A DNA stretch of 64,000 nt from Candidatus Bacteroides pullicola (GTDB lineage: Bacteria > Bacteroidota > Bacteroidia > Bacteroidales > Bacteroidaceae). The notes under the pieces were generated by a model. It was not told where the DNA came from and did not search any database. It saw nothing but the letters and a program-made list of their open reading frames with translations. The DNA lies in the NCBI GenBank assembly GCA_019115825.1, contig DXCV01000056.1, positions 107,334 to 171,333 on the forward strand, read 5' to 3'. Within the stretch, counting starts at the first letter, position 1. The number at the start of each line of letters is the position of its first letter. Both the position numbers and the translations under genes were made by a program. Positions 1 through 64,000 of this stretch are shown here, piece by piece.

Positions 1-915
1 CAAGAACTCGAAAGTCTTTTCGTTGCCGATGCAGAACTCGGCATTCTTATACGGTTCGCCCGAGCAAGACATTTCCGGATAGGCAGCCAGTACCTCTTCG
101 GAGTGGGCGGGCATCTCTATTTCGGGTATGATGGTGATGTGGCGCTCGGCTGCATAGGCCAGCAGTTCGCGGATGTCGTCCTGCGTGTAGTAGCCGCCGT
201 AGGCACCCGGCGTACCTTCCTCGCAATACTGGCGTCCGCCCTTGAACCACCAGTCCTTCCACACGGCCTGCGGACGCCAGGCGGCAAACTGCGTCAGGCG
301 CGGATACTGTTTGATTTCGATGCGCCAGCCTGCGCCGTCCGTCAGATGGATGTGCAGGCGGTTCAGCTTGAAGCGGGCCATGGCGTCTATCTGCTTTTTG
401 ACGAACTCCTTTGAGCGGAAGTGGCGCGATACGTCCATCATGAAGCCGCGGTAGGCAAAGCGCGGCTCGTCTGTGATGTGGCAGGCAGCCACCGTCCACG
501 TGCCTTCACCGGCCGGCGTAGCCAGCTGCATCAGGGTTTGTAGACCGTAGAACATGCCGGCATCTGTGCAGGCAGTGATGTGGATCTTTTCCGGCGTCAC
601 GCGCAGTTCGTAGCTTTCCGGCGTGCGGGTGCCGGCGTTGTCCAGCTTCTGGAGGACGATGCTGGCCTGTCCGGCGTCTCCGTTCTTCAGGCATGCGCTC
701 AGGAGCGGTTGTTGCTTGAGGTAGTCCAGGAGTTTGGCTCGTTCATCGCCCGTCAGGTTGCAGCTCAACTTGGTCTGGGCATTGAGGGTGAATGAACCTG
801 TCGCTTGTTCCACTTCCTGCGGGATGGGAATGACGGTTTGCGCATGCAGCGAGGGACCGCCGATGCACAGCGTGGCGAGTAAGAATAGCCGCGCAAAGAA
901 TCTTGAGTTTCTCAT
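1..915 (-). CDS. beta-N-acetylhexosaminidase, GH20 family (partial; C-terminus runs off the window)
   Basis: Reverse-strand reading from ATG at 915 gives MRNSRFFARLFLLATLCIGG...FAYRGFMMDVSRHF...LNRLHIHLTDGAGWRIEIKQYPRL...IPEIEMPAHSEEVLAAYPEMSC, typical GH20 motifs with a signal peptide. Confidence 0.93.
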   Translation of the reverse strand, partial: MRNSRFFARLFLLATLCIGGPSLHAQTVIPIPQEVEQATGSFTLNAQTKLSCNLTGDERAKLLDYLKQQPLLSACLKNGDAGQASIVLQKLDNAGTRTPESYELRVTPEKIHITACTDAGMFYGLQTLMQLATPAGEGTWTVAACHITDEPRFAYRGFMMDVSRHFRSKEFVKKQIDAMARFKLNRLHIHLTDGAGWRIEIKQYPRLTQFAAWRPQAVWKDWWFKGGRQYCEEGTPGAYGGYYTQDDIRELLAYAAERHITIIPEIEMPAHSEEVLAAYPEMSCSGEPYKNAEFCIGNEKTFEFL

Positions 916-1016
916 ACAATGTGTTTTTGGGGTTATTGGTTATTTGCTTACAAATGTAGGGAAAAACAGAGAGGTTGCCATCTGTTTTCCTGTATTTCTT
1001 AAATAGTCTTACCTTT

Positions 1017-1048
1017 TTTGTGCTTTGGAGGACATTTTCTTATTTTTG
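1017..1048 (+). promoter_or_regulatory. Bacteroidota sigma-ABfr-type promoter (TTTG-N20-TATTTTTG)
   Basis: TTTG at 1017-1020, TATTTTTG at 1041-1048, about 30 bp upstream of the ATG at 1080. Confidence 0.6.
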
Positions 1049-1079
1049 TTCTCATTCAAAGTAGCAAGGAGGATCGCTT

Positions 1080-1946
1080 ATGAGAATGTACCGGTGGGGA
1101 CGGATTTCGCTCCGTCTGATTCTTTTCCTGATGGGGATGACGGGTGGGCTTTGTGCCTTTGCCCAGCAGACGGACAGCCTGCGGATTTGGCGCGATAGCG
1201 TGCCGCCGGACAGAGCCGGACACACGCCGGTCCTGTTCGACAGCCTTTCCCCGGCCGAGCGTGCGGACTTGCCTGCCCTCCGTCCCATTCCCTTGCGTCC
1301 GTCCTCTTCCCGGCGGAAGGATGCGTGGATGCAGGGTCCCATTCCGCCTTATTACCTCAATCCTTCCCCGATGTTCAAGGGGGACTATTCCACGTCGGGC
1401 GTGTTGGGACGTGCCGGCGGAGGCTACTTTGTCGGAGCCGGTTCGCAGACCAGCGTGCCGGGCATCGGCCGTTTCAATGCCGCCGCCTTGGGTTGGCAGA
1501 AACAGCTGAACGAGCGTCTCCAACTGCAGGTGATGGCCGATGCCGTGAAGATGAACACGGCGCGTTTCACGGGGCAATCCTTCGGCTTGTCCGGGCAAAT
1601 GGTCTGGCAAGCGCAGGAACGGCTCTATTTCCGCACGTTCGGGGGTGTGGGCTTCGGTGATTTCCTCGGACGTCCGTCATACGGCTTTGGGGGTACCGTT
1701 GGTTTCGATGTCACGGATCGGTTTGGCATGGAGGTGGGTGCGCAGAGCTACTACAATTCCCTGACGGGGCGTTGGGAAGTGCTGCCCGTCGTGGCGCCCT
1801 ATTACAAGTTCGATAAGTTCAAACTACAGCTGGACTTTGGACCTATCCTGTTCGAGATAATCCGCGGGGTGATAGAGAAGCATCGGGACGGAGACCGTGG
1901 AGGAGGTCCTACCATTATGCCGGACGTGCCGGGATTCAGACATTGA
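1080..1946 (+). CDS. hypothetical secreted/outer-membrane beta-barrel-like protein
   Basis: 288 aa ORF with signal peptide; alternating aromatic/hydrophobic C-terminal half (e.g. RLYFRTFGGVGFGDF, FGMEVGAQSYYNSL, KLQLDFGPILFEI). Confidence 0.7.
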   Translation: MRMYRWGRISLRLILFLMGMTGGLCAFAQQTDSLRIWRDSVPPDRAGHTPVLFDSLSPAERADLPALRPIPLRPSSSRRKDAWMQGPIPPYYLNPSPMFKGDYSTSGVLGRAGGGYFVGAGSQTSVPGIGRFNAAALGWQKQLNERLQLQVMADAVKMNTARFTGQSFGLSGQMVWQAQERLYFRTFGGVGFGDFLGRPSYGFGGTVGFDVTDRFGMEVGAQSYYNSLTGRWEVLPVVAPYYKFDKFKLQLDFGPILFEIIRGVIEKHRDGDRGGGPTIMPDVPGFRH

Positions 1947-2102
1947 GTGAGTACAATGGCCGAAAAAGTGTAACGGGGCAACGCCGCGTCATTGTGTGCA
2001 TATCCTCTTGGCCTTCTGAAGATTTTTTCTTTATTTTGCAGTGGAAACGCGTGGTTTGTTATTGGGCTGCGTGAGGACTTTTTTGTTTAATCAACCCATA
2101 TC

Positions 2103-3032
2103 GTGATATATAATATGAAGGAGAATCTGATACGCTTTGACTGGGCGATGAAACGCCTGCTCCGTAACAAAAGCAACTACGTCGTGCTGGAGGGTTTCCT
2201 GTCCACTCTGTTGGGCGAGGATGTGCATATAGTCCGCTTTCTGGAAAGCGAAGGCAATCAGGATGACGCCAACGACAAGTTCAATCGTGCGGACATGCTG
2301 GCGGAGGACAGTCAGGGCCGTCTGCTCATCATTGAGGTGCAGAACAACCATGAATTGGACTATTTCCACCGGATGCTTTACGGAGTCTCCAAGACCATCT
2401 CTGAGTACATCAACCTGGGGGATGACTACGACAGGGTACGCAAGTTGTATTCCATCAACATTGTCTATTTCGAGTTGGGGCAAGGCAAGGATTATGTCTA
2501 CCACGGGAAGACAGAATTCCGCGGCTTGCATGATAAGGAGGACATCCTGCAATTGTCAGTCCGCCAGCGCGAGCTGTTTGTCGGGAAGAATGCGGGTGAC
2601 ATCTTTCCCGAATACTATGTGCTCCGTGTAAACGACTTCGATAAGGTGGCAAAGACACCTCTCGACGAGTGGATTGAATTTCTTAAGACAGGCGTTATCA
2701 ATCAAACCGCTACAGCCAAGGGACTGCCTGAAGCCAGAGAACGCCTTCGGGTAGATTCTTTGTCACCTGCTGAAAAACGGGCTTATGTTCGTGCTATGGA
2801 GGCACAGAGTTATCAGCGTAGTGTCATTAAGTCTGGCTGGATTGAAGGTCGTGCGGAAGGACGTGAAGAGGGATTGGCGGAAGGTCGTGCGGAAGGTCGT
2901 GCGGAAGGTCGTGCAGAAGGTGAACTTCAAAAGGCACGAGCTATAGCTGTGGAAATGAAACATGCAGGTATGACAGTTGAAATGATAGCCCGGTTCACAC
3001 AATTGACACCCGATGAAATAGCACGTTTGTAA
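2103..3032 (+). CDS. Rpn family recombination-promoting nuclease / PD-(D/E)XK nuclease family transposase-like protein
   Basis: 309 aa; IRFDWAMKRLLRNKSNYVVLEGFLSTLL...RADMLAEDSQGRLLIIEVQ (D...ExQ/K core) and a C-terminal EGRAEGREEGLAEGRAEGRAEGRAEGE tail. Confidence 0.88.
   Translation: MIYNMKENLIRFDWAMKRLLRNKSNYVVLEGFLSTLLGEDVHIVRFLESEGNQDDANDKFNRADMLAEDSQGRLLIIEVQNNHELDYFHRMLYGVSKTISEYINLGDDYDRVRKLYSINIVYFELGQGKDYVYHGKTEFRGLHDKEDILQLSVRQRELFVGKNAGDIFPEYYVLRVNDFDKVAKTPLDEWIEFLKTGVINQTATAKGLPEARERLRVDSLSPAEKRAYVRAMEAQSYQRSVIKSGWIEGRAEGREEGLAEGRAEGRAEGRAEGELQKARAIAVEMKHAGMTVEMIARFTQLTPDEIARL
2844..2923 (+). repeat. 12-bp-period coding repeat (GAAGGTCGTGCG; EGRA units) in the Rpn-like gene
   Basis: Tandem gaaggtcgtgcg-type units, translated as (AEGR)n. 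Confidence 0.8.
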
Positions 3033-3111
3033 CGCAAACGTTTCATTCTAAGAAGTGGGCGCAGCCGGTATGGATGAAATACTTTCCATCTGCTGCGCCC
3101 GATTTGTGTGC

Positions 3112-3150
3112 AAAAAAAGAGGTGCGGCCTAACCCGGTCGCACCTCTTCA
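3112..3150. terminator. bidirectional intrinsic terminator between convergent genes
   Basis: aaaaaaaGAGGTGCGGCCtaacccGGTCGCACCTCttc; arms match with one mismatch. Confidence 0.75.
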
Positions 3151-3198
3151 AAATCAACTTTATGCTAAAATTAAATATAGCCTCGCTTGATGATTGCC

Positions 3199-4878
3199 TT
3201 ACCAGCCGGGGTTCTGTTCCAGGGCAGGGTTAAGTTGCAATTCATTTGTCGGGATAGGCATTAGATACATCTTGTCGTCCCACTTACGGCTGTTGGTGCC
3301 GATGGACAAGTCCGGATTGGTGTAGTCTGCGTAGACAATGGCATATCCGGCATCTGTGTGGTTGCCCGTTGTCACTTTTTTGCCCACATAAGTCATCGGG
3401 TTCTCCAGCAACTTACCTGCCTTCCAGCGGCAAATGTCATTCCAGCGGAAGCCCTCGCCGGCTAGCTCAATGCGGCGTTCGCGGCGAATTTCCTGCAATA
3501 TCGGAGAGAGGTTGTAGCCATAGTCCGGCCAGTTGGGGTCGGTGAAGCTTACGGTCTCCGTCAGCTTCGGCATGCCGACACGGGCACGCAACAAATTGAT
3601 GCTCTTGTCCAGTTCGGCTTGGCTGATGCTGCCCAGTTCGGCTTTGGCTTCGGCGTAGATGAGCAGCGTCTCCGCGTAGCGGTAGGCGATGCCGTCGGCC
3701 GTTTCCAAGGTGTATCCCAGATGTCCCGTGGCCGGGTCGTAGCCCTTGACGGTTTGGTAACCTGTGGTGCAGAAAGTGGTGACGTAATTGTTATCACCAT
3801 CGATTTCATGCCCTTTGAAAGCTGCGTTGTCTGCAAAGAACTCGTTGTTGAGCACCATTTGGCGAAGGCGCGGGTCGCGGTTGGCGAACTCCTCGGCAAT
3901 GGTGGCATCATCGGTCGGATAGCTTGTCAAGGCTTTCGGCAGTCCGTCTGCATAGAGGTAGCTGTCGATGAAGTCCTTGGAGAATCCGGTATTGGCTTCC
4001 CACGCACCGTGTCCCCAGTTGTGGCGGCGCAGCGGGTCGGCATAGTCGATGTACAAGATGGACTCCTCCAGGTTGCTCTTGTCTTCCATGATGAACATAT
4101 TGTAATAGTCATGCTCGGGGTCGCCTGTGTTGTAGATGTCATAGCGGCCGGAATTGATCAGGGCTTCACTGGCTTCCACGGCTTCCTGCAAGAGGCTCTG
4201 CCATTCATAGCCCAGTTCCTTGTGGTACTTGTAGTACGTGCCTTCGTACAGGCAGACACGTGCCTTGTAATGCCGGGCCACATCGGCGGTCAGGCGGTTG
4301 TCACTGGAGCTGACGCGTCTTTCCGGCAACCACTGGATGGCGAAGTCCAGGTCATCGATGATGTGCTGGATGACTTCATTGCGTGGCGTGCGCGGTCCAT
4401 ACAGTTCCGGGCTGTCCGTGTTCATGTCTGTTTCCAGCCAAGGCACATCCCCGTAGGTTGTCAGCTTGTTGAAGTATTGTTGGGCACGGAAGAAGCGAAT
4501 CTCGCCCACATATCGGTTGATTTCGCCTTCATCGCCCGTCACCGTCCCGTAGTGGGTCATGAAATAGTTGAGGCGGCGGATAGTCTGCCAGGCACTCTTG
4601 TTCCAGTTGCCGTCTTCGGTAGGCACGCTGTATTGTTGCCAGATGTAGGATTCCGGGCTTCTGGGCACTTGGTTGTCGCTCCACGTATCGTCATAGTTGG
4701 ATACGCCGCCCGGCAGCAAGCTGTAAAAATAGTTGGCATACGTCTCCAAGTCACTGGGCGTGGCCCAGAACGTCTGGTCGTTGATGGATTGGGGCGCCCT
4801 TTCCAGGAAGGCATCGTTGCAGCTTGTCAACGTGGCCGCTCCAATGATCGAACTGTATAATAAGTATTTCAGTTTCAT
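3199..4878 (-). CDS. SusD/RagB family nutrient-binding outer membrane lipoprotein
   Basis: MKLKYLLYSSIIGAATLTSCNDAFLERAPQSINDQTFW...ILQEIRRERRIELAGEGFRWNDICRWKAG, SusD hallmarks; directly downstream of SusC. Confidence 0.95.
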   Translation of the reverse strand: MKLKYLLYSSIIGAATLTSCNDAFLERAPQSINDQTFWATPSDLETYANYFYSLLPGGVSNYDDTWSDNQVPRSPESYIWQQYSVPTEDGNWNKSAWQTIRRLNYFMTHYGTVTGDEGEINRYVGEIRFFRAQQYFNKLTTYGDVPWLETDMNTDSPELYGPRTPRNEVIQHIIDDLDFAIQWLPERRVSSSDNRLTADVARHYKARVCLYEGTYYKYHKELGYEWQSLLQEAVEASEALINSGRYDIYNTGDPEHDYYNMFIMEDKSNLEESILYIDYADPLRRHNWGHGAWEANTGFSKDFIDSYLYADGLPKALTSYPTDDATIAEEFANRDPRLRQMVLNNEFFADNAAFKGHEIDGDNNYVTTFCTTGYQTVKGYDPATGHLGYTLETADGIAYRYAETLLIYAEAKAELGSISQAELDKSINLLRARVGMPKLTETVSFTDPNWPDYGYNLSPILQEIRRERRIELAGEGFRWNDICRWKAGKLLENPMTYVGKKVTTGNHTDAGYAIVYADYTNPDLSIGTNSRKWDDKMYLMPIPTNELQLNPALEQNPGW

Positions 4879-4900
4879 GTTGTTCAGTTTTTATGGGTTA

Positions 4901-7900
4901 TTAGAATGTCAGGCTTACACCAATCGACAAGGCGCGTTGCAACGGATACTTGTACGGGTCGTCCAGTTCCGGGTCGAAGCCTTCCGGCGTGTGCTTGATG
5001 GTGAACAGGTTTTCAGCAGAGAAGTAGATACGTGCCTTTTGGATGTAAGCTTTCTGTGTCCATGTCTCCGGAAGGGTATAGCCGAAGGTCAAGGATTTCA
5101 GACGCAGATAGGAGGCATCCACTAGGTAGCGTGTGGAATTCACGTTGCGCAGGGGCGTGCCGCCATTGAAACGCGGCACGGGGAACAAGGCATCGCGGTT
5201 GTCTTCCGTCCAATAGTCGTTGGCATAGCCTTGCGGCACCTGCCATTCGCTGGAATATTGGTACTTGAAGTTGTCCGGCAACACCATGTCACGTTTGCCC
5301 ACGCCTTGGAAGAAGATACCGAGGTCGAAGCCTTTCCAGTCTGCCGTGATGTTGAAGCCGTAACGGTAACGAGCTCTGTCATTGCCGATGATGCGCTTGT
5401 CACCCGGGTCGTCCACGGTATTCTTGCCTTGGTCTACGACTCCGTCCCCATTGATATCGATAAACTTGATATCACCCGGAATCTTACTCAAACCGCCGTC
5501 CACTTGCGACTGGTCGGGCGAATTGGCAATTTCCTCTTCCGACTGGAACAAGGTGGATTCATAGCCCCAGATTTCACCAATCTTCTTTCCTACATAATAG
5601 GAGCTGGCCAATGACTTGGTGGGGTTGTCATACTTGGTGATTTCTGCCTGCGTGTCGGAAATGTTGAAGCCCACGGAGTAGTGCAGGCCGTTTTCCAGCT
5701 GGTCGTTCCACGTCAGGGCCAGTTCCCAACCATAGGTTTTCATGTCGGCGGCGTTCTCTTGCGGCTCGCTGGCACCCAGGATGCTGGGCAGCAGTTTGCC
5801 CGGACCTAACATGCCGGTGGTCTTACGCTGATAGTAGTCGAAGGTACCCGTCAAGCGGTTGCGCAGGATGGTGAAGTCCAGGCCGAGGTCCCACTGCGTC
5901 ACCTTTTCCCACGTCACGGTGTTGCTCACCAAGCCGCCCGGCAGGATGTAGCGTACCTGCTGCCCGCCGAAGAGGTAGCCCGTGTTGCCGCTGCTGTAAT
6001 TTGACAGGTAGGCGTACCAGCCATTGTCCAATGCCTGGTTGGCCTGGCTACCATAAGAGGCTCTGATTTTCAAGTCATCGAAGAAGTTGCGCGTGGCATC
6101 TGCAAACCATTCTTCCTGGCTCAGTCTCCAAGCAAGGGAGAAGGAGGGGCTGAACACGGCGCGGTCGTTCTTCGGGAACTTGGACGAAAGGTCATAACGT
6201 CCGTTCAACTCCAGCAGGTAACGGTCGTTGAAGGTGTAGTTGATGCGGGCAAATCCGCTTCGAGTGGCCCAACTGTCATCCGAGTTGCTGACGCTTCTGT
6301 CGCCGACAGCGTTGCTCATGGAGGGCAGGTTGTTGTTGATCAGCTGCTCGCGATAAGCGAAGAAATAGCGTGTGTGCTTGGTCTCCTGGTTGTAGCCCAG
6401 CATGGCTTTGAAGTAATGCTTGCCCCACGTCTTTTCGTAGTTGCCCACGAGGTTGAACGCATTGTACGTGTCGTTGTTCTGGTATTCCTGTACGTAGTTG
6501 GGGTTGGAGTATTGGAATACCTGCAGGAAGCGTCCGCCTTCACCATATTCGTTGAACGAGGTGGCGTGGTCCTTGTGGTGTTCTGCATAATAGTTGAACG
6601 TATAGTCCATCTTGATGCTCAATCCATCCAGCGGCTTGATTTCCACGGCCATCGTGTTCCAAAAGTCGTTCTTCGTGGTCTTGCGCGTACCACCTTCTTC
6701 CAGCACGGCGGCAAAGTTGGTGTAGTTGCCCTGCCCGGACCAATGGCCGTCCGGATGTTTCACGGGCATCAGGGGAGACGTGTCGTTGCCGATCCACGCT
6801 GCTCCGTGGGTGTTGTCCTGGGCAATGCCGTTCAGTTCGGTGCGGATATACGTGGTCTTCATCGAGATGTTCAGCCAATCGTTCACATCATAGCTGATGT
6901 TGTTCACCAGGTTGAACTTGCGGTACTGCTCATCGCCGTAGCGCAGCAGGGAGCCTTGGTCCATGTAGCCCACGGAAGTGTAGTACGTGGTCTTGTCGCT
7001 ACCACCGCTGATGTTGACATTGTACTTTTGCAACGGGTAGCTCTTCTTGTAGATTTCTTTCATCCAGTCCGTGTTGCCGCAGTAGCCGTATTTGCCTTGC
7101 GACATCATGGTGGCCCACATACTTTGCGTGTCACTCGGGTCGTAGAACACCGGGTCGTTGTTCACCGGGTCATTGTAATAAGCCTCAATGTGCTGCATGT
7201 CTTTCTCGGAGAAGTACATTCTCTGATTGGTGTTCATGGAAGCCGCGTTCATCCAGTTCACGTACTCCATGGAGTTCATGTATTCAGGACGTGTCGTGGG
7301 GCTGTTCCAAGAAATGGAGGCATCGAGTGACACACGGGTGGGTTGATTCTTTCTACCGCCTTTGGTAGTAATCAACACGACACCGAAAGCTGCCCTCGCA
7401 CCATAGATGGAGGCGGAGGCGGCGTCTTTCAGGACAGACACGCTGGCCACGTCCTGCGGGTTGATGAGGTCGGGGTCCATCTCCACGCCGTCCACCAATA
7501 CCAACGGGTTACCGCCGTTGATGGAGGTTTCACCGCGGACGTTGAACGTCGTCCCTTGACCCGGCTGTCCGCTCGTGGTGATGTTCAGGTTGGGGATGGT
7601 ACCTTGCAGACCTTGACCCAGGTTGACGATGGGTCGGCTTTCCAGCACTTCCTCGTCCACGGCGGACACGGCACCTGTCAGGTTGGCCTTCTTCACCGTG
7701 GCATAACCTACTACCACCACTTCATCCAGCAGTTCCGTGTCCTCCCTAAGGATGACATTGAGAGGCTGACCTTCCCATTTGATTTCCTGGGTGGTGTAGC
7801 CCACATAGGAAATCTGGATGATGTCGCCCGGCTTCACGTTGCGCAACTGGAAGTTGCCGTCGATGTCCGTGATGACACCATTGGTCGTGCCTTTTACTAA

Positions 7901-8074
7901 CACTGATGCGCCGATGATGGACTCACCTGTCGCATCCTTCACAACTCCGGTACAGGTGCCGTCTTGTTGGACGGCCCTGATGCCTTGACTTTCATTTGGC
8001 GCAGCCACTGCTGTCCCTCCGATGGCGAAGGAAGCCAGCAAGAATGCGCTCACTGGGATAAAGTGCCTTAGCAT
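4901..8074 (-). CDS. SusC/RagA family TonB-linked outer membrane protein
   Basis: Carboxypeptidase-like domain (GVVKDATGESIIGASVLVKGTTNGVITDIDGNFQL), TonB plug (EVVVVGYATVKKANLTGAVSAV...), C-terminal aromatic beta-signal. Confidence 0.97.
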   Translation of the reverse strand: MLRHFIPVSAFLLASFAIGGTAVAAPNESQGIRAVQQDGTCTGVVKDATGESIIGASVLVKGTTNGVITDIDGNFQLRNVKPGDIIQISYVGYTTQEIKWEGQPLNVILREDTELLDEVVVVGYATVKKANLTGAVSAVDEEVLESRPIVNLGQGLQGTIPNLNITTSGQPGQGTTFNVRGETSINGGNPLVLVDGVEMDPDLINPQDVASVSVLKDAASASIYGARAAFGVVLITTKGGRKNQPTRVSLDASISWNSPTTRPEYMNSMEYVNWMNAASMNTNQRMYFSEKDMQHIEAYYNDPVNNDPVFYDPSDTQSMWATMMSQGKYGYCGNTDWMKEIYKKSYPLQKYNVNISGGSDKTTYYTSVGYMDQGSLLRYGDEQYRKFNLVNNISYDVNDWLNISMKTTYIRTELNGIAQDNTHGAAWIGNDTSPLMPVKHPDGHWSGQGNYTNFAAVLEEGGTRKTTKNDFWNTMAVEIKPLDGLSIKMDYTFNYYAEHHKDHATSFNEYGEGGRFLQVFQYSNPNYVQEYQNNDTYNAFNLVGNYEKTWGKHYFKAMLGYNQETKHTRYFFAYREQLINNNLPSMSNAVGDRSVSNSDDSWATRSGFARINYTFNDRYLLELNGRYDLSSKFPKNDRAVFSPSFSLAWRLSQEEWFADATRNFFDDLKIRASYGSQANQALDNGWYAYLSNYSSGNTGYLFGGQQVRYILPGGLVSNTVTWEKVTQWDLGLDFTILRNRLTGTFDYYQRKTTGMLGPGKLLPSILGASEPQENAADMKTYGWELALTWNDQLENGLHYSVGFNISDTQAEITKYDNPTKSLASSYYVGKKIGEIWGYESTLFQSEEEIANSPDQSQVDGGLSKIPGDIKFIDINGDGVVDQGKNTVDDPGDKRIIGNDRARYRYGFNITADWKGFDLGIFFQGVGKRDMVLPDNFKYQYSSEWQVPQGYANDYWTEDNRDALFPVPRFNGGTPLRNVNSTRYLVDASYLRLKSLTFGYTLPETWTQKAYIQKARIYFSAENLFTIKHTPEGFDPELDDPYKYPLQRALSIGVSLTF

Positions 8075-8186
8075 GGTTTATACATTTTTAAATTTTACCT
8101 TGCAAAGGTATGGTTTTTAGGAAACGGTGTATTTTAAAAGCGGAATTATTTTCAAGGGGATATGCGTAATTTTATACTTTTTAACC

Positions 8187-8248
8187 AAAACCGGTCATTA
8201 GGATTTCTCACTGCCATACAACACTGAGAAATCCTAATGACCGGTTTT
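8187..8248. repeat. perfect 24-bp inverted repeat with 14-bp loop (terminator or regulatory hairpin)
   Basis: AAAACCGGTCATTAGGATTTCTCA (8187-8210) and its exact reverse complement (8225-8248). Confidence 0.9.
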
Positions 8249-8270
8249 GAGTTTAAGCAGATGTTGAGAG

Positions 8271-8696
8271 TCAGGTCATACACTTCCGCATCCCCAATGC
8301 TTTCTCCTCTGCCTCTTCCATGATTTCCCGCTCTCCCGGCCCCTTGTCGTTGATGCCGCAGAGGTGCAGGATGCCGTGGATGATGACCCGGTGCAGCTCG
8401 CGTTCGTAGTCGCCGTCGGCGAACTGTTCGGCATTGGTGCGCACGGTGTCCAAGCTGATGAACAGGTCACCGGAGAGGCGGTTGCCCTCGCAGTAGTCAA
8501 AGGTGATGATGTCCGTGTAGTAATCGTGTTGCAGGTACTGCCGGTTCACTTCGAGAATCTTCTCGTCCGAGCAGAATATGTAGGCAATCTCGCCCACACG
8601 CTTGCCATGGCTCTGTGCCACGGCCTTGATCCATTCGGTGGTTTCCCGCTTCTTGATGGCGGGCATTTCCACACCTTCTGTCTGGTAAGTAATCAT
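8271..8696 (-). CDS. ybeY: rRNA maturation RNase YbeY
   Basis: Metal-binding HGILHLCGINDKGPGEREIM and GNRLSGDLFISLDTVRTNA motifs. Confidence 0.95.
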   Translation of the reverse strand: MITYQTEGVEMPAIKKRETTEWIKAVAQSHGKRVGEIAYIFCSDEKILEVNRQYLQHDYYTDIITFDYCEGNRLSGDLFISLDTVRTNAEQFADGDYERELHRVIIHGILHLCGINDKGPGEREIMEEAEEKALGMRKCMT

Positions 8697-8705
8697 ATCG
8701 TTTTT

Positions 8706-9938
8706 TTAGAAGAAAAATAAGTAACTGATGAAGATGGCCGCTAGGATGCCCGACAAGTCCGCAATCAGCCCGCAAGTCACGGCATTGCGCGTCCGGGTGA
8801 TGCCTACGCTGCCGAAGTACACGGCCAGTATATAAAAGGTGGTGTCCGAAGCTCCGCGCGCCACGCAGCTCAGCCGTCCCACGAACGAGTCGGCACCATA
8901 TTGCTCCATGGTGTCTATCATCAGACCGTTGGCTGCGCTGCCGCTCAAGGACTTCATCAGGGCCGTAGGCAGGGCACCCACGAAGCTGGTGTCTATGCCG
9001 CACGCCGCCACCACCCATTCGATGCCGCCCACCAGCAGGTCCATGGCACCCGAAGCGCGGAACACGGCGATGCCCACCAGGAAAGCCACCAGGTAGGGGA
9101 TGATGCGCACGGCCGTGCCGAATCCCTCCTTGGCACCCTCAATGAAGGCATCGTAGACATTCGTCCGCTTCCATAAGCCCCACACGATGAACAGCAGGAT
9201 GATGCTGAACAGCAAGATGTTGGCCGTCAGGGTAGAGTAGGGACCCATCTCGTCGCGCCCTACCCGGATGAACACCCAGATGAGTGCCGCGAAGAACAGG
9301 CTGATGCCCCCCGCCAGCAGCAAGATGGGCTTGCAGAACAGGTTGATGCGCTGGCTGAGGCTGACGGTCAGGATGCCCACCGTGGTCGAAATGGCCGTGC
9401 TCAGCAGGGTGGGGATGAAGATGTCCGTAGGTTGGGCCGCCCCCATCTGCGCCCGGTACATCATGATGCTGACGGGAATCAGAATCAGCCCCGACGTGTT
9501 GATGACCAGGAACATGATCATCGGATTGGTGGCCGTGTCCTTCTTCGGGTTCAGCTCCTGCAACTCCTTCATGGCCTTCAGCCCCAAGGGCGTGGCGGCA
9601 TTGTCCAGCCCCAGCATGTTGGCCGAAAGGTTCATGAAGATGGAGCCCATGGCCGGATGCCCCTTGGGAATGTCGGGGAAGAGCCGGCAGAACACGGGGC
9701 TGAGCCAGCGCGACAGGGCCTGGATCATCCCGCTCCGCTCCCCAATCTTCATGATGCCCATCCAGAGGGAGAGCAGGCCGGTCAGTCCCAGGGCGATTTC
9801 AAAGGCGTTCTTCGACGAGGAGAACGTGGAGTTCACCAGCGTGGTGAAAATCTCCATGTCGCCCAGGAACACCAGCTTGCCCAGGGCCATCAGGAAGGCG
9901 ATGACGAAGAAGGCTACCCAGATGTAGTTCAGGACCAT
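8706..9938 (-). CDS. nucleoside recognition (Gate) domain membrane protein, SpmA/SpmB-like fusion
   Basis: 410 aa polytopic; SPVFCRLFPDIPKGHPAMGSIFMNLSANMLGLDNAATPLGLKAMKELQELNPKKDTATN and SCVARGASDTTFYILAVYFGSVGI. Confidence 0.9.
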   Translation of the reverse strand: MVLNYIWVAFFVIAFLMALGKLVFLGDMEIFTTLVNSTFSSSKNAFEIALGLTGLLSLWMGIMKIGERSGMIQALSRWLSPVFCRLFPDIPKGHPAMGSIFMNLSANMLGLDNAATPLGLKAMKELQELNPKKDTATNPMIMFLVINTSGLILIPVSIMMYRAQMGAAQPTDIFIPTLLSTAISTTVGILTVSLSQRINLFCKPILLLAGGISLFFAALIWVFIRVGRDEMGPYSTLTANILLFSIILLFIVWGLWKRTNVYDAFIEGAKEGFGTAVRIIPYLVAFLVGIAVFRASGAMDLLVGGIEWVVAACGIDTSFVGALPTALMKSLSGSAANGLMIDTMEQYGADSFVGRLSCVARGASDTTFYILAVYFGSVGITRTRNAVTCGLIADLSGILAAIFISYLFFF

Positions 9939-9948
9939 GGTTCAGTAG

Positions 9949-10953
9949 TTAGTAGGTTTCTTTGTTCGCCAGGTTCCACATATTGAGGAAGGCCGCGCGG
10001 GTGATGTCCGTCAGCTTCTCCCAGTTGATGCGGTCCGCATGGTCGGACGGCTGGTGATAGTCCGGATGTGCGTCCGTGTGATACCAGATGATAGGGATGT
10101 CCTGCAAGGCAAACGACCCGTTGTCGCTACCCCCGATGGGGCGGTCCCAGGGGCGGTAGTTCGGCTCCAGCTTCAGGCCGTATTTCTCGATGTCCTTCTT
10201 CAGCCATTCTCCGAAGACCGGGTGCGATTCTGTATAGAAATAAACCACGTGGCGCGGCTTCTGCGGATTGTTGTTGCGGCCTATCATGTCGAAGTTCAGG
10301 TAGCCCTTGATTTGCTTCACGTAGGGACAGGTCTGCACGAAGTATTTCGAGCCGAGTAGCCCTTTCTCCTCCCCGTCCCAGAAGGCGAAGATGACGTTGC
10401 GCAGCGGCTTCTTGCCCGATGCGGCAAAGGCCCGCGCAATCTGCAAGGCAGCCGACACGCCCGAGGCATTGTCGTCCGCCCCGTTGTAAATCTGGTCGCC
10501 CGCCAGGGTGGGGTCATAGCCGATATGGTCGAAGTGCGCCCCGATGATGACATATTCGTCCGTCCGTTCGCCGGGAATCCAGCCCAGGATGTTGGCCAGC
10601 TTCAGGCTGCGGTGCGTGCCCTGCTTCAGGCGTGCCAGCGAATCCGGATGTACCTGGAAGCGTCCCTTCTGTTGCCGCTCCACGGCACACGCCTCGAACG
10701 GCTGGTAATACGTGTCGCCCAGCAGCGGCCGGATGCCCGCCTCCTTCAGTTCCGAGGCCAGGTAACGCGCCACGATGCGCGACTCCCGTCCGCCGGCTTC
10801 CCGTCCCAGCAGGTTGTCGTCTGCCAGAAACTCCACGATGGCTTCCGCCTTGTCTTGACTGATGCTTTGCAATCCTTTCTCCAAGGGCGATTGCGCCTGC
10901 ACGCCCAGCACGGTGGCCATGAGGCAGCAGGTTCCCAGAATCTTCTTCAACAT
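9949..10953 (-). CDS. M28 family zinc aminopeptidase (secreted)
   Basis: MLKKILGTCCLMATVLGVQA signal peptide; IIGAHFDHIGYD, GADDNASGVSAALQIARAF, AFWDGEEKGLLGSKYF, GGSDNGSF; start taken at 10953 rather than the ORF-track 10989. Confidence 0.93.
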   Translation of the reverse strand: MLKKILGTCCLMATVLGVQAQSPLEKGLQSISQDKAEAIVEFLADDNLLGREAGGRESRIVARYLASELKEAGIRPLLGDTYYQPFEACAVERQQKGRFQVHPDSLARLKQGTHRSLKLANILGWIPGERTDEYVIIGAHFDHIGYDPTLAGDQIYNGADDNASGVSAALQIARAFAASGKKPLRNVIFAFWDGEEKGLLGSKYFVQTCPYVKQIKGYLNFDMIGRNNNPQKPRHVVYFYTESHPVFGEWLKKDIEKYGLKLEPNYRPWDRPIGGSDNGSFALQDIPIIWYHTDAHPDYHQPSDHADRINWEKLTDITRAAFLNMWNLANKETY

Positions 10954-11129
10954 ATCTATTGGTTTTCTATGGTAATTGTTGGTGTGCAAAAGTAGGAAAT
11001 ACTTTTAGAACAAACAAAGTGGCGTCTTTATATTTGAAGGACAGGCGGAATCTCGGCCCATCCTCATGCGGCTGGGAAGAGCTTGTCCGCTGGCGCCCTT
11101 CCCACGTCCGATGTATTCACTCGATGAGG

Positions 11130-11230
11130 AATCATCGTACATGATTCCTACAATCATCCTGGATGATTCCTACAATCATCGTACATGATTCCTACTATCA
11201 TCCTGGATGATTCCTGCCTTCATCGTACAC
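11130..11230. repeat. 22-bp-period intergenic tandem array (family A: AATCAT[CGTAC/CCTGG]ATGATTCCTAC)
   Basis: Four 22-bp units at 11130, 11152, 11174, 11196 plus a partial fifth at 11218; palindromic arms AATCAT/ATGATT with alternating cores CGTAC and CCTGG. Confidence 0.9.
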
Positions 11231-11357
11231 AAAGGTCTGTTGAGCGTAGGCTATGCAGCCGTATTCCTGTATCTTTGCCGCGGGCTATAAAGACGACGCG
11301 GATGATGCAGAGAGGGTTTCTCCGCATCATCCGCGTCCGGAAATCAGTGCATGCCTC

Positions 11358-12920
11358 TTATTGTATCTCGTCCGGCCAGGGGCAAGGCTTGCCGCTCGCC
11401 TTGAACGATGGCCGTTGCGCATCTACCCGCCGCAGGTATTCTCCCAGTTCCTTCGAGAGCTTGCGCACGATGTCGGGGTGTTCGGCCGAGAGGTCGTGCT
11501 TCTCGCCGATGTCCTGCGGGATGTTATATAGTTCCTTGCGGCCTGTCTCGTAGTAATAGACCAGCTTCCACTCGTCCTTGCGGATGGCGCAGTTCAGGTT
11601 GATGCCGGGACCGTCGTTGCCCCAGATGTTGGGGAAGTTCCACACCAAGGCACGGCCTCGTGAGGGATCGCCCGTGCCTTGCAGCAACGGCAGGAAGCTG
11701 ACGCCGTCCACGGGGCTTTGGCTTTCCTTGGGGTCCACGCCGGCCATTTCGAGCAGGCTGGGGTAGAAGTCCTCAATCATCACATACTTGTCGCAACGGG
11801 TGCCGGGCTTCACCACGCCGGGCCAGCAGACAATCATCGGTTCGCGGATGCCGCCCTCGTTCAGCGAGCCTTTGCCGCTCTTCAGCGGGGCATTCTGGGT
11901 GTGCGTCTCCCCGTCCCGCCAAGCCGGTTCCGCGGCCAGTCCGCCATTGTCGCTCATGAAGATGAAGATGGTGTTGTCCGCCTCGCCGTTCTTCTCCAGC
12001 CAGTCCATCAGGTCGCCCAGGCTCTTGTCCATGCCTTCCACCAGCGACGCGTAGGCGGCTTCCTTGTCGCTCAGTCCCTTGCGCACGTACTTGGGGAAGA
12101 AGCGCATGTCCTTGTCCACGGGGACGTGTACCGCATAGTGGGCCATGTACAGGTAGAAAGGCTGGTTGTATCGTTTGGCCTTGTCCAGGGCCTTGATGGC
12201 TTCGCGGGTCAGGGCCTCCGTGGCAAAGGTGCCGGTGCCCCAGTAGTCTTCCAGTCCCGGGATGGACATCAGCGAGTAGGCCTTGCCATCGCGAGTGTGT
12301 CCGTAGTTCTGTTCGCTCAAGTAGGTGGCCAGTCCGCCCGCGGCGTGTCCGGCGATGTTGACTTCGAATCCCCAGTGTGCGGGGTTCTCGCCCGGCGTGT
12401 CTATCGCGCCCCAGTGTGCCTTGCCGCAATGGATGGTATGATAACCGCTTTGGCGCAGCAGGTCGACAAAAGAGGTCCCTACATACGTGTTGGGGATGCC
12501 TTCCACCTGGCTCACGCCGTTGTAGTTCCAGTCCGGCAGTTCCAGGGTGGCGCTCTTCCGGTCGGTGGTCTTGTCGCGCTCCAGGGTCCAGTTGGTCACG
12601 CGGTGCCGGGCGTTGTTGGCTCCGGTGATGAGGCTGCAGCGGGTGGCCGAACTGATGTTGCAGGCATACGCTTGGGTGAACACCATGCCCTTCTCGGCCA
12701 GGCGCTCCATGTTGGGCGTCTCGAACATCTCGTTGTAGGGTGTCCTTTCCGTCCAGAAGGGCAGCGAAGTGTCCTGCCAGCCCATGTCGTCCACCAGGAA
12801 GAGGATGATGTTCGGGCGTTTCGCTTCGTTGGTTTGTGCCGGTGTCGTGCCTTTACCCGGATGGGCGTTCGCCGGTATCAAAGAGGCCAATGAGATGGCC
12901 GATAATAAATACTTGTTCAT
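11358..12920 (-). CDS. sulfatase (S1 family arylsulfatase)
   Basis: RPNIILFLVDDMGWQDTSLPF; S-x-A-x-R active-site motif in ISSATRCSLITGANNARH; FMSDNGG. Confidence 0.95.
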   Translation of the reverse strand: MNKYLLSAISLASLIPANAHPGKGTTPAQTNEAKRPNIILFLVDDMGWQDTSLPFWTERTPYNEMFETPNMERLAEKGMVFTQAYACNISSATRCSLITGANNARHRVTNWTLERDKTTDRKSATLELPDWNYNGVSQVEGIPNTYVGTSFVDLLRQSGYHTIHCGKAHWGAIDTPGENPAHWGFEVNIAGHAAGGLATYLSEQNYGHTRDGKAYSLMSIPGLEDYWGTGTFATEALTREAIKALDKAKRYNQPFYLYMAHYAVHVPVDKDMRFFPKYVRKGLSDKEAAYASLVEGMDKSLGDLMDWLEKNGEADNTIFIFMSDNGGLAAEPAWRDGETHTQNAPLKSGKGSLNEGGIREPMIVCWPGVVKPGTRCDKYVMIEDFYPSLLEMAGVDPKESQSPVDGVSFLPLLQGTGDPSRGRALVWNFPNIWGNDGPGINLNCAIRKDEWKLVYYYETGRKELYNIPQDIGEKHDLSAEHPDIVRKLSKELGEYLRRVDAQRPSFKASGKPCPWPDEIQ

Positions 12921-12933
12921 AAGGAGAAGGTGT

Positions 12934-14322
12934 TTAGTGATTAGTGTTGTATATGCTGAAATTCCGTATGCAGGGAGTCCCCTTGCATTGCTCCACCACC
13001 ACGCGGAAGTCTGACGCCTCGACCGGTTCGAATGCCTCGATGCGTTTATGTCCCACGGATGTGCCCTGTGCCACGGTCTGCCATTTCCCCGCCACCTTGG
13101 CTTCTACTCGGTAGGAGCGGATGCGTTGGCCTTGGCTGAGGTCTTCCTGAAGGATGTAGTAGTTGGCCGTCTGCTTTCCCTTCAGGGAGAGGCGGAGGCG
13201 TTTCCCCTGCCCGGAAGTCTGTGCCAGGGGTTGTCCGAAGCGGCGGTTGATTTCCCGGCCCCATTCTTCCAGCCGTGCCACGTCGCCTGCCGGCAACAGA
13301 CCGTCCGGATTGGGTGTCAGGCCGATGATGAGCGTGGCATTCCGGCCCACCGACTTTTCATAGATGTCCATCAGGTTGTCCAGCGGATAGAGGGACTTGT
13401 CGTCGTCGCCCGGTTCCCAGAACCATTCGTGGCGTCCGTTGTATCCCCGCAAGGGCGTGTCCGCCATGGCCGGCACCCAATAGCCGCCGTCCGGGTCTCC
13501 GTGTGCCAGCAGCACGTTGTGCGCCTGCACGCCGTCGGTGGCGTTGCTGTGGCTGTAGGGCGTGGGGAAGGTGGACCAGCAGGGATGGCCCACGGTGCCG
13601 CTTTCCGAGCCTCCCCAGCGGAAGTCCGCCCGGTTCACGTTGTGGTAGAACAGGCAGTTGGGCTGATACTTGTTGACGATGGGTTCCACATCGGGTCCCA
13701 GTCCTTTCGGGTCATCGGCCCCGCCGTCAAACCATATCAGGAACAGGTCCCCGTAGCGGGTGCAGAGCTCCGTCACCATCTTTTCGCAGAGGTGCTTGTA
13801 CCAGGCCTGGCGGTTGCGGGCAAAGTCCCCGTCGCCCTCGGCTTTGAAGTTGTGGATGCCCAGCAGCGAGTTCCAGCGGATGCCCACATAGATGCCCGGC
13901 CGGATGCCGTATTTGCGGCAGGAGTTGACAAAGTCGCGCACGATGTCTCCCTTGCCGTCGCGCCATTTCACGGCCTTCAGGCAATAGGGATTCACGTCGC
14001 TCTGCCACAAGCCGAAGCCCGTCTCATGGGTGGCGGTCAATACGGCAAACTTGGCGCCTGCCGCCTTGGCGGCTTCTATCCATTGGTCGGTGTCCAGTTG
14101 GGTGGGGTTGAAGATGTTGTAGTCTTCTATCGGGTTGATGCGGTTGTTCCCTTGCCCATATACTTGTCCGTCGAACACGTGCAGGTCGTAGTGGAACACC
14201 ACGCCCATCTCGGCTTCGTGCCAGGCCAGTTGGCTTTGACTGGGAAGTGGCATGTCGCTTTCTTGTGCCATGCCGGTCCATGTGTAGACCACCAAGGCGA
14301 GGCTTAGTAATAATTTTCTCAT
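12934..14322 (-). CDS. alpha-L-fucosidase, GH29 family
   Basis: LTATHETGFGLWQSD, GIRPGIYVGIRWNSLLG, DLFLIWFDGGADDPKG typical of GH29; signal peptide. Confidence 0.88.
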   Translation of the reverse strand: MRKLLLSLALVVYTWTGMAQESDMPLPSQSQLAWHEAEMGVVFHYDLHVFDGQVYGQGNNRINPIEDYNIFNPTQLDTDQWIEAAKAAGAKFAVLTATHETGFGLWQSDVNPYCLKAVKWRDGKGDIVRDFVNSCRKYGIRPGIYVGIRWNSLLGIHNFKAEGDGDFARNRQAWYKHLCEKMVTELCTRYGDLFLIWFDGGADDPKGLGPDVEPIVNKYQPNCLFYHNVNRADFRWGGSESGTVGHPCWSTFPTPYSHSNATDGVQAHNVLLAHGDPDGGYWVPAMADTPLRGYNGRHEWFWEPGDDDKSLYPLDNLMDIYEKSVGRNATLIIGLTPNPDGLLPAGDVARLEEWGREINRRFGQPLAQTSGQGKRLRLSLKGKQTANYYILQEDLSQGQRIRSYRVEAKVAGKWQTVAQGTSVGHKRIEAFEPVEASDFRVVVEQCKGTPCIRNFSIYNTNH

Positions 14323-14358
14323 GACTGCTTTTCTTGTTCGGTTTGTTATGTTTATCGA

Positions 14359-15933
14359 TTATTCGGATTGTCCGCTTTGGTCGCTGTTAAGGTTCCGGTA
14401 GAACTCGATGCGCTGCCCCCAGGGTTTGTCTTCCAGGGGGAATGCGTGCACTCGTTGGGCCCACTGGTTCCATTCGTGTTCCAAGGCTTTCACCTTCTCC
14501 GGGTATTGGGAGGCCAGGTCCGTGGTTTCGAAGGGGTCTGTTTGGAGATTAATCAACTCCCATGGTTTATGTTGATTGGCACGTACTAGTTTCCAATGTC
14601 CGTTGATGATGGCGCAGGAACTCTGATGTTCGAAAAACAAAGTTCGGCTGTCCGGTTGTTCGCCTTTTAGGGCAGGCAACAGGCTTCTTCCCGGCAAATC
14701 TGCATGTTTGAAGTTGGCAGGCCAAGTGGCCGAGGCCAAGTCCATGCAAGTGGGTAACAGGTCGATGACGTGTGAAGTCGCCGACAGGATATCGCCTTTC
14801 ATCCGGTTTTTGTCCGGATCTCCGTAGGTCAGGATGAACGGAGTGCTTATGCCTCCTTGGAAACACCACTGCTTGTAGCTACGGTAAGGCGTGTTGGACA
14901 GGTCGGCCATCAGTTGTCCCAGATAACCTCCTTCCAAGGTGGCTCCGTTGTCGCTGAGGAACATGAATACGGTGTTTTCCAAGGTACCTTTTTGACGGAA
15001 GGCATCTACAATCTGTCCGATGCCGTCGTCCATCACTTCAATCATCGCCGCGTAGGTGGCCATGTCCCGGGTCCATTGCCGGCGTTGTTCGTCCGTCAGT
15101 TCTTCCCAGGCGGGTCGTTTCCCTCCGAATTCCTGGTCAAAGGCAGGCAAGGGCATGTCGGCAGGTATCAGCCCCATTTCTTTCTGTCGCTCGAACCTCT
15201 GTCGGCGCAGCACGTCATAGCCGGCCTTGTAGCGTTCCAGGCATTTTTCCACCCTGTTGGCCGGTGCCTGGAGGGGCAGATGTGGAGCATAATAGGCCAC
15301 GTACAGGAACATGGGATTCTCGGCGGGATTCTGGTGTATGAAGCTGACGGCAGAGTCTGTTATGGCCGTAGTGTAATAGTAATCGTCCGGGAATTCCGTG
15401 ACGGGCGTAAGATCGCTATATACGGGGGTGGGCTTGTAGTAGCTTCCTCCTCCGCTCAGGCAGCCGTAATAGTGGTCAAACCCTCTTTGTACCGGATAGC
15501 TGCCGTTGGGCGCGTGGAAGGCACCGTCTACGGTCACATGCCATTTCCCGCTCATCCAGGTGGTGTATCCGTTGGCTTTCAGGACCTCCGCGATGGTGGG
15601 GTACTCCTTGGACAACTGCCCTCTGTACCCGGGTCTGTGCTCGTCTACGGCTGTCATCCAGCCCATTCCGACTTCATGTTGGTAACGGCCTGTCAGCAAA
15701 GAGGCGCGGGTAGGGCAACTCCTGCCTGTGTTCTTGAACTGGCTGAAGCGGACCCCCTCTTGGGCCAGGTTGTCTATGTTGGGAGTTTCTACCTCGCCCC
15801 CATAACAGCCCAGGTCGGAGAACCCCATGTCATCGCATAAAATCAATACGATGTTGGGCTTTTGGTCTTCTTGGGCATAGAGTCCTGCGGATAGGGAACT
15901 CGCCAACAGCGATGTGAACAAAATTCTATTCAT
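14359..15933 (-). CDS. sulfatase / arylsulfatase (S1 family)
   Basis: KPNIVLILCDDMGFSDLGCYGGEVETPNID; active-site SCPTRASLLTGRYQHEVGMG; FLSDNGATLEGG. Confidence 0.96.
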   Translation of the reverse strand: MNRILFTSLLASSLSAGLYAQEDQKPNIVLILCDDMGFSDLGCYGGEVETPNIDNLAQEGVRFSQFKNTGRSCPTRASLLTGRYQHEVGMGWMTAVDEHRPGYRGQLSKEYPTIAEVLKANGYTTWMSGKWHVTVDGAFHAPNGSYPVQRGFDHYYGCLSGGGSYYKPTPVYSDLTPVTEFPDDYYYTTAITDSAVSFIHQNPAENPMFLYVAYYAPHLPLQAPANRVEKCLERYKAGYDVLRRQRFERQKEMGLIPADMPLPAFDQEFGGKRPAWEELTDEQRRQWTRDMATYAAMIEVMDDGIGQIVDAFRQKGTLENTVFMFLSDNGATLEGGYLGQLMADLSNTPYRSYKQWCFQGGISTPFILTYGDPDKNRMKGDILSATSHVIDLLPTCMDLASATWPANFKHADLPGRSLLPALKGEQPDSRTLFFEHQSSCAIINGHWKLVRANQHKPWELINLQTDPFETTDLASQYPEKVKALEHEWNQWAQRVHAFPLEDKPWGQRIEFYRNLNSDQSGQSE

Positions 15934-16002
15934 ACTTTTTTCTTTAAGCAGATATGGCCTGTGGCAATCTGAAAATGTAAAGGTAGGCGTTTAATTTGAA
16001 AT

Positions 16003-16041
16003 AACCGCCACCAATCTGAAAAAGAATCGTTGGTGGCGGTT
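16003..16041 (-). terminator. intrinsic terminator/hairpin downstream of SusD
   Basis: AACCGCCACCAA (16003-16014) and perfect reverse complement TTGGTGGCGGTT (16030-16041). Confidence 0.7.
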
Positions 16042-16076
16042 GTTGTCGTCAAGCCAAAGTCTGGCTTTCGGGGCAG

Positions 16077-18128
16077 TTATTCTCCTTCGGGTAGGGTGCC
16101 GTCCGTCATGCCCCATCCGGGATTCTGATAGATGGACGAGGTGGCGAAGTCATTGGAACCGGCCTGTTCCGTGGTCAGACGGAATTCGTAATTGCTGATG
16201 GGATACAGGTATTTGGCTTCCGTCCAGTTCAGTCCTTCAAAGCCGATGTTGCTCTCGCTCTTGCGGTACGGCAGGTAGTATTTGCCTTCGGCATACGGGT
16301 CATCCTGAGCGGAGATGTTCGGCTCGTTGGAGGTGCCATAAGGTTGGAGTGTGATGCTGGTCAGCTTGGCACTTGCTCCTTCCGGATTCGGGTCTGTGTA
16401 AAGCTGATACATGCTGTCCCAGAAGTTGAAGCCTTGGATATGCACGTTCTTTACCTGGTCCAACGCGCGCCAACGCTTCAGGTCGGCCAGGCGGAATCCT
16501 TCCGAAATCAGCTCGATGCGGCGCTCACGTCGGATGTTGTACAGGGTGGGGTCCACTTGCTGTCCGGCGGAGTAGCTTCCCCAGTCGGCACGTTCCTGGG
16601 CCATTACGGTGTTGTTGATGGTCAGCTGGTAGTCGGTGGACATGCCTGCACGTTGCCGCAAGGCCTTCCAGTAGGTGTCGCAGTTGCCTCCCAGGTTCCC
16701 GTTCAGTTCATAATAAGCTTCGATGTAGTTCAGGTAAGCCTCCGCTGCGCGGAACACCGGGCAACCCGTATAGGAGGGGCTGGTGGTCTTCATCTCTCCT
16801 GATGTGTTCAGGCCCTTGCGCAGGCTGTAGCCCGTGGGATTTCCGTTCTCTACTTGTCCCTCGAAGATGGGCGAACGGTAGAAGTAGCCAAAACCGTCTT
16901 CTTCCTTGACGTAATCCACCAGATTGGGACCGTCGGAGAGCAGATCGCCGGTCTTCAGGATGCACATGTCCATGCGGGGGTCGCGTCCGCTGAACAGGTG
17001 TTCATAGGTGTCGTCTCCCTGATAGCCGGAACCGCTTGCATAGATGGGCAGTCCGTTTTTCATCAGGAAAGCGTCTACCATCGAGCGCGTATAGCCTGTG
17101 TTGCCGCTGCCGTTGCGTTGCAGATAGTCCACTACGTGATGGAAAACGGTAGCGTTGGAGCTCACGCCATAAGCACGCCACAGCAGGACTTCGTCCATGC
17201 CGCTCAGGTTTATAGAGTTGAACATGGCGGCATAGTCCTCGTACAGCCCATGGCCTTGTGCTACGATATCGGCCGCTTCAATGGCTTCTTGGAGGAAATA
17301 TTTTATCTCCGTGTTGGCGTCATAACTGTATCCGCTGAGGTAGTCCATATCCGCTCCGGGCCATCCCGGTCCGTTGGGTACGAATGCGGTTCCGGCGTGG
17401 TATTTCTCCCATGTTCCCTCAAACAGGGCTACCCGGCTTTTCAGCAATGCCGCGCAATCCCGTGTCAGACGGTTGCTCATGGGGGGCGTTGCCTGCATCA
17501 GTTCATAGGCCTTGTCGAGGTCTTCGAGTATGAAACGGGCTACCTCATTGCGCGGGCGGCGTCGGGAAGCCTCGCGTACTTCGTTGTAATCTTCGCTCAG
17601 CGTGGTGGTCAGGATGGGGAAATCGCCCAGGTTCTCCAATGCCTGCGAATAGAACCAGGCCCGGAAGAAATAGACCTCGCCGATGTAGTGGTTGATGTTG
17701 GCGGAGGTACCGGAAATCTCACCGTTCTCAAGACGTTGGGGAACTCTTTCCAGGAAATAGTTGGCTGCACGTATGGCGGTAAGGTAGTCGTTCCACAGGT
17801 TGTAGTCGCCTACATAGGTCTGCCCGGTAACGAAAAGCTGGTTGGGCGTATTGGCTGTCTGATTGTCGGTACCGTTGTCGTCATCGAACAAGCCCAGGTT
17901 GTAGCCTGTGCCATGCGAAGGCAGGCATACGTTCCCTTTGCCGCTGAAGTTATCATATCCCAAGTCAAAGGCATAAAGGTTGGCGGCGTATGCGGCCAGG
18001 TCGTTTTCCGCATACAGGTATTCAGTGGTGGCCACATCGGTGATGGGCTCTAAGTCCAGAAAGTCGTTGCACGAAGCCAGGCTCAGTCCGGCTGTGATGC
18101 ACATGGAGTAAAATATGGTCTTTTTCAT
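16077..18128 (-). CDS. SusD/RagB family nutrient-binding outer membrane lipoprotein
   Basis: LASCNDFLDLEPITDVATTEYL...NIRRERRIELISEGFRLADLKRWRALDQVKN; downstream of SusC. Confidence 0.95.
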   Translation of the reverse strand: MKKTIFYSMCITAGLSLASCNDFLDLEPITDVATTEYLYAENDLAAYAANLYAFDLGYDNFSGKGNVCLPSHGTGYNLGLFDDDNGTDNQTANTPNQLFVTGQTYVGDYNLWNDYLTAIRAANYFLERVPQRLENGEISGTSANINHYIGEVYFFRAWFYSQALENLGDFPILTTTLSEDYNEVREASRRRPRNEVARFILEDLDKAYELMQATPPMSNRLTRDCAALLKSRVALFEGTWEKYHAGTAFVPNGPGWPGADMDYLSGYSYDANTEIKYFLQEAIEAADIVAQGHGLYEDYAAMFNSINLSGMDEVLLWRAYGVSSNATVFHHVVDYLQRNGSGNTGYTRSMVDAFLMKNGLPIYASGSGYQGDDTYEHLFSGRDPRMDMCILKTGDLLSDGPNLVDYVKEEDGFGYFYRSPIFEGQVENGNPTGYSLRKGLNTSGEMKTTSPSYTGCPVFRAAEAYLNYIEAYYELNGNLGGNCDTYWKALRQRAGMSTDYQLTINNTVMAQERADWGSYSAGQQVDPTLYNIRRERRIELISEGFRLADLKRWRALDQVKNVHIQGFNFWDSMYQLYTDPNPEGASAKLTSITLQPYGTSNEPNISAQDDPYAEGKYYLPYRKSESNIGFEGLNWTEAKYLYPISNYEFRLTTEQAGSNDFATSSIYQNPGWGMTDGTLPEGE

Positions 18129-18150
18129 TGTGTATACTATTTGGTTGTTG

Positions 18151-21100
18151 TTAGAATGTCACATTTACGCCGAAGGATACGGTTGCCTGCAGCGGATAAG
18201 TCTTTCCCGAGTTGTTTTGCGTATAGCCCGAATAAGCCGTTTCGGGGTCAAAGCCGTTGGGCAGGCTACTGATGGTCCAGATGTTTTCCGCGCTGACGTA
18301 GAAGCGGAGGTATTCCATGCCAATCTTGTTGAGTACTTGTTTGGGCAATGTATATCCAAGCTGGATGTTCTTCAGTCGCATGTAGGCACCGCTCTGCATG
18401 TAACGGCTTTGTCTCTGCTGGTTCTTGTCGCTATCCATGTAGGGACGCGGGAAGTAAGCGTCGGTATTGGGTCCGAATACGGAAGTGGTATTTTCCGGAC
18501 GGTAATAATCCAGGTGTTCTTCCAAGCCGGTGGATTGCCACAGGCCGCCGGTCAGTCCCCAGAATACCGGTCCATCCAGCCACAGGTCCCGTTTGGCCAC
18601 GCCTTGCCAGAACATGCTGAAGTCAATGTTGTTCCATTCCAGGCCGAGGTTCAGGCCGAAGCGGAAGCGTGGGGTGCTGTTGCCCAGCTTCACTCGGTCG
18701 CCCGGGTCGTTCAGGGTGTTGGCTCCCGTGTTGATAACGCCGTCGCCGTTCTGATCCACATACATGATGTCTCCTTCCGTCCAACCGGAACCCCAGGAGG
18801 GGCGGTTGCCTGCCGCCAGCCATTCGTCCATCTCTGCCTGGCTCTTGGCGATGCCGTGAGTCTCATAGCCCCAGATGTCGTTCAGTTCCTGTCCTTCATA
18901 ATACGTGGACAACGATTTGGACTCGTTAGGATAACGGTCGATAAACGTGCGTGCATCCGAGATGTTGAAGCCGACATGGTAGTTCACTTTGCCCACCTGG
19001 TCGCGCCAGTTCAAGGCGAGTTCCCAGCCTTTGGTATGGAGGTCGGTGTTGTTGGTGGAAGGCATGCCGGTACCGTAGATGTGTGCGATTTCGGCTGCCG
19101 GACCTACCATGTCGAGGGTCTTGCGGATGAAGTAGTCAAAGTTAGCCGTGAACCGGTTGTTGAACATGGACAGGTCGAAGCCCACGTTCAGCGACTTGAT
19201 GGTCTCCCACGTCAGCGAGCTTGCGATGGTGCCCGGCACGCTGGCCACGGTGGGGTAGGCATCGTTCATCAGCCAGCTGCCGCTATTGGTGGCCACGTTT
19301 TGCAGCAGGTACATGGGATAGTAGGACGTGGTGTTCTGGTTGCCCAGCGTACCCCAGGACAGGCGGGGCTTCAGCTGGCTCATCAGCTCTTCGTCCAAGG
19401 GGAAGAATTCTTCGCGGGCCACGTTCCAGCCCAAGGAGAAGGAACCGAAGGTGCCCCAGCGGTCTTTGCGGAGGAAGCGTGACGAACCGTCATAGCGGAT
19501 GTTGGCGGCAATGAAATAGCGGTCCTTGTAGTCATAGTTCAGTCGACCGAAGAATCCTGCCGTAGCCCAGGAATAGGCCGAGGCGTCATTGATGACGTCG
19601 TCGCCGGTGGCCGCCCCGATTTCAGGCACGCTCTCCGTGATGAGGTCCATGCGTTGCACGTTCAGCACGCGGTGATTGTATTTCTCGGTGTTCATTCCGA
19701 CCATCACCTTGAACATGTGGTCCTGGTTGATGTCGAACTCATAGTCCGTGTACAAGCTGGTCGTCAGATGGTTGGCGCGTACCCACCGTTGCATGGCACC
19801 TGTCTGGCCTTCGGTATAGTTGCCGCCGTAAGCCAGGAGCAGAGGTTCGTTGTTTACGTTGTATTCATAAACCTTGTTCAGGTTCTGCTTGCGATATTCG
19901 TTGATGGTGCGCAGGCCGGCGCTTGCATAGATGTTCCAGCCTTTCAAGGGATGGAATACCAGTTGGCCTTGCAGGTACATGTTGTCATTGGCGGTTACGG
20001 AACGGCTTCCGTTGGTCAGTTGGGCCAGCTTGCCGTTGCGCATGTAGTGGCCGTTGGGATCCTTGAATGGCATGGTGGGCCACATACGCACGATGTCGTG
20101 GTAGAGCAGGCCGCCCAAGTCCGTGTACAAGGGATTGTCCAGGTTGGTGTGTACATACTTCACGTTCACCTCCACGTCCAGCCACTTGAAAGGTTGTGCG
20201 TTCAGCTTGGCATTGGTGTTGATGCGTTCGTAGGAATCATCGCCGAAGCGCAGGTTTCCGTCCTGGCCCAGGTAGTTGGCCGACACATAATACTGCATCT
20301 TCTCCGAACCGCCGTTGATGTTCAGGTTGTGTTCGTGCGCCCACGACCATTTGTATTGTTTGTCATACCAGTCCACATTGTCGTTGGCCAGCTGGTGGAA
20401 TTGCCAGTTCCCGTTGGTGTTGGGGATGGTGCTGGTGGTGATTTCTCCCCGCATATACTGCTGGATGCGATCCAAGGTCTCTTCCGTGAAGATGAGCGTG
20501 CCGCCGCTGTTGATGCTGCCTTCGTTGAAGTAATTGGCGAAGTCCCAGGAATTCATCAGGTTGGGCAGTGACAAGGGGCCATAGTAACGGGCATTGCCGG
20601 CATAGCTTACGCTGGCTTTGCCAACCTTTCCTTTCTTGGTTGTGATGAGAATCACGCCGAATGCGGCGCGTGAACCGTAAATCGAGCTTGCGGCCGCGTC
20701 CTTCAACACGGAGATGGACTCCACGTCGTCCGGGTTCAGGTTGTTCATGTTTCCTTCGATACCGTCAATCAATACCAGTGTGGCGGCTGTGGAACCGGTG
20801 GAGATGGTGCCTGTACCGCGGATGTTGACATCCATGGACTGGCCCAGCTGGCCACCCATGTTGCCCACGGAGAGGTTCAAACCGGGCACGGTGCCTTGCA
20901 GGGATTGTCCCAGACTGGTTACTGGGCGCGATTCCAAGGCCTTGGTGTCTACGGTGGCTACTGCTTCCGTCAGGTTGGCTCTGCGTTGCGTGCCAAATCC
21001 TACTACGACTACCTCGTCCAATAGCTGGTTGTCTTCTTCCAAGGTAATGGCGTAGAAGTTTTGGGAGGGGGTGATGTCTACTTCAGTGGTCTTGTATCCG

Positions 21101-21321
21101 ATATAGGATATTTGAAGAGTTCCTTTGGACGGAACATCCTTGAGGGCAAAGTTTCCCTCGATGTCGGTAATGACGCCCTGGGAAGTTCCCTTCACGACAA
21201 CACTGGCCCCGATGACGGGTTCATTCTGGCGGTCTCTGACCTTGCCGGTAATGCTTGAATGCTGGGCATACATGCATAGGCAGCCCAGAATCATTAAGAA
21301 GGTAAAAAGGCTTCTTTTCAT
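18151..21321 (-). CDS. SusC/RagA family TonB-linked outer membrane protein
   Basis: ITGKVRDRQNEPVIGASVVVKGTSQGVITDIEGNFAL; LLDEVVVVGFGTQRRANLTEAVATVDTKALESRPVTSLGQSLQGTVPGLNL. Confidence 0.97.
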   Translation of the reverse strand: MKRSLFTFLMILGCLCMYAQHSSITGKVRDRQNEPVIGASVVVKGTSQGVITDIEGNFALKDVPSKGTLQISYIGYKTTEVDITPSQNFYAITLEEDNQLLDEVVVVGFGTQRRANLTEAVATVDTKALESRPVTSLGQSLQGTVPGLNLSVGNMGGQLGQSMDVNIRGTGTISTGSTAATLVLIDGIEGNMNNLNPDDVESISVLKDAAASSIYGSRAAFGVILITTKKGKVGKASVSYAGNARYYGPLSLPNLMNSWDFANYFNEGSINSGGTLIFTEETLDRIQQYMRGEITTSTIPNTNGNWQFHQLANDNVDWYDKQYKWSWAHEHNLNINGGSEKMQYYVSANYLGQDGNLRFGDDSYERINTNAKLNAQPFKWLDVEVNVKYVHTNLDNPLYTDLGGLLYHDIVRMWPTMPFKDPNGHYMRNGKLAQLTNGSRSVTANDNMYLQGQLVFHPLKGWNIYASAGLRTINEYRKQNLNKVYEYNVNNEPLLLAYGGNYTEGQTGAMQRWVRANHLTTSLYTDYEFDINQDHMFKVMVGMNTEKYNHRVLNVQRMDLITESVPEIGAATGDDVINDASAYSWATAGFFGRLNYDYKDRYFIAANIRYDGSSRFLRKDRWGTFGSFSLGWNVAREEFFPLDEELMSQLKPRLSWGTLGNQNTTSYYPMYLLQNVATNSGSWLMNDAYPTVASVPGTIASSLTWETIKSLNVGFDLSMFNNRFTANFDYFIRKTLDMVGPAAEIAHIYGTGMPSTNNTDLHTKGWELALNWRDQVGKVNYHVGFNISDARTFIDRYPNESKSLSTYYEGQELNDIWGYETHGIAKSQAEMDEWLAAGNRPSWGSGWTEGDIMYVDQNGDGVINTGANTLNDPGDRVKLGNSTPRFRFGLNLGLEWNNIDFSMFWQGVAKRDLWLDGPVFWGLTGGLWQSTGLEEHLDYYRPENTTSVFGPNTDAYFPRPYMDSDKNQQRQSRYMQSGAYMRLKNIQLGYTLPKQVLNKIGMEYLRFYVSAENIWTISSLPNGFDPETAYSGYTQNNSGKTYPLQATVSFGVNVTF

Positions 21322-21515
21322 GTTTTTTCTTTTTAATTAGGTTAATTGATTAGGTAGTTTGTTTGTCCACAAAGGTAGTGCGGAAGCCCGGACAACCCTT
21401 TGCACGTTCATTTCAAATGCACGTCATGTTCAATTCAAGTATGCCTGAAAGTGTCATTTCTTTGCGCTGAAGTCGTCTTTGGGAGCCTCTCTACAGGCTT
21501 TTGCGATGACTACTA

Positions 21516-21630
21516 GAATCATTGGTATTGATTAGGGGAGGAATCATTGGCATTGATTGGGAGGAATCATTGGCATTGATTGGGGGGAATCATTGGCATT
21601 GATTGGGGAGAATCATTGGCATTGATTCCT
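21516..21630. repeat. about 23-bp-period intergenic tandem array (family B: GAATCATTGGCATTGATTGGGGG)
   Basis: Five units starting at 21516 (25 bp), 21541, 21564, 21587 and 21610 (partial); between divergent susC and HTCS genes. Confidence 0.92.
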
Positions 21631-21710
21631 TGGCAGGATGGCTACTACCCTCCGCTTTTTCTTTAGGTTGCCGGTGTAGAATCCCGCAGATTATATCTAT
21701 ATTTGTTGCC

Positions 21711-24700
21711 ATGAAACCGAGAATCTGTATATTGTCAATTATTTTTCTGTGCTTATGTGCACAAATGCCTTGCCATGCATTCTTTGAGAGAGACCTGCAT
21801 GTGCTGACCATGAAAGACGGCTTGTCCGACAACACCGTTCATTCCATTTGCAAGGATAGCCAGGGATTCATCTGGCTGGGTACCCGGGATGGGTTGAATC
21901 GTTTCGACGGTAAGCGTATCCGTAACTTCGTGTTCGACCGTGAAAGTGACAGGATATCAGGTTTGGCGGAAGCCTTTGACGGCATCTTGTGCTTCCGGAG
22001 CAGGGATACGTTGCATGCCTTCGATTTGAGGAGCGAGCATTTTCTGCCTGTGCGGACGGAAGAAGGGCAGGGCATCCCTGCCATTGCCACCAGTCCCGGC
22101 CTCGACCATACGCTGTGGGTATTGACACCTTCCGAATTGCTGTTGATGAAACGGGTGTCGCCCTCTGGCGCTGATACCCTGCGGCTTCAGACCCTCCGGC
22201 GGCATACCGGTTGGAAAGGATTGGACGGCAGACTTTCCAGACTGGCTTTGAGCGGTGACGGGAAACATTTGTGCGTGGCCGATGCAAACGGCAAGATGGT
22301 CGTGGCAGAGGCACGGCAACCGGACAAGTATGTGCTGGTGGACCTGGGCTTGGGGAATAGGGTGGATGTCACTCACGTGTACTTCGATGACGTCGGCTAT
22401 GTCTGGGTCTCCACGCTTATCCATGGCATCATCCGCTATGACATACGGACCGGGCGGAAAATCCGGCTGACTTATCGCGGCCGGCATGTGCCCAATCAGC
22501 TGTCGCATACGGATGCCTTTGGGGTGGTGCGGCTGGCGCCGGACAGATACCTGGCAGTGACATGGAATGGATATACCCTGCTGACCCTGGACCGGAAACA
22601 TCCGGACCGGATTACGACGCAGGTGTTCAACAATGCTTCTTCCCCGATATTCCGAGACATCGAGACCCGTATGATTTCCGTCTACTACGACCCCAAGGGC
22701 ATCTTGTGGATAGGAACGGATGGCGGAGGGGGCATCTGGTCTGACTTGCGGAACCGATTCTACCGACATTTTTACCAAAACCGCCATAACGAGATTTGCT
22801 CAATCCTGGGCGATGACCAAGGCTACGTATGGTTGGCCACGTTCCATGAGGGACTCCTGCGCAGCTGCTCCCCTTTCAAACCGGATGAAGATTTGGATTT
22901 CAAGCAAGTCGGCGATGGAGCGGGACGGCTGGACCGCACGGTGTTGTGCGGCATGAAGGACGGACGGGGCAATCTTTGGTTTGGCAATGCGGACGGCACC
23001 CTGACCAAGTATGGACACCATGACCGGCGTCTCAGGACTTTCGGGCTGCGGGATGGAAAAGGCTTCCAGAACAAGTCGGCAGTCTGGAGCCTGCTGGCCG
23101 ATAGCCGGGGACGCATCTGGGCAGGTACGGAAGAAGGCTTGTTGCTCTTGACAGACACGACCGGCCAATGCAGACCCGTGACTTTCCGCGGGGAAGACGG
23201 CAAGGCGCTCCCGCCGTTCCATGTGAGGGCGTTGGCGGAGACTACCGATCATTCCATCTGGCTGGGAACTACCACGCTGGGGTATGCAAGTACGATGGAG
23301 AAGGGGAGCGCCTGAATATGGGTTATGAGAACCGGGCAGGCATGACGGAGCAGTCGGTCCGCTCGCTTCACGCTTCTCGGGACGGGCTGCTGTACGTCGG
23401 TTACATGAATGGTTTCGCCCTGCTTTCTCCCTCGGAGGACAAGGTCGTCCGCGTCTATACCACGCAGGACGGCTTGTGCAACAACTTCATTGGCTGCATC
23501 ACCGAGGATGAGAGCGGAGATATATGGCTGGGTTCCAATTCGGGCATTTCCCACTACGACAAACAGCAGAAGTTGTTTTATAATTATTATGTGTCAGGCA
23601 GCAATCGTTCGGCTTTCTTCTGGCAGGACTTTCTGTTCTGGGGAAACAACAAGAACCTCACGTATTTCAATTCGCAGCGGTTCAAGCAGTCCGGGAAGCA
23701 GCAGAAAGTCCTGATAACCGGTTTGGAGGTCAACAACCGCCCGGTGGCCATCCGCCAGGAAATCAACGGGCAGGTCATCTTGTCCAACAGCGTCTCTTAT
23801 ACGTCCGACATCCACCTGAGTCACGCCAACCGGAATTTCTCGCTCACCTTCAGCAACCTTTCTTATTCGGACGAGCAGCAGATGTACGCTTACCGCCTGT
23901 ATCCCTATCAGCGTGAATGGATATATACCCGTGGTGAGGAGAAGATATCCTATGCTAACCTGGAGAAGGGGAAATATGCCTTTGAAGTGAAGAACCTGCT
24001 CTCTGACAACACCGCGGACAGCACGGCCGAGGTGACAACCTTGTACGTGACTATCCGGCCGCATTGGACGGATACCTTGTGGCTCCGCATCCTGGTCATC
24101 GTGGTCGCCACCCTCTTGCTCTATGCCGTGCTCAGGCGTCTCCAGCTGAGGCACAAGCGGCTGGAGCATGAGATGCGGTTGGAGCATGAGGTCTTTGCGG
24201 CTCAGGTGGAAAGGGACAACGAGAAGAAGCTGCGGATGGAAAGGGAACGCTTCTTCACGCAAATGACGCACGAGTTGCGCACTCCGCTCACGCTCATTAT
24301 GGCTCCGCTTCACGAATTGCTGTATACGGCGGAATTGCCCTCGCCGGTGGGCCACAAAGTCCGCATGGCCTATGAGAACAGTCGCTTGCTGCACGCATTG
24401 ATGGACCAGTTGCTGTATTTGCGGAAGATGGAGGTCAATATGCTGAAGCTTCGTGTGGAGGAGACGGAGGCCTCCCGTCTGGTGGAGGAAGCGAGCCGTC
24501 CCTTCCAGGCGGTGGTCGAGGCTGGCAACTACCAGTTCCTGGTGGAAGGATTGCCGGAGCCTTGCACGCTTTGGGTCGATGCGGAGAAACTGGTGAGCGC
24601 CCTTCGCAATCTGCTGTCCAATGCCTTCAAGTACACCCGTCCGCAGGGCACGGTGCGCCTCTCTGTCCACAAGACGGTGATGGACGGTTATCCGGCCTGC

Positions 24701-25762
24701 TGCTTCGTGGTGAGTGACAACGGCCGTGGCATTCCGAAGGAGGTGAAGGACTTCCTGTTCGAACCCTATCGGACAGGGTCGCAAGCACCGGCCTATTCCA
24801 CGCAGATTGGCATCGGGATGCGCATCGTGAAGAACATCGTGGACTTGCATCATGGCTACATCAAGGTGGACGATGCACCCGGGGGAGGCACCGTCTTCAG
24901 CCTATATATCCCTGAAGGGAATGCCCACTTCAACGACGAGGCGGAGGAGGCTTCGCCCGTTCCCGCTCCGGCATCCGGACAAACACCAGAGACTCCCGCC
25001 GGGACGGAGGAGGAAAAAAGACGCTTGCTGGTCATTGACGACAACGCGGACATCCGGCGTTACATCTGCCAGCTGTTTTCTGCCCAGTACCTGACGGACG
25101 AGGCGGAGAACGGGGAGGAGGGCTTGCGCCGTGTCAACGAGCAGCTGCCGGACATCATCATTTGCGACATCATGATGCCCGTGATGGACGGCCTGGAGTG
25201 TTGCCGCGCCTTGAAGGAAGACCTGCGGACGGCCTCGGTGCCCATCCTGATGCTCACGGCCAAATCGGAAGACACGGACGCCATCCGGGCTTTGCGCATC
25301 GGTGCGGACGACTACATGATGAAGCCGTTCAACCCGGAAATGCTGGAGGCGAGGGTGGCAGGCCTGCTCCGTCAACGGGAGAGGCTGAAGAGACTGTATG
25401 CCGGCACCCTGAGGCTGAAGCACGAGGAAGAAAAGGAAGGGGAGACGGAAGACTATTTCATCAAACAGGTTATGCAGGTCATAGAGGCCAACTTGTCGGA
25501 TGAGCATTTCAATGTGAAGTCCCTGGCCGATGCCCTGCACATGAGCCAGCCCACGCTGTACCGGAAAATCAAGCAGCGCAGCCAGCTGAACGCTATTGAT
25601 ATGATTCGCAGCGTGCGTATGAGCAAAGCGGCTACACTCATTCTGGAAAACCGTTACAGCTTGCAGGAAGTGGCCGAACAGGTGGGTTACAGCGATGTGC
25701 GTACGTTACGAAAGCATTTCATAGCCCAGTTCGGCGTGCCTCCCTCGAAGTACACGGAATAG
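21711..25762 (+). pseudogene. hybrid two-component system regulator (HTCS) interrupted by a -1 frameshift near 23279-23282
   Basis: Frame 1 (to 23315) carries the signal peptide and two-component-regulator propellers (LTMKDGLSDNTVHSICKDSQGFIWLGTRDGLNRFDG); frame 2 (to 25762) carries remaining propellers, YYY domain, HisKA (MTHELRTPLTLI), HATPase, receiver and AraC HTH. Inserting one G in the GGGG run restores TTTLGVCKYDGEGERLNMGYENRAG. Confidence 0.85.
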
Positions 25763-25776
25763 GTCCGGGTGGGCGG

Positions 25777-27078
25777 TCAGTCCGCTTCTGCCGGAGAGTT
25801 GCTGTCAGGGACTTCTGTACTTTCCACGTCTGTCAGTTGCGGCAGGGGATTCCGCTCGCTTGCCTTTGCGCCCAGCTTCTTCAGCTTGGCGCAGGTCTGC
25901 AGGATGCTTTGCCCCGTGGGGAGGAGCTTCTTTTCCCCGTCCTCGTAGGCCTTGGCCGCGTTGTCCAGAGCCTTGCCGATGGCCTGGTATTTCTTCATGA
26001 ACTGGCCCACGCGGTCCAGCATCTCGTTGGCCAGGGCATACACCTTCTCGTGGTTCTGTGCCTGGGCTATCTGCGTCCAGGTCAGGTTGATGATGCGCAG
26101 GGCGGCAAAGAGCGTCTGTTCGTCGGCGATGAACACGTTCTTGTCCATCGCCTTGCGCCACAGGTCGGGTTGCGCGTTGAGAGCCGTCCAGAGGGCACCT
26201 GTGTGGGGCACGAACATGATGACGTAATCCATCTTCAGCTTGGGCGGCTGGATGTAAGAGGAATAATCTTTGGCAGCCAATTCTTTCACATGGTTTTGCA
26301 GGCTGGCGATGTGCGCCTTGAGGTATTGCTGTCGTTCTTCTTCGTTTTCCGCATTGACATAATCCATAAAGGCCGTGAGCGACACCTTGGAGTCGATGAT
26401 GACCTCGCGCCGCTGGTCCAGGTGCAGGATGATATCCGGGCGCATCGTGCTTCCTCCCTCCGATTTGATTGCCTGCCCTGAAGCATCGCGGATGACTGCC
26501 TGCGTGTCATAATGTATGCCTCGCGTCAGTCCTTGTGCCTCCAGCAGCTCGTCCAGCACCGTTTCGCCCCAGTCGCCCTGCACCTTGCTGCCGTGCTTGA
26601 AGACGCGTGTCAGTTCCTCCGCGCTCTTTTGGGCGGCCTGGCTTTGGCGCATCATGTGCTCGATGTTCGTCCGCATCTCGCTGCTCATAGAAGTCTGTTT
26701 CAGTGTATTGTCTTCCATGGCTTTCTTCATCCTGTCAATAGTTTCGCGCAAGGGGGTGACAATCTGTCCCAAGTTGGTGTTGCTCTGTTCGGCAAACTCT
26801 TTCTGGCGTTGCTTCAGCAGTTCGTCCGTGGCAGCCTGCACCTGCGCCTTCATGGTGTTCATAGTCTCGTCGAAGCGCGCCTGGAGGGCGGCCATGCCTT
26901 CTTTGTGCCGTTCTTCTTGGGCGGCCAGCATGGCTTGGGCATGTGTCTTTTCGTTTTCCACTTGTGCCTTCAGCACTTCCGTTTGGGTTTGCAGGGCCTG
27001 TCTTTTGTTTTGTGAGACAAGGATGCCAATCCATACGCCTGCAATGAGGCCGACGAGGGTTGCGAGGAGGATTTCCAT
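25777..27078 (-). CDS. rmuC: DNA recombination protein RmuC
   Basis: VQGDWGETVLDELLEAQGLTRGIHYDTQ...RPDIILHLDQRREVIIDSKVSLTAFMDY...AKDYSSYIQPPKLKMDYVIMFVP. Confidence 0.96.
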   Translation of the reverse strand: MEILLATLVGLIAGVWIGILVSQNKRQALQTQTEVLKAQVENEKTHAQAMLAAQEERHKEGMAALQARFDETMNTMKAQVQAATDELLKQRQKEFAEQSNTNLGQIVTPLRETIDRMKKAMEDNTLKQTSMSSEMRTNIEHMMRQSQAAQKSAEELTRVFKHGSKVQGDWGETVLDELLEAQGLTRGIHYDTQAVIRDASGQAIKSEGGSTMRPDIILHLDQRREVIIDSKVSLTAFMDYVNAENEEERQQYLKAHIASLQNHVKELAAKDYSSYIQPPKLKMDYVIMFVPHTGALWTALNAQPDLWRKAMDKNVFIADEQTLFAALRIINLTWTQIAQAQNHEKVYALANEMLDRVGQFMKKYQAIGKALDNAAKAYEDGEKKLLPTGQSILQTCAKLKKLGAKASERNPLPQLTDVESTEVPDSNSPAEAD

Positions 27079-27545
27079 AAGGGTTATGCGTTTTTTTGTT
27101 TGTTATACGTAAAAGAAAAGGGAGAAAGGCCTCCGTTTGCCAATCTTTCAGCAAAGGTAGCCTTTCCTCCTCGGATATCCAAGTGTGCCGCTCATTTTCT
27201 TCTTCCCGGCACCGTTAACTCATCGCTAAACACCAAACGTTGCTATGGGGTGGTCATGGCTTCAGTTCTTACAGCGGAGGACTTCAGCTCGTGAAAGGCT
27301 GTGTCTATAGGATAAATTAAAGCAAACCTCTGTCATACAATCCCTTGCCTGTAAGCATAATCATATATATGCAAGGGGCTAATCCCGCCAACAAGTAATG
27401 GTGAATTTTTTATGCGCAGAAGATGCGGGCCAAACTGTCTGTAGGAACCTGTTTCTTGAGGAGTTTTGCCACAAATGAAGGTCATTATGCTTATATTTGC
27501 ACATGATTTGATAAATCGGATGTGGAATAGAAAGATAAAATAAGT

Positions 27546-29786
27546 ATGATGTCTATGAATAAGTTGTTAGGCCAGTTTCTGATGGTGTCGTCGTTGCTGA
27601 TTTCGTTCGTGGCTTGCACGTCGGCGGAGGCAGAAGGCCGGGCAGAGAGCTTGGCGGATTGTGTCAATCCTTTTATCGGTACGGACTTCACGGGAAACAC
27701 GTATCCGGGGGCGCAAGTGCCTTTCGGCATGGTGCAGCTGAGCCCGGACAATGGTTTGCCGGGATGGGACCGCATTGCCGGCTACTTCTGGCCGGACAGC
27801 ACCATCGCGGGCTTCAGCCATACCCATCTTTCGGGGACGGGAGCCGGTGATTTGTATGATATTTCTTTTATGCCCGTCACCTTGCCTTATCGGGAGGCCA
27901 AAGGCTCGTTGGGCATTCATTCCAGGTTTTCGCATGACGACGAATCGGCTTCGGCGGGCTATTACCAGGTGCGTTTGGCGGATTATGACATCAACGTGGA
28001 GCTGACGGCCACGTCCCGTTGCGGCGTGCAGCGTTATACGTTCCCCAAGGCGGATGCGGTGGTATTCTTGAACCTGCGGAAGGCCATGAACTGGGATGCC
28101 ACACAGGACGCACACATCGAGCAGGTGGATTCCGTAACCTTGCGCGGTTATCGCTTTTCCAACGGATGGGCGAGGGGACAGCGCGTCTTCTTCTGCACCC
28201 GTTTCTCGCGTCCGTTCGACAAGATGAGCCTGGACACGGAGGCTATCATGAGCGGAGGCAAGCAGATTGGAACATCTGTCATTGCCCGTTTGGACTTCAA
28301 GACGGAAGAAGGCGAGCAACTGGTGGTCAGCACGGCTTTGTCCGGCGTCAGCATGGAGGGAGCGATGCGCAACTTGCAGGTGGAAATGCCCGATAATGAT
28401 TTCGACAAATGCCTGGCCTCGGCCCGGAAAGATTGGGATGAACAGTTGGGCAAGATAGAAATCGAGTGCGGGAACCGAGATGAAAAGGTGAAATTCTATA
28501 CCGCCCTCTACCATGCGATGCTGGCGCCTACCTTATATAGTGATGTGGACGGGGCGTATTATGGCCCGGACAAACAGGTGCACCGGGCTGAGGGATGGAC
28601 CAATTACAGCACTTTTTCCCTATGGGATACTTTTCGGGCCGCGCATCCCCTCTTCACCTATGTGGCACCGGAGCGGGTGAACGACATGGTGAAGTCCTTC
28701 ATCGCTTTCTATGAGCAGAACGGACGTCTCCCCGTGTGGAACATGTGGGGGAGCGAGACGGACATGATGATTGGTTATCATGCCGTGGCAGTCATTGCAG
28801 ATGCGTATCTGAAAGGCATCGGGGATTTTGACGCGGAGAAGGCGTTGGAGGCTTGCGTGGCCACGGCCAACCTGGACGATTATCGCGGTATCGGGGCGTA
28901 CAAGGAGCTGGGCTATGTGCCTTGCAATCTGAAAGACCCGTATAATGCGGATGACTGGTCGCTCTCCAAGACTTTGGAGTATGCTTACGACGATTACTGC
29001 ATAGCCCGTATGGCCGAAAAGATGGGTCGGAAGGACGTGGCGGACGAGTTCTACAAGCGTTCGCAGAATTACCGGAATGTGTATAATCCGCAGACGGGCT
29101 TCATGCAACCCCGGGATGACAAGGGCAATTTCGTGGAGCCGTTCAGTCCGGACGATTATATGCCGCACATCTGCGAGAGCAACGGCTGGCAATATTTCTG
29201 GTCGGTGCAACACGATGTGGACGGGCTGATGGAACTGGCGGGAGGCAAAGAACGCTTCGCGCAGAAGCTGGACAGCATGTTCACTTACCATCCGGGAGAG
29301 GACGACGAGTTGCCCATCTTCAGCACGGGTATGATAGGGCAGTATGCCCACGGCAATGAGCCGAGCCATCATGTCATTTACTTGTTCAATGCTGTGGGGC
29401 AACCCTGGAAGACGCAGCATTATGCGGCGCGGGTCATGCACGAACTTTACCTCAACACGCCTGCCGGATTGTGCGGCAACGAGGATTGCGGGCAGATGTC
29501 GGCGTGGTATGTGTTCAGCGCGATGGGCTTCTATCCGGTGGATCCCGTGAGCGGACGCTATGAGATAGGCTCGCCCCTGTATCCGGAGGTGAGGATGCGC
29601 CTGCCCAACGGGAAGACCTTCACGGTGCGGGCCAACGGGGTGAGCCAGGAGAATTGCTACATCAGGTCGATGACATTCAACGGCGCGCCTTATGACAAGA
29701 CATATATCACGCACGAACAAATCCTGTCGGGCGGCGTGCTGGAGTTTGAGATGTCGGCGGAATGTGCATACTCCCCCGCACGTTGA
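27546..29786 (+). CDS. GH92 family alpha-mannosidase (lipoprotein)
   Basis: DCVNPFIGTDFTGNTYPGAQVPFGMVQLSPDNGLPGWDRIAGYFWPDSTIAGFSHTHLSGTGAGDLYDISFMP; TYVAPERVNDMVKSFIAFYEQNGRLPVWNMWGSETDMMIGYHAVAVIADAYLKGI; GNEDCGQMSAWYVFSAMGFYPVDP. Confidence 0.97.
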   Translation: MMSMNKLLGQFLMVSSLLISFVACTSAEAEGRAESLADCVNPFIGTDFTGNTYPGAQVPFGMVQLSPDNGLPGWDRIAGYFWPDSTIAGFSHTHLSGTGAGDLYDISFMPVTLPYREAKGSLGIHSRFSHDDESASAGYYQVRLADYDINVELTATSRCGVQRYTFPKADAVVFLNLRKAMNWDATQDAHIEQVDSVTLRGYRFSNGWARGQRVFFCTRFSRPFDKMSLDTEAIMSGGKQIGTSVIARLDFKTEEGEQLVVSTALSGVSMEGAMRNLQVEMPDNDFDKCLASARKDWDEQLGKIEIECGNRDEKVKFYTALYHAMLAPTLYSDVDGAYYGPDKQVHRAEGWTNYSTFSLWDTFRAAHPLFTYVAPERVNDMVKSFIAFYEQNGRLPVWNMWGSETDMMIGYHAVAVIADAYLKGIGDFDAEKALEACVATANLDDYRGIGAYKELGYVPCNLKDPYNADDWSLSKTLEYAYDDYCIARMAEKMGRKDVADEFYKRSQNYRNVYNPQTGFMQPRDDKGNFVEPFSPDDYMPHICESNGWQYFWSVQHDVDGLMELAGGKERFAQKLDSMFTYHPGEDDELPIFSTGMIGQYAHGNEPSHHVIYLFNAVGQPWKTQHYAARVMHELYLNTPAGLCGNEDCGQMSAWYVFSAMGFYPVDPVSGRYEIGSPLYPEVRMRLPNGKTFTVRANGVSQENCYIRSMTFNGAPYDKTYITHEQILSGGVLEFEMSAECAYSPAR

Positions 29787-29790
29787 TGAG

Positions 29791-29810
29791 GCATCAATGC
29801 CATTGATGAT
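29791..29810. repeat. solitary palindromic element related to family B (ATCAATGCCATTGAT)
   Basis: Reverse complement ATCAATGGCATTGAT differs at one of 15 positions from the core of the 21516 array (ATCATTGGCATTGAT). Confidence 0.55.
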
Positions 29811-29830
29811 AGGAAAAGGTGCCACTGATT

Positions 29831-29879
29831 CCGTCTCCGGCCGGGGAATACATCCCCTGTGCCGGAGGCGGATTTTTTT
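29831..29879 (+). terminator. intrinsic terminator after the GH92 gene
   Basis: CCGTCTCCGGC...GCCGGAGGCGG (one mismatch) followed by ATTTTTTT. Confidence 0.75.
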
Positions 29880-29922
29880 GTTTGGAAATAAATTCGTTAT
29901 TTTGCACCCAAACTGACGGAAC

Positions 29923-30960
29923 ATGGAAGACGAATCCTTCGACATACGGGAACAACGGCCTTTGACGGGCAAGGAGCGCGACTACGAGAACGTGTTGCGC
30001 CCCTTGCGCTTCGAGGACTTCAGCGGCCAGGACAAGGTGGTGGACAACCTGCGCATCTTTGTCAAGGCGGCCCGCCTGCGCGGCGAGGCACTGGACCACG
30101 TGCTGCTGCACGGGCCTCCCGGACTGGGCAAGACGACCCTGTCCAACATCATTGCCAACGAGCTGGGCGTGGGCTTCAAAATCACGTCCGGCCCCGTGCT
30201 GGACAAGCCGGGCGACCTGGCGGGCATCCTGACCAGCCTGGAGCCGAACGACGTGTTGTTCATCGACGAGATACACCGCCTCTCGCCCGTGGTGGAGGAG
30301 TACCTCTACTCGGCGATGGAGGACTACCGCATCGACATCATGATAGACAAAGGCCCGTCGGCGCGGAGCATCCAGATAGACCTGAATCCCTTCACGCTGG
30401 TGGGTGCCACCACACGCAGCGGTCTGCTGACGGCTCCCCTGCGGGCACGCTTCGGCATCAACCTGCATCTGGAGTATTATGACAACGAGGTACTGGCGGG
30501 CATCGTGCAACGCTCGGCCAACATCCTCAACGTGCCCTGCTCGACGAAAGCAGCGCAGGAGATTGCCTCGCGTAGCCGCGGGACGCCCCGCATCGCCAAT
30601 GCCTTGTTGAGGCGTGTGCGGGACTTTGCCCAGGTCAAAGGTTCGGGAAGCATCGACACGGAGATTGCCATCTTTGCCCTCGAGGCGTTGAACATCGACC
30701 GCTACGGCTTGGACCAGATAGACAACAAGCTGCTGACGACCATCATCGACAAGTTCAAGGGCGGTCCCGTCGGCCTGACCACCATCGCCACCGCCCTGGG
30801 CGAGGACCCCGGCACGATAGAGGAGGTCTACGAGCCGTTCCTCATCAAGGAGGGCTTCATCAAGCGCACGCCCCGGGGGCGCGAGGTGACGGATCTGGCG
30901 TACAAGCATTTGGGGCGGAATCGGTACAATGTGCAAACAGACTTGTTCGGAGGGGCGTAA
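29923..30960 (+). CDS. ruvB: Holliday junction branch migration DNA helicase RuvB
   Basis: [58 protein letters not shown]...[24 protein letters not shown]...[18 protein letters not shown]. Confidence 0.99.
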
Positions 30961-30988
30961 GTGGCAGTCGTTTGAGGCATATATTGGG

Positions 30989-31076
30989 CGTCCACGGACA
31001 GGTATATCCCCGCCCGTGCTTACCCGTACCTCCGCCCGTGCTTAGCGGTACGCCCGCCCGTGCTTAGGGGTACGCC
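30989..31076. repeat. 22-bp-period intergenic tandem array (family C: CGCCCGTGCTTA[CCC/GCG/GGG]GTACSYC)
   Basis: Units at 30989 (degenerate), 31011, 31033, 31055, each exactly 22 bp; variable triplet CCC/GCG/GGG. Confidence 0.9.
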
Positions 31077-31151
31077 TGCTTCCAGCTTGGAAATCAATCT
31101 GTTGGGATAGATGGAATAACTATTTGTTTTTGAGTATAATAGAAAGAAAAT

Positions 31152-32597
31152 ATGGCTAATCTGAAAAGTCTTGCAAAAGACACCGCCATCTACGGCCTGA
31201 GCAGCATCGTGGGCCGTTTCCTAAATTACCTGCTGGTGCCCGTGTACACCATGGCCATGGCTGTGGAGTCCGGAGGGTACGGCGTGGTGACGAACATCTA
31301 TGCCTGGGTGGCGCTGGTACTGGTGCTGCTGACTTGCGGCATGGAGACCGGTTTCTTCCGCTTCGCCAACAAGAGCGGGGAAGAACCGATGCGGGTGTAT
31401 TCCACCACCTTGCTGGCCGTGGGCACGGGCGCAGCCGCCTTCCTGGCGTTGGGGCTGGGCTTCCTGCCTTATATTGCCGGATGGCTGGGCTACGGGGAGC
31501 ATCCGTGGTACGTGGGCATGATGATGATTGTCGTGGCGATGGACGCCGTGCAGAGCATTCCCTTCGCCTACCTGCGCTACAAGCAACGCCCGCTGAAGTT
31601 CGCCGCCTTGAAGCTGCTGTTCATCTTCCTGAACATTGCGCTTAACCTTATATATTATGTGGGGATGGACGGGGATGATGTGGGCTATGCCTTCCTGTTC
31701 AACCTGGTATGTACCTCCACGGTGATGCTGTGCATGGTGCCCGAGTTGCGCGGCTTCCCCTACGTGTTGGACCGTGCCCTGCTGAGGCGGATGTTGCGCT
31801 ATTGCCTCCCGTTGCTGGTGCTGGGGCTGGCGGGCATCCTGAACCAGGTGGCGGACAAAATCATCTTTCCCTACGTCTATCCGGACAAGGCCGGGGCCGT
31901 GGTGCAGCTGGGCATCTACGGGGCGGCCAGCAAGATAGCCATGATCATGGCCATGCTGACCCAAGCCTTCCGCTACGCCTACGAGCCATTTGTCTTCGGC
32001 AAGAGCCGCGACAAGGACAACCGGCAGGTCTATGCGCAGGCCATGAAGTTCTTCATCATCTTCACCCTGCTGGCCTTCCTCGCCGTGATGTTCTACCTGG
32101 ACATCCTGAAGTACCTCATCGGGCGCGACTATTGGGAAGGCCTGCGCGTGGTGCCCATCGTGATGATGGCGGAGATATTCATGGGCGTTTATTTCAACCT
32201 CTCCTTCTGGTACAAGCTGATAGACGAGACGCGCTGGGGAGCCTGGTTCTCGCTGGCGGGCTGCGTGGTGCTGGTGGCGGTCAATGTGCTGCTGGTGCCG
32301 CGCTACGGCTACATGGCCTGTGCCTGGGGCGGATTTGCAGGGTATGGGGTGGCCATGCTGCTCTCTTATTTCGTGGGACAGCGGCGGTATCCTATCCGAT
32401 ATGACCTGAAATCTATCGGCGGTTATGTCCTGCTGGCTGCCGTGCTGTATGCGGCGGGAGAATATCTGCCCATTGAGAATATGGTGCTGCGCATGGTGTG
32501 GCGGACGGTGCTGTTGCTGCTGTTCGTGGCCTACGTGGTGAAGCGGGATTTGCCCTTGGCCCATATCCCTGTGGTTAACCGCTTTTTCAGGAAATAA
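31152..32597 (+). CDS. polysaccharide biosynthesis / oligosaccharide flippase family membrane protein
   Basis: 481 aa polytopic; LKSLAKDTAIYGLSSIVGRFLNYLLVPVYT typical of Wzx-like flippases. Confidence 0.9.
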   Translation: MANLKSLAKDTAIYGLSSIVGRFLNYLLVPVYTMAMAVESGGYGVVTNIYAWVALVLVLLTCGMETGFFRFANKSGEEPMRVYSTTLLAVGTGAAAFLALGLGFLPYIAGWLGYGEHPWYVGMMMIVVAMDAVQSIPFAYLRYKQRPLKFAALKLLFIFLNIALNLIYYVGMDGDDVGYAFLFNLVCTSTVMLCMVPELRGFPYVLDRALLRRMLRYCLPLLVLGLAGILNQVADKIIFPYVYPDKAGAVVQLGIYGAASKIAMIMAMLTQAFRYAYEPFVFGKSRDKDNRQVYAQAMKFFIIFTLLAFLAVMFYLDILKYLIGRDYWEGLRVVPIVMMAEIFMGVYFNLSFWYKLIDETRWGAWFSLAGCVVLVAVNVLLVPRYGYMACAWGGFAGYGVAMLLSYFVGQRRYPIRYDLKSIGGYVLLAAVLYAAGEYLPIENMVLRMVWRTVLLLLFVAYVVKRDLPLAHIPVVNRFFRK

Positions 32598-32623
32598 ATA
32601 TGTAGTAAGATAAGGAATCTGTC

Positions 32624-34765
32624 ATGACCATGAAACTGAAATATCTGATTGGGGCGTTGTGCCTGCTTCTGGGAGGCTTTGCCCATGCTGATGAAGGGAT
32701 GTGGATGCTGGGCAACCTGGACAAGGAGACCCGCCGCACAATGAAGGAGCTCGGCTTGGAGTTGACCGCCAAGCAAATCTATAATCCCGGGCGTCCTTCG
32801 CTGAAGGATGCCGTGGTCAGCTTCGGCGGCTTTTGTTCGGGCGTGGTGGTCAGCCAGGACGGGCTGGTGTTCACCAACCATCATTGCGGCTTCAGCAGCA
32901 TCCGCCAGCGCAGCACGGTGGAGCACGACTACCTGCGCGACGGTTTTGTGGCGCGTTCGCACGAGGAGGAACTGCCCTGCCCGGAGTTGTTTGTCCGCTT
33001 CTTGGTGAGGCAGGAGAACGTGACGAAGCGTGTCCTGTCCGTTGTCCGTCCCGGTATGGACGAGTCCGACCGCTCGATGGCCATCGACTCCATGATGTGG
33101 GTCATCGGCCGCGAGGTGATGGCGGAAGATTCCACCACGGTAGGAGCCGTGGATGCCTATTATGGCGGCAATGAGTTCTGGCTGTCCGTCTATCGGGATT
33201 ACAATGACGTCCGGCTGGTCTTTGCGCCCCCCTCGTCGATAGGCAAGTTCGGCTGGGATCGCGACAACTGGGAGTGGCCGCGGCATACGGGCGACTTCAG
33301 CGTGTTTCGCATCTATGCGGACAAGGACAACCGGCCGGCGGCCTATTCGCCTGACAATGTGCCCTACCGGGCGGCCTGTGTGGCGCCCATCTCGCTGGAC
33401 GGGTATCAAGAAGGCTCGTTCTGCATGACGCTGGGCTTCCCCGGCAGTACGGAGCGTTACCTCTCCTCGTTCGGCATCGAGGAGAGGCTGCTCAACGCCA
33501 ACCAGGCGCAGATAGACGTGCGGGGCGTGAAGCAGGCCATCTGGAAGCGCGAGATGGACCGCCGCGACAGCATCCGCCTGATGTATGCCTCCAAGTACAG
33601 CGAAAGTTCCAACTATTGGAAGAACAGCATCGGCATGAACCGGGCCATCCGGCGGCTGCATGTGCTGGACAAGAAACGCGCCATGGAGCGGGAATTGCAG
33701 CATTGGATAGACGCGACGCCTCGTGAACGGAAACACTTGTCCCCCCTGTTATCTGATTTGGAGAAGAACTATGAGGCGCGCCGGGAGAGCAATCATGCCG
33801 AAGCCTATTTCGTCGAATCCTTCCTGAACGGCCCGGAGCTGGTGCAACTGGCGCTGGACATCCTGAACTTCGACTTTGAAGCCGAACAGGAACAGGTGGT
33901 GTCCAACCTGGAGAGAATCGTGGAGCGTTATGCCAACCTCGATCTGGACATCGACAAGGAGGTCTTTGCCGCCACGCTGGACGTGTATCGCGCCAAGGTG
34001 GATTCGGCCTACTGGCCTTCCCTGTATCAGGCCATTGATTCGGCTTTCGGCGGTGACAGCCGCGCCTATGTGGACGACCTGTACGCCAGGTCGGACGTCA
34101 CCACTCCCCGCGGATTGAAGCGCTTCCTCGAGCGGGACTCCACGTACAACCTCTATGAGGATCCCGCCATCGCGTTGGGCATAGACCTCATCACGCACCT
34201 CTTTGAGCTGACCTACCAGGGGTATGGCGCTTCGCGCGAGATTGCCCGGGGCGAACGCCTGCTCAATGCCGCCGTGCGCCGCATGTATGACGACCGCAAT
34301 TTCTATCCCGATGCCAATTCCACCCTGCGCCTCAGTTTCGGTACGGTGTGCGGCTACGACCCCTACGACGGCGCGACGTACAGCTATTATACCACCGTGC
34401 GGGGCGTTTTGGAGAAAGTGAAGGCCTATGCGGACGACCCGGATTTCCGGGTGGAGCCCGGGTGGGTGGAGTTGCTCACGTCCGGCGACTTCGGCCGTTA
34501 TGCCGACAGCGACGGGCAGATGAAGGTCTGCTTCATCTCGAACAACGACATCACGGGCGGCAATTCGGGCAGTGCCATGTTCAACGCGCGGGGCGAACTG
34601 CTGGGATTGGCCTTCGACGGCAACTGGGAAGCCATGAGCAGCGACATCCTCTACGAGCCGGAGCTGCAGCGCACCATCGGGGTGGACATCCGCTATGTGC
34701 TGTTTATCATCGAAAAATACGGCAAGGCGGCCAACCTCATCCGCGAATTGCAAATAGCGGGTTGA
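32624..34765 (+). CDS. S46 family dipeptidyl-peptidase (DPP7-like)
   Basis: DEGMWMLGNL, GLVFTNHHCGFSSI, SIGKFGWDRDNWEWPRHTGDFSVFRIYAD, NNDITGGNSGSAMFNARGELLGLAFDGNWE. Confidence 0.96.
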   Translation: MTMKLKYLIGALCLLLGGFAHADEGMWMLGNLDKETRRTMKELGLELTAKQIYNPGRPSLKDAVVSFGGFCSGVVVSQDGLVFTNHHCGFSSIRQRSTVEHDYLRDGFVARSHEEELPCPELFVRFLVRQENVTKRVLSVVRPGMDESDRSMAIDSMMWVIGREVMAEDSTTVGAVDAYYGGNEFWLSVYRDYNDVRLVFAPPSSIGKFGWDRDNWEWPRHTGDFSVFRIYADKDNRPAAYSPDNVPYRAACVAPISLDGYQEGSFCMTLGFPGSTERYLSSFGIEERLLNANQAQIDVRGVKQAIWKREMDRRDSIRLMYASKYSESSNYWKNSIGMNRAIRRLHVLDKKRAMERELQHWIDATPRERKHLSPLLSDLEKNYEARRESNHAEAYFVESFLNGPELVQLALDILNFDFEAEQEQVVSNLERIVERYANLDLDIDKEVFAATLDVYRAKVDSAYWPSLYQAIDSAFGGDSRAYVDDLYARSDVTTPRGLKRFLERDSTYNLYEDPAIALGIDLITHLFELTYQGYGASREIARGERLLNAAVRRMYDDRNFYPDANSTLRLSFGTVCGYDPYDGATYSYYTTVRGVLEKVKAYADDPDFRVEPGWVELLTSGDFGRYADSDGQMKVCFISNNDITGGNSGSAMFNARGELLGLAFDGNWEAMSSDILYEPELQRTIGVDIRYVLFIIEKYGKAANLIRELQIAG

Positions 34766-34882
34766 CGGCTGCCTCCGTCTCTTGACGTGGGTCAAGCCCG
34801 GCGCGGAGACTTGTCATGCTATGAAAAAATCGTTCCTAATGCGTTAAAATATGCTATATCGCGGAAATTCTTAGATATTTTG

Positions 34883-34913
34883 TTTGACATATCTGAAGAT
34901 TGGGTTAAATTTG
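34883..34913 (+). promoter_or_regulatory. Bacteroidota-type promoter (TTTG-N19-TAAATTTG) for the exbB operon
   Basis: TTTG 34883-34886, 19-bp spacer, TAAATTTG 34906-34913. Confidence 0.7.
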
Positions 34914-35232
34914 TCGCGTTTTAGTTGCCGTTATCCTGTGGTGTGACGTGAGTAGTTGATAAAAAACGGCCTAAAATTCAATAAAATTAAGAATGCAAAC
35001 CTTTTTGAAAGGATGTCCGATGGAAAAAATCTATGAACGGGAGATGTGCACAGGCACGCTCCTCACTTTGGAACCTTATGGGTATGGAGAACACGGCTTC
35101 GCGGAGGCCGGGTCAAAGTTCTGCCTTTCGAGGGCTTTCCCGAGGACTTGCTTCCGGAAGTGCGCAGGATGAAAAAGAGAAACAAATGTTCCTATATTTA
35201 TTTATTAATTAATTTCATTTATCTTATTTGTT

Positions 35233-36045
35233 ATGGAAACAACAAACAAAAAAAAGAATGTGGGCTTCAAAGGTATTAAGTCTGCGTGGATTGTGATTGT
35301 ATGCTGCTTTATTCTGGCAGTTTGTATCTATCAGTTCGTGCTGGGTAATCCCGCCAACTTCATGAACAACGACCCGAACAACCACCCGCTGCCGGGTAAC
35401 TTCCTGGGAACCATCTACAAAGGTGGTGTCATCGTGCCTGTGATCCAGACCCTGTTGCTGACGGTTATCGCCCTGGCCATCGAGCGTTTCTTCGCTATCC
35501 GTGCCGCTTATGGCCGTGGTTCTTTGGCTAAGTTCGTTGCTAACATCAAGGTGGCTTTGGCCAACAACGACATGGCTACTGCCCAGTCCCTGTGCGACAA
35601 GCAGCGCGGTTGCGTGGCCAACGTAGTAGGCGCTACGCTGTTGAAGTATGCTGAAATGGAGAAGAACACCGTTCTGTCCAAGGACCAGAAGCAACTGGCT
35701 ATCCAGAAAGAGCTGGAAGAAGCTACTGCATTGGAATTGCCCATGATGCAGGAGAACCTGCCTATCATCGGTACAATCACGACGCTGGGTACGTTGATGG
35801 GACTTCTCGGTACGGTTATCGGTATGATCCGTTCGTTCGCCGCTCTGGCTGCCGGTGGTTCTGCTGACTCCATGGCCCTGTCACAAGGTATTTCTGAGGC
35901 CTTGATCAACACGGCCTTCGGTATCTTGACCGGTGCATTGGCCGTTATCGCTTACAACTACTACACGAACAAGATTGATAAACTGACATTCGCTCTCGAC
36001 GAAGTAGGCTTCTCTATCGTACAGACATTTGCCGCTACTCATTAA
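35233..36045 (+). CDS. exbB: MotA/TolQ/ExbB proton channel family protein
   Basis: Polytopic; LPIIGTITTLGTLMGLLGTVIGMIRSFAALAAGGSADSMALSQGISEALINTAFGI. Confidence 0.96.
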   Translation: METTNKKKNVGFKGIKSAWIVIVCCFILAVCIYQFVLGNPANFMNNDPNNHPLPGNFLGTIYKGGVIVPVIQTLLLTVIALAIERFFAIRAAYGRGSLAKFVANIKVALANNDMATAQSLCDKQRGCVANVVGATLLKYAEMEKNTVLSKDQKQLAIQKELEEATALELPMMQENLPIIGTITTLGTLMGLLGTVIGMIRSFAALAAGGSADSMALSQGISEALINTAFGILTGALAVIAYNYYTNKIDKLTFALDEVGFSIVQTFAATH

Positions 36046-36136
36046 TAGTAAATTGAAATGGGGAGTCAGGAAACACTTCTCGTAAGGCTTTCCGCCGATT
36101 CCCGGTTTAAGTTTCTCAAATTTAAAATTTACAAGT

Positions 36137-36742
36137 ATGGGTAGAGTCAAAATCAAAAAGAAAAGTACATTCATCGACATGACGGCGATGAGTGACGTGA
36201 CAGTGTTGCTGTTGACTTTCTTCATGTTGACTTCTACATTCGTGAAGCCTGAACCCGTGAAGGTGAACACACCGGGTTCTGTGTCCGAAATCAAAATCCC
36301 TGAGACGGATATCCTCCAGATTCTGATTGCCCCGGACGGAAAGGTGTTCATGAGCATGGACAGACAAAGCGACTTGGAGCAAGTGCTGACAGCTATGGGC
36401 GACCAGTACGGCATACAGTTCACGGCTGAACAGATTAACAAGTTTAAGACCGCCAGCACATTCGGCGTTCCTATGAAGAGCATGAAGGGTTTCCTTGACT
36501 TGGAAGAGGACAAGCAGAACGAAGTGCTGAAGACAGCCGGTATCCCGTGCGACAGTTTGGACAATCAGTTTAAGGATTGGGTACGCAACGCGCGCTCGGT
36601 CAACAGAGACCTTCGCATTGCTATCAAGGCCGATGCCACCACTCCTTATTCGACGATTAAGAATGTAATGAACTCTCTTCAGGATCTGCGCGAGAACAGA
36701 TACAATCTGATCACCTCGCTCAAGACCACCTCTGAAGAATAA
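36137..36742 (+). CDS. exbD: ExbD/TolR family biopolymer transporter
   Basis: KIKKKSTFIDMTAMSDVTVLLLTFFMLTSTFVKPEPVKVNTPGS. Confidence 0.95.
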   Translation: MGRVKIKKKSTFIDMTAMSDVTVLLLTFFMLTSTFVKPEPVKVNTPGSVSEIKIPETDILQILIAPDGKVFMSMDRQSDLEQVLTAMGDQYGIQFTAEQINKFKTASTFGVPMKSMKGFLDLEEDKQNEVLKTAGIPCDSLDNQFKDWVRNARSVNRDLRIAIKADATTPYSTIKNVMNSLQDLRENRYNLITSLKTTSEE

Positions 36743-36758
36743 TGGAAAGGAGTGAAAT

Positions 36759-37409
36759 ATGGCTGAAATACAAGAAGGTGGCAATAAGAAAAGCAACAGC
36801 AAACAGAAAAAAATGACCGTCCGCGTGGACTTCACGCCGATGGTGGACATGAACATGTTGCTGATTACTTTCTTTATGCTGTGTACCACCCTGAGCAAGC
36901 CTCAGACGATGGAAATCAGCATGCCCAGCAATGATAAGAACATTACCGACGAACAGCGTTCGAAGGTAAAGGCCTCTCAGGCCATCACGCTCTTGCTGGC
37001 CGGCGAAGACAAGCTGTATTACTATGAAGGAGAGCCCAACTATGAGGACTTCAATTCGTTGAAGGAAACCACATACAAGGCTGATGGTCTGCGCGCCATG
37101 CTCCTCCGTCGTAACAGCGCTGCCGTAAGACAGGTAAATGAACTGAAGCAACAGAAAGCGGACCTGAAGATATCAGAAGAGGACTATGACAAGAAAGTCT
37201 CCGAAATCAAAGCCGGAGACGACACGCCTACGGTCATCATCAAGGCCATGGACGATGCGTCATACCGAAATCTGATTGATGCTCTGGATGAAATGCAGAT
37301 TTGCAACATTGGTAAGTACGTAATCGCGGATATGGCCGCGGGTGACGAGTTCCTCATCAAGAACTTCGAATCCAAAGGTGCATTCGGCGCCGAAAACCTT
37401 GCTGAATAA
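36759..37409 (+). CDS. exbD: ExbD/TolR family biopolymer transporter (second copy)
   Basis: MTVRVDFTPMVDMNMLLITFFMLCTTLSKPQTMEISMPS. Confidence 0.95.
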   Translation: MAEIQEGGNKKSNSKQKKMTVRVDFTPMVDMNMLLITFFMLCTTLSKPQTMEISMPSNDKNITDEQRSKVKASQAITLLLAGEDKLYYYEGEPNYEDFNSLKETTYKADGLRAMLLRRNSAAVRQVNELKQQKADLKISEEDYDKKVSEIKAGDDTPTVIIKAMDDASYRNLIDALDEMQICNIGKYVIADMAAGDEFLIKNFESKGAFGAENLAE

Positions 37410-37437
37410 TGTGTAACACCTAAAAAAGAAGTAGAAT

Positions 37438-38250
37438 ATGGCAAAAATAGATTTGACCTCTCAAGAATGGTGTGACCTTATATTCGAAGGCAGAAATAAG
37501 GAATACGGCGCATATAAGATGCGTGCCCGCGCAGCAAGACGTCTGAATTTCTCCGTCGTGCTGGTGATTGTGATTGCTGCAGTAGGTTTCTCCATTCCGA
37601 GATTGATAACAATGGTAACTCCCGAGAAGAAGGAAGTGATGACCGAAGTTACCACCCTCTCGCAGTTGGAAGAACCCGAAGTGAAGCAGGAAGAAGTGCA
37701 GAAGGTGCAGCCGGTGGCTCCTCCTCCTCCCGCACTGAAGAGCTCTATCAAGTTCACGGCTCCTGTCATCAAGAAGGATGAGGAAGTGGCCGATGAAGAC
37801 CAGATGAAGAGCCAGGAAGAACTGACGGAAAGTAAGGTGACCATCTCTATCGCCGACGTTCAAGGTACGGACGAAGAAGGTGGTGTGCTGGTTGAAGACT
37901 TGAAGCAAGTCGTTACGGAAGCTCCCGTTGAGGAAGAGGTGTTCGATATGGTAGAACAGGCTCCTCAGTTCCCCGGCGGTCAAGCTGAATTGATGGCTTG
38001 GTTGAGTAAGAATATCCGTTACCCGGTTATCGCCCAGGAAAACGGTATCCAAGGCCGTGTAATCTGCCAGTTCGTGGTAGGTTCCGACGGTAGTGTTCGT
38101 GACATCAAGGTAATGCGTGGCGTTGACGCGTCTTTGGACAAGGAAGCCGTTCGCGTGATCCAGTCGATGCCGAAGTGGATTCCGGGCCGTCAGAACGGTA
38201 AGGCGGTTTCCGTAAGATACACGTTGCCTGTAACCTTCAGATTGCAATAA
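37438..38250 (+). CDS. tonB: TonB family energy transducer
   Basis: Single TM, P/E/K-rich linker, C-terminal PQFPGGQAELMAWLSKNIRYPVIAQENGIQGRVICQFVVGSDGSVRDIKVMRGVDASLDKEAVRVIQSMPKWIPGRQNGKAVSVRYTLPVTF. Confidence 0.96.
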   Translation: MAKIDLTSQEWCDLIFEGRNKEYGAYKMRARAARRLNFSVVLVIVIAAVGFSIPRLITMVTPEKKEVMTEVTTLSQLEEPEVKQEEVQKVQPVAPPPPALKSSIKFTAPVIKKDEEVADEDQMKSQEELTESKVTISIADVQGTDEEGGVLVEDLKQVVTEAPVEEEVFDMVEQAPQFPGGQAELMAWLSKNIRYPVIAQENGIQGRVICQFVVGSDGSVRDIKVMRGVDASLDKEAVRVIQSMPKWIPGRQNGKAVSVRYTLPVTFRLQ

Positions 38251-38254
38251 GCGT

Positions 38255-39208
38255 ATGAATAGTAGAGTGAGACAGCTTGGACTTTTGTTCCTGTTGGCGG
38301 GAATGTCGTTGACTGCTTGTAAGCAGAAACCGCCCAAGGATGGACGTACCGATACGTACACGACCGGGACGGTGGCTATTGCGGCCGACGAAAGTTTCCA
38401 ACCCATTGTGCAGGAAGAGATAGACGTTTTCGAGAACCTGTATCTTGAAGCAGATATCATTCCCCATTACGTGACAGAAGTCGAAGCTGTCAACCTCTTG
38501 CTCAAGGACAGTTTGCGGATGGTGATTGCCAGCCGCAAGCTGACACCTGAGGAAAAAGAATCTTTCAACAGCCGCAAGTTCTTTCCGCAGGAAATCAAGA
38601 TTGCGACTGACGGATTGGCGTTGATTACCAATCTGGAAAATCCCGACTCGCTCATCTCCGTGGACAATATCCGAAGCATCTTGGTGGGCGAGAAGACCCG
38701 CTGGAAAGATATTTATCCGGAATCCCGTTTGGGGGATATACATTTGGTGTTCGACAACAAGAACTCGAGCACGGTGCGTTTCGCTATCGACTCCATCTGC
38801 CACGGCAAGCAACTGGCAGGCAATGTGAGTGCCTTGAAGACTAACAAGGAGGTTATCAATTTCGTCTCGAAGACTCCCGGTGCTATAGGAATTATTGGTG
38901 TGAATTGGCTAAGCGACCGAAATGACAGTACGGGCCTCTCCTTCAACAAGGAAGTCCGCGTAATGTCGATTAGCTACTCCACACAACCCACTGTTGCAAA
39001 CAGTTTCAAGCCCTATCAGGCTTACTTATACTATGGCGATTATCCTTTGAGACGTGATATTTATGCCTTGGTGAACGACCCGCGCAACGGTTTGTGCTGG
39101 GGATTCTCCGGATTCCTGCAGTCCTACCGCGGACAGTTGATTATCCAAAAGTCCGGATTGTTGCCTGCCACTCAGGCGGTGCGCATTGTGGATGTAAAAG
39201 ATGAATAA
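38255..39208 (+). CDS. PstS-like substrate-binding lipoprotein
   Basis: LTACKQKPPKDG lipobox; GTVAIAADESFQPIVQEEIDVFENLY; FVSKTPGAIGIIGVNWLSD. Confidence 0.88.
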   Translation: MNSRVRQLGLLFLLAGMSLTACKQKPPKDGRTDTYTTGTVAIAADESFQPIVQEEIDVFENLYLEADIIPHYVTEVEAVNLLLKDSLRMVIASRKLTPEEKESFNSRKFFPQEIKIATDGLALITNLENPDSLISVDNIRSILVGEKTRWKDIYPESRLGDIHLVFDNKNSSTVRFAIDSICHGKQLAGNVSALKTNKEVINFVSKTPGAIGIIGVNWLSDRNDSTGLSFNKEVRVMSISYSTQPTVANSFKPYQAYLYYGDYPLRRDIYALVNDPRNGLCWGFSGFLQSYRGQLIIQKSGLLPATQAVRIVDVKDE

Positions 39209-39231
39209 TTGTTTTTTTATAAGAGTGAAAT

Positions 39232-40695
39232 ATGAAGATCAAGAGAATTGTTACATTATGTTGCGTAGGCCTGTTGTTTGCTGGCATGGTTTCCGCGCAA
39301 ACCGAGTCTGATTGGAAGGCCGGCGTTAATCAAGTGAAGGAAATGATAAAGTCTAATCCCGAAGGTGCCTGGGATTTGACTGAGGAGTTGATGAAAGGCA
39401 AAAACAAAAAGAATGTAGACCTGATTTTGGCATTGACTCAAGTTTATCTGGATGCAGAAAAGACGGAGGAAACGGCTGAGCTTATTGAAAAGGCCAAGAA
39501 GGCTGATAAGAAAAACCCGAGCATTTCGTTGCTGGAGGGCGACATTGCTTTGGCCAAGAAAGACGTGGGTACAGCTTGCCAGCTCTATGAACAAGCCATT
39601 TACTTCGACCCCAACTGCTATGAGGCTTATTTGAAGTATGCCCGTGCGTACAAATCTGCAAGCCCCACGATGGCTATCGACAAGCTGAATCAGCTGAAGC
39701 AAGTTGCAGGCGTTCCGCAGGACGTGCTTCTCCAGGCAGATAAGGCCATGGCCGAGGTTTACTACTCCAACAATAAATTCTCTGATGCAGCCAAGGCATA
39801 TGAGAGCTTCATCCATACGGACATTGCCGAGGAAAGCGATATCCTGAGCTATGCTTTCGCCCTCTTCATGAGCCACGATTTCGAGGCTTCTTACGAGATT
39901 GCCCACAAAGGCTTGCAGCAGAACGCTGAGAGCACGGGCTTCAACCGTCTGGCCATGTACAACCTCATCGACTTGAAGCGTTACGACGAGGCTAAGGCTA
40001 TTGCGGACGTGTTCTTCAACCAATTGAAGGATGTCAACTACTCCGGCTTGGACTATCGTTACTATGGTGCTTTGCTGAACGCTACCGAGGATTATGCCGG
40101 TGCCATTGTTCAGTTCGAGAAGGCATACGAATTGGATACGACGGCTGTTGAGTTGCTGAAGCAGATTTCCGATGCTTATTCCAGCAATGCAGATTATGAC
40201 AAGGCTATTGAGACCTATAAGAGATATTGCGATGCCCTCCCCGCTGAAGAGAAGACCACTGAGAACATCTTCACGCTGGCTGGCATGTATTACGACCAGG
40301 GTACGGACACGACCCATGTAGCTTTGGAGAAGCGTCAAGTTGCCTTGCAGGAAGCCGATACGCTCTATGCACAGGTATGTGAACTGGCTCCTGACAGCTA
40401 TGCTGGTTATTTCTATCGCGGCCATACGCGTTCTGCCATGGACCCCGAAACGACGCAAGGTCTGGCAAAGCCTTACTATGAGAAGGTTGTCGAACTGGTT
40501 CTCGCCAAGAACGACCCGCGCTATAACCGTGTCCTGATCACATGCTACAGCTACTTGGGCTATTACTATATGTTGCAAGGCAAGCCCGAGGATTATGCAG
40601 TCTCCAAGGAATATTGGAACAAGATCTTGACCATCGACCCGAACAACGCCCTTGCCAAGACGGCTTTGAAGGGTATCGAGGATATGGGTCAGTAA
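39232..40695 (+). CDS. tetratricopeptide repeat protein (secreted)
   Basis: 487 aa with signal peptide and repeated TPR-like helices (e.g. YDKAIETYKRYCDALPAEEKTTENIFTLAGMYYDQG). Confidence 0.88.
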   Translation: MKIKRIVTLCCVGLLFAGMVSAQTESDWKAGVNQVKEMIKSNPEGAWDLTEELMKGKNKKNVDLILALTQVYLDAEKTEETAELIEKAKKADKKNPSISLLEGDIALAKKDVGTACQLYEQAIYFDPNCYEAYLKYARAYKSASPTMAIDKLNQLKQVAGVPQDVLLQADKAMAEVYYSNNKFSDAAKAYESFIHTDIAEESDILSYAFALFMSHDFEASYEIAHKGLQQNAESTGFNRLAMYNLIDLKRYDEAKAIADVFFNQLKDVNYSGLDYRYYGALLNATEDYAGAIVQFEKAYELDTTAVELLKQISDAYSSNADYDKAIETYKRYCDALPAEEKTTENIFTLAGMYYDQGTDTTHVALEKRQVALQEADTLYAQVCELAPDSYAGYFYRGHTRSAMDPETTQGLAKPYYEKVVELVLAKNDPRYNRVLITCYSYLGYYYMLQGKPEDYAVSKEYWNKILTIDPNNALAKTALKGIEDMGQ

Positions 40696-40733
40696 GCGAT
40701 TATTGCCCGATAAGCATTTCCTAACTATAAAAG

Positions 40734-40762
40734 AAAAGTCCCGTCATTGTGGCGGGACTTTT
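40734..40762. terminator. bidirectional intrinsic terminator
   Basis: AAAAGTCCCG tcattgtgg CGGGACTTTT, perfect 10-bp arms, between convergent genes. Confidence 0.85.
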
Positions 40763-40786
40763 TTAGTGCTGTCTGTTCTGCGGGCA

Positions 40787-42661
40787 TCAGTTCTTTTTGC
40801 CTTTCTTCTTTGAAGGCTTGGCCCATCCGCCTTCGTCAAAGTCCGGTTCCTGCCAACGCGGGTCGTTGTCGTGTTGGAAGAACTGTCTCCAGTCATCTTT
40901 CTTACCCTTGGTGCGGGTAAATTCCATATCCTCGTTTTCGGGCTTTTTGCGACGTTTATTGGGAGCGTCTGCGTTAGGCTTGCGTGTGCTCTTCTTTGCT
41001 TTCTTAGGCGTGCTTCCCGGCTCTTCTCCGGCTATTTCCACCGTCACCTTGTGTCCTTTCCAGTTGGCGCGGCTCAATCCCTTCAGCACGCGCTGTGTGG
41101 CCTCTTCTTCCACCTCGAAGAACGAGAAGTTGCGCATCAGGTCGATTCGTCCGATTTCTACCCGACCCCGTACGTGCGAGTTGATAAGCCCGATAAGCTC
41201 ATTGGGGAACAGGTTGTCGTTCTTGCCCAGGTTGATGAAGAAGCGCGTATAGCCCGGTTCGGCTTTGCGGTTGTCTTCGCCGGAGGCACTTTTCTTGCCT
41301 TTCTTTTCCTTGCGGTCGGCACGGGTGTCGGTGGCTGTTTCGATGTCCTTACGGTCGCGGTAGTAGTCCGAGAAGCGGTTGAACTCGTGGCTCACCACGC
41401 GTTTGATGAGGTCTTCCTTCGAGAGCCAGTCCAGTTTGCGGTAGACGTCGGGCATGAAGTCGGCAATCTCTTCTTCGTTCACTTTCACCTTTTCCAGGTC
41501 GTCGATGACTTTCATCAGCTGTCGTTCGCAGATTTCCTTGGCGGTGGGCATTTTCCCGGCTTCGAATTTCTTGCCGATGATGCGTTCTATTTCACGCATA
41601 CGGCCCTTTTCACGCAGGTTGATGATGGCGACGGAAGTGCCCGTCTTGCCGGCGCGTCCGGTGCGTCCGCTGCGGTGCGTGTAGCTCTCGGTGTCTTCGG
41701 GCAGGCCGTAGTTGATGACGTGTGTCAGGTCGTCCACGTCCAGTCCGCGTGCGGCAACGTCCGTGGCCACCAAAAGCTGGAGGTTGCGGATGCGAAATTT
41801 CTGCATCACCGCGTCACGCTGCGCCTGGCTCAGTTCGCCGTGCAGCGAGTCGGCATTGTAGCCCTCCTGCATCAGCTTGTCGGCAATTTCCTGCGTCTCC
41901 TTGCGCGTGCGGCAGAAGATGATGCCGTAGATGCTGGGATTATAGTCCACGATGCGCTTCAGCGTTTCGTATTTGTCCTTGGCGTGTACTACGTAGACCA
42001 CGTGGTGCACGTTGGCTGTGCCTTCGTTCTTGCGTCCGATGGTGATTTCCTTGGCGTCGTGCAGGTAGTTCTTCGCTATGCGTGAGATTTCCGCGCTCAT
42101 CGTGGCGGAGAAGAGCAGCGTGTTGCGCTCTTGCGGCACGTCGGCCAGGATGGCGTCTATGCTCTCGCTGAAGCCCATGTTCAGCATTTCGTCGGCCTCG
42201 TCCAGCACCACGTTTTGCACGGTGGCCAGCGACACGGTCTTGCGTTGCATCAGGTCCAGCAGGCGTCCCGGCGTGGCCACGATGATGTGCACGCCCTGCT
42301 TGAGGGCACGTATCTGGCTTTCGATGGACGAGCCGCCGTAGACGGGCAATACCCGCAGGCCGTCGATATACTTGGAATAGTCGTTGAGGTCGCCCGCTAT
42401 TTGCAGGCAAAGTTCGCGCGTGGGGCAGAGGATGAGCGACTGGGGGACGCGCTTGGTCACGTCCGTCTTCTGTAAAAGCGGCAGACCGTAGGCGGCCGTT
42501 TTGCCTGTTCCGGTCTGCGCCAGTGCCACGACGTCATTGTTTTCTCCCAGCAGATAAGGAATCACTTCTTCTTGTACCGGCATGGGCTGCACATAGCCCA
42601 TCTCTTCGATGGCGCGGCGTATCTCCGGCGACACACCGAGCTCTTCAAATGTCTTCATCAA
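40787..42661 (-). CDS. DEAD/DEAH box RNA helicase with DbpA-type RNA-binding domain
   Basis: ALAQTGTGKTAAYGLP, VATPGRLLDL, LDEADEM, SATMS, HRSGRTGRAGKTG; C-terminal DbpA-like domain and basic tail. Confidence 0.97.
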   Translation of the reverse strand: MMKTFEELGVSPEIRRAIEEMGYVQPMPVQEEVIPYLLGENNDVVALAQTGTGKTAAYGLPLLQKTDVTKRVPQSLILCPTRELCLQIAGDLNDYSKYIDGLRVLPVYGGSSIESQIRALKQGVHIIVATPGRLLDLMQRKTVSLATVQNVVLDEADEMLNMGFSESIDAILADVPQERNTLLFSATMSAEISRIAKNYLHDAKEITIGRKNEGTANVHHVVYVVHAKDKYETLKRIVDYNPSIYGIIFCRTRKETQEIADKLMQEGYNADSLHGELSQAQRDAVMQKFRIRNLQLLVATDVAARGLDVDDLTHVINYGLPEDTESYTHRSGRTGRAGKTGTSVAIINLREKGRMREIERIIGKKFEAGKMPTAKEICERQLMKVIDDLEKVKVNEEEIADFMPDVYRKLDWLSKEDLIKRVVSHEFNRFSDYYRDRKDIETATDTRADRKEKKGKKSASGEDNRKAEPGYTRFFINLGKNDNLFPNELIGLINSHVRGRVEIGRIDLMRNFSFFEVEEEATQRVLKGLSRANWKGHKVTVEIAGEEPGSTPKKAKKSTRKPNADAPNKRRKKPENEDMEFTRTKGKKDDWRQFFQHDNDPRWQEPDFDEGGWAKPSKKKGKKN

Positions 42662-42787
42662 ATCGTTGTATCACTTTGTTTTCGGCTGCAAAGGTAATAC
42701 AAATAGTTGAGATATGGGGTGATATGGGGCAGAAAGGGTGAACGTTGATATGATTTCTTGCCGTGCGCATCAATCCATGCAGTCAAC

Positions 42788-42896
42788 AGGTTCAGTCCTT
42801 GTATCGGAGGACTGCAGTCATTCTACTGCAAGGACTCCAGTCCTCGGCTACAAGGACTGTAATCCTTGGCTTTAAGGACTGAGGTCAGGACTTGGT
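42788..42896. repeat. 22-bp-period intergenic tandem array (family D: AGGACTCCAGTCCTCGGCTACA)
   Basis: Units at 42788 (20 bp, degenerate), 42808 (23), 42831 (22), 42853 (22), 42875 (partial); palindromes such as AGGACTCCAGTCCT. Confidence 0.85.
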
Positions 42897-42937
42897 TCAC
42901 CTCGCTTTCTTTATGGCTGATTAATTCCTTCAGCAGT

Positions 42938-43777
42938 TTAGTATCCGTATGCGCTTGCATCCAATGCCAGGCGGAAGCCCAGGTAATTGTAACCTTTCGC
43001 CGGATCGTCGTATGTACGTATGGAAGGCAGGCAGAATATCTCACTGGCCCTCCATGCGCCTCCGTGTGCCACTTTGTATTCTCCAATGGGGCATCCTTTG
43101 GGATTCGTTTCGCTGCTATTCGGATAAGGTCCATACCAGTCGTGACACCATTCCATCACATTGCCGCACATGTCATAGATTCCTAATGAATTGGGCAGTT
43201 TCTGCATGACGTTGTGTACGGTTTCTCCTGCATTCCCTTTGGCCCAAGCTACTTCGTACAGGTGGTCTGAACCTGCGTAGCGCTGTGAGCTTTGCTTTTC
43301 ACCTCCGCGTGCGGCGTACACCCATTCGGCATCTGTGGGAAGCCTGAAATGCCGGCCTGTACGTTGGCTCAGGGCTTCTATGAATAGCTGTGCCTCATGC
43401 CAACTGACGTTCGTCACCGGCAGGTGTTTCCCTTTTGTTGCAGACGGATTGGTTCCCATGACTTCTTGCCATAACCCTTGCGTTACTTCGCATACTCCTA
43501 TGTAATAGTCGGATAGCGTCACTTGGTGCTTGGGCATCTGTTCTGCCAGCCATTTGCGGGTAAAGTTGTCTTCCCCTTCCAATGCCTCTTCTGATTCGCC
43601 CAATTGAAATGTCCCGCCTTTGACGAAGACCATCTGCACGGTTTCAGTCCCGATGGTCAATTGAAGGTTTGCAGGTATAGGTTCGTAACGTACCCAGAGG
43701 ATAATGCTGTTGATTATGATCCAAGCGGCAAGCAGGAGTGCCAGATATTTGCCTGAGGTGGTAATATGAAGTTTCAT
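42938..43777 (-). CDS. SUMF1/formylglycine-generating-enzyme-family protein (likely non-FGE)
   Basis: FVKGGTFQLGESEE...YYIGVCEVTQGLWQEVMG...PVTNVSWHEAQLFIEALSQRTGRHFRLPTDAEWVYAARGG...GNVMEWCHDWYG...YNYLGFRLAL. Confidence 0.9.
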   Translation of the reverse strand: MKLHITTSGKYLALLLAAWIIINSIILWVRYEPIPANLQLTIGTETVQMVFVKGGTFQLGESEEALEGEDNFTRKWLAEQMPKHQVTLSDYYIGVCEVTQGLWQEVMGTNPSATKGKHLPVTNVSWHEAQLFIEALSQRTGRHFRLPTDAEWVYAARGGEKQSSQRYAGSDHLYEVAWAKGNAGETVHNVMQKLPNSLGIYDMCGNVMEWCHDWYGPYPNSSETNPKGCPIGEYKVAHGGAWRASEIFCLPSIRTYDDPAKGYNYLGFRLALDASAYGY

Positions 43778-43832
43778 AAGCTGATAGAGTTTTAGTTATA
43801 AATAGTTGCTCACATTTATTTAGTACGCCTAT

Positions 43833-45749
43833 TTAGCGTAAGTAATTTAATAATTTAGAAGACGGTACTTTGATGTCTATGACTCCGAAAGAGAATGGAG
43901 CTATAGCGTAGGGGTAATAATGAAATACGTAATATATTTCACCGGCTACTTCTTCGCGACTAATGTTGTCGCTCACATAGAAATCCCAAAATGTATCTGG
44001 GTCTTCATCTTTATATTGTACCATCAGCTGATTCCACAAGATAGGTTGTATTACTTCTTTTTCCACATTGAACAGGTCGTAGTAACTCAGCAGCCTTTGC
44101 TTGTTCAGGTCGAAGATTTTGTACGTGTCGCCGTATGTCCCGTGTATAGCACCATGCGGACTATCTGTAGCATGTATCAGGTATTGTACCCAATTTAATA
44201 TGGAGTCGTACGAACAGGTTAGCTTGATAGTCTTGGAGTCTGCCCACCATTCGCGATTGGTTTCTATTCTTAATTTTATGTCATTTTCGTCATATTGGTA
44301 TTCGTCTTCTATGAAAGATTGGGTCGCCTGCTGGAAATTTTAACCTGCATATTTCGTCCCGAAGCAATCTTCCACCATTTGAGCATGAAGTCTGTGCAAG
44401 TCCTGCCCGACAATGCTCTTGGGATATGATAGTTTGCATTGAAACTCACCCAAATTGACTTCTTCTCCATTAGGCCCTCTCTCAACAAATGATTTCTCAT
44501 AGTTGAATTCATCAAATACTATGGTGCTAGTCTCGTTTGGTGTTTCAACAGCCTTACTGATAGGCTGTGTATTGTTTGTTTTTTCATTATTTCCAAAGAT
44601 GTCTATGAGTGGATGCTGTTGGAAGGCAGGAGCATCCTTGAAAGGTTGCCATCCGAACCAAGCGTAGAAGCCATTGGCATAATAACGCAGGCCTTTGCTT
44701 TGCGGGAAAAGGCTGCCGAGGAGCAACAGGCATAAAAGGAAGACCACATAGGCTCCCATTGCGTGGAGGACTCCTTGCAGTATTTGCTTCCTGCCGTCTT
44801 TGCCTACGGCTTGTTTCGTGTCGGCGGGGATGTCTGTCTTTTTCTGATAGGTGACCGTCGTGGAGGCTGATGCGGGCGGAGGTGTTGGACGCTTGTCTTC
44901 CTTTACGGTTTCCAATTCTCTCCTCTCTTGTTCAGCCAAGAATTGTTGGTGCGTTTTCTTGATTTCCTCCACAATTTCTTTCTTGCTGTCGTCTTGTTTT
45001 TTTAGCTCCTGTATGGCTCTCATGGCTTCCAGATGTGCTCCGCTCATCCCTCTTAGCGGCCTGGGGCTGTTTACCGTCGGGGCATAGGAAGAATTGTCTT
45101 CCGTAATGGTCGGGGACGGAGTAGGTTGGGGAGTTGGCTTAGACTGATGCACTTGTTTGTATTTCGGGGATGGGCCATATTCATTCTCTTCTTCAGAGTC
45201 CCTGCATAGCCAGATAGTCAGGCGTATGAGGTAGATGATGCCGCCAATTGTCCATCCAATAACAATGAATGGGATGGAGGTAAATACTACAAATATAGGT
45301 ATCGTTAGAAAAGATATGAGATAGAGTGTTAATATGTTCCATCCACTTTTGCCGATGTCGTGTAGGCGGCGGACAGATACGGCCAGTACGGGCAGGAAGA
45401 AAACAAGCCAATATAGGCAATAGAGCAGGCTGACAGGCTGCCCCCATATTTCTATGGTTGGTGAAGGAGTGAAGTATGTTATGATGCCTATTAACACGTC
45501 GAAAAGCGTGAAATACCAGTATTCAGACCGGCGTGCCCTGCCGGAGAAATTGACATAGTTCTTGATGAGGGCCGAGTATATCGCTTCGCCAAAAGTTAGT
45601 GTGGGCTGTTCGTCTATATAATACGGCCTGTAAAGCGGATTGTTGCTGTCCTTTGCTGTTTCTTTTGCAAGGGGTGCTCCGCAGTGTGGGCAAGTGGTAG
45701 CTTTATCAGATACCATTGCCCCGCATTCGTAACATTTAATTAAAGCCAT
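43833..45749 (-). pseudogene. zinc-ribbon + DUF805 + DUF3298/RsiV-like C-terminal domain protein split by an in-frame TAA at 44340-44342
   Basis: 45749-44340 encodes MALIKCYECGAMVSDKATTCPHCGAPLAK...(DUF805 TM region)...ERGPNGEEVNLGEFQCKLSYPKSIVGQDLHRLHAQMVEDCFGTKYAG*; the same frame continues NFQQATQSFIEDEYQYDENDIKLRIETNREWW...YDLFNVEKEVIQP...SKLLNYLR* to 43833. Confidence 0.75.
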
Positions 45750-45754
45750 AGTTG

Positions 45755-46096
45755 TTATTGTTTATCAAAATGTATTTCCCAGAGATAGTTAAATCCGTCA
45801 GAAATGACGTCAATAGGATACTTCACCTGCTCATATCTTCCCCAATATCGTATTTTGAAGGTTACTAATCCGGCGTATTGTTTTCCTTCTTTATGAACCA
45901 GAGTTACATCAGTCACTTGAATGTCACTAATGCCTAAACTACTCATCGAGATGTTGCTGATAAGATCCGGATTATTGGCCATTTCTTGAGCAATGCCCAG
46001 TTTCACTTCTTCTGCTACAATCTCTGCGGGTATGCAGGACGCCAAGAACAGAATGGTTATTGCAATGCCTACCAGTAAGGAACTAAGTCTTTTCAT
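45755..46096 (-). CDS. hypothetical lipoprotein
   Basis: MKRLSSLLVGIAITILFLASCIPAEIV lipobox; start taken at 46096. Confidence 0.65.
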   Translation of the reverse strand: MKRLSSLLVGIAITILFLASCIPAEIVAEEVKLGIAQEMANNPDLISNISMSSLGISDIQVTDVTLVHKEGKQYAGLVTFKIRYWGRYEQVKYPIDVISDGFNYLWEIHFDKQ

Positions 46097-46101
46097 CGGA
46101 A

Positions 46102-46746
46102 TCATATTTTTTGAAACTCCCAATTATTCAGTCCGTCTTTCAAATTGAACCGACAATAGCACGGCTCTTTTCCCTTATCCACTCCGTGTGCAAATAGTAG
46201 ATATATGATTATCTCCTTGCCGGGTGGGGGGAGTAACGCATCCATTCCTTCTATGTACGATTTATATTTCTTCTGAAGACTATTAAGCGTTCCTTTGTCA
46301 GCCGAGTAAAGTATTTGGATGAAATAGCTTTCTTTGCAATATTTGTCTATTTCAGCATCTTTGATCAGCTTTGTTAAATCATTCCGCACCTTTTCTTCCT
46401 TGACATTATGGGCTTTGAGTTCCAGCATGTGCAATCTTTGCCATTTATCCTCTATTCTTTGGTAGATGCACATATCTATCCGGCCAGACTCTCCGTCCTC
46501 TTTTTCAACCAACCTGCCGTTTTCTGACGAATATCTTTTCTGGGTAGGTGTTTCCACGGAATACTTCAACCCTTTTGCCGTCCTGCAAAAATGGTCGATG
46601 AATAGTTGTTTGAACTCCTGTTCGCTTTGTCGCTTATTACCGTTGCGCAGCTGCGGGTAGATCAGTTTGATGTTTCCGGTTTCTTGTTCCATTTCGATTA
46701 GGTCGCGGAATGCGTTGCGAATTACTTGGTCTACTACGTTTTGCAT
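46102..46746 (-). CDS. hypothetical protein with possible PD-(D/E)XK nuclease-like core
   Basis: 214 aa; GESGRIDMCIYQRIEDKWQRLHMLELKAHNVKEEKVRNDLTKLI resembles D-x(n)-ExK. Confidence 0.65.
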   Translation of the reverse strand: MQNVVDQVIRNAFRDLIEMEQETGNIKLIYPQLRNGNKRQSEQEFKQLFIDHFCRTAKGLKYSVETPTQKRYSSENGRLVEKEDGESGRIDMCIYQRIEDKWQRLHMLELKAHNVKEEKVRNDLTKLIKDAEIDKYCKESYFIQILYSADKGTLNSLQKKYKSYIEGMDALLPPPGKEIIIYLLFAHGVDKGKEPCYCRFNLKDGLNNWEFQKI

Positions 46747-46833
46747 AATTTCTATTGGTATGTTGTTTATTTTTATTTAATTGGCAGAATCGAAGCACGC
46801 ATTGTCTTGATTCTGCCAATGGCTTTTGTCTGT

Positions 46834-47808
46834 TTATGGTTTTAGATAGTACATCTTGGCACCATCAAATACGGCTGGAAAGCCATACAAGTCTGTTAGC
46901 AGACAAGGCTCGCCTTGGAACTGCACGGCGCTGTAGTCTTTGGGGATGGTCGGGGTCGCCTGCACCTGTTTGAGATAATTCTGCGAATAGTATCTCTTTT
47001 CCTGTGGGTAGAGTACAAGTTTGTCATGTTCAGACCCAGCCGGAATTACCGCTTCCAAAGGATAGAGGCAATCAGCGATTATGACGGTTTTCTCTATGAA
47101 CCTAAAAGATCTTTTCCCACTTTTTGCTTGGAAACCGTTGGCCGAAAAGACAATCTCGTCATACGCGCCCCATTGTTGGGTTAAAGAAACTTGGTCATTG
47201 TATTTCAGCAAGGCTTCTATCAGTAAGGACACGTAAACTTCATCGCTTAAATTCATCTGTTTACAATATGGACTGAACTTTTCATAGTAACCTGGGTTAT
47301 CCGTGAATAATTTTCGGATAACCTCGGGGAACTTCTCTTTCTTTATCACCTTTTCTCCTTTTGCATTGCGTCGATAGAAGTTGAGCGGTGTCTTCCCATT
47401 AAGTAGGTCTGATATATCATTAGGTTTAATTTTCCAATTTATTTCCTTCACACAATTGGGGTTCAGTCGATTTCCTTTGAAAGAATATAGTATGGCAGGC
47501 CTCAAAAGAGGATTGTCCATCAGCATGTAAGTCTGCGGACCCAGTTTTTGGGCATACGAACTATATTTATCTGTGACGATGTAGCATTCTTGTTTGTGTA
47601 TTTCTCCATGTTCGTCTGTTTCTACTATCTGTCCGAAGGCATTGGTCAGCGTTCTGCCACCTCCGCTGGGATAGAGAATCAATGTAGGTATGGGGTCTGT
47701 TTGCCAACGGTCAGCTTCTTTATTTTTTTCTAACTGCTGAATGCTGGGTTGTGCTTGAATATCTGTGCAGGCCATTAACAGGAATGCTGCAAATAAACTT
47801 TTTCTCAT
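46834..47808 (-). CDS. hypothetical secreted protein
   Basis: 324 aa with signal peptide MRKSLFAAFLLMACTDIQAQ; no family recognised. Confidence 0.7.
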   Translation of the reverse strand: MRKSLFAAFLLMACTDIQAQPSIQQLEKNKEADRWQTDPIPTLILYPSGGGRTLTNAFGQIVETDEHGEIHKQECYIVTDKYSSYAQKLGPQTYMLMDNPLLRPAILYSFKGNRLNPNCVKEINWKIKPNDISDLLNGKTPLNFYRRNAKGEKVIKKEKFPEVIRKLFTDNPGYYEKFSPYCKQMNLSDEVYVSLLIEALLKYNDQVSLTQQWGAYDEIVFSANGFQAKSGKRSFRFIEKTVIIADCLYPLEAVIPAGSEHDKLVLYPQEKRYYSQNYLKQVQATPTIPKDYSAVQFQGEPCLLTDLYGFPAVFDGAKMYYLKP

Positions 47809-47819
47809 AGGTATGCATT

Positions 47820-49145
47820 TTATAAAACAACAATATCATATCTATTCAAGTCATCGTCTTCTATTTGCCAAAGCATTTCACCATTTGCTTGCCAATAAAT
47901 CAATTCCAAATACTCTACTTCTTGTGTCTGCAGGTTGCGGCACTTGGCTCTTAATTCTTTTTTATATATGACAAGGTCTTCGCATCTGTAGGTATTCCCT
48001 GCGATTTGTCCATCGTTGTTTAATTCGGCAAAATCTTGGTTGACATAGTTCTCTTTTAGATAATTGAGATGATTCTCTGTAATGCATGGATTTGCACCTC
48101 TGGTGCGATATATCAAGTATTCAGTTCCATTGGCATCTTCTACCAGCCATACAGTTGGTCTGAATAACCAACTTTGGAAAAACTCGTAATTTTTCTCGTA
48201 ATCAATGGCAGTGGCGTTGTCTATAGTTTGTGAATAAGCGGTTTCATCTCCTATTTCACATGTGTAATATTTAGGTGTGTTTTTTAACTCGTCATATAAA
48301 GTTTTGTCTTCGCCTTTTAACTCTCCTTTTTTAGCTATTTTCTTTTCAAGTTTCTCCAAGTCTTTTTGTATCTTTGGAAGGTACACTGTAGGAGGACATT
48401 GAGTTGAGTTAATACGGACCAAACTGTCTGCTTCTTCATAGGTGAGTACATCCTTTAGGACAAAGAATTGATTGAAGATGTCTTTGTCTATTGCTATATT
48501 GTACCCGTCTTCCATCACACCATAGATTTGTGCTTCAAAGAAAGGAATTTCTTTGCCATATTTGCTAAATTGTTCGGACTTTACAGTTATGCCTACAGCC
48601 GGTTTGTTAGAAGAGGGATTAGCTTTATATGGCATTCGTGTGCTGATCTTATCAACGGTGTATTCCTTGCCGCCAACATTGCAAGTTACAGGTTGCGGCA
48701 AGTAGATTATTTTGCGTTTGACTGCACGTGGAAAAGTCTTGTATTGGTTATTATACGCATCGATGAAATCCCCGTAAAAAAGGATTTTTTGCCCGATGAA
48801 GGCTTTATAAAACTGTATTTGAGCAGGAATAGAACGATCATATTGTTTCCCGTTAGGACCTCTTTCTTCATCTTTTTGCTCATGTGGGAACTCCATATTT
48901 TCAGAACCATCCGTTATGGGGACGAACTTTTCTATTTTTACTTCTTCAGATTCAAACTTGATTTGTGCTTTCCCGTATGCCGAGAAAGCGATAAAGGCAG
49001 CTAATAGCAAGCTGCTTCGGATTAGAAATGACTTTTGTTTGCGCGGATTGTCCTTGATGATTCTCGTGCTGGTCTGTTGGGAGTGCTCCACTTTTTCTTC
49101 AAAGCGGGGAAGGGCTGCATCCATGAAAACTTTTACTTCACTCAT
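47820..49145 (-). CDS. hypothetical membrane-anchored protein
   Basis: MSEVKVFMDAALPRFEEKVEHSQQ...SFLIRSSLLLAAFIAFSAYGKAQIKF...; one TM after a 50-60 aa N-terminus; contains ERGPNG as in the 45749-43833 gene. Confidence 0.7.
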   Translation of the reverse strand: MSEVKVFMDAALPRFEEKVEHSQQTSTRIIKDNPRKQKSFLIRSSLLLAAFIAFSAYGKAQIKFESEEVKIEKFVPITDGSENMEFPHEQKDEERGPNGKQYDRSIPAQIQFYKAFIGQKILFYGDFIDAYNNQYKTFPRAVKRKIIYLPQPVTCNVGGKEYTVDKISTRMPYKANPSSNKPAVGITVKSEQFSKYGKEIPFFEAQIYGVMEDGYNIAIDKDIFNQFFVLKDVLTYEEADSLVRINSTQCPPTVYLPKIQKDLEKLEKKIAKKGELKGEDKTLYDELKNTPKYYTCEIGDETAYSQTIDNATAIDYEKNYEFFQSWLFRPTVWLVEDANGTEYLIYRTRGANPCITENHLNYLKENYVNQDFAELNNDGQIAGNTYRCEDLVIYKKELRAKCRNLQTQEVEYLELIYWQANGEMLWQIEDDDLNRYDIVVL

Positions 49146-49599
49146 AGCGATGTCTGTTTTGTGTCCTTGCAGATTCCCCAACCCGGACGGGTTTAATCAT
49201 GATTTTAGTGAAAAGTCTTGGCCATATAAAGAAAAAGCGCGGGAATCTGTACCTGTTACTCGTCCCACACTTCGAGGCCTTCGCATTGCCCATCACTGTC
49301 CGAACGAGCAACGCAGAAGCCCACGCCGATATGTATAGTGACTCGGAGTACGCCATGTGAAATGGGTACACCGAGGACATAAACATATCCCGCAGACATC
49401 TACCGTTGCTTTGCTTTTGACAGTGATTTCAAGAAGTTGCGAAGTTCCGAAGTGCCAAAGACAAAACGCTAAGTAAACGTCTTTCTTTATATATGTACGT
49501 TTCCCGCCCACCCGGCTTCTGCAAAAAAGCCGGTGGATACGGAAAACGCTACAAAGCTATGAATTTAATCGGTGATTTCCAATGATTAGACGAGGAATT

Positions 49600-52209
49600 T
49601 TATTTCATCCCCTTTGGCAACCTCACCTCAAATCTTGTCCCTTCTCCTTCCTTGGAGGAAACCGCCACTTTGCCTTGCAGAAGCCCGGTCAAAGTTTGGA
49701 CAAGGCTTAGGCCGAGGCCGGCGCCTTGGATGAACTCGTCCACCTTGTAGAAGCGGTCGTAGATGTAGGGCAGGGAGGCCTGGGGGATGCCCTTTCCGGT
49801 GTCTTCCACGTAGAAGACGACGGCGTCCGCCCCGTCCTCGCGGCAGCCCAGGGTGATGTGCCCGTGCGAGGTGAATTTGCGGGCGTTGTTCACCAGGTTC
49901 ACCAGAATTTGACGGAGGCGGGCCGGGTCTGTCCGGATGCATAGCGTTTCGTCCGCCGGGAGTTCCAGGTGCATATCCACGCCTTCCTGGCGTTCTTCCT
50001 GGCTCTGCTGGCTGTACACTTCTTGCAGCAGGTTGCTGACGCGGCAATCGGCGGGGTGAAGCTCCACGCTGCCCGAGTCGAGGTTGGAGATGTCCAGCAC
50101 GTCGCCCACCAGCTTCAGCAGCAGTTGGGTGTTCTTATGGATGAGGCGCGAGAATTCCCGGATTTCTTCGGGCGAATACGGCTCGATGTCGTCCAGGAGC
50201 GAGGAGAAGCCGACGATGGCATTGAGCGGCGTGCGGATTTCGTGCGTCATGTTGGCCAGGAAGGCCGATTTCACCCGGTCGGCCAGCAGGGCGCGGTCGC
50301 GGGCGGCGATGAGCTGGGCTTCCGTGTCCTTGAAGTATTGCACGCTCTGGCTGATGCCCAGCACCATGTAGGGCGACCCGTCTTGCAGGCCGTCGAACGC
50401 CACGCTGGAGAACTCCCACCATTCGTAGGTGCCGTCGCTGTGGCGCAGGCGCAGGGGGGAGCGCTTGTTGTGGGTGCTGCCTTGCCGCACCTGGGTGAAG
50501 TCGGCCACGGCGGCGGGCACATCGTCCGGGTGAATCATGGCGCGCAGTTCGGCGCGGGTCAGTATGCCGTCGTGTCCCGGATAGCCCATGTAGTGCAACA
50601 GGCGCGGGGGGAAGTAGAAGGTGTCCTTGTCCATGTCATACTGCCAGTTGAAGATGTCGCTGTCTTCCATCGTCATGTGCAGCAACAGCCGCTGGCGTTC
50701 TTCGTCCGAGATGTTGTGGCAGAGGATGGCTATGCCGTTCAGCCGTTTCCCGTCCAGCAGGGGGATGATTTCGCCGGACACGGGGAAGTAGGTGCCAGTC
50801 TTGATTTCCTGCACAAACGATTTTTCCGGGATGGGCGTCGACGCCTTTTCTGCCATGACCTTCGCTATCAGGTCGTGGAGGATGTCCTGCCCGTTGCAGA
50901 TGATGCGCAGGTAGGTGCCTGCCTTGCGCCCTTCGTAGCTCTCGTTCATCGGCAGGGCCAGCATACGCAGCATGGCGGGGTTGATGAAATGCAGTTCCAT
51001 GTCTGTGCCATAGGTCACCAGCCCGTCGCGGAAGGAGCAGAAGATGTGGTTGAACTCGTTGCGTTGCTTCACCAGTTGCTCCTGCACCATCAGGCGGGTC
51101 TGCATCTCCTTGCGCCGGCGGCTTTCGAGCTGGTTCAGGTGCAGCAGCCAGACGATGATGGAGACCACCACCAGGAGCAGCACAATCGAGCCGGTTATCA
51201 GCCACCCTTGATGCAGCTCCGCCCACGTCGCGCCGAAGATGTCGCCGTGTTCTTCCACCACGCTCCGGCTCAGGCCGAATTGCTGCACGGCTTTCAGGTT
51301 GTAGAGGAAGGTCCCTTTCCGGTCGGTGAATCCCAGCGATGCCGGGTCGGCTCCTTTCAGCACCCGGGCGGCCATCAGGCCCGCCTGGTAGCCCATGTCG
51401 TAGGGCTTCATGTCGTAGGCACAAAGGCTGCCGCTGCTGACGGCCAGGTTCTGGAACGCATAGATGGGGGCGGCAAACGAGTTGGCGGCCACAAAGGACA
51501 TGAACTGTGTCCAGTTGGGCGCAATGACGATGTGGCTGGAGGCGTCCTTCGTGTAGCAGATGTCCTTCACCACCCGGGCGGGCATCTCGGCCAGCAGGTC
51601 ATATACCTTCCAACTGTATCCCGGGTGTTCCCGCCTGAATGTTTCCCAATAGGCATTCAGCTCTTTCAGGCATTGGCGGCTATAGGCGCTGGTGTCGGCA
51701 ATGCAGATGAACTCTTTCCGGCCGGGAAACACCCGCACAGCCTCGGCCATCAGGGCGGCATAATCATTGCTTGCGGTGAAGCCGCACACGTTGGGGCGCT
51801 GCCGCAATCCGTCGGGAATCATCTTCATGCCGGCGCACACCACGGGCAGCTCCCGCAGCAGCGGGTCGTCGCACGCCAGCAGCGCGTTGACAGCCACGCC
51901 GCTGACGGCCACGATGGCTTCCGAGCCATTGGTGCGGGCTTCACGGCAGATTTCTTCCATCATGTCCTTGTGTACATGCCAGTCGCCTACGCCGACGCCC
52001 AAGTATTCGACGTTGATGGATGCGCGTATGCCTCCGGCTTCCAGTCCGTCCACCAGTCCGCGGTTCAGGTCTTCGTGGCAGGCGGTGGCCTTGGAATAGG
52101 AGTGGATGAAGGTGACGTGCCGCAAGGTGTCGGCTGCACGGACGGGCAGGAACGAAGCCATTATGGCTCCGATGGCGATGCAAACCCAAGCTGATAGATA
52201 GTTCTTCAT
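49600..52209 (-). CDS. sensor histidine kinase with periplasmic ABC-substrate-binding-like sensor domain and PAS domains, no receiver
   Basis: DTLRHVTFIHSYSKATACHEDLNRGLVDGLEAGGIRASINVEYLG..., TM, PAS, MTHEIRTPLNAIVGFSSLL (HisKA), HATPase (LVNLVNNARKFTSHG, DTGKGIP, GLGLSLVQTLTGLLQG); start MKNYLSAWVC at 52209. Confidence 0.93.
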   Translation of the reverse strand: MKNYLSAWVCIAIGAIMASFLPVRAADTLRHVTFIHSYSKATACHEDLNRGLVDGLEAGGIRASINVEYLGVGVGDWHVHKDMMEEICREARTNGSEAIVAVSGVAVNALLACDDPLLRELPVVCAGMKMIPDGLRQRPNVCGFTASNDYAALMAEAVRVFPGRKEFICIADTSAYSRQCLKELNAYWETFRREHPGYSWKVYDLLAEMPARVVKDICYTKDASSHIVIAPNWTQFMSFVAANSFAAPIYAFQNLAVSSGSLCAYDMKPYDMGYQAGLMAARVLKGADPASLGFTDRKGTFLYNLKAVQQFGLSRSVVEEHGDIFGATWAELHQGWLITGSIVLLLVVVSIIVWLLHLNQLESRRRKEMQTRLMVQEQLVKQRNEFNHIFCSFRDGLVTYGTDMELHFINPAMLRMLALPMNESYEGRKAGTYLRIICNGQDILHDLIAKVMAEKASTPIPEKSFVQEIKTGTYFPVSGEIIPLLDGKRLNGIAILCHNISDEERQRLLLHMTMEDSDIFNWQYDMDKDTFYFPPRLLHYMGYPGHDGILTRAELRAMIHPDDVPAAVADFTQVRQGSTHNKRSPLRLRHSDGTYEWWEFSSVAFDGLQDGSPYMVLGISQSVQYFKDTEAQLIAARDRALLADRVKSAFLANMTHEIRTPLNAIVGFSSLLDDIEPYSPEEIREFSRLIHKNTQLLLKLVGDVLDISNLDSGSVELHPADCRVSNLLQEVYSQQSQEERQEGVDMHLELPADETLCIRTDPARLRQILVNLVNNARKFTSHGHITLGCREDGADAVVFYVEDTGKGIPQASLPYIYDRFYKVDEFIQGAGLGLSLVQTLTGLLQGKVAVSSKEGEGTRFEVRLPKGMK

Positions 52210-52233
52210 TGTCTGTATGGTAAGTTGACCGTG

Positions 52234-52264
52234 CAAAGATAAGATTTATCGGCTGGGTTGCAAA
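52234..52264 (-). promoter_or_regulatory. Bacteroidota-type promoter (TTTG-N19-TATCTTTG) for the sensor kinase
   Basis: Reverse strand: TTTG (52264-52261), 19-bp spacer, TATCTTTG (52241-52234), 25 bp before the ATG at 52209. Confidence 0.7.
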
Positions 52265-52276
52265 ATGAAATGAAGA

Positions 52277-53350
52277 CTACTCCTCATTCGTCAGCAAAAT
52301 CTTCCTCAACTGCTTCAAATCCTCCTTCTCCAGCCCGACGGCCCGGCGCAGGTAGTCGTCCACGCTGCCGTAGGTGCGCTCTATCTCGTCTTTGGCGGCG
52401 TTCAGGAAGCCCTCGCGGGCGGAATAGACGGTGGTGATGGCCTCTTGCGAGCGGGTGGGCAGGTCGTAGGCATAGCTGGTGGCGGCGGGGATATCAAAGT
52501 AGCGGTTGCTCAGGCGGTAGTCGTCCATGACGTCCTCTTCGTTGACGCCCAGCGCACTCAGGAGCAGGGCTGCGGCAATGCCCGTGCGCCCCTTGCCCGT
52601 GGTGCAGTAGATGACGGCCGGATAGTTGTCCTCGTCCAGCAGGGTGTCGAACATCCGGCGGAAGTCCGAGGCGTGCACCGCCACGATGTGCCGGTTGATG
52701 CGCTCCACGATGCGGTAGACCGTGTCGCTCTGGATGCTCTGCCGGTCGATGCCGGTCAGTATGTCTGCCAGGTTGCCGGCATGGATGGGGATGTGCACCA
52801 CGCGCGGCTGTCCGGGGAGTGTGTCGGATGCCGTGCGGGAATATTCGGACGTGTCGCGCAGGTCGATGAGGGTCCGTATGCCCAGGTTGTTCAGCTTGTC
52901 CCGTGTGGCGGGCTGTGCGAGGTCAATTTGGGCCGAACGGTACAGCATACCCCAGCGCACCTGCTTGTGGCGCGCATAGACGGGATAGCCGCCCAGGTCG
53001 CGGAAATTCTGCACGTTGGGCACGTTGACGTTGCGCGTGGCCACCCGGACGCGGTACTTGTCGTTGAACAGCAACGTGTAGTAGTGGCGTTTCGCCGGGT
53101 CGTCGGTGACGACTGTCGCCCATTGGTCGGCAATGTTGGCTGTGGCCACCGGCCGGATTTCCGGGATATCGTCAGGGTCGGTGGAGGCAAATACCTTTAC
53201 ATATCCTTCTATGGCCGGTTTGGTTTCCCATTTCACAATGCTGTTGCCCACGTTGTTCTCTTCGCACACCACGGTGATGTGGGGCGTCGCCCCGCCACAG
53301 GCGGTGAGCAACATCGTCAGGGCAAGTCCGTTTAACAGGTTCTTGTGCAT
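52277..53350 (-). CDS. tyrosine-protein phosphatase (Y_phosphatase3-like) lipoprotein
   Basis: LLTACGGATP lipobox; NFRDLGGYPV...IRTLIDLRDTSEYS...AVIYCTTGKGRTGIAAALLLSALGV (Cx5R loop). Confidence 0.92.
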   Translation of the reverse strand: MHKNLLNGLALTMLLTACGGATPHITVVCEENNVGNSIVKWETKPAIEGYVKVFASTDPDDIPEIRPVATANIADQWATVVTDDPAKRHYYTLLFNDKYRVRVATRNVNVPNVQNFRDLGGYPVYARHKQVRWGMLYRSAQIDLAQPATRDKLNNLGIRTLIDLRDTSEYSRTASDTLPGQPRVVHIPIHAGNLADILTGIDRQSIQSDTVYRIVERINRHIVAVHASDFRRMFDTLLDEDNYPAVIYCTTGKGRTGIAAALLLSALGVNEEDVMDDYRLSNRYFDIPAATSYAYDLPTRSQEAITTVYSAREGFLNAAKDEIERTYGSVDDYLRRAVGLEKEDLKQLRKILLTNEE

Positions 53351-53420
53351 ACAGACATCAGGTTGTTTTTTTGTCGAGATTTATTCTCTTCGTAATTCGT
53401 TTATTCCCAGTATCTCCGGA

Positions 53421-53530
53421 TGGACCTGCTTAGCTGCTCGTGCGCCCGTGCTTACCCGTGCCTGCGCCCGTGCTTACCCGTACCCGCGCCCGTGCTTGGG
53501 GATACCTGCGCCCTCGGCGTCCGGATACCA
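53421..53530. repeat. 22-bp-period intergenic tandem array (family C, second locus)
   Basis: Units of exactly 22 bp at 53421 (degenerate), 53443, 53465, 53487, 53509; unit 53465 CGCCCGTGCTTACCCGTACCCG nearly equals 31011 CGCCCGTGCTTACCCGTACCTC. Confidence 0.9.
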
Positions 53531-53662
53531 CCCTCGGCGGCACGGTCCTCCCGTCCTCCGGATGACCTAGCAAATATAGATGTTTTCGGGGACGGTTGGA
53601 CGGCCGGACGCGCGGATTTAGGTTTCTTTTTGAAATAATAAACGATTGTATCTTAATGTCTG

Positions 53663-54598
53663 TCAATACGGTGCCCGGTAGGCGTGTGCGGCGGCAAACT
53701 CAGGCGAGACGGAGTTGCTGAAGCTGAGGCAGACGTCGGCGGCAAAGTCCATGCCGCTGCGCACGATGGCGTCCCACGTGGCTTCGTCCGTCGTGTTCAG
53801 GCTGTCGTGGCGCACGCCCTGGGCCAGCAGGCCGAAGATGATGCCTGCGTTGAAGTTGTCGCCCGCGCCAATGGTGCTCACGGCTTCCAGCGGCCGGGTG
53901 GGGTAGTCCTTGGCGATGGATGCCGTGCGCAGGGCCACCTCGCCGTTGCCGTGCGTGCAGAGGAAGTTGGGGCAGTAGAACTTGATTTTCTCCTTGTAGA
54001 TGCGCTCCGTGTCGCGCAGGCCATACATGTAGAAGAAGTCTTCCTCCGAGCCGCGCACGATGTCGGCATATTCCAGGTTCTCGATGATGTTCGGGGCCAG
54101 CTTGATGGCTTCCTCCTTGTGCGCCGAGCGGAAGTTGGGGTCATAGTAGACGATGGCCTTCTGGCGTCGCGCCTGTTCCAGCAGTTCCACGACCTTCTCG
54201 CGCAACACGGGATTCAGGGCGTAGTACGAGCCGATAATCACGATGTCGTCCTCCTCCAGGCGGGGGAAAGGCACGTCGAGCCGCTGGATGGGATAATTCT
54301 TGTAGAACAGATACTCCGCATCGCTGTGCTCGTCCAGGAAGGCGAGCGACACGGGCGACTTGCCGTTGGGCAGGATGTAGACGTGATCCGTAGGGATGCG
54401 GTTGTCGCGCATGAAGCGCAGGATGATGTCGCCCACGCGGTCGTTGCCCGTCTCGCTGATGAAATTGACCGGCACGCCCGTGCGGCTGAGGGATACGATG
54501 GCGTTGAACACCGAACCTCCGGGCACAGCCGCCGTGGGCTGGTTGGCGCGGAAGATGATGTCCAGCAGAGTCTCTCCAATTCCGATAACTTTTCGCAT
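53663..54598 (-). CDS. PfkB family carbohydrate kinase (fructokinase-like)
   Basis: GIGETLLDIIFRANQPTAAVPGGSVFNAIVSLSRTGVPVNFISETGNDRVGD...AVSTIGAGDNFNAGIIFGLL. Confidence 0.95.
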   Translation of the reverse strand: MRKVIGIGETLLDIIFRANQPTAAVPGGSVFNAIVSLSRTGVPVNFISETGNDRVGDIILRFMRDNRIPTDHVYILPNGKSPVSLAFLDEHSDAEYLFYKNYPIQRLDVPFPRLEEDDIVIIGSYYALNPVLREKVVELLEQARRQKAIVYYDPNFRSAHKEEAIKLAPNIIENLEYADIVRGSEEDFFYMYGLRDTERIYKEKIKFYCPNFLCTHGNGEVALRTASIAKDYPTRPLEAVSTIGAGDNFNAGIIFGLLAQGVRHDSLNTTDEATWDAIVRSGMDFAADVCLSFSNSVSPEFAAAHAYRAPY

Positions 54599-54699
54599 GG
54601 TAGTCTTGATTTAGTCGGGCAAATATCCGCAATTTTCCATAAACCGCAATAAGTTTTGTTGTATTTTTGCGCCCGGAAATCGAAATCACCCTGTCGAAA

Positions 54700-55950
54700 A
54701 TGATGAAATTACCCCAAGATACCCCCGCCTGCAACGTCTGCACCCTGCCCAACGGGCTGCGCATCATCCACCAGCCCCTGGCTTCGCGGGTGGCCTATTG
54801 CGGCTTTGCCATCGATGCCGGCACGCGCGACGAACGCGAGGACGAGGCGGGCATGGCGCACTTTGTGGAGCACCTCCTCTTCAAGGGCACCCGTAAGCGC
54901 AAAGCCTGGCACATCTTGAACCGTATGGAGAACGTGGGCGGCGACCTCAATGCCTATACCAATAAGGAAGAAACGGTGGTCTACTGTGCCTTTCCCGTCG
55001 AGCACTTTGCCCGTGCCTTCGAGCTGCTGGCCGACATTGTGTTCCATTCCACCTTTCCCCGGCGCGAGGTGGAGAAGGAGACGGACGTCATCATCGACGA
55101 GATACAATCTTACGAGGACACGCCTTCCGAACTGATTTTCGATGATTTCGAGGACCTCATCTTCCGCGGGCATCCCCTGGGGCGCAACATCCTGGGCACG
55201 CCCGACCGCCTGCGGGGCTACCGGGGCGAGAATGCCGCTGCCTTCACCGCCCGGCTCTACCGTCCGGACCGCATGGCCTTCTTCGTGTATGGCGCCGTGG
55301 ATTTCCGCCGGGTGGTCCGTCTGGCGGAGAGACTGCTGGCCGATGTGGCACGACCTTCAGAACCACAATCTGACGCACGAATCCAGCCCCCGCCCTACGT
55401 GCCTGCCCGCCGCACCGTGCACCGCGACACCCACCAGGCCCACGTGATGATTGGCGGACGGGGCTACGATGCCCACTCCCCGAAGCGCACGGCCCTCTAC
55501 CTGCTGAACAACCTGCTGGGCGGACCCGGCATGAACAGCCGCCTGAACGTGGCCTTGCGCGAGCGTCGCGGGTTGGTCTACAACGTCGAGGCTAACCTGA
55601 CTTCCTATACCGATACGGGAACTTTCTGCATCTACTTCGGTTGCGACCCCGAAGACACCTCCACCTGCCTCCGCCTGGTGCGCAAGGAACTGAAACGCCT
55701 GCGCGACCGTCGCCTGACTGCCGCCCAACTGGCCGCTGCCAAGAAGCAACTGACAGGCCAGCTCATCGTGGCTTCGGACAACTTCGAGGCCAACGCCCTG
55801 GGTATGGCCAAGACCTTCCTGCACTACAACCGCTACGAATCCCTGCCCGACGTCTTCCGCCGCATCGACGCGCTGACGCCTGACCTGCTGCTGGATGTGG
55901 CGGGCGAGATGCTGGACGAGGACCGGCTGTCGGTGCTGGTCTATGGCTGA
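54700..55950 (+). CDS. M16 family zinc metallopeptidase (pitrilysin)
   Basis: EAGMAHFVEHLLFKGTRKR (HxxEH), VGGDLNAYTNKEETVVYC, GGPGMNSRLNVALRERRGLVYNVEA. Confidence 0.95.
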   Translation: MMKLPQDTPACNVCTLPNGLRIIHQPLASRVAYCGFAIDAGTRDEREDEAGMAHFVEHLLFKGTRKRKAWHILNRMENVGGDLNAYTNKEETVVYCAFPVEHFARAFELLADIVFHSTFPRREVEKETDVIIDEIQSYEDTPSELIFDDFEDLIFRGHPLGRNILGTPDRLRGYRGENAAAFTARLYRPDRMAFFVYGAVDFRRVVRLAERLLADVARPSEPQSDARIQPPPYVPARRTVHRDTHQAHVMIGGRGYDAHSPKRTALYLLNNLLGGPGMNSRLNVALRERRGLVYNVEANLTSYTDTGTFCIYFGCDPEDTSTCLRLVRKELKRLRDRRLTAAQLAAAKKQLTGQLIVASDNFEANALGMAKTFLHYNRYESLPDVFRRIDALTPDLLLDVAGEMLDEDRLSVLVYG

Positions 55951-56531
55951 ACCGTTTTCTCCTGTAGCCGCCTCATGCTGAACTCGCACCCGCAATACTG
56001 CTGGTTGTAGAACCCGTATTCGCGGAGCAGTTGGTTGCGCCGTTCCTGCAAGCCGCCTTTGCGCCAGTTCTGCTCCCAAAAGAGGGTGCCGGGATGGCGT
56101 GCGGCGGCTGTTCGTCCCGCTTCGTTTATCTGCTCCAGGCTCTTCCAGCGCGAGGAGGCGAGGGTGGTGGTGAAGAGGGTGAAGCCGTGCGCGGCGGCAT
56201 AGCGCGCCGTCTCGTCCAGGCGCATCAGGAAGCAGCGCAGGCAACGTCGCCCTCTTTCCGGCTCTTCCTCCAGACCTTTCATTTGGTTTTGCCAAAGCGT
56301 GTGGTCGTAGTCTGCGTCCACGAAGTCCAGTCCTTGGGACGTGACGAAGCGGATGGCTTCTTGCTTGCGGATTTCGTATTCTTCGAAGGGGTAGATGTTG
56401 GGATTGCAATAGAAGACAGTGGGGCGGATGCCGTTGGCCAGCATACATTCGATGATGGCCGACGAGCAGGGGGCGCAACATGAGTGCAGCAACACACGTG
56501 TGTCCCCGTTGGGAGTTTGCAGCGACAACAT
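55941..56531 (-). CDS. queH: epoxyqueuosine reductase QueH family protein
   Basis: VLLHSCCAPCSSAIIECMLANGIRPTVFYCNPNIYPFEEYEIRKQEAIRF...RGRRCLRCFLMRLDETA...SSRWKSLEQINEAG. Confidence 0.94.
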   Translation of the reverse strand: MLSLQTPNGDTRVLLHSCCAPCSSAIIECMLANGIRPTVFYCNPNIYPFEEYEIRKQEAIRFVTSQGLDFVDADYDHTLWQNQMKGLEEEPERGRRCLRCFLMRLDETARYAAAHGFTLFTTTLASSRWKSLEQINEAGRTAAARHPGTLFWEQNWRKGGLQERRNQLLREYGFYNQQYCGCEFSMRRLQEKTVQP

Positions 56532-56855
56532 AAGCAGAAGATAGGTTTGGTTTCGGTGGGCAAACTTACGGATTTTTTGCGGAAAGTCGGCATGAGAGCC
56601 GTCGGAATTGCAGATTCGGGGTACGTCTTTGTTACGTCAGCCCCCTTTTCAAAATACACTTTCTCTTGCGCATAGCGTATACGTAATTGTTTGTAAAACA
56701 GGTGGTAACGGCCTTGTCTGCCCTCCACGTCAGCCACCCGGCGTTTTTGTGCCCTTTCTTTGCGGGAAAATCTTTTCTATCTTTGAAGTGCGTTAGCGGA
56801 ACCGGATATGTGTTCCGCTCTTATCTTTACTAAACAAACAATCATCAGATTTACT

Positions 56856-58106
56856 ATGAAGCATTTATTGAAAGCAAGTGTCATGTCAGGCCTGCTTGCG
56901 TTGGGCCTGGCCGGATGTGGCGGGCAGCAGCCTGCCGAAACAACAGAAACCACGCAGGCTTTTGTCACCATCGACGGGCAAAATCTGCTCAAACCCGACG
57001 GCACCCGCCTGTTCATCATGGGTACCAACCTGGGCAACTGGTTGAATCCGGAGGGGTATATGTTCAACTTCAGCAAGACCAACTCGGCGCATTTCATCAA
57101 CGAGATGCTCTGCCAGTTGGTGGGGCCTGACTTCACTGCCCGTTTCTGGCGGCAATTCAAGGATAACTATGTGACGCGTGAGGACATCCGTTTCATCAAG
57201 AGCACGGGCGCCAATACCATCCGCCTGCCTTTCCACTACAAGCTCTTCACCGACGAGGACTATATGGGGCTGACTGTCGCGCAAGACGGCTTTGCCCGCG
57301 TGGACAGCCTGGTGGAGTGGTGCCGCGAGTCGGAGCTTTTCCTTATCCTGGACATGCACGATGCCCCCGGCGGACAGACGGGCGACAACATCGACGACAG
57401 CTATGGCTACCCTTGGCTGTTCGAGAGCGAGGATAGTCAGAAGCTCTATTGCGACATCTGGCGCCGCATTGCCGAGCGTTACAAGGACGAGCCGGTCATC
57501 CTGGGTTACGAACTGTTCAACGAGCCCATCGCTCCTTATTTCTCCAATATGGACGAGCTGAACGTTAAGCTGGAGCCGCTATATAAGAAAGGTGTGGCAG
57601 CCATCCGCGAGGTGGACCAGAACCATATCATCCTGCTGGGCGGCGCGCAGTGGAACGGCAATTTCAAGCCTTTCACCGACTCGAAGTTCGACAGCAAAAT
57701 CATGTACACCTGCCACCGCTACGGCGGCGCGCCCACCAAAGATGCCATCATGAACATCATCAGCTTCCGCGACAGCGTGAACCTGCCGATGTACATGGGC
57801 GAGATTGGCCACAACACCGACCAGTGGCAGGCCGACTTCTGCCAAGTGATGCGCGACAACAACATCGGCTACACCTTCTGGCCGTACAAGAAGATGGACG
57901 GCTCGTGCTTCGTGGGCATCACCCCGCCTAAGGATTGGCAGGCCGTGGTGGACTTCTCCGAGGCACCGCGCGGCACGTATAAGGAAATCCGCGACGCCCG
58001 TCCCGACCAGGCGGTGGCACGCCAGGCGCTGACCGACCTGCTGGAGGCCGTGAAGCTGAAGAACTGCAAGCCGCAGGAAGGCTATATCGCCTCGCTGGGA
58101 ATGTGA
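56856..58106 (+). CDS. GH5 family glycoside hydrolase (lipoprotein)
   Basis: MKHLLKASVMSGLLALGLAGCGG; MGTNLGNWLNPEGYMFNF; GANTIRLPFHYKL; LILDMHDAPGGQTGDN; VILGYELFNEPIAPYF; YMGEIGHNTDQW. Confidence 0.92.
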   Translation: MKHLLKASVMSGLLALGLAGCGGQQPAETTETTQAFVTIDGQNLLKPDGTRLFIMGTNLGNWLNPEGYMFNFSKTNSAHFINEMLCQLVGPDFTARFWRQFKDNYVTREDIRFIKSTGANTIRLPFHYKLFTDEDYMGLTVAQDGFARVDSLVEWCRESELFLILDMHDAPGGQTGDNIDDSYGYPWLFESEDSQKLYCDIWRRIAERYKDEPVILGYELFNEPIAPYFSNMDELNVKLEPLYKKGVAAIREVDQNHIILLGGAQWNGNFKPFTDSKFDSKIMYTCHRYGGAPTKDAIMNIISFRDSVNLPMYMGEIGHNTDQWQADFCQVMRDNNIGYTFWPYKKMDGSCFVGITPPKDWQAVVDFSEAPRGTYKEIRDARPDQAVARQALTDLLEAVKLKNCKPQEGYIASLGM

Positions 58107-58120
58107 ACCTGCTTGGTGGG

Positions 58121-58137
58121 AATCATGTACGATGATG
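58121..58137. repeat. solitary palindromic element related to family A (AATCATGTACGATGATG)
   Basis: Matches the reverse complement of the 11130 unit core (AATCATGTACGATGATT) at 16/17 positions. Confidence 0.6.
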
Positions 58138-58225
58138 TCCCGTCCCGCCGCTGCCTTGGCTGTCTTCAGCCCTGCAAGGGCATGGCGATAATCAATATGT
58201 GTACTATGTTTAATCAATCTATGTT

Positions 58226-60451
58226 ATGAAGAAGGAATTTCTGTTTACCTTGGCTTTGGCTGTGGCTTTCCCCCTCTCCGCCCAGCAGAAGCCCGTCTAT
58301 CTGGACGAGAACAAACCTATCGAGGAAAGAGTGGAAGACGCGCTGGGGCGCATGACGTTGGAGGAAAAGATTGCCATCATCCACGCCCAATCCAAATTCA
58401 GCAGTCCGGGCGTGGCACGTCTGGGCATCCCGGAACTCTGGACCGACGACGGCCCTCACGGCGTCCGCCCCGAAGTGTTGTGGGACGAATGGGACCAAGC
58501 CGGCTGGACCAATGACTCGTGCGTGGCTTTCCCTGCCTTGACCTGTCTGGCCGCCACGTGGAACCCCGAAATGTCCTTGCTCTACGGTCAGAGCGTGGGC
58601 GAGGAGGCCCGCTACCGCGAGAAGGACGTGTTGCTGGGTCCCGGCGTCAACATCTACCGCACTCCGCTGAACGGCCGCAATTTCGAGTACATGGGCGAAG
58701 ACCCCTATCTGTCGGGCCGCATGGTCGTGCCCTATATTCAGGGCGTGCAGCAGAACGGCGTGGCTGTCTGCGTGAAGCACTTTGCCCTGAACAACCACGA
58801 AGTGAACCGCCACAACACGAATGTCGTCGTGGACGACCGTACCTTGTATGAAATCTACCTGCCCGCCTTCAAGGCCGCCGTGCAGGAGGGCAAGGCGTGG
58901 ACCATCATGAGCGGCTACAACCTCTATGAGAATCGCCATTGCGGGCAGAACAAACGCCTGCTGGACGACATCCTGCGCGGCGAATGGGGCTTCGACGGCG
59001 CCGTCGTGTCCGATTGGGGCGGCGTGCACAACACCGAGCAAGCCATTGCCCATGGCATAGACTTGGAGTTCGGCAGCTGGACCAACGGCCTGAGCAGCGG
59101 TGCCAGCAACGCTTACGACAACTATTACCTGGCCCAGCCTTATCTGAAGCTCATCAAGGAGGGCAAGGTCGGCACCAAGGAACTGGATGACAAGGTTCGC
59201 CGCGTGCTGCGTCTGATGTTCCGCACCTGCATGAATACCCGCAAGCCCTTTGGCTCCATGCGTTCGCCCGAGCACTATGCCGCTGCCCGCCGCATCGGTG
59301 AGGAAGGCATCGTGCTGCTGAAGAACGCCGGCAACCTTCTGCCCATCGACCTGGAGAGTGCCAAGAAGATTGTCGTGGTCGGCGAGAATGCGGTCAAGAT
59401 GATGACAGTGGGCGGCGGAAGCTCGTCGCTGAAGGTGCAGCGCGAGGTGTCTCCCCTGCAGGGCATCCGCGAGCGTGTGGGCGATAAAGCCAAGGTAGTG
59501 TATGTCCGCGGCTATGTGGGCGACGCCAGCGGCGAATACAACGGTGTGGTGACCGGCCAGAACCTGAAGGACAACCGTACTCCCAAAGAACTGATTGCCG
59601 AGGCTGTGCGAGAGGCCAAGGATGCTGATTATGTCATCTTCGTCGGGGGCTTGAACAAGAGTGCCGGACAGGATTGCGAGGATTCCGACCGCGCTTCCTT
59701 GGGCTTGCCTTACGGTCAAGACCGGGTGATTGAAGCCTTGGCTGCCGCCAACCCGAGACTCATCGTGGTGAACATCTCCGGCAACGCTGTGGCCATGCCG
59801 TGGGTGGAGCAGGTGCCGGCCATCGTGCAAGACTGGTATCTCGGTTCTGAGGCCGGACATTCGCTGGCTTCCGTCCTGGTGGGCGATGTCAATCCCAGTG
59901 GCAAGCTGCCCTTCACGTTCCCCGTCCGTCTGGAGGACGTACCCGCACACCAATTGGGTGAATATACGGGTGAACGCACGCAGGACACGGTGAATATCAA
60001 GTACAACGAAGGCATCTTTGTGGGCTACCGTTGGGCGGACATGCAGAAGGAGGTGAAGCCTCTCTTCCCCTTCGGCCACGGACTGAGCTACACGACTTTT
60101 GAATATGGCAAGCCGACGGCTGATGCCAAGACCATGACCGCCGATGGCACGCTGACTGTCCGCGTCACCGTGAAAAATACCGGCACACGCGAAGGACAGG
60201 AAGTTGTCCAGCTCTACATCAGCGACAAGAAGGCCATCCTGCCCCGTCCTGTCAAGGAGCTGAAAGGCTTCCAAAAGATCAGACTGGCCCCGGGCGAGGA
60301 GAAGGAAGTGGCCTTCACCATCCGCAAGGATGCTTTGAGCTTCTTTGACGCCGACAAGCACGAATGGGTGGCTGAGCCGGGCAAGTTCGAGGCCATCATT
60401 GCCGCATCGGCAGCCGACATCAAGGGCAAGGTTCCCTTTGAATTGCAGTAA
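58226..60451 (+). CDS. GH3 family beta-glucosidase
   Basis: RLGIPELWTDDGPHGVR, KHFALNNHEVNRHNTNVVVDDRTLYEIYLPAFKAAV, GFDGAVVSDWGGVHNTEQAIAHGIDLEF; C-terminal fibronectin-III-like domain. Confidence 0.97.
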   Translation: MKKEFLFTLALAVAFPLSAQQKPVYLDENKPIEERVEDALGRMTLEEKIAIIHAQSKFSSPGVARLGIPELWTDDGPHGVRPEVLWDEWDQAGWTNDSCVAFPALTCLAATWNPEMSLLYGQSVGEEARYREKDVLLGPGVNIYRTPLNGRNFEYMGEDPYLSGRMVVPYIQGVQQNGVAVCVKHFALNNHEVNRHNTNVVVDDRTLYEIYLPAFKAAVQEGKAWTIMSGYNLYENRHCGQNKRLLDDILRGEWGFDGAVVSDWGGVHNTEQAIAHGIDLEFGSWTNGLSSGASNAYDNYYLAQPYLKLIKEGKVGTKELDDKVRRVLRLMFRTCMNTRKPFGSMRSPEHYAAARRIGEEGIVLLKNAGNLLPIDLESAKKIVVVGENAVKMMTVGGGSSSLKVQREVSPLQGIRERVGDKAKVVYVRGYVGDASGEYNGVVTGQNLKDNRTPKELIAEAVREAKDADYVIFVGGLNKSAGQDCEDSDRASLGLPYGQDRVIEALAAANPRLIVVNISGNAVAMPWVEQVPAIVQDWYLGSEAGHSLASVLVGDVNPSGKLPFTFPVRLEDVPAHQLGEYTGERTQDTVNIKYNEGIFVGYRWADMQKEVKPLFPFGHGLSYTTFEYGKPTADAKTMTADGTLTVRVTVKNTGTREGQEVVQLYISDKKAILPRPVKELKGFQKIRLAPGEEKEVAFTIRKDALSFFDADKHEWVAEPGKFEAIIAASAADIKGKVPFELQ

Positions 60452-60490
60452 GAAAGCAGATTGTAACGAATATATATTTTCCTTAGATTA

Positions 60491-60525
60491 AAGAGGGGCG
60501 CGACCGTGAGGCCGCGCCCCCTTTT
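60491..60525. terminator. intrinsic terminator between convergent genes
   Basis: aaaGAGGGGCGCGACCgtgaGGCCGCGCCCCCttttg; arms with one mismatch. Confidence 0.75.
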
Positions 60526-60550
60526 GCTATTTGCGTGGAAGAGGTTTCTT

Positions 60551-61180
60551 TCATCGGCACGCCTGCAACACCAGCAGGCTCTCCGGACCCATATTGAACA
60601 GCAGGTCCACGATGCTTAGGTTGGGCAGGAAGCCCAGGCGGTCTTGGAATACCTGGTAGTAGGGCCGGTCGTGGAAGGCGGGGTCTTCCGCGCGGAAATC
60701 CTTCTTGGGGTGGATACGCTCGCGGAAGTCGTCGGCATCGGCCGGGGAGGCGATGTAGTCCGTGGTGCGCTCCACGTGAGGAGTGAAGTCTATCAGCGAG
60801 CAGACCAGACGGCAGAGGGCTTCGTTGAAGTCCATCAGGAACTCGTACTTCCGCTCGTAGAAGGGGCGGAAATCGTCCTTGTAGTACTCGAAGAAGGGCG
60901 TATGGTTGTAGGCGGATTCCAAGGCGTTCCAATGCAGGTGGCGCCAGTTGCCGTGGTCGGAGATGCGGATGTCGCGGGTGAAGCATTTCAGTGTGTCGGG
61001 CTTCACGGTGGGGACGGACAGGGCCAGTGGGCCGTCCGGCGCGGCGATGGTGCAACGGTTGCGATAGGTCTGCTTGGTGTAATGGTCGTATTGCTCCACG
61101 AGGATGCGGTCGTACGTCAGCAGTTTGACGTAATATTCCACGGGAGCGAGATAGGCGGTAGAAAGCAAGACGGTGTTCAT
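60551..61180 (-). CDS. WbqC family protein
   Basis: MNTVLLSTAYLAPVEYYVKLLTYDRILVEQYDHYTKQTYRNRCTIAAPDGPLALSVPTVK...HWNALESAYNHTPFFEYYKDDF; ATG at 61180. Confidence 0.93.
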   Translation of the reverse strand: MNTVLLSTAYLAPVEYYVKLLTYDRILVEQYDHYTKQTYRNRCTIAAPDGPLALSVPTVKPDTLKCFTRDIRISDHGNWRHLHWNALESAYNHTPFFEYYKDDFRPFYERKYEFLMDFNEALCRLVCSLIDFTPHVERTTDYIASPADADDFRERIHPKKDFRAEDPAFHDRPYYQVFQDRLGFLPNLSIVDLLFNMGPESLLVLQACR

Positions 61181-61197
61181 AGGGCGTGATGAAGGGG

Positions 61198-62130
61198 TTA
61201 TTTTACGGCCATGCCTATCCGGTCCCAGCGGTAGCCGCTGAAGAGGCCCGTCCCCTGCTCCTTGGAGAACCAGATGCGGGCGGCCTGTCCGATGACATGG
61301 TCTTCCGGCACGAAGCCGAAGAGGCGCGAGTCGCTGAGGTTGGACGCATTGTTGGCCGTCACCCAATAATAGTTTTGGCTGAAGGTGCACGAGTCGGCGG
61401 GTTGTCCGTCCACGTAGAGGACATCCCCCTTGATGAAGGCTTTGCGTCCCTCGTGTAGCAGCAGGGTGTTGCACAGCAGGGTGCGGTTCCAGGGCTGGAC
61501 GCGCACGGTCGTGCCCCGTCCGGGGATGGTGAGGAGATGCAAGTGTCCCATAGCGTCTGTCCGCTCCACGGGCGACAGGTGCAGCCGGTCGTCGGCAGCC
61601 TGTTCCAGCAGGTAGCGTTCGTAGCGGCTGAAGCTGCGGATGTTGCGGACGGAGTCGCTGCCCAGCAGGGGCGAAGGAATCCGCAGGCGTGCCAGCAGCG
61701 AGTCCATCCGGGCTTCCTCCGTGCGTGGATAGGCGAAGAGGAACTTCTGGTCGGGAGCCATCTTCTCCGAGGGTACGACGTTGAAGAGCGAGTCCACCAG
61801 GAGCGTGTCGCCCGGCGTGCCGATGCAACGGCCGATGAAGACCTCACGGCGGCTGATGACCGCCTCTTGCAGGTTGCCGGGGTTGTTGAAGAGGAGAATG
61901 TCCTCGCGCCCCACGGGCCGGTCGCCCCAACGGTGGTATCCCCACCAGCCCATCAGGGGGAGGCGGAGGCCGTAGCTCCACTTGTTCACCAGGATGCGTT
62001 CGCCCCGGTAGAGCGAGTTCTCCATCCCCGACGAGGGAATCAGGTAGGACGTGGCTACACAAGTGCGCAGCAGTACTCCTGCGAGCACTGCTGCACCTAT
62101 GGCTGTCAGCGTCTTCCCTGTCTTTTTCAT
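61198..62130 (-). CDS. lepB: signal peptidase I (S26)
   Basis: TSYLIPSSGMENSLYRGERILVNKWSYGLRLP...EVFIGRCIGTPGDTLLVD...NYYWVTANNASNLSDSRLFGFVPEDHVIGQA. Confidence 0.94.
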   Translation of the reverse strand: MKKTGKTLTAIGAAVLAGVLLRTCVATSYLIPSSGMENSLYRGERILVNKWSYGLRLPLMGWWGYHRWGDRPVGREDILLFNNPGNLQEAVISRREVFIGRCIGTPGDTLLVDSLFNVVPSEKMAPDQKFLFAYPRTEEARMDSLLARLRIPSPLLGSDSVRNIRSFSRYERYLLEQAADDRLHLSPVERTDAMGHLHLLTIPGRGTTVRVQPWNRTLLCNTLLLHEGRKAFIKGDVLYVDGQPADSCTFSQNYYWVTANNASNLSDSRLFGFVPEDHVIGQAARIWFSKEQGTGLFSGYRWDRIGMAVK

Positions 62131-62134
62131 CAGT

Positions 62135-63658
62135 TTAGTTGTTGTCTACCCATTTGAAGATGCGGTCCCAGCGGATGTGGCCGTCGAACCAGTCGCGGTC
62201 CTTGTCCAGCGAGAGCCACACCACGAGCGGCTTGCCCACCACGTGGTCCTCGGGCACGAAGCCCCAGTAGCGCGAGTCGAGCGAGTTGTGGCGGTTGTCG
62301 CCCATCATCCAGTAGTAGTCCATCCGGAATGTATAGGTGTCCGTCTTCTCCCCGTTGATGTAGATGCCGTCCTTGCGCTGCTCCAGCGTGTTGCCCTCGT
62401 AGGCTTCGATGCAGCGGCTGTAGATGGGCAGGTTGTCTTCGGTCAGCGTGATGGTCGCTCCCTTGGCGGGAATCCAGACGGGGCCGTAGTCGTCGCGCGT
62501 CCACTTGGTGTAGAGGTTCAGCGGATAGACGTCGCCCCCGTAGGCGGCAGGCTCGCGGACGATGCGCGCGATGAGCTTCTTGTTGGCCAGCAGCGTGTCG
62601 TGCATCTTCTGCGTCAGCGGCAGGTGGTAGACGGGAGCCAGGCGGCCTTGGGCATCGCGGGCATCCAGGCCCATCGACGCCAGCACGGCCACGCTCTCCG
62701 CGTCGTCGGGGAAGAGCCACTGGTCATCCTTGCTGATGCCCAGCTCGCGGAACATGGCCTCGGTGATGAGCGGGCCGGTGGTCTGCACGAAGTAGTTGAA
62801 CTGCACGTTCTCCGGCACGGGCGTGGCCTGTCCGTTCAGGTAGACCCGCCCGTCGATGATTTGCAGCGTGTCGCCCGGCAGGCCCGTGCAACGCTTCACG
62901 TAGTTCTCGCGGCGGTCCACGGGGCGCACCACGATGTCGCCGTACAGTTGCGGGTTGCTGCGTATCAGTTTGCGGCCGCCGGCGTAGTAGAGGTCATAGA
63001 TGGCGCGCTGCTGTTCGCGGGTCAGGCTGTCCATCTCCACGGGGTTGGGATAGAGGCGTTTGCCCTCGCGGTAGGCCAGGGTGTAGAAGTCCTCCATCTG
63101 GTGGTTCAGGGCCACGGTGTCGCCCGCGGGGAAGTTGAACACCACGATGTCGTGCAGCTTCACTTGCCCGAAGCCCTTCACGCGCTTGTAGTCCCAGTGC
63201 GGCCAGTCCAGGTAGGACTTGCAGTTCAGCAGGGGCAGCGTGTGCTGCGTCAGCGGCATGGACAGTGGCGTGTTGGGCACGCGCGGACCGTAGCTCACCT
63301 TGCTGACGTAGAGGAAGTCGCCCACCAGCAACGATTTCTCCAGTGACGACGAGGGTATCTGGTAGTTCTGGAACAGGTAGATGTTGACAAAATAGACAGC
63401 CACCAGCGCGAAGACGATGGCGTCCACCCAGCTCATCACGCTGCGCACGGCGGCGTTCTTGGACTTCTTCCAGAATCCCCAGGGGATGAACTTGGTGATG
63501 TAGATGTCGAAGATGAAGGGCACGACGAGGAGTCCCCACCAACTCTTCACCCAGAGGAGGAACAGCAGGTAGAGCAGGGTGACGATGCCGAACTTTATCC
63601 AGCGGCCTTTCCCCTTCTTCCGGGGGCGGTCCAGTTTCGGGTTATTGGTAAATTCCAT
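62135..63658 (-). CDS. lepB: signal peptidase I (S26), long form
   Basis: FQNYQIPSSSLEKSLLVGDFLYVSKVSYGPRVPNTP...ENYVKRCTGLPGDTLQIIDG...MDYYWMMGDNRHNSLDSRYWGFVPEDHVVGKP. Confidence 0.97.
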   Translation of the reverse strand: MEFTNNPKLDRPRKKGKGRWIKFGIVTLLYLLFLLWVKSWWGLLVVPFIFDIYITKFIPWGFWKKSKNAAVRSVMSWVDAIVFALVAVYFVNIYLFQNYQIPSSSLEKSLLVGDFLYVSKVSYGPRVPNTPLSMPLTQHTLPLLNCKSYLDWPHWDYKRVKGFGQVKLHDIVVFNFPAGDTVALNHQMEDFYTLAYREGKRLYPNPVEMDSLTREQQRAIYDLYYAGGRKLIRSNPQLYGDIVVRPVDRRENYVKRCTGLPGDTLQIIDGRVYLNGQATPVPENVQFNYFVQTTGPLITEAMFRELGISKDDQWLFPDDAESVAVLASMGLDARDAQGRLAPVYHLPLTQKMHDTLLANKKLIARIVREPAAYGGDVYPLNLYTKWTRDDYGPVWIPAKGATITLTEDNLPIYSRCIEAYEGNTLEQRKDGIYINGEKTDTYTFRMDYYWMMGDNRHNSLDSRYWGFVPEDHVVGKPLVVWLSLDKDRDWFDGHIRWDRIFKWVDNN

Positions 63659-63664
63659 GGCTTC

Positions 63665-64000
63665 TCAGGCTTTTAAGAAGGGGAACAGGTCTTCCATCGT
63701 CAGCAGTCCCGTGTGCTGTGCGGTGTATTCGGCGGCCAGCACGGCGCCCAGGGCGAAGCCGCCGCGGTTCTTGGCGTCGTGGGTGATGGTGATGCTGTCC
63801 GCGGCCGAGTCATAGCGGATGCTGTGGATGCCGGGCACTTCGTCGCGGCGTATGGAGCTGATTGGCAACTCCTCCGGGGCACATTGCGTGGTGCCGCTCA
63901 CGGTGCCGTCCGGGGCTTGCAGCGTGCCCTTCACCCAGCGGGTCTTGCGGTCCAGGCTGTCCACGATGCCCTCGGCCAGGGTGATGGCGGTGCCGCTTGG
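63665..64000 (-). CDS. dapB: 4-hydroxy-tetrahydrodipicolinate reductase, C-terminal part (runs off the window)
   Basis: VPGIHSIRYDSAADSITITHDAKNRGGFALGAVLAAEY...GLLTMEDLFPFL, typical DapB C-terminus; next to lepB. Confidence 0.88.
   Translation of the reverse strand, partial: PSGTAITLAEGIVDSLDRKTRWVKGTLQAPDGTVSGTTQCAPEELPISSIRRDEVPGIHSIRYDSAADSITITHDAKNRGGFALGAVLAAEYTAQHTGLLTMEDLFPFLKA

Follow-up and report, generated by a model that had tools for sequence, protein, structure and literature searches.

The common view is that HU proteins recognize DNA by its shape, with little sequence preference. Inverted repeats are on record in HU control regions: the E. coli hup genes are under negative control, with an inverted repeat at hupA, and the P. 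gingivalis HU gene PG0121 has a 77-bp inverted repeat (PMC3969353). BrickBuilt, a MITE of the Bacteroidales species Porphyromonas gingivalis, carries an internal 23-bp tandem repeat with the unit AGAYCATARTATCCTCTCRTRTG and has IS5-like terminal inverted repeats (TIRs); it is intergenic, varies in unit number and breaks assemblies (PMC4596501). The pneumococcal BOX element (boxA-boxBn-boxC) has two conserved arms around a middle module of variable number, and the same boxB modules occur between other arms in S. suis, while RUP has TIRs like those of IS630-Spn1 (PMC3049150). Finally, REP/BIME elements and the GTAG/CGTC palindromes associated with RAYT are dispersed extragenic palindromes that are sometimes clustered (PMC3733652).

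Here we describe a palindrome array in a 64,000-nucleotide stretch of Candidatus Bacteroides pullicola DNA (the window), located between the divergent susC and HTCS genes of a PUL. Arrays of the same kind were found throughout the B. pullicola genome and upstream of genes that encode short members of the HU family. Based on sequence comparison, the best reading, which we hold with modest confidence, is that these arrays may serve an autoregulated HU-like protein as sites scattered over the genome, with a MITE responsible for part of their spread.

A palindrome array between susC and HTCS

The array consists of five imperfect 17-bp palindromes (AATCATTGGCATTGATT) spaced by 25, 23, 23 and 23 bp, and it ends 83 bp before the HTCS ATG (21711). 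Tandem Repeats Finder reports it at 21516-21627 with a period of 23, 4.8 copies and 94% matches. Unit 1 (AATCATTGGTATTGATT) has one change, and units 2-5 are identical to each other. The first spacer, AGGGGAGG, is 8 nt long, and the others (GGGAGG, GGGGGG and GGGGAG) are 6 nt each. When the whole window was searched for palindromic 17-mers, at least three at steps of 21-25 bp, only the arrays at 21517 and 11130 were recovered, and five shuffles of the window yielded none. A preliminary description of this DNA had noted a five-copy tandem array with a 23-bp unit upstream of the HTCS gene, the palindromic nature of its units and its kinship to a 'family A' array; the repeat, the palindromes and the kinship all proved real, the two arrays having the same 17+5 architecture and different cores. 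As to its suggestion that varying G-runs could alter the spacing of the units, the G-runs are interrupted by A, and the first spacer is the only one of different length. The features of the window are collected in Table 1.

Table 1. Positions of arrays and of neighboring elements in the window
Feature	Position	Strand	Basis
susC -7 box TACCTTTG (TAnnTTTG), kept in relatives	21370..21377	-	consensus PMC7366714
17-bp direct repeat TGCACGTTCATTTCAAA / TGCACGTCATGTTCAAT, kept in relatives	21401..21437	.	Tandem Repeats Finder, spacer comparison
Possible remnant of inner left MITE arm (..ACGACTACGTGAGG), GATGACTACTAG	21505..21516	+	inspection
Palindrome array AATCANTGGCANTGATT, five units, G-rich spacers	21517..21627	+	unit starts 21517, 21542, 21565, 21588, 21611
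Truncated right MITE arm TGGCAGGATGGCTACTACCCTCCGCTTTTT	21631..21660	+	local score 20 against the arm of locus L013; best of 2000 shuffles 14
HTCS -7-like box TATATTTG, downstream of array	21698..21705	+	consensus PMC7366714
'Family A' array, same architecture, cores CGTAC and CCTGG	11130..11229	.	Tandem Repeats Finder, palindrome search, leader comparison
Third class member in window, two units AATCAGTGGCACCTTTT and CATCAATGGCATTGATG, between converging genes	29792..29830	-	

Other 22-bp repeats are present in the window. The tandem repeats at 31009-31076 and 53441-53497 have a common unit, CCCGTGCTTANCNGTAC, which fails the palindrome test, and that at 42829-42881 (AAGGACTGCAATCCT.., 2.4 copies) is partly palindromic.

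Dispersal of the arrays

The B. pullicola genome is available as a draft of 2.86 Mb in 89 contigs, 85% complete. It contains 31 exact copies of the window unit AATCATTGGCATTGATT, in about 15 short arrays, with none for the reversed-pattern control; a sister unit, AAAGGTGGCACCTTT, occurs exactly 53 times (control 0). Altogether, at least 45 copies of the 22-23-bp palindrome array are scattered over the genome, many of them on small transposons. At this period the dispersed arrays mix GGC-centred units with differing complementary arms (AATCAN, CATCAA, CAAAGG and AAAAGG) as well as hybrids of these. They are intergenic, and by simple ORF calls the neighboring genes are in tandem at 22 places, convergent at 12 and divergent at 10; because all three kinds of spacer are used, there is no visible tie to promoters or PULs. 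Unit number varies from about 1 to 6 among paralogous places, in line with the variable copy number raised in the preliminary description; the orthologous place in relatives carries no array. Because contigs C1 and C28 of G000 both terminate within an array, the assembly probably conceals additional or longer ones.

Arrays of this class extend across the genus. Of 160 Bacteroides genomes, at least 43 matched the pattern AATCA-N7-TGATT-N5-AATCA-N7-TGATT, the reversed control staying at 0 throughout, and the core sequences of these arrays are genome-specific. The comparisons used one genome per species, with promoters and genes assigned by simple rules. One three-unit array has near-identical surroundings in G125 and G161 (loci L112 and L116), apparently through common inheritance. 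A four-unit array of another unit type, TCTACATGGCATGTAGG, begins at position 1131 of locus L107 (G002:C2 near 14.5 kb), which belongs to the sequence examined as background.

An IS630-type MITE as one vehicle

Many arrays lie between a conserved arm on the left (GGTATGTTTAGG..ACGACTACGTGAGG) and another on the right (ATCAAGATGAATACTACCCTTCGCTTCTTGATG), which terminate in 27-bp inverted repeats (TAAGTA..TTAGTTTATA). This TIR has 21 matches in the B. pullicola genome, compared to 0 for the control. It is also found on locus L075 and at the end of an IS630-type transposase gene on contig C25; the opposite end of the gene has a weaker copy. A homologue of this gene in G023 encodes HTH_32 and DDE_3 domains. 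Comparison of a complete element (L017) with G161 and G002 revealed a clean insertion at TA; the comparison covers this one site, where extra TAAA repeats are present on the left. Given the IS630-shared TIRs and the TA insertion, we conclude that the complete copies, which alone have these TIRs at both ends, are IS630-type MITEs that enclose an array.

The window copy differs from these. No TIR was found within the susC/HTCS spacer, the right arm alone remains, and the alignment of the longer left flank with the MITE left arm did not rise above that of shuffles. With no TIR and a right flank that matches the MITE arm, the window copy is a truncated fragment and not a complete element. The MITE is prominent in the B. 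pullicola genome and its near relatives. Most arrays inspected in other Bacteroides species are without the IS630-type TIR, indicating that the MITE is only one vehicle. Three loci from other Bacteroides (L073, L079 and L080) are short elements with the same IS630-type TIRs and unrelated interiors.

Arrays in the leaders of HU-HIG genes

Inspection of the loci placed several arrays ahead of genes encoding short proteins of the HU family. These proteins are members of PF18291 (HU-HIG) and TIGR01201 (HU_rel), with scores above the curated cut-off. A profile search covered the 160 genomes, and the upstream regions of the 47 genes scoring at least 190 bits were surveyed. Arrays of at least three units lie upstream of 37 of the 47 genes, compared to 0 of 600 shuffles. 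Applied to 76 kb of real sequence that had not been selected for arrays, the detector returned three arrays besides the window's own, which means that its background is low but non-zero. In most of the HU leaders, a -7 box matching the sigma-ABfr consensus TAnnTTTG (PMC7366714) starts 21 nt, in some cases 20 nt, ahead of the first unit, and the array usually starts 13 nt past the box. Within the B. pullicola genome, two HU leaders have a -7 box at this distance and no other array does; on this ground, dispersed arrays were rejected as promoter parts.

AATCA-type arrays are present in 31 of the 35 genomes with the short HU-HIG clade and in 12 of the 125 without it (31/4/12/113; OR 73, Fisher p=4.8e-19, a value inflated by kinship among the genomes). 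Of the genomes with arrays, twelve lack an HU match reaching 190 bits. A single well-supported clade holds most of the array-bearing HU genes (43 of 52 rows), and a search with the profile of the HU clade turned up no PDB chain. Longer HU-HIG paralogues outside the main clade (L216, L219 and L221-L223) have upstream arrays with an ACGGCGT-like core. In the open-licence literature we found neither a cognate site or array for HU-HIG (PF18291) nor an HU associated with tandem palindromes in Bacteroides. Since the same kind of array occupies a set position in the leaders of HU-like genes in many Bacteroides species, an HU-like protein is its likely binding partner.

It could be argued that no protein partner is needed: the array might be a selfish minisatellite, a cargo of the IS630-type MITE that multiplies by slippage and transposition, and the arrays in HU leaders might be tolerated insertions or an unrelated element. 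The anatomy of the MITE, its TA insertion and IS630 TIRs are consistent with this, as are the use of all gene orientations and the variable unit number. However, the IS630-type TIR is absent from most arrays of other species, and the distance to the -7 box stays fixed in dozens of genomes while the unit sequences change, which would be unexpected for tolerated insertions. We consider this explanation unlikely.

Matching of units, leaders and proteins

The cores of dispersed arrays are closer to the HU leader cores of their own genome than to those of others (about 1.1 versus 3.4 mismatches of 7; permutation p=5e-5, with leader units entered by hand). Leader similarity also tracks HU protein similarity (Mantel r=0.47, p=2e-4), although leader and protein are linked genes, so that parallel divergence alone could be co-inheritance. 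In B. pullicola, the leader of the HU-HIG gene C29:7842 contains, 13 nt past its -7 box, an array of the window unit type. A relative of this gene in G093 has the leader most similar to the window array, and its AATCAATGGCATTGATT units and 6-nt C/G-run spacers reproduce the 23-bp form of the window array. The B. pullicola genome has ten HU-HIG matches, of which four were listed; a third HU gene of this genome (C48) has yet another core. Family A matches neither of the two short-clade HU leaders of this genome that were tested; it resembles the leaders of another HU clade (L212, L191 and L211), a likeness that predicts a further HU gene in the B. pullicola genome, one whose leader would have GTACG-type units.

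Arm pairs 1-6 of the units keep Watson-Crick symmetry through compensatory changes on both sides; picking the units by palindromicity inflates the totals but leaves the variety of pair types unaffected. Such changes would also be expected of an element that acts as RNA, with transcribed hairpins in leaders and spacers working through attenuation, mRNA stability or RNA binding by the HU-like protein. The leader arrays would begin a few nt into the transcript, and on either strand the window array has a better fold than 200 shuffled versions (z -3.7 and -4.05). A search of Rfam gave only a sub-threshold chance match, to SNORD47. Against an RNA element, many dispersed arrays occupy spacers between divergent or convergent genes and lack a -7 box at leader distance. 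Furthermore, core orientation flips between units within one leader array (L174, L182), which is easier to reconcile with a dyad site than with an RNA signal read from one strand. A role at the RNA level therefore seems improbable to us.

The susC/HTCS spacer in relatives

The orthologous susC/HTCS spacers of G032, G002 and G161/B. merdigallinarum are without the array and ~150 bp around it, and they keep the susC -7 box and the 17-bp direct repeat. The simplest history would be an insertion in the window lineage. The preliminary description had seen the array as a control site of the PUL whose copy number could tune PUL expression, and it named the AraC domain of the HTCS for a binding check. 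Its place in the divergent spacer, shortly before the HTCS start, agrees with such a role. However, three species have susC, HTCS and the conserved direct repeat yet no array, and the AATCATTGGCATTGATT unit recurs at about 15 unrelated places; this comparison does not support the assignment, and we regard control of the PUL through the array as very unlikely. As an HTCS operator the array is disfavored by the same orthologous spacers, and the direct repeat, which adjoins the susC promoter, would be the better candidate.

The window array starts 13 nt after a native TTTTG, mimicking the spacing of HU leaders. The 8-mer concerned, GGCTTTTG, is not TAnnTTTG, and thus we give this spacing no weight. 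The window copy is outside any HU leader, and no function of its own can be recognized; it probably serves as a landing site and plays no dedicated part in controlling the PUL. The HTCS gene itself (21711-25762) is split by a frameshift near 23260-23315 into a 534-aa ORF followed by an 864-aa ORF in another frame. In the relative L069 the HTCS is a single 1350-aa ORF, and the split in the window is either an assembly error or a pseudogene.

An origin as a REP/BIME element spread by a Y1 (RAYT) transposase, which the short tandem palindromes and GTAG/CTAC-like spacers might suggest, is the least credible of the explanations considered and was rejected, since no Y1_Tnp gene was found in the B. 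pullicola genome and RAYT transposases show no association with arrays over the 160 genomes (OR 1.06, p=1).

Discussion

Taken together, the leader position of the arrays, their co-occurrence with the HU-HIG clade and the matching of units argue for dispersed sites of an HU-like protein. According to this proposal, the HU-HIG protein (C29:7842) would bind its cognate units in double-stranded DNA and would repress its own gene via the promoter-proximal leader array. It would also occupy the dispersed arrays, with the window copy as one landing site. The array would have been carried into the susC/HTCS spacer within a non-autonomous IS630-type MITE, whose ends were later lost, and any effect of this copy on susC or HTCS would be incidental.

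A broader proposal, to which we give slightly less than an even chance, is that members of the HU-HIG clade recognize clade-specific 17-bp palindromes in 22-bp arrays, repress their own genes via an array set at a constant position behind the promoter, and keep or spread matching arrays genome-wide. Each genome would then carry one or more private pairs of HU and array, which would amount to a nucleoid protein with evolving sequence specificity. If so, HU-like proteins and their co-changing arrays would constitute a natural series of proteins and sites in which to study how nucleoid proteins gain specificity, and a function would be suggested for many HU-HIG paralogues of gut Bacteroides. Arrays beside PULs, in turn, look like movable landing sites and not like operators of the adjoining PUL.

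Among described elements, BrickBuilt (PMC4596501) is similar as a Bacteroidales MITE with an internal 23-bp tandem repeat, intergenic, variable in unit number and disruptive to assembly. We rejected membership in that family because both the unit and the TIRs differ, the latter being IS630-like here; in addition, no link to HU is seen in the part of the BrickBuilt report consulted, in contrast to the HU-HIG link of the present arrays. Middle modules that vary in number between two conserved arms recall BOX, and the IS630-type TIRs recall RUP, yet the sequences and hosts are unrelated, and the middle module of BOX/RUP is not known as an HU-tied 22-bp palindrome (PMC3049150). REP/BIME and the RAYT-associated palindromes (PMC3733652) are likewise dispersed and extragenic, whereas the present arrays have regular 22-bp spacing, an HU-HIG link and no link to RAYT. 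Precedents in regulation are E. coli hupA and PG0121, where an HU-type protein is likewise paired with an inverted repeat in the control region (PMC3969353). There, a single large inverted repeat is accompanied by structure-preferring binding; here, the HU-HIG genes are preceded by arrays of clade-specific 17-bp units that are also dispersed over the genome.
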